Source of the DNA: Pirellulales bacterium
GTDB lineage: Bacteria; Planctomycetota; Planctomycetia; Pirellulales; DATAWG01
DNA length: 48,908 nt
Assembly: GCA_035939775.1 (NCBI GenBank)
Contig: DASZFO010000062.1
Coordinates: 1 to 48,908 of the forward strand
Direction: 5' to 3'
In this document: positions 1-48,908 of the stretch, in pieces
Layout: every line of letters starts with the position of its first letter
Numbering within the stretch: position 1 is the first letter of the stretch
Made by a program: the position numbers and the translations under genes
The notes under the pieces: generated by a model
Database searches by the model: none
Seen by the model: the letters and a program-made list of their open reading frames with translations, nothing else
Told to the model about the DNA's origin: nothing

Positions 1-684
1 GGCGGTGTGGACGACGTTCGCCGGTTCGTTGCGTTTGCCGCGCAGCGGCTCCGGGGCCAGATAGGGGCTGTCGGTCTCCACAAGGATGCGGTCGGCCGGA
101 ATCGTCGCGGCCACGGCGCGCAGGTCGGCCGACTTCTTGTAAGTCACCATTCCCGCGAAGCTGATGCACAGACCAAGCCCCAAGCACTCCTCGGCCATCG
201 CCGCATCGCCCGTGAACGAGTGCATCACGCCCGTGAGCGGGCCGCGGCGGCGGGCTTCGCGGAGTATCTCCAAGACGTCGGCCTCGCATTGCCGCATGTG
301 GACGATGAACGGCAAACCCAGTTCTTGCGACAGGCGGATATGCCGGTCGAAATATTCCTGCTGCAACGGGAAAGGAGAATGGTCGCGAAACCGGTCGAGG
401 CCGGTCTCGCCCAGGGCCACGACCCGCGGAGAGCCGGCGAGCGCGACCACGCGGTCCCAATCTTCCTCCTGCGCTTCGGCCGTGTAATTGGGATGGATTC
501 CGACGGCCGCGTACAAAGCGTCATGCTCTGCCGCCAGCCGCACGACCGCGGCGCTCGAATCGGCCGTGACCGCGATGACGACAATCCGCTCGACGCCGGC
601 AGCCTTCGCCCGCTCGATTACGGCCGGGCGATCCGCGTCGAAATCCTCAGAATCCAGATGCGCGTGCGTATCGATGAGCGACAT
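1..684 (-). CDS. tatD: TatD family metal-dependent hydrolase (DNase), C-terminus cut by window edge
   Basis: Cytosolic TIM-barrel hydrolase of the TatD family (3'-5' exonuclease/deoxyribonuclease in characterised members). 228 codons are visible, reading out of the window at base 1, so roughly the last 30 residues are missing. Start ATG at 684-682. Visible motifs: DTHAHLD at residues 5-11 (metal-binding His7 and His9), a GETGLD segment, IVHMR, MHSFTGD and ETDSPYLAP, which are the conserved metal-ligand blocks of the family in the right order. It is the last gene seen of a long minus-strand run behind nuoN and the small helical protein. Family assignment is firm; substrate is not deducible. 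Confidence 0.95.
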   Translation of the reverse strand, partial: MSLIDTHAHLDSEDFDADRPAVIERAKAAGVERIVVIAVTADSSAAVVRLAAEHDALYAAVGIHPNYTAEAQEEDWDRVVALAGSPRVVALGETGLDRFRDHSPFPLQQEYFDRHIRLSQELGLPFIVHMRQCEADVLEILREARRRGPLTGVMHSFTGDAAMAEECLGLGLCISFAGMVTYKKSADLRAVAATIPADRILVETDSPYLAPEPLRGKRNEPANVVHTA

Positions 685-690
685 GAAACC

Positions 691-750
691 CATCCTGTAA
701 TTCCTGTCAAGCAAGTTTCAGACAGGATTAACAGGATTTACAGGATGATG
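691..750. repeat. Inverted repeat of the CCTGTAAATCCTGT type
   Basis: Left arm catcctgtaattcctgtc (691-708) and right arm gacaggattaacaggattt plus caggatg (721-747) form an imperfect inverted repeat with an ATCCTGT-like submotif recurring every 8-9 bases. It lies between tatD and the next minus-strand gene and ends exactly at that gene's stop codon (TAA at 753-751). Repeats of this type recur in many unrelated bacterial genomes; function unknown. Confidence 0.6.
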
Positions 751-1212
751 TTACGGCGTTGCCAGTTTCAGCTTGTCGTCGCTGCGGTGTTTGACCACCT
801 CTTCCAGCGATTCGAGATGGCCGCGGGAGTTGCCGAGGACCTCTTCGGCCAGCACTTGCAGCTCCAGATCGCCGGCCAGATCGGCCACGCAGCGCTCGAT
901 CGCCCCGACGTCCTGTTTTTGGCGGCGGGCCATCTCCGTGAGCAGGAAGTCGAACGAGAGCATGTTCAGCTCGGTGAATTCCATCGGAAAATCGCCGTTA
1001 TCGACGCGGCCACGCTTCTGCAAGATCGCCTCGGCGATCCGGCCGGCGTAGAGTTGCTGGTCGGCCACGATGTCGGCGAGCACCTTCGCGGCAGGCTCAT
1101 CGCCGATATGCGTCCACGGATCGGCCCCCGCCAGATACATCGGCAGCGACCGGTAGAGGATGCGAAACAGCCGGCCGAGAACATCGATCGAATCGGGTCG
1201 AACTTGATGCAT
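751..1212 (-). CDS. Small helical hypothetical protein (ferritin-like pattern)
   Basis: Hypothetical cytosolic protein of 153 aa that I do not recognise. It is predicted to be mostly alpha-helical, with a pattern of long amphipathic helices (VADQQLYAGRIAEAIL; then a segment with TELNMLSFDFLLTEMARR; then an acidic helix DLELQVLAEEVL) reminiscent of small four-helix ferritin-like or DUF2383-type proteins, but no clear metal-binding ExxH pair is visible. I start it at the ATG at 1212-1210 (MHQVRPDS); a longer frame continues upstream only into the palindromic repeat at 1221-1315 and would add repeat-encoded residues (MDLSPFSRPR). It lies between nuoN and tatD on the same strand, so may be cotranscribed with them. 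Confidence 0.6.
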   Translation of the reverse strand: MHQVRPDSIDVLGRLFRILYRSLPMYLAGADPWTHIGDEPAAKVLADIVADQQLYAGRIAEAILQKRGRVDNGDFPMEFTELNMLSFDFLLTEMARRQKQDVGAIERCVADLAGDLELQVLAEEVLGNSRGHLESLEEVVKHRSDDKLKLATP

Positions 1213-1220
1213 GCGTGGAC

Positions 1221-1315
1221 GTGAAAAAGGGGACAGGTCCAATTAAGTCGGCTTATGGAAAAATCGAGGTGACAGGCTCCCGTGCCGACTTAATTGGACC
1301 TGTCCCCTTTTTCAC
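1221..1315. repeat. Palindromic GGGGACAGGTCC element, perfect 32-bp arms
   Basis: Arms 1221-1252 and 1284-1315 are perfect reverse complements over 32 bases, with a 31-base loop. The arm contains aaaaaggggacaggtccaat. It belongs to the same general GGGGAC/GTCCCC class as the elements at 36884, 41057, 47087 and 48363. It sits in the 124-base gap between nuoN (stop at 1337) and the small helical gene. As RNA it would form a very stable hairpin that could act as a processing or termination barrier at the end of the nuo transcript; that role is inferred. Confidence 0.85.
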
Positions 1316-1336
1316 GCCTTCACGCCTTCGCACGTT

Positions 1337-3157
1337 TCACCACAAGAGCTGCGACGCGGCGCGGTGCGCCCATTCGTATAAATCGTTCCACCAGAGCCCC
1401 AGCAGCAGAACCGGCAGGGTAATCGCCACCACGTAGGCCCCGGGGAACGAGACGAGCGGGAAGGTGAACGGCGGGCGGTCCTTCGGCTCCGGCTCGAACG
1501 CCATCACTTTCACCACCCGCAAATAGTAGAACAGGCTCACGGCCGTGTTCAGGCCGCCCACGACCAATAGCGTGATCATCATCCCGCGAGCGGCGTCGTT
1601 TTGAATTCCATCGACAAGCGTCGAGAAAATCACGAACTTTCCCGAGAAACCCGCTAGCGGCGGCATGCCGACGAGGCTAAATAGGATCGTGCCGAAGCAG
1701 ATCACCAGCCCTGGCGAAGTGCGGATCAGGCCGGCGTAGTCGGCGATTTCTTCGCTGCGGAGCGTATTGCGAAGGAAGGCGACGATCGCGAAGGCGCCGA
1801 GGTTCATGAACAAATAAACTCCGGCATATAGCGGCACGGCGGCGAAGGCGGCCTCGGCCGCCGCCGGGTTCTTTCCAGCCAGCACCAATCCGGCCGCGAC
1901 CGGCATCATCATGTACCCGGCGTGCGCAATGGTGGAATACGCCAAGAGCCGCTTGATATTCGTCTGGCCGTACGCGGCCAGATTGCCGAACGTGCATGTG
2001 ATCGCGGCGATGAAGCCGACGAGCACGGCCATGTAGCTGCGGACCGGATTGAGGGCCGCGATGCGCGGGTCAGTGGTTCGATTGGCTGCGCCCTCCGGGG
2101 CCTTACGGCCACCGGCTCGTACGTCGGCAAAGGAAGGCGACCCAGCGTCCGAATTTGAGCCGGTGGCGTAAGCCACCGGATTTGCGGTCGCCAATCTTCC
2201 CGTCATCGAATTCGTAACCGGTTTCAATGCGGTCACGAGTGCCGTTACCGGAACCGCCGGTTTGGCGGATGGCTCGACAAAGCCGAACCCGACCGTCACG
2301 CGGATCAGAAGCGCCAGCGCCGCCGCCTTCGAGGCCACGGACAGAAAGGCATTCACCTCGGCGCTGGCCCCCTCGAACACATCGGGGCACCAGAAATGAA
2401 ACGGCACCGCCGAGAGCTTGAACGCCAGCCCGACCATCACCATCAGCCCGCCAAGCACTAGCACCATGGTGCGGTCGCCGATCGTGCCCGCCTGGATGAA
2501 CTCCGCCAATTGATTGGTCATCGTCGGCAGGTGACACGAGCCGAGCACGCCCGCCAGCAGGCTAAGGCCGTAAAGCATTATCCCGGCCGCTCCCGCCCCA
2601 TAGATCGAATACTTCAGGGCCGCCTCGCTGCTCTTGCGCCGCCCCTTGAGCATGCCCGCCAAGGCATATGAAGGCACGCTCGCCATCTCAACGCCCAAGA
2701 AGATCGTCACGACGTGATTGGCCGAGGCCATGATGCACATGCCGAGAGTCGCCCCGAGCACGAGCGAATAGAAGTCCGGAGCGTCTTCGCGATCGGGAAT
2801 GCCAGAGAGCCGCGTAAGTGTCACGAACACGACGGCGAAGAACATCAGCAAGCCGCGGAAGAATAGCGTGAACGAGTCGTATGTCAACATACCGGTGAAC
2901 AACTCATGTCGCACCACGTGGCCGTCCGCGGCCAGGAGCGACTCGGGCTGCGTCCACGGTAGCGCCAGCCACAGCCCGACGAGCGAGCCCGCCAGCGCGA
3001 TATAAAAGGCATCGATCCGCTCGAGGCCGCGGAACACGCGCAGCAAGAGCATCAGCACGATCGTCGCGCAGATCGCCAGCTCCGTGCGGAAAGCCGGCAA
3101 GCTCAGCGCCACGGTATTGTGCAGCAGTGAATCGACGAGTTGCGAAAGTGAATTCAC
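1337..3157 (-). CDS. nuoN: NADH-quinone oxidoreductase subunit N
   Basis: Antiporter-like membrane subunit of respiratory complex I, one of the three Mrp-type proton-pumping subunits. 606 aa, about 14 membrane segments. Diagnostic segments: VEMASVPSYALAG near residue 155 with its conserved Glu, LMVMVGLAFKLSAVPFHFW around 240-256 with the central Lys, and IKRLLAYSTIAHAGYMM at 401-417. Start is a GTG at 3157. It is longer than usual (about 480-500) partly because of a hydrophilic loop at residues 297-370, between the helix ending GFGFVEPS and the one starting RSYMAVLVGF; part of it is encoded by a palindromic repeat (see separate entry). nuoM ends 9 bases upstream, indicating one transcript. 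Confidence 0.97.
   Translation of the reverse strand: MNSLSQLVDSLLHNTVALSLPAFRTELAICATIVLMLLLRVFRGLERIDAFYIALAGSLVGLWLALPWTQPESLLAADGHVVRHELFTGMLTYDSFTLFFRGLLMFFAVVFVTLTRLSGIPDREDAPDFYSLVLGATLGMCIMASANHVVTIFLGVEMASVPSYALAGMLKGRRKSSEAALKYSIYGAGAAGIMLYGLSLLAGVLGSCHLPTMTNQLAEFIQAGTIGDRTMVLVLGGLMVMVGLAFKLSAVPFHFWCPDVFEGASAEVNAFLSVASKAAALALLIRVTVGFGFVEPSAKPAVPVTALVTALKPVTNSMTGRLATANPVAYATGSNSDAGSPSFADVRAGGRKAPEGAANRTTDPRIAALNPVRSYMAVLVGFIAAITCTFGNLAAYGQTNIKRLLAYSTIAHAGYMMMPVAAGLVLAGKNPAAAEAAFAAVPLYAGVYLFMNLGAFAIVAFLRNTLRSEEIADYAGLIRTSPGLVICFGTILFSLVGMPPLAGFSGKFVIFSTLVDGIQNDAARGMMITLLVVGGLNTAVSLFYYLRVVKVMAFEPEPKDRPPFTFPLVSFPGAYVVAITLPVLLLGLWWNDLYEWAHRAASQLLW
2082..2185. repeat. Palindromic repeat inserted in frame inside nuoN
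   Basis: Two related hairpin-forming sequences in opposite orientation: 2095-2117 (ccggggccttacggccaccgg) and 2159-2179 (gccggtggcgtaagccacc). They lie inside the nuoN reading frame and encode residues about 325-358 (including GRKAPEGAANR), a Gly/Ala/Arg/Ser-rich hydrophilic stretch unlike the rest of the protein. The frame is kept open through both copies. Confidence 0.7.
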
Positions 3158-3166
3158 GTCTTGTTG

Positions 3167-4987
3167 TCAGTTATGGTGCGCGGACGCGGTCTCGGCGGCG
3201 AGAGTAGCACTTGTCCGTAATTCCGCGCTAGCGGTCGTTCCGCCGGATTCGGTCGGCGCGTCTTTCACGGTCTTCGTCCACTCGGCGAGGTCAGTGACCG
3301 ACTTGTTCACGCTGGGGGTCATGTAATTGAAAATCGCCTGCGGATAGACGCCTAGCAGAATCGCAAAGGCCAATAGCGGCGCGGCGATCGCCAACTCGCG
3401 CCTCGTCATCGGAGTAAGGTGATCGCCGTGCGGGCCCTTATATTCGGGGCCAAGATAAACGCGCTGGATCGTCCACAAAATGTAGCCCGCCGTGAGAATC
3501 ACCACCGAGGCGGACAAAACGGCCAGCGTATGGCTGAAGTTCCAGACCGAGAGTGTCACCAGCACCTCGCCGATGAATCCGCACAGGCCCGGCAGCCCCA
3601 ACCCGGCGAAGAAAATGCCGATCGCGATGCCGCTGTAGACGGGCATCTTTGCGAACAGCCCGCCGAACTGGTCGAGATTGCGATGATGCACTCGGTCGTA
3701 GATCACGCCGACCAGAAAGAACATGCCGGCCGAGCTGATGCCGTGGGCAATCATCTGGAACATCGCGCCGTTGACGCCTTGCGCCCAGTAATCCGGGTTG
3801 AAATCGTACTTTCTCGTGGCGCTCCAAACTCCGAGGCCGAGCACGACGTATCCCATGTGGCTCACCGAGCTATAGGCCACCAAGCGCTTGAAATCCTTCT
3901 GGGCCATCGCGGCGAACGCCCCGTAGATCATGCTCACCACGCCGACGCCGCAGACAAACCAGGCCAGATCGTAACCGGCGTCGGGGCAGATCGGATAGCA
4001 AATGCGGATGATGCCGTAGCCTCCCATCTTCAAGAGCACGCCGGCGAGGATCATCGATATCGGGGTCGGGGCCTCGACGTGCGCATCGGGGAGCCAGGTG
4101 TGCAGCGGCACGGCCGGCACCTTGATCGCGAAGCCGATGAAGAGCAGCAAGAAGGCCCACCATTGCAGGTTCTTGCCCCACAGCAGCGGCTTGTGAATGT
4201 ATTTGCCGTCGACCATCTCGCCGCTGAACGGCGATTCCGCAAGCTGCCCCATTTTGGTGAGGGCCAGGATATTGAACGTGTGCTGTGGCTCCGTCGAGGA
4301 CCGAATGGAACTGGCAGCCTCGGGAGTGTCGGCCACCTTCGCCACGACCAATTGATCCGCCGAGAGCAGCCGCAGGTCGCTATTGAAATACAGCATCAAA
4401 ATGGCGATCAACATAAACACGCTGCCGAGCAACGTGTACAGGAAGAACTTGATTGCCGCGTACTCGCGCCGCGGGCCGCCCCAAACGCCGATCAGGAAAT
4501 ACATCGGCAGCAGCATCACTTCCCAAAACACATAGAACAGAAAGAAATCGAGCGCGAGAAAGACACCGAGCATCCCTGTTTCCAAGAGCAGAAACAGGAT
4601 GCAATACGCCCGCATCGCCTTCGTGATCGGCCAGCTTGCAGCCATCGCCAGCATGCTCAAGAACGACGTGAGCAGCACCAGCGGCAGGCTGATGCCGTCG
4701 AGCCCCATGAAGTAGAAGATCTTGAACGAGCTGATCCAAGGCAAGGAGAACGTATCCTGCATCGCGGCTTGCCCGACTGAGAAGCCGGTGCTTCCCGCCG
4801 CACCATTCGCGCCAGATGCCGACGGCCACGCCAAGAGCACCGTCAGCAGGAACACCGCGCCTGTTACGATCAGCGAAAAGAGCCGCATCGCCTCGGGCCG
4901 GTCCTTAGGAAAGAACGCCAAGGCCAGCGCGCCCAAGGCGGGCAGGAAGACGACCAGCGTCAGGAGCGTAGTGTATTGATTGGACAT
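3167..4987 (-). CDS. nuoM: NADH-quinone oxidoreductase subunit M
   Basis: Second antiporter-like proton-pumping subunit of complex I, inner membrane. 606 aa starting at ATG 4987. Diagnostic blocks: FYVFWEVMLLPMYFLIGVWG near residue 150 with the essential Glu; IKVPAVPLHTWLPDAHVEAP around 290-310; FKRLVAYSSVSHMGYVVLG near 365-385. A hydrophilic loop of about 60 residues (215-275) between two helices makes it longer than typical NuoM (about 500 aa). The C-terminal 40 residues are Ala/Thr-rich and polar. The start codon has no obvious Shine-Dalgarno sequence: directly upstream lies the GGTCGGA tandem repeat. Confidence 0.97.
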   Translation of the reverse strand: MSNQYTTLLTLVVFLPALGALALAFFPKDRPEAMRLFSLIVTGAVFLLTVLLAWPSASGANGAAGSTGFSVGQAAMQDTFSLPWISSFKIFYFMGLDGISLPLVLLTSFLSMLAMAASWPITKAMRAYCILFLLLETGMLGVFLALDFFLFYVFWEVMLLPMYFLIGVWGGPRREYAAIKFFLYTLLGSVFMLIAILMLYFNSDLRLLSADQLVVAKVADTPEAASSIRSSTEPQHTFNILALTKMGQLAESPFSGEMVDGKYIHKPLLWGKNLQWWAFLLLFIGFAIKVPAVPLHTWLPDAHVEAPTPISMILAGVLLKMGGYGIIRICYPICPDAGYDLAWFVCGVGVVSMIYGAFAAMAQKDFKRLVAYSSVSHMGYVVLGLGVWSATRKYDFNPDYWAQGVNGAMFQMIAHGISSAGMFFLVGVIYDRVHHRNLDQFGGLFAKMPVYSGIAIGIFFAGLGLPGLCGFIGEVLVTLSVWNFSHTLAVLSASVVILTAGYILWTIQRVYLGPEYKGPHGDHLTPMTRRELAIAAPLLAFAILLGVYPQAIFNYMTPSVNKSVTDLAEWTKTVKDAPTESGGTTASAELRTSATLAAETASAHHN

Positions 4988-4991
4988 AGGC

Positions 4992-5030
4992 CGGAGGTCA
5001 GAGGTCGGAGGTCGGAGGTCGGAGGTCGGA
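4992..5030. repeat. Degenerate tandem repeat, unit aggtcgg
   Basis: Four to five 7-base units related to ggaggtcggaggtcgga lie immediately upstream of the nuoM start codon, in the place of a normal ribosome binding region. A related array lies at 32799-32896. Confidence 0.75.
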
Positions 5031-5032
5031 TT

Positions 5033-5081
5033 GTTGGAGTTCAGCCTTTAGGCGGCGGCAGGCTAAAGCCTGAACTCCAAC
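5033..5081. repeat. Hairpin repeat GTTGGAGTTCAGxCTTTAG
   Basis: Arms 5033-5051 and about 5063-5081 match at 18 of 19 positions as reverse complements (gttggagttcagcctttag against ctaaagcctgaactccaac), with an 11-base GC-rich loop. It fills most of the nuoL-nuoM gap next to the GGTCGGA array. No T-run follows, so it is not a standard intrinsic terminator. Confidence 0.75.
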
Positions 5082-5094
5082 TATTGGTCAATGG

Positions 5095-7650
5095 TCAGGG
5101 GCTGGACGCACCCCATGCCGAATTCCAGAAGAAGCTGATTAGGATGAATAGGCCGACGGTGCCAACCACGATCAGCACCACGTATTGCCGCAGCCGGCCC
5201 GTCTGCACGCCGCGCAGCCGCAGGCCGGTCGAATGAATCCAGCGGGCCGTCGCATTGACCAATCCATCGACGAACAGCCGATCGATCAAGTCGTCGAGCA
5301 CCGAGACGCTGCGCACGGCGAGCGCGCAGCCGTTGATGAACGGGTCGATCACTTGTTTGTCGAAATCGGCCACGCGGCGCGAAACGAACATCACCGGGCG
5401 GACGAAGATCGTTTGATACAACTCGTCGAAATACCACTTGTTCCACAGCAGCCGGTAGATCCAGCGGAACTGATTGCAAATCTCGTCGGGGTTGAGCAGT
5501 TTCCAGGCGTAAATCACCGTGGCGAGCAAAAAGCCGGCCAGCGCCGTCGTGCTCGCGACCATCGTTGCGGAGATGTGCACCGCTACTTCGTGGCTCAGAT
5601 GCTCCGCCGGGTGAACGAGCCAAGGCATGAAGACGCCGCCGTTGATCGTGGCGGCAGTCCCCGCTGGCCGCGCTTGTTCCAAAAGATCAGGCACACCGAA
5701 AATCGGCCAGCCGATGCAAACGGCAAATACCGCCAGCACGACCAGCGGGATATACATCACCTTCGGCGATTCATGGACATGATCGTGGACATGATGATCG
5801 CGAGGCGCACCGACGAACGTCATGTACCACAGTCGGAACATGTAGAATGCCGTGACCGATGCCCCGGCGGCGGCCACAAAAAAGAACACGCCGCACAACG
5901 GATTCGGATTGCTGTTCTTGAACGACAAAGTTTGGGCGATGATCGAGTCCTTGGAGTAATAGCCGCTCAGGCCGATCAAGAATGGAATCCCGCCCCCGAT
6001 GATCGCCAGACAGCCGACGAGCATCGTGTAAGCGGTCCAGGGCATCTTTTTCCGCAGCCCGCCCATCTTCGTCATGTCGTTCGTATGGCAAGCGTGGATC
6101 ACCGAGCCGGAGCAAAGGAACAGCAGGCTCTTGAAAAATGCGTGCGTGATGAGATGGAATAGTCCAGCCAGCCAGCCGCCGACCCCTAGCGCCAGCATCA
6201 TATAGCCGAGTTGGCTGACCGTCGAATAGGCCAGCACCCGCTTGATATCGACGGCCGTGATGGCGATCGTGGCGGCCAGCGCGAGCGTGATGCAGCCGAT
6301 GATGGCGATCACCAGCAGCACCTCCGGCGTGAAAACGGGATAGAAGCGGCCGACGAGATAAACTCCGGCCGCGACCATCGTCGCCGAGTGAACTAGAGCG
6401 GAAACGGGCGTGGGCCCTTCCATCGCATCGGGGAGCCAAACGTGCAGCGGGAATTGCGCGCTCTTGCCCACGCAGCCGCAGAAGATGCCCAAGCCGGCGA
6501 TCAGCAACAGGCGATGGCCATAATGGATGGGATCGGGAGTTTCGCTGCCGTCGGAATTGACGATGACGCGCTTGCCGTCGCGCCAGTCGTGCAGCTCGCT
6601 TTCGACTTCGGACTCCGTGGCGGCGATTTCCTCTTTGGTAGGATGGCGCGGATCGGCCGCATGTTCCTTCAGAACTTGCCGCCGCAGCTTTACCGCGGGG
6701 CTCCCCGCGTCGTCGCGAACCATGCGGTCGGTCGCCTTGAGGGCATAATTGTTCTCCGGCGCTCGAACGAGGCTGAAGATGCCGCGCGACTCGATTTTCC
6801 CGCTCGCGTCTTTGCTGTCGCCGAAGGCAAACGTGCCCAGCGTTCCCCAGAGCGCCATCAGGCCGATGATCATGCCGAAATCGCCGACGCGGTTGACGAT
6901 GAAGGCTTTGTTGCCGGCGTTCGAGGCGCTCTTGCGCTCATAGTAGAAACCGATCAAGAAGTAAGAGCAGATTCCCACCAGCTCCCAGAACACGAACACC
7001 ATGAAGATGTTGCCGGCGATCACCAGCCCGAGCATGCTGAAGCAGAAGAGCGAGAAGTACTGAAAGAAGCGCGGGTAGCGCCCGTGGCGCTGCAGGTGGT
7101 GGCCGTCGGAGAGCGTCACCTCGTGATCGGTCACGTCGTGCAACTCGTCGTGCATGTAGCCCGAGGCGTAAAAGTGGATGCACGTCGCGATGAGCGTGAT
7201 CATCGCGAACATGACGATCGTCAGGGCGTCGATGTAGTAGCCGATGGTAAGCTTGAGCGGCCCGATGACGGCGACCGTGTACCACTCGCCGCTGTAGTAG
7301 GCCGGAGGCGCGACAGGTTCAGATTCATCGCCACCGGCGGACTGCTTGCCGGCAGTTCCTTCGCTCGCAGCGGCCTTATCGACGGCTGTAGCCTTATCGA
7401 CGGCGCCGCTCTCATTTGCCGCCGCGATCGCTTTCTGCCGCGCCGACACTACCGGATGCTGTGAAACCCAGCCGATCAAAGCCACGACCGACAGGACAAA
7501 GCCCGTCAGAATCGCCCCGGTGGCCACCCAGGCTGCCTTCCGGCCGTGCTTGCCCATCCGCGGACCGAAGAACACGATCAGCGCGAACGAGACCAGCGGC
7601 AAGAGCCAGGCCAGTCCCAACAGCACCGGTAATGTCGCGGCAAGATTCAT
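5095..7650 (-). CDS. nuoL: NADH-quinone oxidoreductase subunit L
   Basis: Largest antiporter-like subunit of complex I, which in known structures carries the long lateral helix across the membrane arm. 851 aa, well above the usual 610-680. Motifs: VFVFWELVGICSYFLIGF at 218-235 with the conserved Glu; GKSAQFPLHVWLPDAMEGP at 395-413; IKRVLAYSTVSQLGYMMLA soon after. Extra length comes from an Ala/Asp/Lys-rich loop near residues 65-125 and a charged, non-membrane insertion at about 278-376 (containing KEEIAATESEVESELHDW) between two helices. The C-terminal third has the extra helices expected of NuoL. Start ATG 7650; nuoK lies 48 bases upstream. Confidence 0.97.
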   Translation of the reverse strand: MNLAATLPVLLGLAWLLPLVSFALIVFFGPRMGKHGRKAAWVATGAILTGFVLSVVALIGWVSQHPVVSARQKAIAAANESGAVDKATAVDKAAASEGTAGKQSAGGDESEPVAPPAYYSGEWYTVAVIGPLKLTIGYYIDALTIVMFAMITLIATCIHFYASGYMHDELHDVTDHEVTLSDGHHLQRHGRYPRFFQYFSLFCFSMLGLVIAGNIFMVFVFWELVGICSYFLIGFYYERKSASNAGNKAFIVNRVGDFGMIIGLMALWGTLGTFAFGDSKDASGKIESRGIFSLVRAPENNYALKATDRMVRDDAGSPAVKLRRQVLKEHAADPRHPTKEEIAATESEVESELHDWRDGKRVIVNSDGSETPDPIHYGHRLLLIAGLGIFCGCVGKSAQFPLHVWLPDAMEGPTPVSALVHSATMVAAGVYLVGRFYPVFTPEVLLVIAIIGCITLALAATIAITAVDIKRVLAYSTVSQLGYMMLALGVGGWLAGLFHLITHAFFKSLLFLCSGSVIHACHTNDMTKMGGLRKKMPWTAYTMLVGCLAIIGGGIPFLIGLSGYYSKDSIIAQTLSFKNSNPNPLCGVFFFVAAAGASVTAFYMFRLWYMTFVGAPRDHHVHDHVHESPKVMYIPLVVLAVFAVCIGWPIFGVPDLLEQARPAGTAATINGGVFMPWLVHPAEHLSHEVAVHISATMVASTTALAGFLLATVIYAWKLLNPDEICNQFRWIYRLLWNKWYFDELYQTIFVRPVMFVSRRVADFDKQVIDPFINGCALAVRSVSVLDDLIDRLFVDGLVNATARWIHSTGLRLRGVQTGRLRQYVVLIVVGTVGLFILISFFWNSAWGASSP

Positions 7651-7670
7651 GCGTGGCGTGACTTGATCGC

Positions 7671-7700
7671 TTCGTACTTTGTACTTCGCACTTCGTACTT
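7671..7700. repeat. GAAGTAC/GTACTTC repeat, copy 1
   Basis: ttcgtactttgtacttcgca followed by cttcgtactt: three or four 9-10-base units with the core GTACTTC. It overlaps the last two bases of nuoK's stop and fills the nuoK-nuoL gap. Further copies at 8796, 13175, 13372 and 14807. Confidence 0.75.
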
Positions 7701-8043
7701 AACCCTTGAGTTCATCCGCGCGATCCACGTCGACCGTCGAGTGGTTGTTATAGAAGTTGAGCGTGATCGCCAATGCCACCGCAGCCTCGGCCGCCGCCAA
7801 CACGATGACGAACAGCGCGATCAGGCTGCCGTCCAAGCCGATTGAAAAAGTTGGATTGGCCTGGAGAAACTTGCTCCCGAAGGCTACGAAGTTCACGTTC
7901 GCTCCGTTGAGCACCAACTCGATCCCCATCAAGACGCCGAGCGCATTGCGCTTCGTGGCCATGCACACCACGCCGGCGACGAACAGGATCGCACCGACGA
8001 CCAGGTAGTGCGAGACGCCGATGGGTTCGGTCAAGAGGTTCAT
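7699..8043 (-). CDS. nuoK: NADH-quinone oxidoreductase subunit K
   Basis: Small three-helix membrane subunit of complex I, homologous to MrpC. 114 aa, close to the family's usual 100-105 plus a short C-terminal extension. Visible hallmarks: GVSHYLVVGAILFVAGVVCM at the N-terminus, then a second helix with GVLMGIELVLNGANVNFVAF carrying the conserved Glu and Asn, and a third helix LFVIVLAAAEAAVALAI with the second conserved Glu. Start ATG at 8043; nuoJ ends 13 bases upstream. Confidence 0.97.
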   Translation of the reverse strand: MNLLTEPIGVSHYLVVGAILFVAGVVCMATKRNALGVLMGIELVLNGANVNFVAFGSKFLQANPTFSIGLDGSLIALFVIVLAAAEAAVALAITLNFYNNHSTVDVDRADELKG

Positions 8044-8056
8044 GCGATTTTGGATT

Positions 8057-8683
8057 TCAAGATTCGATGCCGATCGTGCCGCGCGGCTTGGCGCGGCGCT
8101 TGGCTCGGGCCAGGTACGCCGCGCCGATCAACACAACCAGCAGATGCACGGACACGATTTCAAATGGCAGCAAATAGCCCGATAGCGTTCCTCTGGGTCC
8201 AGTATCCGGTTCGTCCAACTGATCCACGCGCGCCCCGAGCAGCCCGAGTCCGAGGCGCGTCGAGGTGGGTTGCGCTTGTGGAAGAGAATTTATCGCGGCC
8301 GCGGCTTTCGTTTGCGCCCCCTGATTCCAGTCCCCGATTTTGAACGCCGTCGGCAGCAACACGGCCAGAAGCGATCCGCCGACGAACGCCGTCAGGATCC
8401 ATTCTCCGCCAGAGGTTTTCATCGAAATGAAGGGGCCTTGCGCGGTGAGCATCACGCCGAATACGAGCAGCACAAGCGTGCCGCCAACGTAGATCAGAAT
8501 TTGCATCGCTCCGACGAAATCGGCCCCCGCCAGGAAGAACAGCCCCGCCGTCGCGCCCAGCGAAAGCACCAAATAGAACGCCATCCGAACGATATTGCTG
8601 GAGAACACGACGGCCAGCGCAAACGCGCAGGCGAGCAGCGAGAAGAGCAGGAACATGAACGAGTGCCAGTTGATCGCTTGCAC
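8057..8683 (-). CDS. nuoJ: NADH-quinone oxidoreductase subunit J
   Basis: Five-helix membrane subunit of complex I. 208 aa with a GTG start at 8683, one base after the nuoH stop. Typical segments: FALAVVFSSNIVRMAFYLVL at about 20-40, then a segment with FVGAMQILIYVGGTLVLLVF around 56-75, the conserved pi-bulge helix region of NuoJ. A polar loop between helices 4 and 5 carries two low-complexity stretches and the last helix (VSVHLLVVLIGAAYLARAK) is followed by a basic tail. The gene follows nuoH directly: the nuoI gene that normally separates H and J is missing here. Confidence 0.95.
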   Translation of the reverse strand: MQAINWHSFMFLLFSLLACAFALAVVFSSNIVRMAFYLVLSLGATAGLFFLAGADFVGAMQILIYVGGTLVLLVFGVMLTAQGPFISMKTSGGEWILTAFVGGSLLAVLLPTAFKIGDWNQGAQTKAAAAINSLPQAQPTSTRLGLGLLGARVDQLDEPDTGPRGTLSGYLLPFEIVSVHLLVVLIGAAYLARAKRRAKPRGTIGIES

Positions 8684-8684
8684 G

Positions 8685-9959
8685 TCAGCGCCTCTCCCGT
8701 GAGTCAGCTAACCTAGACGCGAAGCTCGCCGCGGCGCGTTTTGCAGTCCCCTCTCCCTTTGGGAGAGGGTTAGGGTGAGGGGCGTCGCCTTCGACCTTCG
8801 TACTTTGTACTTGCGCGCCGTCAGCCAGCCAGCCCTCGCGGACTTCGGCCATCGGCGTCGATCGCAAAATTCCAAGGCCGCCTGGCAACTCGTATTTCCA
8901 GAGCATCGCACCCAAGAACATGACGGCGGCGATCGGCGTGCAGTATTTCAAGCAGGTCTTCATCACCTGATCGATGCGCAGCCGCGGCAACGTCCAGCGG
9001 ACCCACATCATCAGCGTGATGCCCAGGCTGCATTTGAACATGAAATTGAGCATCCCGAGCAAGTTGCCAAAGTAATGCAGCAGGGGATTTGTGGAATGGG
9101 CCAGGCCAAGCCACTGCGTGATCGGCACGGGGCCGTTCCAGCCGCCGAAGAACAGGATCGATGCCAATCCGCTTACGGCAAACATCGACCCATACTCGGC
9201 CATGAAGAAAAAGCTCCACCGCAGGCCGGAATACTCGGTGTGGAAACCGGCGACCAACTCACTCTCGGCCTCCGCCAGATCGAACGGGGCACGGTTGACG
9301 CTGGCGGTCGCGCAGGTGAAGTACACCCAGAAGATGATGAACGTGAATGGATCGTGGAATATAAACCAATGCGTGAACCATCCCCGCTGCATCTCGCCGA
9401 TCGTTACCAGATCCATCGAGCCCGCGATAAGCACCGGCACGACGATGCACATCCCCAGCGGCACCTCGTAGCTCACCACTTGGGCCGCCTCGCGCATCGC
9501 CCCGAATAGCGACCACTTCGAGGCCGACGAGTATCCGGCCAGGATCACGCCGAAGACTTCCAGCCCCAGCACGGCGATGATGAAGAATACCGCCACATTC
9601 AGCCGCAGCCCGACCCAGTTGTCGGCGAATGGAAGGGCGAAATACGCCGCGAACGAGGCGCAAAAGCTGACATACGGGGCGACGCGAAAGAGCATCCCGT
9701 CCGCCCCCTCGGGCATCAGGTCTTCTTTCGTGATCAACTTCAGACCGTCGGCTAGCGATTGGAGCCAGCCGAATTTACCGCCGACGCGCGTTGGCCCCAG
9801 CCGATCCTGAATGCGGCCGGAGACCTTTCGCTCCAGCCAAATGAAAAACAGGGCGCCGACGGCGACCACATTGATCAGCAGGGTCCCGTGGATCACCGCG
9901 GCCAAGGCGTAGCTCAGCCAGGACCACCATCCCCACGAATTGATAAAGAATTCGGCCAC
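8685..9959 (-). CDS. nuoH: NADH-quinone oxidoreductase subunit H
   Basis: Membrane subunit of complex I that forms most of the quinone-binding chamber at the junction with the peripheral arm. 424 aa with a GTG start at 9959; no better start is visible upstream, although the frame stays open. Hallmarks: ERKVSGRIQDRLGPTRVGG at 44-62, KEDLMPEGADGMLF, the NRAPFDLAEAESELVAGFHTEYSG block near 220-245, and MWVRWTLPRLRIDQVM. The last 40 residues are not NuoH-like: residues about 383-404 (including PHPNPLPKGEG) are encoded by two intergenic repeat families, followed by a basic tail ending ADSRERR. First gene of the nuo cluster, 226 bases downstream of proS. Confidence 0.96.
   Translation of the reverse strand: MAEFFINSWGWWSWLSYALAAVIHGTLLINVVAVGALFFIWLERKVSGRIQDRLGPTRVGGKFGWLQSLADGLKLITKEDLMPEGADGMLFRVAPYVSFCASFAAYFALPFADNWVGLRLNVAVFFIIAVLGLEVFGVILAGYSSASKWSLFGAMREAAQVVSYEVPLGMCIVVPVLIAGSMDLVTIGEMQRGWFTHWFIFHDPFTFIIFWVYFTCATASVNRAPFDLAEAESELVAGFHTEYSGLRWSFFFMAEYGSMFAVSGLASILFFGGWNGPVPITQWLGLAHSTNPLLHYFGNLLGMLNFMFKCSLGITLMMWVRWTLPRLRIDQVMKTCLKYCTPIAAVMFLGAMLWKYELPGGLGILRSTPMAEVREGWLADGAQVQSTKVEGDAPHPNPLPKGEGTAKRAAASFASRLADSRERR
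8748..8782. repeat. CCCTCTCCC-GGGAGAGGG repeat, encoding PHPNPLPKGEG
   Basis: A hairpin made by ccctctccctttgggagagg followed by gttagggtgagggg. This is the widespread repeat that yields PHPNPLPEGEG-like or LTLTLSQRERG-like peptides when read through. Here it is read in frame as the NuoH C-terminal tail. Confidence 0.85.
8796..8813. repeat. GAAGTAC/GTACTTC repeat, copy 2
   Basis: cttcgtactttgtacttg, inside the 3' end of the nuoH frame, immediately next to the CCCTCTCCC repeat. Confidence 0.65.
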
Positions 9960-10185
9960 CGCGTCTGCGTCGTATTTGAACGGGAAAGCGGCGGTCTGCG
10001 GCGCTGGAAGTCCTCGCCGCCCACTTCCCGGCTTGTGTTCGTGCGCCCCAGCCGCAACCCATTCTCAGAAGCGGATGGAACTCGGTTTGGGCATGGCACT
10101 TGAGATCGTGAAATATGGCACAAAGTGCCTCGCGAACACAAGCCCCTGACGGGCAGTTTTTTCGCCTGGACATTAACGACGGAGC

Positions 10186-11709
10186 TCAATACGCTTTCGC
10201 CAGCACGACGCGGCGGCCGCGTTTGCCGGTAAAGATGCAGCGCCCGTCGCCGCCATCGCCGCCGATTTCGCCGAGTCGCGACACGCAGCGGATCGTCACC
10301 TTGAGGTCCTTCAAGAGTTGATCCACCGCTGGATCTTCGGCCACGTGAGCCAAGGCGAAGCCGCCGTGGATCTCTGGCTGCTCCTCGTTTTTCGGCGTGA
10401 AGTAGCGGATAAACTCGTCGCGGTCGTTGAATTCGCGCGTGTTGGCTTCGCGCGCCGCAAGCGCCCTCTGAAAGAGTGCGGTTTGAATCTCGCCAAGCCG
10501 CTGATCGACGGTGGCGACAAACTCGCCGCGAGGGACGGATTTCTTTTCCTGTGTGTCGCGGCGGCCGACGAAGAGCGAATCGCCGGCCACGTCGCGCGGC
10601 CCGATCTCCAGCCGCAATGGCACTCCTTTCTTGATGTGCTGCCAGGTTTTCTCCCCGCCGCGCAAATCGCGGGTGTCGAAGATCACCCGAATTCTCTCGC
10701 CGTCGTAGGTCTTAGTCGCCAATTCTTGTTGCACGCGGCGGCAATAGTCGAGCACCGCGCTTTGCTCTTCGTCCGTGCGGAAGATCGGCAGAATGACGAC
10801 ATGCGCTGGGGCCAATCGCGGCGGAAGCACCAGCCCATCGTCGTCGCTATGGGTCATGATCAGCGCGCCGACCAGCCGAGTCGAAACGCCCCAGGAAGTG
10901 GTCCAGGCGAACGTTTCCTTGCCTTCCTGATTGAGAAACTTGATCTCCTGGGCCCGCGAGAAGTTCTGCCCGAGAAAGTGCGACGTGCCGGCCTGAAGCG
11001 CTTTGCGGTCCTGCATCATCGCCTCGATGCTGTAGGTATTCACCGCGCCGGGGAATCGCTCGCCGGCAGTCTTTTCTCCCTTGATGACCGGCATTGCCAT
11101 GTAGTCTTGGGCGAACGTCGCATAAAGATCGAGAATCTTGAGCGTCTCCTCCATCGCCTCGGCCTCGGTCGCGTGGGCCGTGTGACCTTCCTGCCACAAG
11201 AATTCGGTCGTGCGGAGAAAGAGGCGGGTGCGCATCTCCCAGCGCACGACGTTCGCCCATTGATTGATCAGGATCGGCAGATCGCGATACGATTGCACCC
11301 ACTTGGCATACATCGCGCCGATAATCGTTTCGCTCGTGGGCCGAATGACGAGCGGCTCTTCGAGCTTTCCGGTAGGAACTAGCCCGCCGCCAGGGCCGGC
11401 CTCAAGCCGATGGTGGGTGACCACGGCGCATTCCTTGGCAAAACCCTCGACGTGCTGCGCCTCCTTTTCCAAGTAACTCAGCGGGATGAAAAGTGGAAAG
11501 TAGGCGTTCTGATGCCCGGTCTCCTTGAACATCCGGTCGAGCGTGCGCTGGATGTTTTCCCAGATCGCGTAGCCCCAAGGCTTGATGACCATGCAACCGC
11601 GGACGGGCGAGATTTCCGCCAGATCGGCGGCCTTGACGACCTGCTGATACCATTCTGGATAGTCTGCTTCGCGAGTGGGAGTGATCGCAGTTTTCGGAGC
11701 TTTTGCCAT
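10186..11709 (-). CDS. proS: Prolyl-tRNA synthetase, archaeal/eukaryote-like type
   Basis: Class II aminoacyl-tRNA synthetase charging tRNA-Pro in the cytosol. 507 aa from the ATG at 11709 (MAKAPKTAITP); the open frame extends 36 codons further but that stretch is not conserved in character. It is the short ProRS type without the editing insertion: motif 1 region VRGCMVIKPWGYAIWENIQ; PLVIRPTSETIIGAMYAKW; motif 2 RWEMRTRLFLRTTEFLWQEG; TSHFLGQNFS; motif 3 region WGVSTRLVGALIMTHSDDDG. The C-terminus ends KAY, matching the conserved C-terminal Tyr of this type. It precedes nuoH on the same strand with 226 bases between. Confidence 0.95.
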   Translation of the reverse strand: MAKAPKTAITPTREADYPEWYQQVVKAADLAEISPVRGCMVIKPWGYAIWENIQRTLDRMFKETGHQNAYFPLFIPLSYLEKEAQHVEGFAKECAVVTHHRLEAGPGGGLVPTGKLEEPLVIRPTSETIIGAMYAKWVQSYRDLPILINQWANVVRWEMRTRLFLRTTEFLWQEGHTAHATEAEAMEETLKILDLYATFAQDYMAMPVIKGEKTAGERFPGAVNTYSIEAMMQDRKALQAGTSHFLGQNFSRAQEIKFLNQEGKETFAWTTSWGVSTRLVGALIMTHSDDDGLVLPPRLAPAHVVILPIFRTDEEQSAVLDYCRRVQQELATKTYDGERIRVIFDTRDLRGGEKTWQHIKKGVPLRLEIGPRDVAGDSLFVGRRDTQEKKSVPRGEFVATVDQRLGEIQTALFQRALAAREANTREFNDRDEFIRYFTPKNEEQPEIHGGFALAHVAEDPAVDQLLKDLKVTIRCVSRLGEIGGDGGDGRCIFTGKRGRRVVLAKAY

Positions 11710-11807
11710 GGGAAAGGTGGCGAGAGATAGTTGAAAGTCAAATGTCAATTGCGACGCTGACGTTTCGTTAGCCCGCTCGCTTGCGATCCGGTGGGCGCTT
11801 TGCGCGT

Positions 11808-11832
11808 CGGTTCGCAAGCGAACCGGTTAACG
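11808..11832. repeat. GGTTCGCAAGCGAACC palindrome, copy 1
   Basis: cggttcgcaagcgaaccggt followed by taacg, a perfect palindromic core in the gap between the ketosynthase-like gene and proS. A related inverted piece (gttagcccgctcgcttgcga) lies at 11767-11786. Copy 2 is at 32841. Confidence 0.7.
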
Positions 11833-11860
11833 GGACATTGCCAGCCGGTTCAAACACCGC

Positions 11861-13165
11861 TCACTCAAACCGCCGGACCATCACGGCGCTGGCTTGGCCT
11901 TGCGGCGTGACGCTCAGATTGATGAAGCTGCGGCCGGGCTCGGAGTGAGCGGGACCCGCCGGCGTGATCCGGCATTCGGGATCGGGAGTCTCGTAGTTCA
12001 AGATGGGTGGCAAGCAATCGTTCGACAGGGCCAGCACGCTGGCGATCAGCTCGACCATGCCGCTCCCTGCTCCGAGGTTGCCGAAAAAGCTCTTGGCGGC
12101 CGTGACCGGGATCCGGTTGGCCCGCTCGCCGAACACTTCGCGGATTGCCCGGGCTTCATCGGCATCGCTCGTGCGCGTTGAAAGACCGTGGGCGTGAATG
12201 TGGCCAACGTCGTCGGGGGGCGCGCCGGCCTCGGCGAGCGAGCGGCGGATCACGTTGGCCAGCGCTACATCGCGGTGAGCGACATAGTTCTTATCGGTGG
12301 CCTGCGACGATCCGGTCCCGACGATCTCAGCGTAAATCATCGCGCCGCGGGCTTCTGCCGAGCCCAGTTCCTCCAGCACGACGAGCGCCGCCCCTTCGCC
12401 GAGCACCATGCCGCTCCGATTGAGATCGAACGGACGGCTGGCTCGGGCCGGATCGACGCCGTTCGAGGCCAACTCTTCCTGCTGCGCGGCGTGGACCGAT
12501 TTCATCGGATGGACCCGTGTGCCCGTCGCGCCGGCCGCCATGATGTCAGCGCTACCGCGAGTGATCGTGTGAAACGCCTCGGCCACGGCCAGATTGGCGG
12601 CCGCCTCGCGATGCGTGATCGAGTTGTTCGGGCCACGAAGGTCGTTGTAGATCGCCACGTGGCTGGCCGGCATGTTCGGCAGATACTTGAGCAGCCACAG
12701 GGGAGTGATCTCGGCCATCCCCTCCTTACCCCAGCGCGAATAATCAAAGACGCCCTGTTCCGACCGACAACGATTCACCGCCGCGCTGAAATCCTCCGGC
12801 AGCGTGAGCATGTAGTCGGTGCCGAACACGCAGCCAATCCGCTCGGGATCGACGCCGCCGACCGCAATCTTCGCGTCGGCCAAGGCCAATTGCGCCGCGG
12901 CTACCCCCATCTGCGATTCGCGGCACATCAGCTTCAGCCCCTTGCGAATCGCCTTTTTCTGCTCTTTGTCGAGCGGGCCGAATTCCTCGATATCGCCGGA
13001 GAACTTGGCCTCCGCGGCAAATCGGGCCGGCAACGCCTCGACCAGTGGGCTGTTGAACGGCCCTACACCGCTGCGACCGGAAACGAGCGCATCCCAGAGG
13101 GCCTCCTTCGAATTGCCCAACGGGCTGACCAGGCCGATGCCGGTGATAACGACGCGACGAACCAT
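11861..13165 (-). CDS. Ketosynthase-fold protein (FabF-like) lacking the catalytic Cys
   Basis: Thiolase-fold protein clearly related to beta-ketoacyl-ACP synthase II over its whole 434 aa: MVRRVVITGIGLVSPLG at the N-terminus, RGSADIMAAGATGTRVHP, ASRPFDLNRSGMVLGEGAALVVLEE, HIHAHGLSTRTSDADEA, and a C-terminal VPTAAKS-like block. Start ATG 13165; the open frame continues 7 codons into a repeat. Aligned by eye without gaps from RGP to the ADIM block, the position of the nucleophilic Cys is Glu187 (NNSITHREAAANL). The first catalytic His is kept (H326 in HAHG) but the second is Asn363 (KSFFGNLGAG), and the C-terminal GFGG-type loop is replaced. It is therefore unlikely to condense acyl chains; a chain-length-factor-like partner or a scaffold role are alternatives. 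No acyl-carrier protein or active ketosynthase lies nearby. Confidence 0.9.
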   Translation of the reverse strand: MVRRVVITGIGLVSPLGNSKEALWDALVSGRSGVGPFNSPLVEALPARFAAEAKFSGDIEEFGPLDKEQKKAIRKGLKLMCRESQMGVAAAQLALADAKIAVGGVDPERIGCVFGTDYMLTLPEDFSAAVNRCRSEQGVFDYSRWGKEGMAEITPLWLLKYLPNMPASHVAIYNDLRGPNNSITHREAAANLAVAEAFHTITRGSADIMAAGATGTRVHPMKSVHAAQQEELASNGVDPARASRPFDLNRSGMVLGEGAALVVLEELGSAEARGAMIYAEIVGTGSSQATDKNYVAHRDVALANVIRRSLAEAGAPPDDVGHIHAHGLSTRTSDADEARAIREVFGERANRIPVTAAKSFFGNLGAGSGMVELIASVLALSNDCLPPILNYETPDPECRITPAGPAHSEPGRSFINLSVTPQGQASAVMVRRFE

Positions 13166-13174
13166 GATCTTAAA

Positions 13175-13202
13175 TACGAAGTACAAAGGGCGAAGTACAA
13201 AG
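13175..13202. repeat. GAAGTAC repeat, copy 3
   Basis: tacgaagtacaaagggcgaa followed by gtacaaag, directly upstream of the ketosynthase-like start codon. Confidence 0.7.
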
Positions 13203-13371
13203 CCGAGACAGGACGTCGAATCGCGACCTGTATTTGCTCGGCAAGTATCGATCCGCCGGCTTTTCCGGCGTCAAATCCTCGCCGACCAGTATAACGCACC
13301 CATTTTGCCGGGATAGTGGAAAGCGGCCATCGACAGAGGTCAGAATCAGCGTTCTCGCCATCCCCGATCGA

Positions 13372-13409
13372 TTTGTACTTCGTACTCTGTCCTTCGTACT
13401 TCGTACTTG
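13372..13409. repeat. GAAGTAC/GTACTTC repeat, copy 4
   Basis: Four units of the GTACTTC core in 38 bases (tttgtacttcgtactctgtc, then cttcgtacttcgtacttgt), ending at the stop codon of the next upstream gene. The rest of 13203-13371 holds nothing I recognise. Confidence 0.75.
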
Positions 13410-14702
13410 TTAGTAGCGGCCGCGGTACATCGAATTGTCGCGTTGGCCGGTGCGCGGCGGCGCGACGGGGGGCTTGCCGTTCGCCCCGCGATTATCGACG
13501 AAGACGAGCAGCTCCGCTCGCGGTGACTGCGTTATGAGCGGCAGTCTGACGCTTGGTTCCGGCGTCAACGGCGTCGCGATCACGCCGAAGCTGATTAGCA
13601 GCACCTGGTCGTTCGGCCAATGGAACCGCTCGTGGACTCGATAGCTGGCCCACTGCGGCACGTCGATGTCCGTATGCTGCCGCGGCGAGATGACCGTGGG
13701 CACGTCGATCGTCACCGGGACCATCTTTTCGAGTTGATCGACGTGGCACTTGAGCATCGCGTCGATCGATTTGCCATCGAGCGATAGGAGCGGGCTGAAC
13801 TCCAGCGAGAAACCCTCCTCGAATTGCGAAATCTGCGGCTCGAAGCCGGGATGGGCCTGCTCGGGGTGCAGAATTACGGCGCTCGAATAGTTTCGCGGGC
13901 GCATCGTCGAGACGACCGTCGATTGGCCGTTGTTCACGAGTAAATAGGGGGAGTTGTATTCGCGGAAATCACTCCGCTTGCGCATATCGGCCACCAGCAA
14001 CGACGCATCTTCCTTAGCGAGAATCCAGGCCTGAATCCCCTGCGACTGGACGGTCACAGGATGCAGCATCTTTTGGGCCTTCGCCCGCCAACTCGGCGTG
14101 CCGATGCTGGCGATCCGCAGGCCGAACGATTGCGTATCCGCCTCGCTGTTGACGAACCGATCGACCATCTCGGAAACCACTGCCTGCATTTCCGGCGTGT
14201 GATAGACGCGGAGCGTGCGATGGTCGGCGCTCAATAGGCCGACCGGATCGGAATGCCAGGCCTCGTAGCCCGTTTCGCGAAGAATCCAATCGACGATCGC
14301 CTGCTCGGGACGATTCGTGGATGTGACGCGGAGCGTATAGGGGGTGATGTCATATTCGCGCCAGATTTGGCCCTTGTCGTTGGGGAGCGTACCGTTGCCG
14401 TTGGTCACCTTGGCGATCGGAGCGCGCTGCATGGCGGGAGTCGCCGTGGCACTAGCGCGCGTAGCCGGCGGGATGGAGTAATTCGACGAGGGAGCGCTGT
14501 TCGATGCGGCGGCCGATGGCGACCGCCACATGGAATGGCTCGTATCGGCGCCGTTGTCGGTCGACGGTCCAACGGAACCCATGGTCGGCAGTGGGACCGC
14601 AGGACCAGGATTTAGCGGGCCGGGGGCTTGCCCGCGGGCGAAACAAGCGAACATCAGGCTGGCAGCGACGCCCACCAGCAGGGCTTTCGACGAGGCGAGC
14701 AT
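13410..14702 (-). CDS. Secreted hypothetical protein with secretin-like features
   Basis: Exported protein of 430 aa. Residues 1-25 are a signal peptide (KALLVGVAASLMFACFARG); 26-100 are Pro/Ser/Ala-rich and probably disordered. From about 105 there is a structured region: TNRPEQAIVDWILRETGYEA and TLRVYHTPEMQAVVSEMVDR resemble the N-domain pattern of secretins, where a short beta strand is followed by a helix ending before a conserved pair of hydrophobics. Around 285-390, EEGFSLEFSPLLSLDGKSID and DNRGAN after ELLVFV resemble the secretin barrel region, but the fit is loose. SD ggaggc lies 7 bases before the ATG. Function is unknown; planctomycete-specific family is likely. Confidence 0.55.
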   Translation of the reverse strand: MLASSKALLVGVAASLMFACFARGQAPGPLNPGPAVPLPTMGSVGPSTDNGADTSHSMWRSPSAAASNSAPSSNYSIPPATRASATATPAMQRAPIAKVTNGNGTLPNDKGQIWREYDITPYTLRVTSTNRPEQAIVDWILRETGYEAWHSDPVGLLSADHRTLRVYHTPEMQAVVSEMVDRFVNSEADTQSFGLRIASIGTPSWRAKAQKMLHPVTVQSQGIQAWILAKEDASLLVADMRKRSDFREYNSPYLLVNNGQSTVVSTMRPRNYSSAVILHPEQAHPGFEPQISQFEEGFSLEFSPLLSLDGKSIDAMLKCHVDQLEKMVPVTIDVPTVISPRQHTDIDVPQWASYRVHERFHWPNDQVLLISFGVIATPLTPEPSVRLPLITQSPRAELLVFVDNRGANGKPPVAPPRTGQRDNSMYRGRY

Positions 14703-14806
14703 CGGTCAGCCTCCTTGCTGAACGAAAGTGCAAACAAACGGCCCGTCTGGGCCGGCGCGGGAGTATAGGGATCGCGCTAAAGCCGAGCAAGGGCGGCAGG
14801 TACAGG

Positions 14807-14833
14807 TACGAAGTACAAAGTGCGAAGTACGAA
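14807..14833. repeat. GAAGTAC repeat, copy 5
   Basis: tacgaagtacaaagtgcgaa followed by gtacgaa: the best-ordered copy, almost an exact reverse complement of copy 1. It lies in the gap between the glutathione peroxidase and the secretin-like gene. Confidence 0.75.
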
Positions 14834-14919
14834 AGGGAACCGGCAGCACCCCAACTGACTGAAACGATAAACTGGTGCGATTGGGAAATCCTGGAAATCT
14901 TTTTCCGGCGCGTCCCGTC

Positions 14920-15492
14920 TCACTTCTTCGCCAATTCGGCCTCGATCACGCTCACGACTTCCGGCGAGTCGGGTTTCGTTCGCGGCTCGAATCGGGCGAC
15001 AACTCCTCCGTCGCGGCCGATGATGAACTTCTCAAAGTTCCAGCTCACATCTCCCTTCCCCTTTGGCTTCACATCGAGCGATTTCAAATACTTGTAGAGT
15101 GGGCAGGCGCCGTCTCCATTGACCTCGATTTTGGCGAACATCGGGAAGCTGATGTTGTATTTGGTCGTGCAGAACTTGGAAATCTCCTCCGCCGTGCCCG
15201 GCTCTTGCCCGGCAAATTGGTTGCAGGGGAAGCCGAGAATCGCCAGTCCGTCCTTCTCATATTTTTCGTGCAGGGCCTCCAGCGGCTTGTATTGTGGAGT
15301 CAGCCCGCACTTGCTCGCTACGTTCACGATCATCACCACCTTACCGTGATACTGACTCAAGTCGACATGCTTGCCGTCGAGCGAATTCATCGTGAAGCTC
15401 AAAGCAGTCGGGGTCTTCTCGACAGCAGCGGTAATTCCAGTGGCCAAGGCAAATACTCCTGTAAATGCGGCGAGCACGAAGATTCTGAACAT
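14920..15492 (-). CDS. Exported glutathione peroxidase-family thiol peroxidase
   Basis: Thioredoxin-fold peroxidase that reduces hydroperoxides; the Cys-containing bacterial members generally use thioredoxin rather than glutathione. 190 aa, with a signal peptide at residues 1-23 (VLAAFTGVFALATGITAA), so it acts outside the cytoplasm. Catalytic residues are all visible: Cys62 in NVASKCGLTPQY, the Gln of FAGQEPG (Q96), and Trp151 in SWNFEKF; a second Cys at 90 (FPCNQF) is in the position of the resolving Cys of the thioredoxin-dependent type. AGGAGA precedes the ATG at 15492. Single gene between two unrelated minus-strand genes. Confidence 0.95.
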   Translation of the reverse strand: MFRIFVLAAFTGVFALATGITAAVEKTPTALSFTMNSLDGKHVDLSQYHGKVVMIVNVASKCGLTPQYKPLEALHEKYEKDGLAILGFPCNQFAGQEPGTAEEISKFCTTKYNISFPMFAKIEVNGDGACPLYKYLKSLDVKPKGKGDVSWNFEKFIIGRDGGVVARFEPRTKPDSPEVVSVIEAELAKK

Positions 15493-15654
15493 GAAGGTAT
15501 CTCCTATCGGGCGGGACGAAAGTGTCGTGGGTTATGGGCAGGCGCCGGCGACGGCGGAACACGCAGCCTACCGTCAGCCGAATGGAATTTCAAGCAACCC
15601 TAAGCCGGACTGTAGTGGAATTCGTGCTGGGCCGCGTTCTCGAAGGCCGCGCAA

Positions 15655-18600
15655 CTAATAGTTTCTCGGTTTCGCAAATCGCGAAGTCTTTCTTTCATGG
15701 CTGAGCAGACCGATCATTGCGATCGCCAGCAGCACGATCGTCGTGGGCTCCGGCACCGTTGCGGATGCGAATTCGGCGCTCGGATTATTCAGCGAAAGCG
15801 CGAGGTCCGTGCCCATCGAGTCGCTGCTAGCCGTGTCGCCGATCAAGGCGCTGGAACCCAGCCCCGCGCCAAACGGATCGCTCGGCGAGAGCGAACCGGC
15901 TAACGACATGTCGCTTGCCAGCGGATTGCCGTTGGAATCCGAGGCGTCGATCGTCACCAGGGCCGGGCTGCCGGATGCGCCCCCGACGAACAAAGCATTC
16001 TGGATGATGTGGTCGGCGGTGAGACTGCCACCGGCGTTCACCTGCGTTATGCCAGTGCCATCGAGTCCACCCATGATTCGACTGGTTTCTGCGACCTTCG
16101 CGCTGCCGTCGTTGACTACATGCCCGATAATCGTGCCGATGCCCTCGAGCAACCCGTTGGGACCGACGTGCAAAGTTCCAGCGGCGGCTGGCAAGCCGCC
16201 CGACCCGACTGCCATTCGTCCCCCTGTGACATTGACCGTTCCTTGAGCGCCGATTTGTAGCTCGCTACCGACAGTGACTGCGCCATTCGAGGCGACGACC
16301 AGCGAGCCGTTGCCGCCCGAGCCACTCCCGCCGGAACCGCTGCCGTCACTGGCTATGAAGAGGGAGCCGTCCACGTTCCAAGTCGAATTCGTGCCGGTTA
16401 CGGTCGCATGGCCGACGGCGCCGGAGAAGCGGCCAACGTAGCCGCTGGCGGAGTGGACCAATCCTCCCGCTTCGACCATCATCGTGCCTTGCCCATCAAA
16501 GCCAACGGACAGGCCACCATTCTGGGTCCAGGTCGAACCGGCACCGGTAACCGTTACCGTGCCGGTGCCGCCCGTGTTTCCCCCGATCACCCCGCTCGTT
16601 CCGGTGGGAGACCCCGTCGAACCGGTCGAAAACACAGCGCCCGCGGCGATGGTCAGCGAACCGGCTCCGCTATTGCCAACATCCATCTGTTCGGCAATGG
16701 TCCAAGTCGTGCCGGCATCCGTAATGGTCAGATCCCCTTGGCTGCCGGCGGAGGCCCCGACGAGGGCCCCCCCTTGGCCAGTAACCGCCGCGCCGCCGCT
16801 GAACTGGGCCGTCGCGCGGCCGCCGGTGGCGACGGCAAGAAACTGCGCAATGTCCATTTTCGAGTTCGGGCCGCTCACGGTGATCGACGCCGTGCTGTCC
16901 GCATCGAGCGCGACGTTCGAACCTGTGATCGAGGCCGTGCCGCTGGTGATTGTCAGCGACGACTGACCTTCGCCTCCGAGCGTGAGGCCTCCGGAGAAAG
17001 TGCCGCCATTGATGACGACGTTGCCGACGGAACCGCTGGCGGCGGCGGTGGAGAGGATTGGTGTGGTGACTTGGGCGCCGTTGTTGATGTTGAGCGTCCC
17101 GTGGCCGGCGTTGCCGATAGACAGTGCGCTCGATGCATTGAGCGAGGAATTGGCGCCGGTTACGGTGATGGTGGCCGTGCTGTCGCTGGAGAGGGCCACG
17201 TTCGCGTTAGTGAGCATCGCGGCGCCGCTGTTGATCGTTAGCGACGACTGACCATGGCCCCCAAGCGAGAGGCCGCCGGAGAGCGTGCCGCCATTGATAA
17301 CGATATCGCCGACGGAGCCGCTGGCGGCGGCGGTCGATAGCAGCGGAGTAGTGACTTGGGCGCCGCTGCCGATGGTAAGAGTCCCCTGACCGTCCGTGCC
17401 GACCGACAGCGAATTCGAAACGTTGAGTTGAGAACCGGCGCCGCTGAGGGAAATGTCGCCGATCGCACCGCTGGCCAGGGCGGTGCTGAGCAGCGGTGTG
17501 GTGACTTGGGCGCCGTTGTTGATGTTGAGCGTCCCGTGGCCGGCGCTGCCGATAGACAGTGCGCTCGATGCATTGAGCGAGGAATTGGCGCCGGTGACGG
17601 TGATGGTGGCCGTGCTGTCGCTGGAGAGGGCCACGTTCGCGTTGGTGAGCATCGCGGCGCCGCTGTTGATCGTTAGCGACGACTGACCATGGCCCCCAAG
17701 CGAGAGGCCGCTGGAGAGTGTGCCGCCATTGATGACGATATCGCCGACGGACCCGCTGGCCGCGGCGGTGGAGAGCAGCGGCGTGGTGACTTGGGCGCCG
17801 CTGCCGATGGTAAGCGTCCCCTGACCGGCGGTGCCGACCGACAGCGAATTCGAAACATTGAGTTGAGAACCGGCGCCGCTGAGGGAGATGTCGCCGACCG
17901 AGCCGCTTGCCAGGGCCGTGGAAAGGAAAGGCGTAGTGACTTGGGCGCCGCTTCCGATGTTGAGCGTTCCGTGGCCGCCCGTGCCGAGCGATATCGCGGT
18001 CGAGGCGTCGAGCGTCGAACTGGCGCCGGTGACGGTGATAGTCGCCGTGCTGTCGCTGAATAAGGCCACGTTGACGTTGGTTAGCGACGCCCCGCCGCTG
18101 TTGACCGTCAACGACGCTTGGCCGTGGCCACCGAGTGTGAGCGGGCCAGAGCACGTTCCGCCATTGATCGAGATGTCTCCGACCGATCCGCTGGCGGCCG
18201 CGGCCGTGAGCAGGTTCGCATTGAGTTGGGCGCCGTTATTGACGTTTAGCGTGCCGAGCCCGTTGACGCCGACATTGATGCCGTTGGAATTCGAGTCGTT
18301 CCAAAGAGTGCTGGAGCCCGTGAGGATCACGGTGCCGCTGGTGGCCGAATCGAGGCCGAGCGATGCGCCATTGCTGGTCAGCGTGCCCGATCCGGTCACC
18401 GTCAAGGAGGCGCCCCCCAGTCCGCCGCCGTCGATCAGCGAACCAATGACGAAGCTCCCCGCGCCGGTCACCGTGAGATTACCGGTCGCGGCATTAGGAG
18501 GAGCGTTGAACGCATCGAAGTTGAAAACCCAGGTGTTGTTCTGCACATCGAGCGCAGCGACGGTAGCCGTGCCGGCCGCAAAGGGGATCGTCTGCGGCGG

Positions 18601-18912
18601 ATTGATGATTTGCTTGTTGAAGTCACCGAAATAAACCCGGAATGGGCTATTCGGGGGAGGATTCACCGCGTTGAAGACGGCGCGGTCGGAAGCGCCCGGA
18701 AATCCGGCGCTCCAATTCGATCCATCGAACCATGACGCGTCGAGCGGAAACTCCAGATTGGGCTGCGACTGCGGAGTCCAAACGCTATTCATGGCGCGTC
18801 CGTTGCCGGCCAAGAGTCCCAACCCGATCAATGCCGTCAATCCGCAACACCGAACTGTTTCCAAAACCATGCGGACCAGATTGCAATCGCGATACCCGTG
18901 CCAGCCGTACAT
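15655..18912 (-). CDS. PEP-CTERM surface protein with long beta-repeat array
   Basis: Exported, sorted surface protein of 1085 aa. N-terminus: about 25 leading residues, then hydrophobic GLTALIGLGLLAGNGRA signal. The body is a Gly/Ser/Thr/Asn-rich array of short beta units (TLTIGSGAQVTTPLLSTA, SLTINSGAAMLTNANVAL, TATITVTGANSSLNASSA), in the style of autotransporter passenger or filamentous adhesin repeats, so a beta-solenoid is likely. The C-terminus is a PEP-CTERM tag: VPEPTTIVLLAIAMIGLLSH followed by basic residues, for recognition and cleavage by an exosortase, which is not in this window. The first ~110 residues before the repeats (WFDGSNWSAGFPG) are a separate domain. Start ATG at 18912 with AAGGGG upstream. 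Single-gene unit. Confidence 0.92.
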   Translation of the reverse strand: MYGWHGYRDCNLVRMVLETVRCCGLTALIGLGLLAGNGRAMNSVWTPQSQPNLEFPLDASWFDGSNWSAGFPGASDRAVFNAVNPPPNSPFRVYFGDFNKQIINPPQTIPFAAGTATVAALDVQNNTWVFNFDAFNAPPNAATGNLTVTGAGSFVIGSLIDGGGLGGASLTVTGSGTLTSNGASLGLDSATSGTVILTGSSTLWNDSNSNGINVGVNGLGTLNVNNGAQLNANLLTAAAASGSVGDISINGGTCSGPLTLGGHGQASLTVNSGGASLTNVNVALFSDSTATITVTGASSTLDASTAISLGTGGHGTLNIGSGAQVTTPFLSTALASGSVGDISLSGAGSQLNVSNSLSVGTAGQGTLTIGSGAQVTTPLLSTAAASGSVGDIVINGGTLSSGLSLGGHGQSSLTINSGAAMLTNANVALSSDSTATITVTGANSSLNASSALSIGSAGHGTLNINNGAQVTTPLLSTALASGAIGDISLSGAGSQLNVSNSLSVGTDGQGTLTIGSGAQVTTPLLSTAAASGSVGDIVINGGTLSGGLSLGGHGQSSLTINSGAAMLTNANVALSSDSTATITVTGANSSLNASSALSIGNAGHGTLNINNGAQVTTPILSTAAASGSVGNVVINGGTFSGGLTLGGEGQSSLTITSGTASITGSNVALDADSTASITVSGPNSKMDIAQFLAVATGGRATAQFSGGAAVTGQGGALVGASAGSQGDLTITDAGTTWTIAEQMDVGNSGAGSLTIAAGAVFSTGSTGSPTGTSGVIGGNTGGTGTVTVTGAGSTWTQNGGLSVGFDGQGTMMVEAGGLVHSASGYVGRFSGAVGHATVTGTNSTWNVDGSLFIASDGSGSGGSGSGGNGSLVVASNGAVTVGSELQIGAQGTVNVTGGRMAVGSGGLPAAAGTLHVGPNGLLEGIGTIIGHVVNDGSAKVAETSRIMGGLDGTGITQVNAGGSLTADHIIQNALFVGGASGSPALVTIDASDSNGNPLASDMSLAGSLSPSDPFGAGLGSSALIGDTASSDSMGTDLALSLNNPSAEFASATVPEPTTIVLLAIAMIGLLSHERKTSRFAKPRNY
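16980..18180 (-). repeat. 435-bp internal tandem repeats of the PEP-CTERM gene
   Basis: Identical landmarks recur exactly 435 bases apart: ttgatcgttagcgacgactg starts at 17231 and again at 17666. Two copies are nearly identical at DNA level and a third, toward the protein N-terminus, is diverged. Each 145-aa unit holds three related sub-repeats of about 48 aa. The copy number is likely variable between strains and easily collapsed in assembly. Confidence 0.85.
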
Positions 18913-19148
18913 GGGAATCCCCTTTACAATGGCGCCTCGCTTTTTCAGTTGATCGAATAGGTTCGCCTCGCAAACGGATTGCTCGGACCGTGGCGGTCCA
19001 CAGTGCCTAGCGCAAAGCCGATTCGGAACTACAAAGTAGACAACGGGGCCCGGAACTGCAAGTATTCTGAACGGTTTCGCGTCGCCAAGCTATCTTTCGG
19101 AGGCCGGCAGTCCTGGAGCGCCAAGCCAAGTCCTCCGCCGCACGCGAC

Positions 19149-19625
19149 TCACTCAAACCGGATTTCCACGATCTCGAACTTCATCGTTCCGGCCGGGACG
19201 GGAATCTCCACCTTTTGCCCGATCTTTTTACCCAGCAGCCCTTGAGCCAGCGGGCTGGTGACGAGGATCTTGCCCGTGTCGTAGTCCTCTTCTCCGGCGC
19301 CGACGAGCGTGAAGATTTCCTCGTCGCCGAAATCGAGGTCCTTGACGACCACCGTCGCCCCGAACACGATCTCGTCCTTCGGCAGCCGCGAGGGATCGAC
19401 AATCGAAGCCCGCGCCAGCTTGTCGCGGAGCAGATTGATCTTGGCTTGCAACAACCCCTGCGACTCGCGGGCGCCGTGATATTCGGCATTCTCGCTGAGA
19501 TCTCCCTCGCTGCGCGCGGCGGCCACGCGCTGCGCCAGCTTGGGCATCTCCACCTGCTCCATGTGGTCAAGCTCTCCCTTGAGCTTGTCGTACCCGGTAC
19601 GAGTCATTGGGACTAAATCGGACAT
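19149..19625 (-). CDS. greA: Transcription elongation factor GreA
   Basis: Cytosolic factor that enters the RNA polymerase secondary channel and stimulates cleavage of backtracked transcripts. 158 aa, the normal length, from ATG 19625 ([15 protein letters not shown]), preceded by a GAGGGA ribosome site; the longer upstream frame is not GreA-like. The N-terminal coiled coil holds the catalytic acidic tip ([18 protein letters not shown]), and the C-terminal FKBP-like domain has [21 protein letters not shown] and [14 protein letters not shown]. It follows the zinc-ribbon gene by 74 bases on the same strand and ends near the PEP-CTERM gene's upstream region, where I see nothing else. Confidence 0.96.
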
Positions 19626-19699
19626 GGTTCCCTCGAAAACGAACGATCGCAAAAAAAACGCGGCCTCCGATACGCTGGAGACCGATGCGATGATTCTAG

Positions 19700-20422
19700 T
19701 CATTTGCGGCCGGGAGTGCGATCCTCGGGAAAGTAGAGGAGCCGGCCGCAGGACTTGCAAAAAACCACGGTCGATCCGTGCAGTTGGCTCATGATATTGG
19801 GGGTGAGTTGCTGGTGGCAGCCGCCGCAGCTTTCTCCCTCGACCTGCGCCATGGCGTCTTCCCCCTTGGCCTTGACGACGCGATTGTAAACGTCGCGCAG
19901 CTCGGCCGGCAGCCCGGTCTCCGCCACCCGCAATTCCTCTTCCAACCGCTGGACATCTGCCAGCAGCGACTCTTCCCGCGAGCGGACAGCTTGCTGCACT
20001 TTCACCGTTTCCTCTTTCACCTTGACCATCTGTTGGTCGGCCTCGACGATCGCCTGCTTGAGCTGATCGACCTGTTCCATGGCTTCGAGAATCTCATCGG
20101 CCAGCACGCTATTGGCCATCTCATCGGCCAATATCTGCTCGCGCAGGGCCTGATACTCGCGATTGGTGCTACATGCGTTCAGCTTCACCTTGAGATCGAT
20201 GATCTTTCCTTCTCCCGACTTGAGCAGTAATTGCTTTTGATCGACGGCCATGCGAGCGGCCTTGACCTCGGTCTGGGTCTTCGCCAGCCGCTCTTCCGCC
20301 GCGGCTAGGGCCGCCTGCCGCGCCTTGATTTGCTTGGGGCCGCTTTCAAGTCGCTCGCGAAGATCGGACAATTGCCGATGGATTCGGTGCAATTCGCGAA
20401 GCGCGGCCGCATTGAACGCCAT
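19700..20422 (-). CDS. Coiled-coil protein with C4 zinc ribbon (DUF164/zf-RING_7 type)
   Basis: 240 aa cytosolic protein. Residues 1-190 form a long antiparallel coiled coil ([19 protein letters not shown] through [17 protein letters not shown]); residues about 200-235 form a zinc ribbon with two CxxC pairs, [10 protein letters not shown] and [10 protein letters not shown]. This architecture matches the DUF164 family; characterised relatives bind nucleic acid or assist flagellar or filament assembly in some bacteria, so no specific role can be given. GGGAGG lies 8 bases upstream of ATG 20422. Upstream of it is the rpoD terminator region, downstream greA. Confidence 0.88.
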
Positions 20423-20520
20423 GATGATGCCTCCCGTTGGATCTCGTACTTATAAGCATACGCCGCAGTGCAAGACGCGCCCAGCGGCAAACTGGCCGCG
20501 GAGGGCATTCACGCGATCAG

Positions 20521-20612
20521 GGTGTGTCAAGCAAAGCGCAGACGCGCCGAGTAGCACGGCGGGTTTGCCGGGTCCCGGTGCGTCCGCGCAAACTTTACGC
20601 ATCCTACGGCTG
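20521..20612. repeat. GGTGCGTC-GACGCACC repeat, copy 1
   Basis: Left piece ggtgtgtcaagcaaagcgca plus gacgcgcc (20521-20548), right piece ggtgcgtccgcgcaaacttt plus acgcatcc (20577-20604). The two pieces are imperfect inverted copies around a 28-base centre. Related copies lie at 26986 and 42588. This fills part of the 347-base gap between the zinc-ribbon gene and rpoD, which otherwise holds the rpoD terminator and another repeat. Confidence 0.65.
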
Positions 20613-20655
20613 CTGTGGCTCGCTACTTCAAACAGCCAACTGTTGGAAGCGCATG

Positions 20656-20688
20656 AAAAAAGCCGCCGGTCCCAAGAGACCGGCGGCT
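20656..20688 (-). terminator. Rho-independent terminator of rpoD
   Basis: Read on the minus strand: stem gccgccggtc, loop tcttgg, stem gaccggcggc, followed by TTTTTT. Nearly perfect 10-base stem, about 85 bases after the rpoD stop codon. Ends the dnaG-rpoD transcript. Confidence 0.9.
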
Positions 20689-20750
20689 CAAGTTGTTTTG
20701 CTCCGAACTGAATTCTCGGGAATTCAGGTGCGTGAATTATTCACGAGTTC

Positions 20751-20775
20751 GGAATTTTGGCGAATTCCCCTACGC
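20751..20775. repeat. GGAATTCTGGCGAATTCC repeat, copy 1 (contains rpoD stop)
   Basis: ggaattttggcgaattcccc followed by tacgc. Its minus-strand form begins gcgTAG, and that TAG at 20772-20770 is the stop codon of rpoD. Copy 2 is at 27085-27109. Confidence 0.7.
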
Positions 20776-22479
20776 GCTCTGCTGCAGCGCCGCGCATTGT
20801 TCGGCGGCCTCGCCGAGGAAGCCCTCGAGCTGCTTGCTGCGTACGGGATGCTGGAGCTTGCGGAGCGCTTTGGCCTCGATCTGCCGCACGCGCTCGCGCG
20901 TGATCTTGAAAATTCGGCCCACCTCTTCCAGAGTATAGGTGTAGCCGTCTCCCAATCCGTAGCGCAGACGGACAATTTCGCGCTCGCGGAACGTGAGGGT
21001 CTTAAGCAGCCCTTCGACCTTTTGCCGCAACATGCCGTGGGAGGCCGAAATAATTGGGCTTTCCGTCCCGCCGTCTTCGATGAATTCGCCGAAGCTGCTG
21101 TCTTCGCTCTCGCCGACCGGGCGATCCAGGCTCACCGGGTGCCGCCCGATGTTCAGCACGCGGCGGACTTCTTCGATCGGCATGTCGGCGGACCGGGCGA
21201 TTTCCTCGGTCGTCGGCTCGCGCCCCATCTCTTGTTGCAGCCGCTTCGACACGTTTCGCAACCGCGAGAGCACGTCGATCATGTGGACCGGGATGCGGAT
21301 CGTGCGGGCCTGATCGGCGATCGCCCGAGTGATCGCTTGACGAATCCACCAGGTGGCATAGGTCGAGAATTTATAGCCGCGGCGGTATTCATACTTGTCC
21401 ACGGCCCGCATCAGCCCCGTGTTCCCCTCCTGAATCAGGTCGAGGAAGCTGAGGCCGCGATTGCGGTATTTCTTGGCGATGGAAACGACCAGCCGCAAAT
21501 TGCCGCTGGATAGTTGCCGCTTGACCTGCTCGAAATCCTGGAACTGCTGCCCCATTGTCTCGCGGCGATTGCGAAGGCTGCGGGGGCTCTCTTGCGCGAG
21601 GAGCATCAGGTCGTGCAATTCCTTGCGACAAAGGCCGAGCTGGTCTTTCGCGCCTGGCAGATTCCGCAGCTCGTGAATCCGAGCCCGGAGAAAATCCATC
21701 CGCCGCGACACTTCATTCATCTGCTTGACCATCTGCTGAACGCGTCGCGTGCGAAGGCTCAGCTCTTCGACGAGCGTCAGGGCCTTGCTGCGGCGGCGGC
21801 AGAAGCGGCGGCGGGCCTCGATCCATTCGCCCCGCGGCGTTTTGCGACTCAACAATTTGCGGAAGTCTTCCCTATTCGCCGCCAGCAGTTGCTTGAGCGT
21901 CGCCAGATTGTGCGGCATGCGGGCCATGATCTGCTCTTTGGTCAACCGTTCGGTGAGCGAGACCTTGATCGTGCGATCGAACGGGAGGACTCCCTTATAA
22001 ACCTTTTCCAGCGTCTCGATCGTGCCCTGCATCGCGAAATTGCAGCCCAGCACGGATCGGCGGAATCGCTTCCGCGTGACTTCGATCTTTTTGGCCAGCG
22101 AGATTTCCTCTTCGCGGGTCAAAAGCGGGATGATCGCCATTTGCGATAGATACATCCGCACCGGATCGTCGCTCAGTTTCGGCAACTGCTCGGCGGAGAG
22201 CGGGCGGTCGATCTCGGCTGCGCGGCGGCCCTCGCTCGCAACAGCCTCGAAATCGCGGGCCGATTCGCCGGCTGCATCGTCCATCGCGCAGAGCGCCTCG
22301 GCCGGCGGCTCGGTGACGAGTTCAATCCCCAGTTCGTCGAGCGCTATCAGCAGGTTGTCGAGCTTCTCGGGAGTGACCGCCTCGTCGGGCAAATAATCGT
22401 TGACTTCGTCGTAGGTCAAATAGCCCTGGGACTTTCCCTTGGCAACTAATTCGTTCAGTTCGGTGTCGATCTGGTCCAT
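20770..22479 (-). CDS. rpoD: Primary sigma factor RpoD (sigma-70)
   Basis: Housekeeping sigma subunit that brings RNA polymerase to -10/-35 promoters. 569 aa from ATG 22479 ([15 protein letters not shown]), which has a perfect GGAGGA seven bases upstream; the frame is open 50 codons further but without family resemblance. Region 1.1 ([19 protein letters not shown]), region 1.2 ([22 protein letters not shown]), a long charged non-conserved region, region 2 ([20 protein letters not shown] then [20 protein letters not shown]), region 3, and region 4 ([20 protein letters not shown]). It is cotranscribed behind dnaG, and its stop codon lies inside a dispersed repeat, followed by a strong terminator. 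Confidence 0.97.
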
Positions 22480-22673
22480 CAGATCCTCCTCCCGCGCATC
22501 TTGCGCGCGGACTGGGTGCCGTGAGCGCGCGACGGGAGCCGTCGTGGATCGCTGGGTGCGCGATTCATCCGTGACTTCGCTCCATCGGTCGCTCGAAATC
22601 CGCCGAGGCAGGTATGGACTGAGATGCAAATTACGGGAACATCTGGGTCAAAACCTGTTCGGTGCAAAGCATC

Positions 22674-24632
22674 CTACCCCTCCGTGGGCGCGGAAATGCC
22701 TTGGCGACGTCTCTCTTGGTCGATCAGTTGTTGCAGCATGGTCAATTCCTCGGCCGCGTCGAGCTTGCCTTCCTGCAAGACCCGCGTTTGGGCGCGGACC
22801 TGCCGCTCGCCGTCGCGGCGACGGAACCCTTCCAACAACTCACGCAATCGCAAAGCGACATCGTGAGTCCCCTTGTTCTGCCCATTCTCGTCCAGTTGCA
22901 CGAGTAGGTTTTTGTAATGCGGCTCGTCGAATTCCAATAGCATGCGATCAAAGCTCGGCGTCACGCCCGCCGCGGAAAGCGAGCAGCAGGTCGCGAAGAT
23001 CCGCCGGCAAGCCTCCGAAGCGAGATGCTCGGGGCGGATCACCTCGGCGACGGCGCGGACCGATTCAGGCTCCAAGAGCAAAATCTCCAGCAGTTCTCGA
23101 TCCCAGATGCTCAGGGGCTCGGTCGGCGCGACAGGCTGGCCTGCCGCGGCGGAAATTGGTTTGGTGGTTCGCTGCTTGCCGCGCAATTCGCCGACCCGCT
23201 GCCGCAATACGACTTCGTCAACGTCGAACATCCGGGCCAGTCGAGAGAGCATCGTCCATTCGCGAACGCGCGTCTCGCTGGTCGATCCTTCGCGCAACCG
23301 AGGCGCCTTGGCGATCGTTTGCAGGAGGCCGTCGAGCGCTTTGCTGGCCTCGTGGGGCTGCTTCTGGATGTCCAGCCCGCGCGTGGCCATGCGGAACGCG
23401 TGCTCCAGCCCATCGACGGCAGCGCTCAATCGCGCACGAAATGCATCCGCGCCGTGGGTCAGCAGGAAATCGCACGGATCGAGTTCGTCGGGCAAGATGA
23501 CGATCCGCAGATCGACTTGCTCAGCGACGAACAGCGACAGGATTTCGCCCGTCCGCTTTTGGCCCGCCTTATCACCATCGAGTACCAGCACGATCGTGTC
23601 GGCAAACCGCCGCAGCAAGCGGATGTGCCGGTCGCCAAGTGCCGTGCCGAGCACAGCAACCACGTTCTCGCATCCGAACTGTCGCGTCATGATGCAGTCC
23701 GTGTAGCCTTCCATCACGATGGCGATGTGGCTCTTGGTGATCGCATCGCGGGCCAAATCGAGCCCGTACAGCATGTTGCTCTTGGAAAACAGCGGCGATT
23801 CGGGCGAGTTGATGTATTTGGCTGGATTCGTGGCGGCAGCTTCCGGCAAGATGCGCCCGCCGACGGCAATGGCGCGGGCTTGCGCGTCGCGGATCGAGAA
23901 CAATACTCGACCTTTGAAGCGGTCGTAATGCCCGCCGCCATCCTTGTGCACCAACAAGCCAATCCGTTCGAGGACCTTCGGCGAAATTCTGCTCTTCAGC
24001 GATTGTTGGATCAGCCAGTCCCAGCGATCGGGAGCGAAACCGAGGTGAAAACGGCGCACGCTATCGCCGTCGATGCCGCGATCACGGAGATACTTGCGCG
24101 CCGGCTCGGCTTCCGCGGAATTCAGCAGACACTCGTGAAACGCTTGCTCGGCCCAGGCGGCGGCCTGATACAGTGTGCGCTTGTCGTCGGCACTACCGCT
24201 GATCCCGCTGGCGCCCACTGCCGCGCCGCCACTCGCGCGATATGGTGTGAGTTGAATTCCCGCCCGGTCGGCGAGCATCGACAGCGCCTCGGGAAACTCG
24301 ACGTTCTCCATCTTCATCATGAAGCTGAAAATGTCGCCGCCGATGTCGCAGACCCAGCACTTGAACGACTGGCGTTCCGGATTGACTTGCAGGCTGGGGC
24401 GCGTGTCGTCGTGCCAGGGGCAAAGGGCCTTATATCCGCGCCCTTCGCGGCGCAATTGCAGATAGCTGCCGGCCAGATCGACGATGTCGATCGCCTGCCG
24501 GACCCGCTCTTTGTCGTCGAACGACGTTCGCGAAGCCACCCTGGACCCCCGATCGAACCGCGCTGTCGAAGAGGTGGATTCGGCCGCGGCGGCCGGCGGG
24601 TCCACCTTGACCCATCTAACCAGTTTTAGCAC
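22674..24632 (-). CDS. dnaG: DNA primase
   Basis: Synthesises RNA primers for replication. 652 aa if started at GTG 24632. Zinc-binding CHC2 domain with ligands C71, H74, C92 and C95 (CPWHDD then KCWVC); primase core; TOPRIM domain with VMEGYTDC and VLDGDKAGQKR; C-terminal helicase-interacting region. The start is uncertain: GTG 24539 (VASRTSFDDKERVRQA) would give 621 aa and fits the usual short lead into the zinc domain; the first 30 residues from GTG 24632 are Ala/Ser-rich and not typical. A strong promoter at 24668-24696 lies close to 24632, which allows either. rpoD follows after 194 bases, the conserved macromolecular synthesis arrangement without rpsU. Confidence 0.95.
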   Translation of the reverse strand: MLKLVRWVKVDPPAAAAESTSSTARFDRGSRVASRTSFDDKERVRQAIDIVDLAGSYLQLRREGRGYKALCPWHDDTRPSLQVNPERQSFKCWVCDIGGDIFSFMMKMENVEFPEALSMLADRAGIQLTPYRASGGAAVGASGISGSADDKRTLYQAAAWAEQAFHECLLNSAEAEPARKYLRDRGIDGDSVRRFHLGFAPDRWDWLIQQSLKSRISPKVLERIGLLVHKDGGGHYDRFKGRVLFSIRDAQARAIAVGGRILPEAAATNPAKYINSPESPLFSKSNMLYGLDLARDAITKSHIAIVMEGYTDCIMTRQFGCENVVAVLGTALGDRHIRLLRRFADTIVLVLDGDKAGQKRTGEILSLFVAEQVDLRIVILPDELDPCDFLLTHGADAFRARLSAAVDGLEHAFRMATRGLDIQKQPHEASKALDGLLQTIAKAPRLREGSTSETRVREWTMLSRLARMFDVDEVVLRQRVGELRGKQRTTKPISAAAGQPVAPTEPLSIWDRELLEILLLEPESVRAVAEVIRPEHLASEACRRIFATCCSLSAAGVTPSFDRMLLEFDEPHYKNLLVQLDENGQNKGTHDVALRLRELLEGFRRRDGERQVRAQTRVLQEGKLDAAEELTMLQQLIDQERRRQGISAPTEG

Positions 24633-24643
24633 AAAAAACTGGC
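24614..24643 (-). promoter_or_regulatory. Stem-loop and 9-codon open frame in the dnaG leader
   Basis: On the minus strand, ccagttttttgtgctaaaac followed by tgg can pair CCAGTTTT with AAAACTGG around the first candidate GTG of dnaG. A short frame starting ATGGATGGC at 24653 (MDGKASFLC) ends with TAA overlapping that GTG by three bases. Either feature could tune dnaG translation; this is inference. Confidence 0.35.
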
Positions 24644-24667
24644 CTTGCCATCCATGACAGTGGGGCG

Positions 24668-24696
24668 ATTATAGGAACGCCCTCCGGCAGGGTCAA
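24668..24696 (-). promoter_or_regulatory. Sigma-70 promoter of dnaG-rpoD
   Basis: Minus strand: TTGACC (24696-24691), 17-base spacer, TATAAT (24673-24668). The -10 is perfect and the -35 matches five of six. Expected start about 24661, some 30 bases before the first dnaG GTG. Confidence 0.8.
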
Positions 24697-24902
24697 CGCC
24701 GGAAAATGCCATTGACGAAACGCCAAAAAATGCTGCGTTTCCCGAGGCTTTTTGCGTTTTCCGAATACTTCGATTGGCACTGGCGAGAATTTTTTTGTGA
24801 ACTCCCGCACGCGATTCGTTTGCCCAATCGACCGTGACCAATGTATCTTGCGAATCATTTATCGACCTCCCATCTCACTCAATCCAAAATCGAAAATCCG
24901 AA

Positions 24903-26582
24903 ATGGCGCAACCCGTCCTGATCCTCGGCGCCGGCATCAATGGCGCGGCGCTCGCGCGCGAGCTGGCGCTCAACGGCGTCGGCTCGGTGATCGTGGATAT
25001 TCATGACATTGCATCCGGTGCAACCGCCTATTCGTCGAGATTGATTCACGGCGGCCTGCGATACCTCGAATACGGCGAATTCGATCTGGTCCGCGAATCG
25101 CTCGAAGAGCGAACGCGCTGGCTGCGACTGGCGCCGCAATTTGTCCGCCCGCTGCGGCTATTCATTCCGATCCGCAGCCGCCGTGGTGGATTGATCGCGG
25201 GTGCAAGAAAGTTTCTCGGCATGAAGCCCCGACGGGGCGGCAGCCAGCGCGTCAAGCATCATGGGTTATGGTCCGTCCGCCTCGGGCTTTGGCTCTACGA
25301 CGTGTACGCCCACGATCCCACGCTCCCGCGCCGCCGGCTCTATAAATCGCGCTCGCCCGACGTCGTTCGCATTGATTCGACGAAATACCGCTGGATGTAC
25401 GCATTCTCTGATGCACAGATCGTTTATCCGGAGCGGTTCACGCTCGCACTCTTGGAAGATGCTCGGCAAATCGCGGAAGCCGCGGGAATTCCGCTGCGGA
25501 TATTCACCTATCATCGGGTAACGATCGACGGCCAAACCGCAACCGTTCATCCGCTCGATCGGCCGGACGAAACGGCATTTTCATTTCAGCCCTCCGCCGT
25601 AATCAACGCCACGGGTGCGTGGGTGGATCGAACGCTTTCGGCCCTGAATGTTCCATCAAAGCCGCTGATGGGCGGAACGAAGGGGAGTCATTTCATAACG
25701 CATCACGAGCCGCTTCGCGCGCGGCTTGCCGGCCGGGCGATTTACGTCGAGGCTGCCGACGGCCGCCCGGTGTTCGTGTTGCCGTTCGGCCAGGCGACGC
25801 TCGTCGGGACGACCGACCTGCCATTTGCCGACGACCCCGCCAACGCAGTCGCCGCGCCGGAGGAGTTGCAGTATCTCGTCGAAGCCGTCAATGAGCTGTT
25901 CCCCGATTTGCGGCTTTCGACCGCTGATATCGCATTGCACTACAGCGGCGTCCGGCCACTGCCGGTCTCGGACGCCTCGGCAACGGCGGCCGTGACGCGG
26001 CGGCATTGGCTGGAGCCGAACAACCAGAGCGCGGTCCCGCTCTATTCCATCATCGGCGGCAAGCTCACGACTTGCCGCTCATTGGCCGAGGACGCGGCCG
26101 GCACGATCCTCGCGCGACTCGGGCTTGAACAACGATCGAACTCTCGCGACCGGCCTCTGCCCGGCGGCGAGTCCTATCCCCGCGACTCGGTTTCGCTCGC
26201 CGCAGAGTGGGACCGGATCGCGCAGCGATTCTCGCTGGACCGGCGGGCGGTCGAAACGATCTGGTCGCTCGTCGGCACGCGCTCGGAGACGATCCTCGCG
26301 GACTTATCGAGGGCGGGAAGCCTCGACAGCGAATGCCTGCCGGGCACGTCGCTGCCGCGCCGCTTCGTGCGCTGGATCATCGACCACGAATGGGCGACGA
26401 CGCTCGACGACCTCGTCGAACGGCGGCTGATGTTGCTCTATCATCCGCGACTCTCGCGGGCGTGCCTTGACGAGCTGGCTCAGCTATTGGTCCAATCTAG
26501 GCGGATGTCCGGGCCACCGATGGCCGAGGTGGAGAAAACAATCGCCCGCTTGGCGAAACATTTTGGGAAGTCCTTCTCATGA
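24903..26582 (+). CDS. glpD: FAD-dependent glycerol-3-phosphate dehydrogenase
   Basis: Oxidises sn-glycerol 3-phosphate to dihydroxyacetone phosphate and passes electrons to the quinone pool at the inner membrane. 559 aa. I start at ATG 24903 because the FAD-binding beta-alpha-beta motif begins right away (VLILGAGINGAALARELA, residues 5-22). Other hallmarks: SSRLIHGGLRYLEYGEFDLV, VINATGAWVD, LMGGTKGSHFI, FVLPFGQATLVGTTDLPF, and YSIIGGKLTTCRSLAED near 390. The C-terminal helical domain is present. Next to the divergent dnaG promoter; its own -35/-10 is not clear. It overlaps the next gene by four bases. Confidence 0.93.
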   Translation: MAQPVLILGAGINGAALARELALNGVGSVIVDIHDIASGATAYSSRLIHGGLRYLEYGEFDLVRESLEERTRWLRLAPQFVRPLRLFIPIRSRRGGLIAGARKFLGMKPRRGGSQRVKHHGLWSVRLGLWLYDVYAHDPTLPRRRLYKSRSPDVVRIDSTKYRWMYAFSDAQIVYPERFTLALLEDARQIAEAAGIPLRIFTYHRVTIDGQTATVHPLDRPDETAFSFQPSAVINATGAWVDRTLSALNVPSKPLMGGTKGSHFITHHEPLRARLAGRAIYVEAADGRPVFVLPFGQATLVGTTDLPFADDPANAVAAPEELQYLVEAVNELFPDLRLSTADIALHYSGVRPLPVSDASATAAVTRRHWLEPNNQSAVPLYSIIGGKLTTCRSLAEDAAGTILARLGLEQRSNSRDRPLPGGESYPRDSVSLAAEWDRIAQRFSLDRRAVETIWSLVGTRSETILADLSRAGSLDSECLPGTSLPRRFVRWIIDHEWATTLDDLVERRLMLLYHPRLSRACLDELAQLLVQSRRMSGPPMAEVEKTIARLAKHFGKSFS

Positions 26583-26971
26583 CCGATCAACCCATGCGGG
26601 CGGAGTTGTTGGAACTCAATCAACGGCTGCTGGACAGCATTGCGGCCGCGGACTGGAGCACGTATCAGGAGCTGTGCGCTCCAGACTTGACGTGCTTCGA
26701 GCCGGAAGCCCGCGGGCAATTGATTCAGGGAATGGCGTTCCACAAGTTCTATTTCGATCTTGGCGCCGGTTCTCAGCCGCGCACCACCACGATGGCTTCG
26801 CCGCAAGTGCGAATGCTGGGTAACGATTCGGCCGTGGTCGCCTACGTGCGGCTCGTGCAGCGCCTCGACGGAGTCGACGCGCCGGTGACCGCCTGCTCCG
26901 AAGAGACCCGCATCTGGCAGCGCATCGACGGGCGCTGGAAACACGTCCATTTTCATCGTTCAGTCCCGTAG
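26579..26971 (+). CDS. CaMKII-association-domain-like protein (SnoaL/NTF2 fold)
   Basis: 130 aa cytosolic protein of the cone-shaped NTF2-like fold, most like the calcium/calmodulin kinase II association domain (DUF4440-related) family: ELLELNQRLLDSIAAADWST, YQELCAPDLTCFEPEARGQL, GMAFHKFYFDLG, and a C-terminal TRIWQRIDGRWKHVHFHRS. The bacterial stand-alone members are usually small oligomeric rings that bind a ligand or act as enzymes of unknown substrate. Its ATG overlaps the glpD stop (ATGA), so the two are translationally coupled; a role linked to glycerol-phosphate metabolism is possible but unproven. Confidence 0.85.
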   Translation: MTDQPMRAELLELNQRLLDSIAAADWSTYQELCAPDLTCFEPEARGQLIQGMAFHKFYFDLGAGSQPRTTTMASPQVRMLGNDSAVVAYVRLVQRLDGVDAPVTACSEETRIWQRIDGRWKHVHFHRSVP

Positions 26972-26985
26972 ACGAGTTCGCAAAA

Positions 26986-27017
26986 GTAGCGTGCGTCAAG
27001 TCCGCGCAGACGCACCG
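26986..27017. repeat. GGTGCGTC-GACGCACC repeat, copy 2
   Basis: gtagcgtgcgtcaagtccgc followed by gcagacgcaccg; a short half-copy of the element at 42588. Confidence 0.65.
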
Positions 27018-27084
27018 TATTTCGCGCGACGTTCGATGCGTCATCGCTTCGCTCGACACTCCCTGCAACTTCAGCGGCGATGAC

Positions 27085-27109
27085 GGAATTCTGGCGAATT
27101 CCGCTACGC
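27085..27109. repeat. GGAATTCTGGCGAATTCC repeat, copy 2
   Basis: ggaattctggcgaattccgc followed by tacgc, a nearly perfect palindrome matching copy 1 at 20751-20775 in 23 of 25 positions. Lies between two convergent genes. Confidence 0.75.
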
Positions 27110-27130
27110 TCTCTCGGCCGGTCCACAATA

Positions 27131-28117
27131 TCACGCGCGATCAATTGGAAAGGGCATTACTTCCGCCAACGTGCGGGCGCCGGCGGCGACCATGACGAGC
27201 CGATCGAAGCCGAGCGCGACGCCGGAGCAGGGGGGCAGGCCGGCCTCCATCGCGTCCAAGAGCCGGCTTTCGGACGGCAATTGCGGCTTGCCGTCGGCGG
27301 CGCGCCGCACATTGGCGGCTGCGATCCGCTGCCGCAGGACCGCGGCGTCCAAGAGTTCATGGTAACCGTTGGCCAACTCGACCCCATCTACATAGAGTTC
27401 GAATCGCTCGGCGACAGGCCGCGGTTGCTCGCGAATCCGCGCGAGTGCCGCCTGGCTGGCCGGATAGTCGAACAAGATCGTCGGTCGCGGCCGGCCCAAG
27501 TGCGGCTGCACTCGCTCGACAAGCAGCAGGTCGAGCCAGCCGTCTCGGTCGTCGCCCAAACCGGCCGGCGCGACGCCCCCATATCGATCCGCGGCGGCTC
27601 GCAGATCGGCGATTGACGCGCAGTGCGGATCGACTCCGACGTGGCGTGCAAATGCGTCCCCATAGCTCATTCGCTCGACGGAACCGCGCGCGAGCAAGCA
27701 TTCACACAATTCGCCGAGCAACGCCATCCCCTCGTGCATCCCGTCTCCCGCCCGATACCATTCGAGCATCGTGAATTCCGGATTGTGCAGCGGGCCGATC
27801 TCGGCGTTGCGAAACGCTCGAGTGATTTGATAGATGGCCGGTGCGCCGGCCGCGAGCAACCGCTTCATTCCGAATTCCGGCGAGGTTTGCAGCCACATCC
27901 GCCGGCCGATATTGGGCCGGCACGGATCGTCGGCCAGCGTTACGGGAATCGGATCGAGATGCCGATCGACGACGACATCGGCGGACAAGAGCGGCGTTTC
28001 GACCTCAAGAAATCCACGATCGTGAAAGAACTCTCTCGTCTTCCGAAGCAGCTCGGCGCGCAATCGCAGATTCGCCCAATTGGCGGTGGGACGAAAGTCA
28101 GGATTGCAAGGCGCCAT
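27131..28117 (-). CDS. epmA: Elongation factor P lysine ligase EpmA (GenX/PoxA/YjeA)
   Basis: Class II lysyl-tRNA-synthetase paralog without an anticodon-binding domain; it attaches (R)-beta-lysine to a lysine of EF-P. 328 aa, the normal length. Class II motifs: motif 1 region (RGFLEVETPLLSADVVVDRH), motif 2 (AFRNAEIGPLHNPEFTMLEW), and motif 3 (GVALGFDRLVMVAAG); substrate-site pieces ELYVDGVELANGYHEL and LQTSPEFGMKRLLAAG are typical of EpmA. ATG at 28117. EF-P and EpmB are not in the window. The DUF4404 gene lies 20 bases upstream on the same strand. Confidence 0.93.
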   Translation of the reverse strand: MAPCNPDFRPTANWANLRLRAELLRKTREFFHDRGFLEVETPLLSADVVVDRHLDPIPVTLADDPCRPNIGRRMWLQTSPEFGMKRLLAAGAPAIYQITRAFRNAEIGPLHNPEFTMLEWYRAGDGMHEGMALLGELCECLLARGSVERMSYGDAFARHVGVDPHCASIADLRAAADRYGGVAPAGLGDDRDGWLDLLLVERVQPHLGRPRPTILFDYPASQAALARIREQPRPVAERFELYVDGVELANGYHELLDAAVLRQRIAAANVRRAADGKPQLPSESRLLDAMEAGLPPCSGVALGFDRLVMVAAGARTLAEVMPFPIDRA

Positions 28118-28137
28118 GGTTTGCCGGATAGCGGCCG

Positions 28138-28422
28138 CTAGAAGCCCATCTGCCCTAACATGCCAGCCAGATTGCCGATCGCGCTGGATAGCGCCGGATG
28201 CGACGGTTCCAGCCGCCGAGCCGTATCACCCAGCCGATCGATCAGGCCGCTCGAACTCGCTCGCGAAGCGGCGGGCTGCTGCTTCTTATCTAAAACCGTT
28301 TGAATCTCGGCCAGCGCCCCGCGCAACCGCTTGTCCACCTCGGAATCGAGCTGGTCGACTTCGGATAGCTCGGCGAGCAGTTCATTCAACGTGGCATTAA
28401 GTCGTTCGCGATCGGTGGGCAT
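28138..28422 (-). CDS. DUF4404 family protein
   Basis: 94 aa, small helical protein. N-terminal helix LNATLNELLAELSEVDQLDS, a polar linker, and the family's conserved C-terminal block with EPSHPALSSAIGNLAGMLGQ ending MGF. GGAG stands 8 bases before ATG 28422. Function of the family is unknown. Probably cotranscribed with epmA, 20 bases downstream. Confidence 0.85.
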   Translation of the reverse strand: MPTDRERLNATLNELLAELSEVDQLDSEVDKRLRGALAEIQTVLDKKQQPAASRASSSGLIDRLGDTARRLEPSHPALSSAIGNLAGMLGQMGF

Positions 28423-28467
28423 TGCGTAGCTCCGAGACTTGTGGCGCGGTGCTCCTACAGTTCGCCA

Positions 28468-29298
28468 TTATACTCGACGAACGCGCCGTGCCGCAGCTTC
28501 GCAGACCACGATCCAGCCGTTCGCTCGCAGATCGCCGAACAGCCATGGTCTGCGGAGGGCCCTAGTTCGTCGCGGATCGAGGTGAATCAGCTCCACGATG
28601 CGGAAACCGGCTCGGCGGAGCGCGCCGATCAATTCGCGGCGGCGAAAGACGTGCAGATACATGTTCGGAATTCTCCGATAATCGAAGAACTTATCTCCCG
28701 CCTCGAAATCCCGCGCGACGAGCGAACGAACGAGGCTCTTCAGCACCCACCACGGGCCCCCCGGATCGTAGAGGTTGTACCAAAAGTTGTGCACGTGTAC
28801 GACGAATAGGCCGCCCGGCTTGAGGATTCGATGGACGTGGCCGAGCGCCCGCTGGCGATTCTCTCGGCCGCGAATCATCCCAAGGGTGCTGAACAGGCAG
28901 ATGCAATACTCGGCGATTCCATCGGAAAGGCAATCCAGCTCGACCATATTCGCCAGAACGCGGTCGATTGGCAGGTATTCCTCCTCGGCCTTCTCGCCGA
29001 TCACGTCGAGCATCTCGACGGACAAATCGACCGCCACGCCGCGATGCCCGCGCCGCGCCAGCGGAACGAGCGCTCGGCCAGTCCCGGCGCCCAAATCGAC
29101 GACGCAGCCCGGCCGCGCTAGGTGATGGGCCAGAATCTCCTCGTCGAACTCGAACAGCCGATTCTGGGCGAAGTAATCGTCATAATCGCGGGCGATGTGC
29201 TCGGCCTGGGCATATTCCCACATCCCCCGGGTCACACCCGGCGGAAGTTGCCAGATCGGACATGGACTGCGCGAGCGTTGATTTGGAGATCGCGGCAT
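28468..29298 (-). CDS. Class I SAM-dependent methyltransferase
   Basis: 276 aa from ATG 29298; the frame is open 18 codons further. SAM-binding motif I VVDLGAGTGRALVPLA, then motif II VAVDLSVEMLDVIG, a motif with LSDGIAEYCICLFSTLGM, and post-motif KPGGLFVVHVHNFWYN. The acceptor cannot be told. N-terminus starts with a basic, Pro/Arg-rich stretch, so the true start may be the ATG at 29223 (MWEYAQAEHIARDYDDYF), which begins the conserved part. No neighbour gives a substrate hint. Confidence 0.85.
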   Translation of the reverse strand: MPRSPNQRSRSPCPIWQLPPGVTRGMWEYAQAEHIARDYDDYFAQNRLFEFDEEILAHHLARPGCVVDLGAGTGRALVPLARRGHRGVAVDLSVEMLDVIGEKAEEEYLPIDRVLANMVELDCLSDGIAEYCICLFSTLGMIRGRENRQRALGHVHRILKPGGLFVVHVHNFWYNLYDPGGPWWVLKSLVRSLVARDFEAGDKFFDYRRIPNMYLHVFRRRELIGALRRAGFRIVELIHLDPRRTRALRRPWLFGDLRANGWIVVCEAAARRVRRV

Positions 29299-29674
29299 GG
29301 AGGAGGGCGGCCGAGCATCGGAGCAAGAAATCGCGGCCGATAATCGCCGCAAGTGCGTTGTAGTATGACCGATCCAACGCGACGCAACCAGCGGCGAGTA
29401 TTAGTTGGACGGGGTCTCGAAATGGGAAATGATTGCCGCCGGGGAGGTCGCCCCGCACGAAACCTGAAGTTTGTGAGTTTGTGTTATCTGCCTAAATTTC
29501 CTTGCGTTGCAGCGACTGATGATTACAATGGGGGGGCACCGAGGGGGTACCGACTAAATCGCCCCTGAGCCATCAAGGGCATCGGACGCGGGGCATCGTT
29601 TGCCACGAGTTGAGGCTTTGTGGAGTTTGCTAACGAACGATTCGGCATCTAGAAACATCGCAGGAGAACCGCCC
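29299..29674. other. 376-base gap holding the leader of the small PEP-CTERM gene
   Basis: Divergent intergenic region. It contains a candidate plus-strand promoter (29502-29529) and a G/C-rich leader of about 140 bases with runs such as ggggggg at 29530. I see no coding sequence in it and no riboswitch consensus that I can name. Confidence 0.5.
29502..29529 (+). promoter_or_regulatory. Candidate promoter of the small PEP-CTERM gene
   Basis: TTGCGT (29502-29507), 16-base spacer, TACAAT (29524-29529). Reasonable but not certain. Confidence 0.45.
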
Positions 29675-30412
29675 GTGAGTCATCATTCAATGCGTCTCTC
29701 GCCGCTGGCATGGGCGGTGGCTATCGCGATTGCCGTGTTCGCTGTCAATCAATCGACCTCCTGGGGAGCTGCCCCTCTTGCCCCCGGCGGCGCCAACCGA
29801 AGACCGGGGCTGCCTGCTCCGGATTACACCTTCCCCTCTGGCATCCCGGCGAATTTCTCGGTGGTTGCTGTCCCACTCACCAATGTTCCGTACGTCGGCA
29901 CTTTCACCGGCTTCGCGAGCAGCGAGGTTCTAAGAGACCCGAACACCGGGAACTTGGCGTTCGGCTATCGTTTCAATAATCTCAGTCCGATTGCCAACGA
30001 AATCAACCGAGTTTCGATCGACGACCCGAGCCATCCGTGGACCGGAGTCAACATTTTCGACTCCGGCTCCGATGCCAGCGGCGTCTCGACTCCGGTGGGA
30101 GCGGGTTGGGCCGATGGAAGTCCGTATGATATCGAGCGCGACGGCATATTCAGCAGTGTCGCGGCTCAGTTTTCCCAGCTTGGCTTGGGAACTTCGTTGG
30201 AGTCGCCGAATCAGAACACCTCAGCACTCATCTGGGTTGCCACGAACGCGAAGAGATTCGCCTTGACCGACGTATCACTGCTGGACGGTGGCCCAGGCGG
30301 CACGTCCATGGTCTATGGCCCCTTGGTTCCCGAGCCGACGACCTTGCTCTTGTCTGTAATCGGTTGCGTCGGCGGCGCCATCATGTTTCGAAGGCGTCGT
30401 CAGACCAATTGA
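29675..30412 (+). CDS. Small PEP-CTERM sorted protein
   Basis: Exported protein of 245 aa, start GTG 29675, chosen because AGGAG at 29662-29666 is correctly spaced and the signal peptide (RLSPLAWAVAIAIAVFAVNQ) begins just after. The mature region (YTFPSGIPANFSVVAVPLTN and GTFTGFASSEVLRDPNTG) is a soluble, Gly/Ser/Asn/Pro-rich beta-type domain of unknown function. C-terminal tag VPEPTTLLLSVIGCVGGAIM then RRRR marks exosortase processing. Followed by an intrinsic terminator, so it is a single-gene unit. Related in sorting, but not in sequence, to the 1085-aa protein. Confidence 0.88.
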   Translation: MSHHSMRLSPLAWAVAIAIAVFAVNQSTSWGAAPLAPGGANRRPGLPAPDYTFPSGIPANFSVVAVPLTNVPYVGTFTGFASSEVLRDPNTGNLAFGYRFNNLSPIANEINRVSIDDPSHPWTGVNIFDSGSDASGVSTPVGAGWADGSPYDIERDGIFSSVAAQFSQLGLGTSLESPNQNTSALIWVATNAKRFALTDVSLLDGGPGGTSMVYGPLVPEPTTLLLSVIGCVGGAIMFRRRRQTN

Positions 30413-30452
30413 TTGCGGCGGTCGGCGATCACTGCCGCTAATGCGAAAATGA

Positions 30453-30478
30453 GGCCACCGAAAACGGTGGCCTTTTTT
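30453..30478 (+). terminator. Rho-independent terminator after the small PEP-CTERM gene
   Basis: Stem ggccaccg, loop aaaa, stem cggtggcc, followed by TTTTTT. Forty bases after the stop codon. Confidence 0.9.
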
Positions 30479-30510
30479 ATTTCCAGCGATCATGCGGTCC
30501 ATCTAGCCCG

Positions 30511-30539
30511 TTGTCGGCCGCAGCCTCGATTCTTATAAT
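30511..30539 (+). promoter_or_regulatory. Sigma-70 promoter of gap
   Basis: TTGTCG (30511-30516), 17-base spacer, TATAAT (30534-30539), perfect -10. It stands 46 bases upstream of the gap start codon and just after the preceding terminator. Confidence 0.75.
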
Positions 30540-30552
30540 ACGGCCGTTGTAA

Positions 30553-31605
<1,053 letters not shown>

Positions 31606-31609
31606 GTCG

Positions 31610-32713
31610 TCAGCGGTTCGGCGACCATGCCGAGCGACGGCCCGCGGTGCGCGAAGTTGAATCGCCATCGGCGGAATTGGCATCGATCGGCGGACCGTTC
31701 TTCGCAGTCAAACGATCGGGGGGTGGAGGATTCGCCGCGGCCGATTCACCGCTTGGATCGAATTCAGCTCCGCTCGGCAAGGTTGCCCGTTCCCAGCGAT
31801 TTGGAGCTTCGGGCTTGGCCCAAGTTTGCGCGGGTTCGGGGTTGCCCGCCAAGCGGACGCGGATGGTCTGGTTGTCGTCGAAACGGTCTCCTTCGGGCGT
31901 CGTCAGGCGGACGAAGAGTTTAAGCTCGGTATGTTCGGGCGGTCGCTCCGGCCAGAGCAGCTCGAAGTGGAGGGCGCTTCCGAGAACCCCTTGGCGGTAA
32001 TGGGCCCCCGTTTCGGCCGCGGCAAAGTCCCAGCGCGCCACGCGGGCTGCGGCGCCCGCCGCTTGCGGGTCGATCGCCACGATCGAAACATCGCCGGCCA
32101 CGCGAACCGGCCGGCCCGACGAATTGCGCGGCGTGAAGACGACCAGCAGCCCGTCATCTCCCGGCTTGCCGCTAAAGGAATGCCCGCCGGTCATAAGCCG
32201 GCTGATGGCAAGCCGCGCGATTTTCCCGTCACTCTGCGAACTGCCGGCAGACGAGACGTTCTCACTGCTGGATGAATCTGTAAGCAACGACGCTGGCCGG
32301 GCGGAGGCAGCCTTTGCATTGCTCGGCGGGGGTAATTCGGCTGGCTTCCTGGCTCGCGGCGGGTCGTTCGGCGCCGATGGATCGCGATTTCCTTTGACCG
32401 GCGGCGGATCGTCTGGTGTGCCGAGATCGATTTTGGGGATCGCCGGGACGTCGGGCGGCGGCGGCGTGACGCGGGGCGGCGGCAAGGCGCTGTCGCCCGG
32501 CTCCGTGGCGGCCGCGCCCCCCTTCAGCTTCTCGTTCTCGTGGCGGCAAGCTTCCAATTGGTGATGGAGGTCATCGCACTGGTCTTGCAACTCGTAGATT
32601 TGATCTTCGTGATCGCGCAACTCGCGCTCGAGCAGCTCGCGATTCGCATCGCTGCGACAACCAGCGGCGGCAAGAAATCCGAGACAAAGTGCCGCGACAA
32701 GGATCGATTTCAT
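31610..32713 (-). CDS. Hypothetical lipoprotein with N-terminal coiled coil
   Basis: Predicted outer- or inner-membrane lipoprotein of 367 aa. Signal peptide ends in lipobox LAAAGC with lipidated Cys19. Residues 25-58 are an alpha-helical coiled coil (LLERELRDHEDQIYELQDQC), followed by a long Pro-rich linker (VTPPPPDVPAIPKIDL) to about residue 160, and a beta-type domain from about 165 to 300 (LLVVFTPRNSSGRPVRVAGD). The tail is disordered. I start at ATG 32713 (GAGGCG upstream). Function unknown. It is convergent with gap. Confidence 0.75.
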   Translation of the reverse strand: MKSILVAALCLGFLAAAGCRSDANRELLERELRDHEDQIYELQDQCDDLHHQLEACRHENEKLKGGAAATEPGDSALPPPRVTPPPPDVPAIPKIDLGTPDDPPPVKGNRDPSAPNDPPRARKPAELPPPSNAKAASARPASLLTDSSSSENVSSAGSSQSDGKIARLAISRLMTGGHSFSGKPGDDGLLVVFTPRNSSGRPVRVAGDVSIVAIDPQAAGAAARVARWDFAAAETGAHYRQGVLGSALHFELLWPERPPEHTELKLFVRLTTPEGDRFDDNQTIRVRLAGNPEPAQTWAKPEAPNRWERATLPSGAEFDPSGESAAANPPPPDRLTAKNGPPIDANSADGDSTSRTAGRRSAWSPNR

Positions 32714-32798
32714 ATTCGCCTCATGCGAAAAAATCGCCCACAAACAGCCGCCGAATCCTTCGGCGATGAGCCCGGCGCAAACGCCGGGGCTAAATCCC

Positions 32799-32896
32799 GA
32801 CTCCGATCTCCGACTTCCGATCTCTGACCTCCGCCGAATTCGGTTCGCAAGCGAACCGGCTAACGAGCGACCTCCGATATCCGACCTCCGACCTCT
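32799..32896. repeat. GACCTCCGA/GGTCGGA repeat array, copy 2
   Basis: ccgactccgatctccgactt and further units to 32837, then units again at 32869-32896 (cgacctccgatatccgacct). Interrupted by a GGTTCGCAAGCGAACC palindrome. Occupies most of the 194-base gap between the lipoprotein gene start and the clpP1 stop. Confidence 0.7.
32841..32865. repeat. GGTTCGCAAGCGAACC palindrome, copy 2
   Basis: cggttcgcaagcgaaccggc followed by taacg. Matches copy 1 at 11808 in 24 of 25 positions; nested inside the GACCTCCGA array. Confidence 0.8.
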
Positions 32897-32907
32897 GGTT
32901 TCGCCCG

Positions 32908-33510
32908 CTACTTACCATCCACCTTCACTTCCATGTGCTCGATCACGCGATCGATCAGCTTGTAGTCCATGGCTTCCTCGGCCGACATGAACCGATCGCG
33001 ATCGGTATCTTGCTCGATCTTCTCGAGCGGATGCCCGGTGTGCTTGAGCAGGATCGCGTTCAGGCGCTGCTTGATGTTCTTGAATTCCTTGGCGTGGATC
33101 ATGATTTCCTCGGCCGTGCCTTCCATGCCGGCCAGCGGTTGATGGATCATAATCCGCGAGTTGGGCAAGGCCCGGCGCTTGCCGCGGGCGCCGGCCGTGA
33201 GCAGCACGGCCCCCATCGAGGCGCACTGGCCGATGCAATAGGTGCTCACGTCGCAGGTGACAAACTGCATCGTATCGTAAATGGCCAGTCCGGCGGTGAC
33301 GCTTCCGCCCGGCGAATTGAGATACAGATGGATATCCGACTTGGGATCTTCCGATTGCAGGAACAGCATCTGCGCGACGATCGAGTTGGCCACGTCGTCG
33401 TTGATGGCCGATCCGAGGAAGATGATGCGGTCCTTCAGCAGACGGCTGTAGATATCCATCGCCCGCTCTTCGCGGCCGCTCTTTTCGATCACATAAGGAA
33501 TCAATGGCAT
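32908..33510 (-). CDS. clpP: ATP-dependent Clp protease proteolytic subunit, copy 1
   Basis: Serine protease subunit of the Clp barrel that degrades proteins unfolded by ClpX/ClpA. 200 aa, start [20 protein letters not shown] at ATG 33510, typical of the family. Catalytic triad visible: Ser98 in QCASMGA, His123 in MIHQP, Asp172 in DTDRD; handle region around 130-150 is normal. It lies 35 bases downstream of the second clpP. No ClpX follows in the window. Confidence 0.96.
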
Positions 33511-33545
33511 GGCTATGAACTCGGTTGAGATGGATTAATTCGGCG

Positions 33546-34178
33546 CTATTCGTTTTCGTCTTCGTCGGTCGCAATGGGGGGCCGATTGAGGATGTCGTCC
33601 ACCAGGCCGTATTCCTTGGCCTGCGCGGCCGTGAGGTATCGGTCGCGATCGGTGTCTTTGGCGATCTGTTCGATCGGCTGGCCGGTATGCTTGGCGAGGA
33701 TGTCGTTCAGCACCTCGCGGGTGCGGAGGATTTCGTCGGCCTGGATTTCAATGTCGGAGACTTGCCCGCCGACCTGGCCATACGGCTGATGGATCATCAC
33801 TTTGGCATGCGGCAGGGCGAACCGTTTTCCCTTCGTGCCGCCGGCCAACAGCACGGCCCCGCCGCTAGCGGCCAGGCCGACGCAATACGTGCCCACCGGG
33901 CAGGAAAGGATTTGCATCGTGTCGTAAATGGCCATCGTGGCGGTGACGCTGCCGCCGGGGCTGTTGATGTAAAAATGGATGTCTTTGCGGCGATTCTCGC
34001 TTTGCAGGTAGAGCAGCTTCATCACGACTTCGTTGGCGTTGCCGTCGTAGATCTCCCCCTGGAGGAGAATGATGCGGTTCTCCAGCAGCAAATCACCCAG
34101 CGTCAACTGCCGCTGCCGCTGGTAGTCGCGATACGAGGACGCCTGAGCATCGAGCCGGGGCGGGCGGAAACTTGACAT
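33546..34178 (-). CDS. clpP: ATP-dependent Clp protease proteolytic subunit, copy 2
   Basis: Second ClpP paralog of 210 aa from ATG 34178 ([19 protein letters not shown]). All catalytic residues are present: Ser105 (GLAASGGA), His130 (MIHQP), Asp179 (DTDRD), so it should be active. Differences from copy 1 include the residue after the nucleophile (Gly for Met) and an N-terminus replacing the usual IP-type axial loop with [11 protein letters not shown]. Two different ClpP rings could assemble as a mixed barrel, as in some other bacteria. Between tig (231 bases upstream) and clpP copy 1. Confidence 0.95.
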
Positions 34179-34360
34179 GCACAATCCCTTAAAAACTAAA
34201 GAAATGAATGAGCTTGAGGCCATTGCCATCGCGGCCGCAGCGTTCGGGGCCATTTCGCGGGTCGATCGACCTGCTCTGGATCGACAACTCGTTACGCACG
34301 CTGTCAGATCGCCTGCACGGGTCGTTGCCGACTGGCTTGCCAGCACTGGCCGACGTTGCT

Positions 34361-34390
34361 GGCCAGTGCCACCGGTTGGCCAGTGCCACC
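34361..34390. repeat. GGTGGCACTGGCC repeat, copy 1
   Basis: ggccagtgccaccggttggc followed by cagtgccacc: two direct units of ggccagtgccacc in the gap between clpP copy 2 and tig. Related to 45159 and 48837. Confidence 0.7.
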
Positions 34391-34409
34391 CGGCGCTGAC
34401 GTGCTAATT

Positions 34410-35930
34410 CTACGCGCGCTGGTCCATTCCGCGTAGCGGCTCGGCGTCGCCTCCATGCTTGGCCTCGGGAATTTCCGATTCCTCTTCCTCGCCGCCGCCG
34501 GCCGTTTGATCGACGGACTCCGTGTCCGTCCGATCCGGCTCAAACGGCACATCCTTGAAATTGGCGTGCGACAAGATGAGTTCAATCGTCTTGTTTTCGA
34601 TGATTTGGTTTCGCAACACGTCCATCAGGTCTTGCCGCTCAAGTTGGGCGCGCACCCGGCGCGGACTCTCGCCGCTTTGCCGCGCGATCAACTTGATTTC
34701 GTCGTCGTAATCCTGGGGGCTTTCTTCGATTTTCTCTTCTTCGGCGATCCGTTCGAGGATGAAATGCTCCTTGAGCGCGCGGGCCGTGTTCTCGGCGGTG
34801 CTCTGGCGGAGCCGGTTCTCGTGCGCGAGAATCTGCTCGTCGCTAAAGCCGCTGCGCTGCAATTCGAGTTTGGCCCGCTCGAGTTCGCGACGGCTCTGCC
34901 GCTTGAGCATCTCCGGGGGAAGGTCCCAATTGGCCGCGGCGACCAACAACGAAGTCACTTGCCGCCGCACGCGCTGCTGCTGGTGATAGACCAACTGGCG
35001 CTTGAGCGTCGCTTCCACCGCGTCGCGCAAATCCCCTTCGGCATTGCAGTCGAACTCGGCGAGCAACTCGGGTGTCATTTCGGGGAGCGCGAGCTTTTTC
35101 ACCTCGAGCACATCAACGACGGCCGAAATCTGCCGGCCACGGACCCGCTCATTCGGCGCTTCGTCGGAGAATTGAATCGGCAGGGTTCGCGATTGGCCCG
35201 CCTCGACTCCCTTCAATCCCTTGGCGAAATTCTCGATCTTACCGTCGCGGAAACTGAGCATCGACGCGAGCTTCACGGTCTTCTCGGGAATCTCAGTGAT
35301 CGTCTCGTCACCGTCTTTGACCGCAATATTCGCCGTGATGTAGTCGCCGGGAGAAGCCGGGCCATTCACCGGAACTAGCCGGCCCCGCGAAGCCAGCAAA
35401 CGCCCCAATTCCTGATCGATGTCCTTCGCGCTGATCTGGCGCACGGGTCGCTCGATCGTCAATCCTTTCCAGTGCGGCAGATCGAACTCGGGGCGGACCT
35501 CGATATCGAACTCGAAGCTCATTGGCCCCTCGTCGGGCAGCTCAATCGCCGCCGGATCGAGGTCCGGCTCGCTGATCGCCGCCAGGTTCTGTTCCTCCGT
35601 CACCTGGCTCAAGCTGTCCATCAAGAGCGAGCCCTTGACCTGGTCGGCCACATCCTTGCGAAAGCGATGCTCGACGAGTTTCCGCGGAGCACGGCCGGCG
35701 CGAAAGCCGGGCACTGTCGCCGTCGGCATCATGTCGGCGAACGCCTTGTCGAAATAGCGCTCGATATCGTCGCGGGGGACCGTCACGGTAACGTGCCGCT
35801 GGCAGGCGCCGGGGCTGTCGATCTGGACATTGAGCTTGAGCGGCTCGCGCTCCTCTTTTTCCGCGCCTTCCGCCTCATCCCCAGTGTCTTTCAGTTCAGC
35901 ATCTTCCAGTTCAGCGTCTTCAGGAGCCAT
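34410..35930 (-). CDS. tig: Trigger factor
   Basis: Ribosome-bound folding chaperone and peptidyl-prolyl isomerase. 506 aa, longer than the usual 430-450 because of an acidic N-terminal lead (EDAELEDAELKD, residues 4-30) and an acidic C-terminal tail. The ribosome-binding loop has VPGFRAGRAP at about 73-82 within the N-terminal domain; the PPIase domain follows (GDYITANIAVKDGDE to RQISAVVDVLEVKK); then the helical C-terminal domain. Gene order tig, clpP, clpP is the usual arrangement in many bacteria. A tRNA-Gly gene is 110 bases upstream on the same strand and may share its promoter. Confidence 0.95.
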   Translation of the reverse strand: MAPEDAELEDAELKDTGDEAEGAEKEEREPLKLNVQIDSPGACQRHVTVTVPRDDIERYFDKAFADMMPTATVPGFRAGRAPRKLVEHRFRKDVADQVKGSLLMDSLSQVTEEQNLAAISEPDLDPAAIELPDEGPMSFEFDIEVRPEFDLPHWKGLTIERPVRQISAKDIDQELGRLLASRGRLVPVNGPASPGDYITANIAVKDGDETITEIPEKTVKLASMLSFRDGKIENFAKGLKGVEAGQSRTLPIQFSDEAPNERVRGRQISAVVDVLEVKKLALPEMTPELLAEFDCNAEGDLRDAVEATLKRQLVYHQQQRVRRQVTSLLVAAANWDLPPEMLKRQSRRELERAKLELQRSGFSDEQILAHENRLRQSTAENTARALKEHFILERIAEEEKIEESPQDYDDEIKLIARQSGESPRRVRAQLERQDLMDVLRNQIIENKTIELILSHANFKDVPFEPDRTDTESVDQTAGGGEEEESEIPEAKHGGDAEPLRGMDQRA

Positions 35931-36040
35931 GGCCGTGCCGCGCTTGGGTTTGCTGTTGCCGTGCGAAGATCAATAACAAACAAATCCGGCAGGCCGTTGG
36001 GCAGCCGGCCGGAACACCAGAGATTGTCCAGTCTTCAAGA

Positions 36041-36112
36041 GCGGGTGATGGGAATCGAACCCACGACAACGACGTTGGCAACGTCGTGCTCTGCCAACTG
36101 AGCTACACCCGC
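36041..36112 (-). tRNA. tRNA-Gly (GCC)
   Basis: 72-base cloverleaf on the minus strand. Acceptor stem GCGGGTG pairs with CACCCGC; D-arm GCTC...GAGC; anticodon stem CGACG/CGTCG with loop TTGCCAA, anticodon GCC; T-arm GTGGG TTCGAAT CCCAT. The 3' CCA is not encoded. Promoter at 36174-36201; tig follows. Confidence 0.95.
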
Positions 36113-36173
36113 GACCACGTCCTGCGATGTATCCGCGATTGTCAGGTCCGTTGACAACTCTTGAATCTAGCGA

Positions 36174-36201
36174 TTATAGGCCCGACGTGACTGCTTGCAA
36201 G
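36174..36201 (-). promoter_or_regulatory. Promoter of tRNA-Gly, possibly also tig
   Basis: Minus strand: TTGCAA (36201-36196), 16-base spacer, TATAAT (36179-36174). Leaves about 55 bases of leader before the tRNA. The rest of the 415-base gap 35931-36345 holds the tRNA gene and nothing else I recognise. Confidence 0.65.
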
Positions 36202-36345
36202 GGCAGTTGCCGCCAACCGCCGCAGGCAACGCTATCATCTAGTTCCAATCAAGTTAAGTCCCTCGGCATCGGCTCGTCAAGTCCCTGGCTTCCCAACCTT
36301 GCCGGCCCGTTGCGACCCGTATTTGGCCCCATTATAGTGAATGAC

Positions 36346-36876
36346 ATGAAGGTTAAGCTGATCATCGTTTCGCCCGAGGTGAAGCCCAACGAGTACGACG
36401 TTGCGCTGCCCACCAAAATCGGCCGCGGCCACGAGGCGAAGCTCAAGCTCGTTCATCCCCAGGTAAGCCGCTTGCATTGCGAGTTGTTCGTCGACGGCGA
36501 CAAGCTGATGATCCGCGACCTCGAATCACTCAACGGCACCTTCGTCGACCAGCAGCGGATCGACGTGGACACGGCCATCCCCTCCGGCGCCACCGTAATG
36601 ATCGGCACGGTCATGTTCCGCCTGGTTTACGGCAAAGACATCGACCGCGTGCCACCTCCGGCCGCCACCAAGCTGGACAAGACGATCGGCGCTAGCGGCA
36701 CCCTGCGGCAGGAGACGGTGGCGAAAATCGCGAAAGGCGCCGCCGCCGCGAACCATACCGACAAATCCAAGGCAAAAAAGCAATCCCCTCCTCCTCAGCC
36801 GAAAGAGAGCACGAAGTCCAGTGAAGTGGGGGGCGAAGACGACGATCTCGACGACTTCCTCAAATCGATCATGTAA
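36346..36876 (+). CDS. FHA domain protein
   Basis: 176 aa; start ATG 36346 chosen because the domain begins at once (MKVKLIIVSPEVKPNEYDV). The forkhead-associated domain recognises phosphothreonine. Conserved residues: GRG at 26-28, VSRLHC at 40-45 with the Ser/Arg/His triad, and SLNGTFVD at 61-68. After residue 105 it is Ala/Lys/Pro-rich and disordered, ending in a strongly acidic EDDDLDDFLKSIM helix that might bind a partner. No kinase is next to it. The upstream frame is open but its codons are not domain-like. Confidence 0.92.
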   Translation: MKVKLIIVSPEVKPNEYDVALPTKIGRGHEAKLKLVHPQVSRLHCELFVDGDKLMIRDLESLNGTFVDQQRIDVDTAIPSGATVMIGTVMFRLVYGKDIDRVPPPAATKLDKTIGASGTLRQETVAKIAKGAAAANHTDKSKAKKQSPPPQPKESTKSSEVGGEDDDLDDFLKSIM

Positions 36877-36883
36877 AAGCGAA

Positions 36884-36969
36884 GAACAAATCCGGCGGGG
36901 ACTGTCCCCCTTTTGCGGAGTCCGCGGAGCAAAACGGGGACTGTCCCCTTTGCCCAGCCGGATTTGTTC
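36884..36969. repeat. Palindromic GGGGACTGTCCCC element, copy 2
   Basis: Outer arms gaacaaatccggc (36884-36896) and gccggatttgttc (36957-36969) are perfect; inner cores ggggactgtccccctttt and aaaacggggactgtcccc face each other. Lies between two convergent genes, eight bases after the FHA gene's stop codon. Confidence 0.8.
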
Positions 36970-36987
36970 GGCGCTCGAAGGCAGCCG

Positions 36988-38277
36988 CTACACGAACTTC
37001 GTCTTACCCGGCTTGGCCACTGCGGGCACCGGGATCGAACCCCATGCGTATTCCGCCGGCGAGAGATCTTCCTTGCTGTTGAATGCCTGGTCCCAGGTGA
37101 TTCGCTGGCCGGTGTAGGTCGCCATCCGGCCCATGATGGCCATCAGGCTGCTGCGGGCCATGTAGAGGCTGTTGTCGATCCGCCGGCTGGCGCGAATCGC
37201 GGCGAACAATTCGTTGTGCTCGACCTGATACATAAGCGGCGCCGGGCCGGAATACCGCCATTTCTCCGCCCCCGTGATCGTGTGGTTCATAAGCTGGGCC
37301 GAGCCTTTGGCGCCGATGATGTGGTCGTTCACGTCGGGTTCACAATCGCCCATTTGCCGGCAGTAGGAGAAGAGCTTCACGCCGTTGGCATATTCGTAGG
37401 TCACCGCGTGGTGGTCATAGATATTGCCGAATTGCTCTTCGGTCCGCACCTGCCGGCCCCCCACGCCGACGGCACTGGCCGGCGGCTCGTCGTGCATGAT
37501 CCAGGCGGCCTTATCGAGACTATGAATGTGCTGCTCGACGATGTGGTCTCCCGATAGCCACGTATAGTAGAGCCAATTGCGCATCTGGTATTCCATTTCG
37601 CTCCACTCGGGTTTGCGCGGGCGTTGCCAGAGCAGGCCGGTCAGATAGGTGGAGTGCATCGCCACCACGTCGCCGATCGCGCCCTCGTGGATCTTCTCGA
37701 CAATTGCTCGCTTCGGAAGATCGTAACGCCAGCAAAGCCCCGAGACGACGCAGAGGTCTTTCTTCTTTGCTTCCTCGGCCGTCTTGAGCACCGAGCGGAT
37801 GCCGGGCGCATCAACCGCGACCGGTTTCTCGCAGAAGATGTGCTTGCCCGCCTCGACGGCGGCTTGGAAGTGCAGCGGGCGAAAGTGCGGTGGGGTCGTC
37901 AAAATGACGACATCGATCCCCGCGCCGAGCACGCCTTTATGTGCATCGAAGCCCGTGAAGCAGCGATCGGGAGGCACATCGAATTTGTTCGGCTGGTCCT
38001 TGAATTTCTCGCTGATGATGCGATGGCTCATCTGCAAGCGATCGTCAAAGGCATCGCCCATCGCCACGAGCTTCGATCCGTTGTCGGCATGGAGCGCTTG
38101 CTGGGCAGCCTCCGTCCCGCGGCCGCCGCAGCCGATCAGGCCGACCTTGATCGTGTCGTCGACTGAGGCGTGGGCAGCGCGCGAAATGGCGAGCGTTCCG
38201 GCCAATGCCCCGCCCGCGGCGACCACGCTGGAAGATTTGAGAAAATCACGGCGAGACGGCGGGAGAGTGTTTGACAT
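36988..38277 (-). CDS. Gfo/Idh/MocA family oxidoreductase, Tat-exported
   Basis: 429 aa NAD(P)-dependent oxidoreductase of the glucose-fructose oxidoreductase/inositol dehydrogenase family, acting on sugars or sugar-derived substrates. Residues 1-40 are a Tat signal (SRRDFLKSSSVVAAGGALAG) so the folded enzyme with cofactor is exported. Rossmann motif VGLIGCGGRGTEAAQ at about 45-60; catalytic-region CEKPVAVDAPG near 150; a large C-terminal substrate domain. Planctomycetes carry many such copies, so the substrate cannot be told. ATG at 38277; 20 bases upstream ends the DUF1570 gene. Confidence 0.93.
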   Translation of the reverse strand: MSNTLPPSRRDFLKSSSVVAAGGALAGTLAISRAAHASVDDTIKVGLIGCGGRGTEAAQQALHADNGSKLVAMGDAFDDRLQMSHRIISEKFKDQPNKFDVPPDRCFTGFDAHKGVLGAGIDVVILTTPPHFRPLHFQAAVEAGKHIFCEKPVAVDAPGIRSVLKTAEEAKKKDLCVVSGLCWRYDLPKRAIVEKIHEGAIGDVVAMHSTYLTGLLWQRPRKPEWSEMEYQMRNWLYYTWLSGDHIVEQHIHSLDKAAWIMHDEPPASAVGVGGRQVRTEEQFGNIYDHHAVTYEYANGVKLFSYCRQMGDCEPDVNDHIIGAKGSAQLMNHTITGAEKWRYSGPAPLMYQVEHNELFAAIRASRRIDNSLYMARSSLMAIMGRMATYTGQRITWDQAFNSKEDLSPAEYAWGSIPVPAVAKPGKTKFV

Positions 38278-38297
38278 GCGGAGAATCCTTGATTGGG

Positions 38298-39482
38298 CTA
38301 GCGAAGTCTTTGCATGAATTTCACAAAATCGGCGTCCAGGCGGTCCAGATCGTCGCCAAACGCCGTCTTGAATTCTTTGATTCGCAACTCGACGCGCTGT
38401 TCGGGCGGTGGAACGACAAGCGTCTTCTTGGCCGCCATCAGTTCCATATACGCCAGAAACTCCTTCGGTTTCTGGTGGATTAGATAATAATTCAGCGCCC
38501 AGGCCTCTGCATAGGCGTCGACCGCCTGCTGCGGGTCGCGAAATCGCGTGTCGTCGGAAATCAGAGAGAGGAGCGATTTTTTCGGCCGCCGGGTCTGATA
38601 ATACTCCCCAAACCGATCGAGCCGCGCGCGGTTCACCGCGCCGATCGTCTTCCAGCCTTTGGAGTTGCCCAAATCAGGGGTCTCGAAATAAACGGCCAGC
38701 CCTTCGAGAATCCACAGCGGAATGTCGGCGAAGCGGGTTTGCAGTCCGCAGTTGAAGGCGAGCTGGTGCGTCGCTTCGTGGATGATCGTGGCCACCATCG
38801 CCTCGGCCTCCGGTCGGGCGAGCATCAAGTTGATCTCGTGGGGCGAGCCGCGTGTATCCCCCTTCCGTCGCAGCGATTCCACGCCAGTCAGATCGTACAT
38901 CGTCACGCGATTGGAGCGCAGGCTATAAAAGGCGATGATCGCGCTGGCGCTGGCACCCAATTCGGGCTGCACTTGAGCCGCGTAACCGTCACGCGTGGCG
39001 AACACGAGCACCAAGAGCGGCAAGTCCGGATCGTGAATCTTAAAGCCACGATTTCGCCAATAATTCAAAAATGCCGTATACAGCCGCTCGTAAAGTGCCC
39101 CAACCCATTGGGCGTAGGCCCGAGATGTGTTGTGGCAGATAACATAATGCGCGGTCGTATAGGTCTCGAAGCCGGCGGGTAGTTCGTCGCGAACCTTCTT
39201 CGCGGCCTCGGATTGCGAGAGCGGCGCGAACGGCTCGGCGTCTTGCTTATGATCGACGATCTCCTGTGGCTCGATGTTCCAGAGCGTTCCGTCGGAGGCG
39301 AGCAGCATGACGCCGCCGTCCTTGGCCGTCACCATGAGCTTGCCGGAGATTTGAGTCTCCTTGCCGCCGCGCCGAAACGTGATCTGATCGGCGGCCAAAG
39401 CGTTGCCAGCTAGAAGCGCGATGGACAAAATCGCGGCGAAGCATGCGAAACGTCGGTTATTCTTCGGGCAAAGCTTCGGCAT
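38298..39482 (-). CDS. DUF1570 domain protein, putative zinc metallopeptidase
   Basis: 394 aa exported protein; signal peptide RFACFAAILSIALLAGNALA. The first part (40-95) is a small beta domain (ITFRRGGKETQISGKLMVTA). The main domain carries an HExxH motif, HEATHQLAFN around residue 255, then WILEGLAVYFETPDLGN with a downstream Glu that would complete a gluzincin-type zinc site. DUF1570 is common in planctomycetes and is considered peptidase-like. Start ATG 39482. It is closely packed between the ABC permease (37 bases) and the oxidoreductase (20 bases), an operon-like spacing. Confidence 0.85.
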   Translation of the reverse strand: MPKLCPKNNRRFACFAAILSIALLAGNALAADQITFRRGGKETQISGKLMVTAKDGGVMLLASDGTLWNIEPQEIVDHKQDAEPFAPLSQSEAAKKVRDELPAGFETYTTAHYVICHNTSRAYAQWVGALYERLYTAFLNYWRNRGFKIHDPDLPLLVLVFATRDGYAAQVQPELGASASAIIAFYSLRSNRVTMYDLTGVESLRRKGDTRGSPHEINLMLARPEAEAMVATIIHEATHQLAFNCGLQTRFADIPLWILEGLAVYFETPDLGNSKGWKTIGAVNRARLDRFGEYYQTRRPKKSLLSLISDDTRFRDPQQAVDAYAEAWALNYYLIHQKPKEFLAYMELMAAKKTLVVPPPEQRVELRIKEFKTAFGDDLDRLDADFVKFMQRLR

Positions 39483-39519
39483 CGTTTGATTATAGCCGGC
39501 CCATTGAGGATTCGCATTC

Positions 39520-41049
39520 CTATCCCACAAGCCGACTCCTGCCGGCGATCCTCACGATCCCGAAGAAGATTGCCAGAAGAATGCCGCCGGCCAAAAACAG
39601 AAACAGGCTCAAGGCGGCCAGCTCGTTTTGAATGTTGAAGTGCAACATCTGGGCGACGCGGGTGCCGAGCGTATCGACTCCCGGCGGCGTGACCATGATC
39701 GTGGCCGACAACTCGCCGATCGCCACGACGAACGCGGCGAGCCACGCCACCGCCAGTGCAGGCCAGCGGAGCGGGAAGGCGATGCGCCAAAAGCGGGTCC
39801 AACGTCCCGCGCCATCGAGGGCCGCCGCGTCAAGCAATTCGTTGGGAATGGATCGCAGCGCGTGCCAAACAATGAACATCGCCACCGGAAACGCCCGTAT
39901 CGCCTGGGCGCTGCTCACGACGACGATGCTGCGGTCGTATAGGACATTCAGGGCCGGTAAAGACGGCCAATTGAAAACCGCGATCAGCGCCATTCCGATG
40001 AGTGGACCTGGAACCGACAAGGCCGCCACCGCGAGGATAAGCGCCGGCAGGCCGCCCCACGGACCGCGCCGCGCGAGCCAACCGAGCGGCAGAGCAACTG
40101 CCATCGCGCTGCATGCGGCCACGACTGCGATTACGAGCGACCAGGACAATTCGCGATCGTAGCGCACGGGGCTGGCGGCCACCGATTCTGCGCATTTCAC
40201 TAGCGACCAGCCGCGCGAGATTTCGTTGCCGGCGGGCGTAAGCGTCACCCCCGCTTTGTAGATCAAACTGACCAAGGGAACGCCGACCGTCCCCAGTGCG
40301 CCCGCCCCCACGAGTCCCGACGCGAATCCGCGCCAGCGGCCCAATCGAAAGACGAGCAGCGGTCGCTGAGAAAGTTGCGGCCGCCAGCGGCCCACAGCCA
40401 TGCAGAGCAGCACCCCGAACAGCGCAAGGCAACTGGTGACGGCAACGCCGACGAGCGCCGTGGGGGGCGGGCCGGGGTCCGTGCCGAGCGCAAATTGCGT
40501 GTAAATCTCTTCGGCGTACGTTCGCAATCGAGTCGCGCCGGTTTGGAACAGATCGGTCACGGTCATTTCCGTCGCCACGCCGATCGCCACCCAAACCGCC
40601 GAGAGCCCGATTGTCGGCAGCGCTTGGCGAAGCGTCACGCGCATGAACACCTGCCAAGGGGCGCCATCTAGAAGCGCCAGTTCTTCCAACCCGGGTTCAA
40701 CCAGCCGTACCGATGCACCGACGATCATCGTCACCCACGGAATCGCGGCCACCGCATGGACCCAGATCGCCCCGCGCCAGCCTTCGAGCAGACCCGCCTG
40801 ATATGGCGATGCGGTGAGCAGCGTGAACCAGCCCGAGGCGCCAAACCCGGCCTGCCAAGCCGCCGCTTGAAGATAGAGCGGAACGACCAAGAGCAGACAG
40901 AGAACCGCGACCGCCGCCCGCCGGAAGTAGATGTCCGTGCGATATAACGCGACCGCCAGCGCCGTTCCAAGCGGAATGCTGATCGCCAGCGTCCCTGCGA
41001 TCAAGAGCAGCGTATTTTCGACAAGCCACCAGCTTCGAGCGTCCGCCAT
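39520..41049 (-). CDS. ABC transporter permease, two fused permease domains (Fe3+/thiamine type)
   Basis: 509 aa inner-membrane protein with two homologous permease halves of the FbpB/ThiP/SfuB type, about 12 helices. Each half has an EAA-type cytoplasmic loop that contacts the ATPase: LEELALLDGAPWQVFMRV near 140-155 and NELLDAAALDGAGRWTRF near 435-450. I start at ATG 41049 (MADARSWWLVENTLLLIAG), because codons upstream are encoded by a repeat (PAPQKGTVSGRSCA). Neither the ATP-binding protein nor the substrate-binding protein is in this window. Substrate, perhaps iron(III) or thiamine, is not determined. Confidence 0.88.
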   Translation of the reverse strand: MADARSWWLVENTLLLIAGTLAISIPLGTALAVALYRTDIYFRRAAVAVLCLLLVVPLYLQAAAWQAGFGASGWFTLLTASPYQAGLLEGWRGAIWVHAVAAIPWVTMIVGASVRLVEPGLEELALLDGAPWQVFMRVTLRQALPTIGLSAVWVAIGVATEMTVTDLFQTGATRLRTYAEEIYTQFALGTDPGPPPTALVGVAVTSCLALFGVLLCMAVGRWRPQLSQRPLLVFRLGRWRGFASGLVGAGALGTVGVPLVSLIYKAGVTLTPAGNEISRGWSLVKCAESVAASPVRYDRELSWSLVIAVVAACSAMAVALPLGWLARRGPWGGLPALILAVAALSVPGPLIGMALIAVFNWPSLPALNVLYDRSIVVVSSAQAIRAFPVAMFIVWHALRSIPNELLDAAALDGAGRWTRFWRIAFPLRWPALAVAWLAAFVVAIGELSATIMVTPPGVDTLGTRVAQMLHFNIQNELAALSLFLFLAGGILLAIFFGIVRIAGRSRLVG

Positions 41050-41056
41050 TGCGCAA

Positions 41057-41162
41057 GAACGTCCGGAGACTGTCCCCTTTTGTGGAGCGGGTACCATCGC
41101 CGCGACGGTCGGGAACAAAAGGGGATTGTCCCCTTCCCCTAGGCGGTTCTCGGATCGGCTCT
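41057..41162. repeat. Palindromic GGGGACTGTCCCC element, copy 3
   Basis: Core agactgtccccttttgt (41067-41083) faces acaaaaggggattgtcccc (41115-41133). The right end, ggcggttctcggatcggctc, matches the arm of copy 4 at 47167-47187 in 19 of 20 positions. It fills the gap between the SPFH gene and the permease and overlaps the SPFH stop codon (TAG, 41163-41161). Confidence 0.8.
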
Positions 41163-42549
41163 AATACTGATCGCTACCAGTAAGTTTCTCTTCCACCTTG
41201 TCGGCCTGCCAGGCGATGGCGGTGAGCACCTGCGAAATGAGCGGGCCGGTGAGCGTGTCGGCCAAGATGCTCCCTTGCAACGTGACCATCTCTTGATCTC
41301 CGACTTTATCGAAGGCGAACGCCCCGTGCACTAGCTTCGAGTTGTAGCGAAGCAGGGCCGCCGCGTTTTGCTCGGTCGCCGCGCCGCAGGTCGAGCGGAA
41401 GTTCACCGTGGGATGTCCGCTCTCGTCGTGCTGGCCAAAGGTGATCGTGACGACTTGCTTCCGCAGGGTGCCGACAGGAACGGTGACCTGCCAGGAATCG
41501 CCGCTTTCGTCGAGCTTGTAACCGCCGGCCTTGACGACGTTTCGCACCAACTCCCGCGGATCGACCGAGCCCGACAAATCGAGATCGTCGAAATTCGGCA
41601 ACGCGCCGCCGGCGGCGCTCGTCGTCGCCGCGGCGATCGTCGGCGCGGCTTGCGGCGGTGCGGCCTGCGGCGCCTGCGGTTGCGGCGGTTGCGCGGCGCC
41701 CGCGGCCATTGCTTCGCGGATCATGCCGGGCATCATCATTCCAAAACCGGCGCCCATTCCCATTCCCATCGCCGGCGCACCCATTCCGCCGCCTCCCTGC
41801 TCGGCCATCTTCGCCATGCTCTGGGCGGCTTGGAACTTCATAAAGGCATTCAAATCGCCGACGGCGCCCATCGAGCTGCGGGCGTCGATCGCCTGCTGGA
41901 CCTCGTCCGGCGGGGTGATCGCGTTGATGAAGAAATCGACCAGTTCCAGTCCGTATTTGGCGAAATCGGTGGCGACTTTCGCCCGCGCGCCGGAGGCGAT
42001 TTGCTCGTAGTGCGCCGGCATGTCGAGCAGGCTCATGCCGGCAGCGCCGAGCAAATCGGCCAGGCGCGATACGATCAGGTCGCGGAGGAACGACGTGACG
42101 GCGTCGGTCGTGTATTTCCCCTGCGTGCCGACCAGCGTGTTGAGCAGCACGGAACTATCCGCGACGCGGAGCGAGTATTTGCCGAACGACCGCAGCCGCA
42201 CCATGCCGAAATCCTTGTCGCGAAAAACGATCGGCTGAGGCGTGCCCCATTTCTGATCGACGAACGTCTGCTTGCCCACAAAGTAGACGGAAGCCTGAAA
42301 CGGCGATTTCTCCCAGGGGATCGTCAGTAGTCGCGTGAGGATCGGCACATTGGCGGTCGTGAGCGTGTGCCGGCCCGGGGCAAATGAGTCGAGCGCTTTG
42401 CCGTCGCGAAAGAAGATCCCTTCCTGATTCTGTTGAACGATCAACTGCGCGCCGTATTTGATGTCCGCCGAGCCTTCCTGCGGAATCCGCTGCACGAGCG
42501 ATTGGTTCGATTCATCGAAAAACTGTATGACTTCAAGCCGGATTCCCAT
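41161..42549 (-). CDS. SPFH/YdjI-type domain protein
   Basis: 462 aa, start ATG 42549. N-terminal half is an SPFH-like module ([20 protein letters not shown], residues 18-37; [36 protein letters not shown]-like strand/helix at 200-215), as in YdjI, which organises membranes or handles protein complexes. A Gly/Met-rich stretch ([15 protein letters not shown]) and Pro/Ala/Gln-rich linker follow, then a C-terminal domain from about 330 ([36 protein letters not shown]) that resembles the small YbjN/CesT-type chaperone fold. No signal peptide. Associated with the upstream coiled-coil gene. Confidence 0.82.
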
Positions 42550-42587
42550 CACGCTTCACTCGTTGTTTGTTTTGAGAACGTATTTCC

Positions 42588-42697
42588 TAGTAGCCGTAGG
42601 GTGCGTCAAGGCTCTGCGCAGACGCACCGCGCCAGTGACACAATCCAGACTCCGGGCTGGTTCCGGTGCGTTTGCGCGGACTTGACGCGCCCTACCA
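42588..42697. repeat. GGTGCGTC-GACGCACC repeat, copy 3
   Basis: Left gtagggtgcgtcaaggctct plus gcgcagacgcacc; right ggtgcgtttgcgcggacttg plus acgcgccctac. Two inverted copies face each other around a 30-base centre. This is the most complete copy and fills the gap between the SPFH gene and the coiled-coil gene. Confidence 0.8.
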
Positions 42698-42729
42698 GTA
42701 TTTGATTCGTCGTTCGCCATTCGTCATTT

Positions 42730-43365
42730 CTATTCGAGCCCTTTGAGGACGTCCGCGCGCTGGTCGCATTGCTGCATAATCGCGTCGAGTTGTTCGTTCA
42801 ACCGCGGTAGAAACGCGACCGGATCTGGTGGCCCGGACTCGTTCGGCGCGACGGGCATCGCGGGAATGCTTGTCGCGGCGGAAGCTGCCGTCCCGGCGGC
42901 AGCCGCGGGATCGGCAGCGGCAACCGCGGCAGGCCTGCTGGCCGGCAATCCGGCCAGCCGCTTGAGCGATTCGGAAAACTCCTCGACCCGCTGCATCAGC
43001 GCCACATCGTGCTCGTAGACTCGGTCGAGCCGAGCCTCGTCGACGCGAACCAAATCGAAGATGCCGCTGTATCCCTGCCAAGCTCCGCGGATGCGGGCGA
43101 TCGTCAAATCGAGTTTCGCCCGCAGCCGATCGTATTGGGTCAGCAAATCGAGCCGACCGGCGTCGGCCAATTGCGATGCGATGGTGTCGAGCGATCGCTT
43201 CGCCTGTTGAAGTCGGTCGGACAACCAGGTGCGCTCGAGCGCATCGCTGTCCCGGCGATATTCCTTTTCGAGATAACCGCGGAAGCCCGGGATATGGCGG
43301 AGCACCGTCTCCAGGGCGTTGCGGTGTTCCATGTGCTGGCGAGGTTCGGGCACGGCATCCTCCAC
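42730..43365 (-). CDS. Coiled-coil hypothetical protein next to the SPFH gene
   Basis: 211 aa. Starts at GTG 43365 or ATG 43332 (MEHRNALETVLRHIPG); neither has a clear ribosome site. Long helices: YLEKEYRRDSDALERTWLSD, SLDTIASQLADAGRLDLLTQ, YDRLRAKLDLTIARIRG, then VALMQRVEEFSESLKRLAGL, an Ala-rich linker (AAVAAADPAAAAGTAASAA) and a final helix LPRLNEQLDAIMQQCDQRAD. I do not recognise the family, but coiled-coil proteins beside YdjI-type SPFH genes are known in several phyla, so a partner role is a fair inference. Confidence 0.65.
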   Translation of the reverse strand: MEDAVPEPRQHMEHRNALETVLRHIPGFRGYLEKEYRRDSDALERTWLSDRLQQAKRSLDTIASQLADAGRLDLLTQYDRLRAKLDLTIARIRGAWQGYSGIFDLVRVDEARLDRVYEHDVALMQRVEEFSESLKRLAGLPASRPAAVAAADPAAAAGTAASAATSIPAMPVAPNESGPPDPVAFLPRLNEQLDAIMQQCDQRADVLKGLE

Positions 43366-43731
43366 GTGGCGATAGGTTCCAGCGGCGGGCGAGAACGAAT
43401 TATCTCACTGGCAGCGAATCAATTGAAGCGATCGGCAACCGCCAATATGTCAAACTTGCCGGCGAGAGTTATTCGCAGTCTGCGGACGTATCTTGCCTGT
43501 TCGCCGCTCGAATCGCCGCTATCATACCAGCTTCGCCTGCATGCTGGCAAACGATTTGCCGCCCTAACAATCAAGCCGGCCGGGAATTACGTCGAAATAA
43601 GGGCAGCGGCAGCCGAACTGTTAGCCGCTCTTGGTCGAAAGCGGGGAATTCTGCTATAGTTCGCCCCTCTCACGTATGGCTTTCTCATCTGGCTCGCCGT
43701 CTTTCTGATCTCTCAACTCTCGCGACCACCG
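43366..43731. other. 366-base divergent intergenic region
   Basis: Lies between two divergent genes. Apart from a weak candidate promoter at 43631-43660 I see no coding sequence, repeat or structured RNA here. Confidence 0.4.
43631..43660 (+). promoter_or_regulatory. Weak candidate promoter of the HEAT-repeat lipoprotein
   Basis: TTGGTC (43631-43636), 18-base spacer, TATAGT (43655-43660), 72 bases before the gene. Only a modest match. Confidence 0.35.
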
Positions 43732-44499
43732 ATGCGCGCATCCCACGGCATCCGCTTGCCGCTTCTCGTTCTATTGGTCGTGATCGCCGCTGCGCAGGGC
43801 TGCACGTGGGGATCGAAGAACGGGGTGCCGTGGTGGGGCAGCAAGAAAGAGAAAGAGGAAGCCGCCGCTAATTTGGAAAAATATGGCCCGGTCGCCTTTA
43901 AGCGGGTCGAGATCATCAAGATGGAAGGCAAGTACGCCGCCGAAGGAGGTCCGCAGGAAAAGCAAAAGGTCGCGGACGATTTGGCCCGCTCGATTCAAAC
44001 CGAGCAGGATCCTCTGGTTCGCATGGAGATGGTTCGAACTTTGGCGACGATCCCCAATGAATCTGCCGCCAGTGTGCTTTACAACGGCATGAAGGACCCG
44101 GACCCCGAAGTGCGCATTGCCGTCTGCAAGGCCTGGGGCGACCGAGCCGCGATTGCGGCCAAGGCCGGCGGAGGCACGACACCGCAGACGAGCGAAACGG
44201 ACGCCGCGGCGCGGCTTCTCTCTGAAGCTCTAGCGGGCGATACAAATGAGGACGTGCGTTTGGCCGCGGCGCGGGCCTTGGGCAAGGTCAGGAACGATCC
44301 GCGAGCGGTCGGCGCCCTGGGGATCGCGCTTAAGGACCAAAACCCGGCCCTTCAATTCCGCGCGGTCGCATCGCTCAAGGAAGTCTCCGGCAGAGACTTC
44401 GGCAACGACGTCGGCAAATGGCAGCAATATGTCGACAGCGTCGTTCCTCCCTCGCAGCAACCAAAGGCGATTGCCGGCCGGCCGCAAGACACCAAATAG
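43732..44499 (+). CDS. HEAT-repeat lipoprotein
   Basis: 255 aa lipoprotein; signal LLVLLVVIAAAQGC with lipidated Cys24. A short polar region is followed by several HEAT-type helical repeats (LVRMEMVRTLATIPNESAAS; DPEVRIAVCKAWGDRAA; EDVRLAAARALGKVRNDP; NPALQFRAVASLKEVSG). Such repeats scaffold protein-protein contacts. The ATG at 43732 has no strong Shine-Dalgarno. Function is unknown; it is a single gene between divergent and same-strand neighbours. Confidence 0.85.
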   Translation: MRASHGIRLPLLVLLVVIAAAQGCTWGSKNGVPWWGSKKEKEEAAANLEKYGPVAFKRVEIIKMEGKYAAEGGPQEKQKVADDLARSIQTEQDPLVRMEMVRTLATIPNESAASVLYNGMKDPDPEVRIAVCKAWGDRAAIAAKAGGGTTPQTSETDAAARLLSEALAGDTNEDVRLAAARALGKVRNDPRAVGALGIALKDQNPALQFRAVASLKEVSGRDFGNDVGKWQQYVDSVVPPSQQPKAIAGRPQDTK

Positions 44500-44765
44500 C
44501 GGCGTGCTCTCGTTCCGACCGAGCCTTCCATCTGAGGGCTGATCCGCTGCCAAATCGGCCCGTGGCCGACGCTGCTAGCGTGGGCATGGATTCTCGCCCG
44601 CCACCGATCTACGGCTGTCCTCGGCAATTGCGCCGCAAAAAAAATGTCCGCCATTTCGTGCCGACGGCAATTCAATGGTTGAGGACGCCACCGCGGTGCG
44701 ACCTCGAACGAATCCAAAACAGACATTTCCCGATGAATGCTGCGTTTGCAGCAAGGAGAGTTACC

Positions 44766-45101
44766 ATGTCACTGCTTCGAACCCTGAGTTTGTCGATCGT
44801 GCCGGTCGCCGCGCTCGCGCTGCCTCTTGCAACAGCGTCCAGCGCCCAGGCACACGAGGACCATCGCGATCATTTTGACCGTCACGAGCAATTTGAACAC
44901 CACGAGTTTTTCCGGCACGCCGGTCCGATTTGGGCTGCCCCAGTTCATGTCGGCGTCTATTTGCCGCCGGTCCGGTGGGTTTATTACCGGCTGACGCCCG
45001 ACGCCCCATGGGTCGCCTACGGCAGTTACGGCGATTTTGCGGATGCGCAGTTCGCGGCCCAGCAACTACACTTCGGCGGGTTTCAGATCGTGATCCGCTA
45101 G
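44766..45101 (+). CDS. Small His-rich exported protein
   Basis: 111 aa. ATG 44766 has a perfect AAGGAGAG site upstream. Signal peptide (SIVPVAALALPLATASSAQA) then a histidine-rich segment (HEDHRDHFDRHEQFEHHEFF) that could bind metal ions, and a C-terminal beta region (YYRLTPDAPWVAYGSYGDFA). No recognised family. The 266-base gap before it shows nothing else. Confidence 0.75.
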   Translation: MSLLRTLSLSIVPVAALALPLATASSAQAHEDHRDHFDRHEQFEHHEFFRHAGPIWAAPVHVGVYLPPVRWVYYRLTPDAPWVAYGSYGDFADAQFAAQQLHFGGFQIVIR

Positions 45102-45158
45102 CCGCGAGGAACACCGAGGGTAGGTTTCGTGAACCGTTGCGACAGTTTGTTTACGCGA

Positions 45159-45192
45159 GAGTGGCACAGGCGCCGAATGCCTGTGCCACTAC
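45159..45192. repeat. GTGGCACAGGC hairpin repeat
   Basis: Arms agtggcacaggc (45160-45171) and gcctgtgccact (45179-45190) are perfect reverse complements around a 7-base loop. Related in core to the GGTGGCACTGGCC family. No T-run follows. Confidence 0.7.
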
Positions 45193-45303
45193 TTCGCCGC
45201 GCGGACGGAAGTCGCGTCCCAATTCCTCTGGTTCCGCGCGGTGCGACGCGCTACAATGCAAGGGCTTGGCAAACATTGCGGCCTCTTGGCGCGGCGTGAC
45301 GGC

Positions 45304-47076
45304 ATGTCCTATCGGTCATTCAAACGTGTGCTCGGCGAGACCAGCCTCGAGCGCAAATGCCGCTTTCTCTTCGGCGCCTGTCTGCTGTTCCTGATCACGG
45401 GCAGCTTCTGGTGGTATGGCAGCCGGAATGAGGATCTCCTTTACCAGAGCACCCGCAAAGGCGCTCATGACTTGGTCACCGCCGTGATGTTGCATCGTCA
45501 TTGGATGAAGATGGACCCGCTGAACGTCCCGGAATCAATGCGGCGAAGCCAGCGAGAATTCATTGACAAAGCGGCTCGAAGCATCGAAGCGCAGGGCGAT
45601 TACACTGCGCACGTATTCAAGCTGAATTCTTCCGGCGAGAGCGATGACCGCCCCAAAAATCCAACTGAAATGCAGGCGCTGGATTACTTCAGCCGACAGG
45701 GCCCCATTGATCCAATTGACTACGTTGATCACCGCCTGAATGGCCAGAACGAATACCAGTATTTTGAGGCCGTGCGGCTGCGCGAAGGATGCATGGATTG
45801 CCATACGGCTTCCAGCCCCCACTTGGTGTTGAGTAGCGCCGGGCTACCCGGTCCTAGCCCGCCGCAGGTCGGAGACTTGGTCGCGGTCGTTGAGATCGTG
45901 CTTCCCGATGCCGAGACGCAATCCGCGCTCAATAAGAATCGCGCGATTTTTATCGCCATCGCCATCGTCACCGTCTTCCTGGCGATGATCGCCTTGTATG
46001 TCGTCGTGCGCTACGTGATCGTCAAGCCGCTCAAACACTTGCGCGACGTGAGCGATGAAGTCAGCCGCGGCAATCTTGAGGCGCGCGCCGAAATCCACAC
46101 GTCCGACGAATTCGAGGAGTTGGGTTCGGCGTTCAATAAGATGCTTCGTCACTTAGTCTCGGTGCAGGAGGAGTTGAAGGGGGTCAATTCCGACCTCGAT
46201 CTGAAAGTCGACGAACTGGCCCAATTGAACATGCGGCTCTACGAATTGAACCGGCTCAAGAGCGACTTCCTGGCCACGATGAGCCACGAGCTGCGCACGC
46301 CCTTGAACAGCATCATCGGCTTCAGCGACGTGCTCGGCGCGATCAATTCGCTCGACGACAAGCAGAAGCGCTACGTGCAAAACATCCAGAAATCGGGCCG
46401 CGTGCTACTCGACATGATCAACGACATCCTCGATCTGGCCAAAATCGAGAGCGGCAAGATGGAGCTGCGGCTCTGCGATTTTCGCATCGATGACGTCATC
46501 TCCGCCCAGTGCGACATGGCCCGGCCGCTCACGGAGAAAAAGAACATCGACCTTGAGATCGAGGTCGACCCGGATTTGCCCGAGTTGTTTCAGGACCAAG
46601 GCAAAGTGCAGCAGATTCTCAACAATCTGCTCTCCAACGCGATCAAGTTCACGCCGGAAGGGGGCCGGATCGTCGTCAGCGCGCGGCCGGAAGTCCGGGG
46701 CGATCGCGACGAGCTGGTGCTCACCGTCGCCGACACCGGCGTCGGCATCGCCGAGGAGGAGCAAGTCGCCATCTTCGAGAAATTCCGCCAGGGCAAGACG
46801 GCTCTGGCCGGCGGCGATACGATGACTCGCGAATACTCGGGCACCGGGCTGGGCCTGTCGATCGTCAAGGAACTGTGCAAACTGCTCGGCGGTGAAGTCT
46901 CTCTCAAGAGCGAGCTGGGCAAAGGCAGCACGTTCACCGTGCGTCTGCCGTGGGTCCGCGCGGATCAACCGCGGATGGATTCGCCGCTGGCCGAGAATAT
47001 CGACGAATTGCTCCGCCCGCGTCGCCAGGAATTGCAGCGCACGCTCGAACGCCCCGTGCCCGCCGCGCCGGAATGA
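45304..47076 (+). CDS. Sensor histidine kinase with haem-type periplasmic (DUF3365/Tll0287) domain
   Basis: Membrane sensor kinase of 590 aa from ATG 45304; the frame is open 21 codons further. Transmembrane helix 1 at about 21-37, then a periplasmic Tll0287-like domain of about 170 residues with the c-type haem motif CMDCH at 163-167, so it probably senses redox, NO or oxygen. Second helix at about 214-238; HAMP domain; HisKA with H-box SHELRTPLNS (His328); HATPase_c with NNLLSNAIKFTPEG, DTGVGIA and GTGLGLSIV. No receiver domain and no response regulator gene nearby, so its partner is elsewhere. The downstream gap holds a palindromic repeat. Confidence 0.92.
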   Translation: MSYRSFKRVLGETSLERKCRFLFGACLLFLITGSFWWYGSRNEDLLYQSTRKGAHDLVTAVMLHRHWMKMDPLNVPESMRRSQREFIDKAARSIEAQGDYTAHVFKLNSSGESDDRPKNPTEMQALDYFSRQGPIDPIDYVDHRLNGQNEYQYFEAVRLREGCMDCHTASSPHLVLSSAGLPGPSPPQVGDLVAVVEIVLPDAETQSALNKNRAIFIAIAIVTVFLAMIALYVVVRYVIVKPLKHLRDVSDEVSRGNLEARAEIHTSDEFEELGSAFNKMLRHLVSVQEELKGVNSDLDLKVDELAQLNMRLYELNRLKSDFLATMSHELRTPLNSIIGFSDVLGAINSLDDKQKRYVQNIQKSGRVLLDMINDILDLAKIESGKMELRLCDFRIDDVISAQCDMARPLTEKKNIDLEIEVDPDLPELFQDQGKVQQILNNLLSNAIKFTPEGGRIVVSARPEVRGDRDELVLTVADTGVGIAEEEQVAIFEKFRQGKTALAGGDTMTREYSGTGLGLSIVKELCKLLGGEVSLKSELGKGSTFTVRLPWVRADQPRMDSPLAENIDELLRPRRQELQRTLERPVPAAPE

Positions 47077-47086
47077 CGCATGACGA

Positions 47087-47187
47087 AGAGCCCATCCGAG
47101 AACCGCCGGGGACTGTCCCCTTTTGTGGAGTCTTCGGAACAAAAGGGGACTGTCCCCCTCTCCGCAGGCGGTTCTCGGATGGGCTCT
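47087..47187. repeat. Palindromic GGGGACTGTCCCC element, copy 4
   Basis: Perfect 21-base outer arms (47087-47107 agagcccatccgagaaccgc plus c; 47167-47187) with inner ggggactgtccccttttgt and acaaaaggggactgtcccc. It lies between the histidine kinase and rnhA and includes the probable ATG of rnhA at 47179. Confidence 0.9.
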
Positions 47188-47664
47188 AAGACACACGCTC
47201 ACGCCGTTTCGCCCGAAGTGCAGCTCTTCACCGACGGCGCGTGCAGCGGCAATCCGGGCCCCGGCGGCTGGGCGTTCATTCTGAGGCATCCGGTCTCGGG
47301 CAAGGAAATCGAGCACTCCGGCGGCGAGGCCGACACGACGAACAATCGCATGGAATTGATGGCCGTGATTCGCGGTCTGGAAGCCCTCAAGCGGGCAACC
47401 CACGTCGAGCTGTTCACCGACAGCGAATATGTTCGCCAGGGCTTGAGCCTTTGGATGCCGAAATGGAAAGCCAACGGCTGGCGGCGTGCGACGGGCCCGC
47501 GGAGCAAAGGGGGCGCCATCAAGAACTTGGAACTGTGGAAACGGCTGGACGAACTCATCGCGCAGCACCAACTGAAATTCACCCGCGTCGCCGGCCATAG
47601 CGGCCACCCGGAGAACGATCGCTGCGACGAACTGGCCGTAGCGGCATGCAATAAGTTCAAGTGA
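47179..47664 (+). CDS. rnhA: Ribonuclease HI
   Basis: Cleaves RNA in RNA-DNA hybrids. 161 aa from ATG 47179 (MGSKTHAHAVSPEV), the usual length; the four catalytic acids are visible: Asp19 (LFTDGACSGN), Glu59 (NRMELMAV), Asp81 (LFTDSEYV), Asp147 (HPENDRCDE). The frame is open to ATG 47080, overlapping the kinase's last codons, but residues 1-33 of that form are encoded by a palindromic repeat (GLSPFVESSEQKGTVPL). No clean ribosome site before either start. It overlaps the convergent glycosyltransferase by eight bases. Confidence 0.94.
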   Translation: MGSKTHAHAVSPEVQLFTDGACSGNPGPGGWAFILRHPVSGKEIEHSGGEADTTNNRMELMAVIRGLEALKRATHVELFTDSEYVRQGLSLWMPKWKANGWRRATGPRSKGGAIKNLELWKRLDELIAQHQLKFTRVAGHSGHPENDRCDELAVAACNKFK

Positions 47665-48382
47665 ATCGGCAGCGCAACAGCACCACCAGGGCCTTGAACA
47701 GATCGCGCGGACGAATCTTCTTTCCCGCCGCGTAATTGCGGCTGGAGTAGGCGATCGGCACTTCGCGGATTCGAGCGCCCGCTTGCGCCAGCCGGCAAGT
47801 CAGCTCCGGCTCGATGGTAAACGTGTTGCTGGTGAGCTTCAGCCGTTTGAGCACGTCGGCGCGAATCATCTTGGCGCCGGTTTCCATGTCGGTGAGCGCG
47901 AGCCCGGTCAGCCGATTCGCCACTCGCGTGAGCAGCCGGTTTGCCAGACGGTTCCAAACGCCGATCTGGCGCGGATGCTCGCCGGCGAACCGCGAGCCAA
48001 ACATGGCATCGGCCTCGCCGGCGAGGAGCGGCGCTAACAGCCTCGGATAAATCGCCGGATCATACTCCAGATCGGCGTCTTGAATCACGACGACTTGCCC
48101 GCGGGCATGCACAAGTCCGGTCCGCACCGCGGCGCCTTTTCCGCGATTGGCCGGATGACGCAGGGCCCTGATTCGCGGTTCCAGGCCGGCCAACTCAATG
48201 AGCAATTCCCACGAGCCGTCCGTGGAATGATCGTCGACGGCGATCAATTCGATCTCCAAATCGACCGGGGATTGAAACACGCGCCGGACGATTTCCGCTA
48301 GCGTGCTCCGCTCGTTGTAGATCGGCATCAGCACGGAAAGCAGCGTCGCCCGCAGCGGCTGGAAAAAGGGGTCAGGACTCAT
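47657..48382 (-). CDS. Glycosyltransferase family 2 (dolichol-phosphate mannosyltransferase-like)
   Basis: 241 aa GT-A-fold transferase that moves a sugar from a nucleotide-sugar to a lipid or polysaccharide acceptor. LLSVLMPIYNERSTLAEIVR at 14-33; the nucleotide-binding VDDHSTDGS; NRGKGAAVRTGL; metal-binding VIQDADLEYDP; and GVWNRLANRLLTR. It ends with a basic stretch and has no transmembrane segment of note. I start at ATG 48382 (MSPDPFFQPLRATLL), because the upstream frame is not family-like; this ATG and the first eight codons come from an inverted repeat. Confidence 0.92.
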   Translation of the reverse strand: MSPDPFFQPLRATLLSVLMPIYNERSTLAEIVRRVFQSPVDLEIELIAVDDHSTDGSWELLIELAGLEPRIRALRHPANRGKGAAVRTGLVHARGQVVVIQDADLEYDPAIYPRLLAPLLAGEADAMFGSRFAGEHPRQIGVWNRLANRLLTRVANRLTGLALTDMETGAKMIRADVLKRLKLTSNTFTIEPELTCRLAQAGARIREVPIAYSSRNYAAGKKIRPRDLFKALVVLLRCRFT

Positions 48383-48446
48383 TAAATCGCCGCGTGCGGA
48401 TCGCCCTCGAATCGACTCTCGATTTAATGAGTCCTGACCCCTTTTT
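48363..48446. repeat. Palindromic AAAAAGGGGTCAGGACTC element, perfect 27-bp arms
   Basis: Arms 48363-48389 and 48420-48446 are perfect reverse complements over 27 bases with a 30-base loop. Core aaaaaggggtcaggactcat. It provides the last codons and stop of the SMR gene and the start codon of the glycosyltransferase gene. Confidence 0.9.
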
Positions 48447-48759
48447 GGGACAACTGCAATCCTACCACGCCGACGACCACCAAGAGCAGGCACCCGAGCT
48501 TCAAGGCCGAAACCGGCTCCTGGAACCAGGCCATGCCGATCACGGAAACGAGCATGATCCCCAGCGCCGACCAAACGGCATAAGCCACGCTCAAATCAAT
48601 CGTCTTGAGCGCGAAATTCAACCCGACGAGCGACAGGCCGTAAAACACGAACATCAACAGCGAAGGCCAAACCCGTGTGAATTGCTCGGACAGCTTCAGA
48701 CAGGTCGTGCCCGAGACCTCCATCACGATCGCCGCCAACAGATAAAGCCAACCTTGCAT
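48424..48759 (-). CDS. Small multidrug resistance (SMR) family transporter
   Basis: 111 aa, four transmembrane helices, start ATG 48759 (MQGWLYLLAAIVMEVSGTTC). Glu14 in the first helix is the conserved proton/substrate-binding residue. Other family signatures: FYGLSLVGLNFALKTIDLSV and AYAVWSALGIMLVSVIGM. Members act as antiporters for cationic compounds or guanidinium. The protein ends KGVRTH, all encoded by the inverted repeat at 48420-48446, so the natural end was probably changed by that element. Confidence 0.93.
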   Translation of the reverse strand: MQGWLYLLAAIVMEVSGTTCLKLSEQFTRVWPSLLMFVFYGLSLVGLNFALKTIDLSVAYAVWSALGIMLVSVIGMAWFQEPVSALKLGCLLLVVVGVVGLQLSQKGVRTH

Positions 48760-48836
48760 CGTGCCGTCCTCCGCTCGCCGAGTTCGTCGCCAGCCCCGGA
48801 AGTTAGCGGTTGGCGAGGAAAAACGCAATTCGGCTC

Positions 48837-48907
48837 GGTGGCACTGGCGAGCGGGGCACCCTCTGGGGCTCGGCCAGCGCGGGCGTGGGGTGGCACTGGC
48901 CAGCGCA
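48837..48907. repeat. GGTGGCACTGGCC repeat, copy 2 (edge of window)
   Basis: cggtggcactggcgagcggg, then ggggtggcactggccagcgc at 48887-48906, in the last part of the window. Same core as 34361-34390. Confidence 0.65.
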
Positions 48908-48908
48908 G

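Follow-up and report, generated by a model that had tools for sequence, protein, structure and literature searches.

In the 48,908-nt stretch of planctomycete DNA that was analysed as a whole (the window), we identified a gene for a ketosynthase (KS)-fold protein, here called KSE, with glutamate at the position of the catalytic cysteine and asparagine at that of the second catalytic histidine. KSE belongs to a clade of Glu/Asp ketosynthases that is present almost throughout the Planctomycetia. We propose, as the more probable reading of the evidence, that KSE is a non-condensing subunit resembling chain-length factors (CLFs), which pairs with an intact Cys-His-His ketosynthase. The names used here for the class (Planctomycetia) and the order (Pirellulales) were taken from the titles of named loci.

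Active-site residues and predicted fold of KSE

Residues of KSE were assigned by alignment with E. coli FabF from the annotated MG1655 genome. The features of the gene are listed below, with counts that refer to KSE and 80 orthologues (the set of 81).

11861–13165, minus strand: acid-site ketosynthase gene KSE, 434 aa plus stop (ATG at 13165, stop at 11861)
Reaching to 13186, minus strand: longer KSE reading frame with a TTG start; homologues start near the ATG at 13165
12932–12946, minus strand: basic patch R74-K75-x-x-K78, at the position of FabF ACP-docking region 1 (Lys65, Arg68, Lys69)
12674–12703, minus strand: PLWLLKYLPN motif, typical of the family
12605–12607, minus strand: GAG codon of Glu187, at the FabF catalytic Cys position (Glu in 81/81)
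12188–12190, minus strand: CAC codon of His326, the first catalytic His (His in 75/81; Gln in 3, Phe in 2, Asn in 1)
12092–12094, minus strand: AAG codon of Lys358, the active-site Lys (80/81)
12077–12079, minus strand: AAC codon of Asn363, at the second catalytic His position (Asn in 81/81)
12050–12052, minus strand: GAG codon of Glu372, the retained KS Glu (81/81)
11894–11908, minus strand: TPQGQ segment, in place of the FabF GFGG gating loop

The original prediction, made from the sequence alone, had described a KS-fold protein with Glu187, a retained first His and Asn363. The FabF alignment and the minus-strand codons for E187, H326, K358, N363 and E372 confirm this, residue numbers included. 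The predicted loss of the GFGGTN-like loop was borne out as well, as FGFGGTN of FabF is replaced by VTPQGQA in KSE. Both ketoacyl-synthase domains of Pfam (PF00109/PF02801; 126.3 and 91.1 bits) span the full length of the protein. The AF2 single-chain model (pLDDT 95.5) superimposes on FabF with VIA Z 59 over 403 residues, and its nearest structures have the FabF fold, C163Q mutants included; by this prediction KSE is a complete KS fold. With both domains and the thiolase-like KS fold, KSE is a member of the beta-ketoacyl synthase superfamily. It falls outside FabF/KAS II on score, with 283.9 bits against the NCBIfam fabF model (TIGR03150; cut-off 493.75) compared with 610.8 bits for the FabF of the same genome, and on its triad, which is Glu-His-Asn and not Cys-His-His. 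Since both the acyl-loading nucleophile and the gate are lost, we infer that condensation by KSE alone is very unlikely, and the residues are consistent with the non-condensing type of KS that had been predicted.

Conservation and spread in the Planctomycetia

The genome that contains the window has five KS genes: KSE (copy A), a second acid-site gene (copy B; L002, contig C148), two Cys-His-His KSs (L003 and L004) and a canonical FabF (L005). Fixation of Glu and Asn among homologues had been suggested as a check on the original prediction, and for copy A both residues proved constant (81/81 each). The set of 81 consists of KSE and 80 loci from a motif scan of named genomes, all titled planctomycetes. 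Conservation of the PLWLLKYLPN-like motif is biased in this set, because that motif was used for the scan, and Glu187 and Asn363 lie outside it. A second set of 32 copy A sequences came from a whole-genome protein search free of this selection, and gave Glu187 in 32/32, Asn363 in 31/32 and Lys358 in 32/32. Asp334 and Glu337 are likewise found in 81/81 of the first set. Orthologues with the usual Cys/His/His residues had been named as the observation that would speak against the prediction, and no Cys was found at the Glu187 position in any copy A orthologue of either set.

KSE had a match in all 57 genomes of the protein search (its own and those of relatives). Across the class, KSE is matched at E 1e-78 or better in 244/248 genomes, with active-site residues read in fetched loci only. 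In an even sample of the phylum, matches were found in 21/214 genomes, all from the same class except for one family in which they are Cys KSs. Mean pairwise identity over 18 loci was 59% for KSE compared with 71% for FabF, demonstrating that KSE is under constraint. The absence of the catalytic Cys and second His could be taken to mean that KSE is a decayed or mis-sequenced copy of FabF. We give this virtually no weight: it is excluded by the fixation of Glu187 and Asn363 in 81/81, by the matches in 244/248 class genomes, by the full-length open frame and by constrained evolution. Six records (L101, L103, L108, L112, L124 and L135) are titled Candidatus Kuenenia stuttgartiensis, yet have a Pirellulales-type KSE within the FAS operon; these titles of metagenome-assembled genomes are probably wrong.

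Copy B also has Glu and Asn in this genome, and its acid position is looser than that of copy A (n = 26; Glu in 22, Asp in 3, Ser in 1). It is divergent from a fatty-acid desaturase gene, and the same pairing was seen in L046, L048 and L049; a desaturase gene was divergent from copy B in 4/6 Pirellulales loci. No conserved KS partner was found near copy B in the six Pirellulales neighbourhoods examined. This genome additionally encodes a secondary FAS cluster with the order dehydratase-ACP-dehydratase-KS (L036, 3988–6894 on contig C315; also L003, where 3 bp separate the dehydratase from the KS), which is without the acid KS that other families have there.

Gene neighbourhoods, tandem pairs and origin

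Within the window, KSE is flanked by proS and by a gene whose product is apparently exported, with no adjoining KS or ACP gene:

10186–11817, minus strand: proS, downstream neighbour of KSE in this genome only (1/58 loci)
13410–14702, minus strand: secretin-like gene (WREY), conserved upstream neighbour of KSE; apparent signal peptide, no Pfam match

The description of KSE as alone beside proS, without a partner KS or ACP next to it, is accurate for this genome and does not extend to its relatives, many of which have it in the FAS operon or in tandem with a Cys-His-His KS. As proS adjoins KSE in this genome only, it was rejected as a functional partner. The AF2 model of the WREY protein (pLDDT 78.8) weakly matches bacterial secretins (best Foldseek E 1.4e-4; VIA Z 8.2, with a large rmsd), and we treat its predicted secretin-like fold, a modest match, as a lead only. 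Two further observations were made in the window. Positions 15655–18912 encode a 1085-aa protein with long degenerate internal repeats and a PEP-CTERM-like end (VPEPTTIVLLAIAMIGLL). The nuoH frame terminates at 8748–8774 with the tail PHPNPLPKGEGT, as if a dispersed repeat element encoded the C-terminus.

The common gene order across the 81 loci, kept wholly or partly in many, is ruvC-ruvA-ruvB-fabD-fabG-acpP-fabF-(secretin-like gene)-KSE-nusA-infB-rbfA-yebC. Counting only loci with sufficient flank, the secretin-like gene is upstream of KSE in 50/73 and nusA is downstream in 25/52, and for 20 of the 56 well-covered Pirellulales loci fabF is found upstream at no more than 5 kb. KSE follows fabF directly, with a gap of 49–258 bp, in five Pirellulales loci, and a second family retains fabD-acpP-fabF-KSE-nusA-infB-rbfA (L165, L167). 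This conserved order shows that, in many relatives, KSE is a member of the primary fatty-acid operon, and that its gene was probably relocated within the lineage of this window.

A conserved partner gene had also been suggested as something to look for, and one was found in five other families (f90–f94). In these, the acid KS immediately precedes a Cys-His-His KS within a secondary type II FAS cluster. The cluster also contains fabG, ACP and two dehydratase genes of the FabA-like type, frequently together with a hydrolase and a GH3-type ligase. The partner KS is downstream and on the same strand for 19/19 sampled acid KSs, with spacings that range from overlapping reading frames to 229 bp when the longest possible start of each frame is used. 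Of the tandem acid KSs, 13 have Asp and 6 have Glu, and all 19 partners retain the Cys, both His, the Lys and the Glu. In one sampled f90 genome, the best match (L234, 7256–8704) is a sister-type Cys KS and not an acid KS.

In the phylogenetic tree, all acid KSs (copies A and B and the tandem acid KSs) form a single clade with support of 100/100, and the operon FabF lies outside it. The nearest relatives of this clade are Cys KSs from another planctomycete family, each encoded by the leading gene of a KS-KS tandem. The partners of the acid KSs group nearest to the KSs from the second genes, and these tandems remain Cys/Cys. Streptomyces CLF groups with Streptomyces KSs, apart from the acid clade, on a long and unsure branch. 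The simplest history is that the first KS of a KS-KS tandem exchanged its Cys for a carboxylate and was later copied into the primary FAS operon.

Possible functions of KSE

We consider a CLF-like role for KSE the most probable. Under this proposal, the family would have a single origin, in which the leading KS of an ancestral KS-KS tandem exchanged its Cys for Glu or Asp. KSE would pair with an intact Cys-His-His KS that performs the condensation, and would itself assist ACP docking and shape the pocket. Several families have retained the acid KS next to its Cys partner (fabG-ACP-dehydratases-acid KS-Cys KS). Copy A of Pirellulales and one additional family has its place after fabF in the primary operon, where the likely partner would be FabF or the unlinked ancestral partner KS. 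We infer heterodimer formation, the lack of condensation and any influence on chain length or on the choice of substrate. That the primary FAS of Planctomycetia runs on a FabF-KSE heterodimer, with an independently evolved CLF-like subunit that was drawn into the housekeeping FAS operon and sets acyl chain length or ACP traffic there, is a more tentative extension, which we consider doubtful.

Several lines of evidence favour the CLF-like subunit. In the set of 81, Glu and Asn are fixed and Cys is absent; the gate loop is lost, while the predicted fold is a full KS and the gene is under constraint. The acid KSs form one clade with an ancestry in KS-KS tandems, acid and Cys KSs are paired in tandem, and KSE comes after acpP-fabF in many Pirellulales loci, an order that a second family retains. 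The region 1 patch is basic at all three positions in 81/81. Most ACP docking contacts in FabF come from the monomer that is not crosslinked to ACP (PMC7138838), so that a non-catalytic partner could still contribute to docking. Several observations count against it. The fabF and KSE genes are often separated by the secretin-like gene in Pirellulales, and in many genomes, this one included, KSE is unlinked to any KS. The acid KS comes first in the tandems, whereas in the annotated Streptomyces pair the KS precedes the CLF. In addition, ACP-docking region 2 is lost, with Glu at the Arg206 position in 75/81, and the mostly kept His/Lys/Glu network would be needless for a purely structural subunit.

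The main rival to a CLF-like subunit is malonyl-ACP decarboxylation, which we judge unlikely. KSE would act as KSQ domains do, with Glu for Gln and a His-Asn pair, and its product, acetyl-ACP, would prime FAS or tune malonyl-ACP. The first catalytic His is the decarboxylation base in FabB/FabF, and the His-Asn pair is the arrangement of FabH, which has a Cys-His-Asn triad. In support, His326 (75/81), Lys358 (80/81), Asn363 and Glu372 (81/81 each) are largely or fully conserved, and a His-Asn pair with Lys could support decarboxylation. The operon place after acpP and fabF also fits. The Mad malonyl-ACP decarboxylases (MadA/YiiD and MadB; PMC8666670) would be functional analogues from a different family, YiiD_C, which is present in only 4/53 related genomes and leaves the role vacant. 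However, 6/81 copies of A have lost the base His but retain Glu, which weakens this proposal; the His is also lost in 7/26 copies of B and 5/19 tandem copies, with the acid mostly still present. Furthermore, the acid alternates between Glu and Asp, with no Gln seen. FabH scores above its cut-off in 47/53 genomes, so no absent primer enzyme demands KSE, and replacement of a missing FabH was rejected as the driver.

Somewhat less probable still is that KSE is a pseudoenzyme that acts as a homodimer, binding malonyl- or acyl-ACP as a FAS sensor or scaffold without a KS partner. The operon position, the basic ACP patch and the loss of the nucleophile and gate loop would all suit such a protein, and the more degenerate copies of B, with their desaturase neighbour in 4/6 loci, fit roles away from a Cys KS. 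Pairing in 19/19 sampled tandem loci of other families and the ancestry of the pair instead indicate a KS partner. New chemistry, with the carboxylate as nucleophile or base (e.g. acyl transfer to a non-standard acceptor), would account for the carboxylate, one of the most constant features in the clade, and for the mostly kept His/Lys/Glu shell. It seems far-fetched to us, since a thiol is normally required for KS acyl chemistry, and locus A showed no substrate-specific gene conserved together with KSE.

The original prediction had likened KSE to a CLF or KSQ; the non-condensing type stands, but the residue set is that of neither. Like actinobacterial CLF (KS beta), KSE has a KS fold without the nucleophile, and acid KSs of the five families with tandems are likewise found beside a Cys KS and ACP. 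However, Streptomyces CLF (L184) has Gln at the Cys position, Asp and Arg at the first and second His, and no basic patch. KSE has Glu and mostly keeps the first His, and by these residues KSE falls outside the actinobacterial CLF family. In KSQ loading domains, Gln occurs with both His. As in these domains and in C163Q FabF mutants, the Cys of the acid clade is replaced by a side chain of similar shape, but the clade has Glu or Asp with a His-Asn pair in a free-standing protein. KSE resembles FabF (KAS II) in fold, length and Lys/Glu/Asp shell, with about 30–36% identity over aligned structures, and differs from it in the missing Cys, second His and GFGG gate. No Glu-type KSQ or CLF precedent was found in the open-access literature, where absence proves little.

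The Glu/Asn residues themselves are not a new observation, as they were tabulated in 2009 for Rhodopirellula baltica NP_866153 (RB4527), which has Glu163, His298, Leu300, Lys328, Asn333, Glu342 and Pro392, the same set as KSE; NP_865682 (RB3714) has Asp163 (Rattray et al. 2009, PMC2649909). The former is very probably the orthologue of copy A and the latter copy B. In the ladderane context of that study, the two were seen as odd fabF paralogues and a different substrate and function were suggested; its passages on this pair contain no orthologue survey, operon, partner or mechanism. A KS-CLF catalogue counts Planctomycetes among its phyla (PMC10132072) and may hold some of the tandem pairs. 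No description of the class-wide acid clade, its place in the FAS operon or its tandem ancestry came to light in the open-access literature.

These results matter for annotation: genes like KSE are easily labelled fabF despite missing FabF residues. If the proposed role is true, a CLF-like subunit, known from polyketide synthesis, would have evolved a second time and joined the near-universal FAS of a large bacterial class. As both Cys/Cys and acid/Cys pairs survive, they would provide a case in which to test how KS-KS tandems give rise to inactive KS subunits, and the clade may have a bearing on the unusual membrane lipids of planctomycetes.
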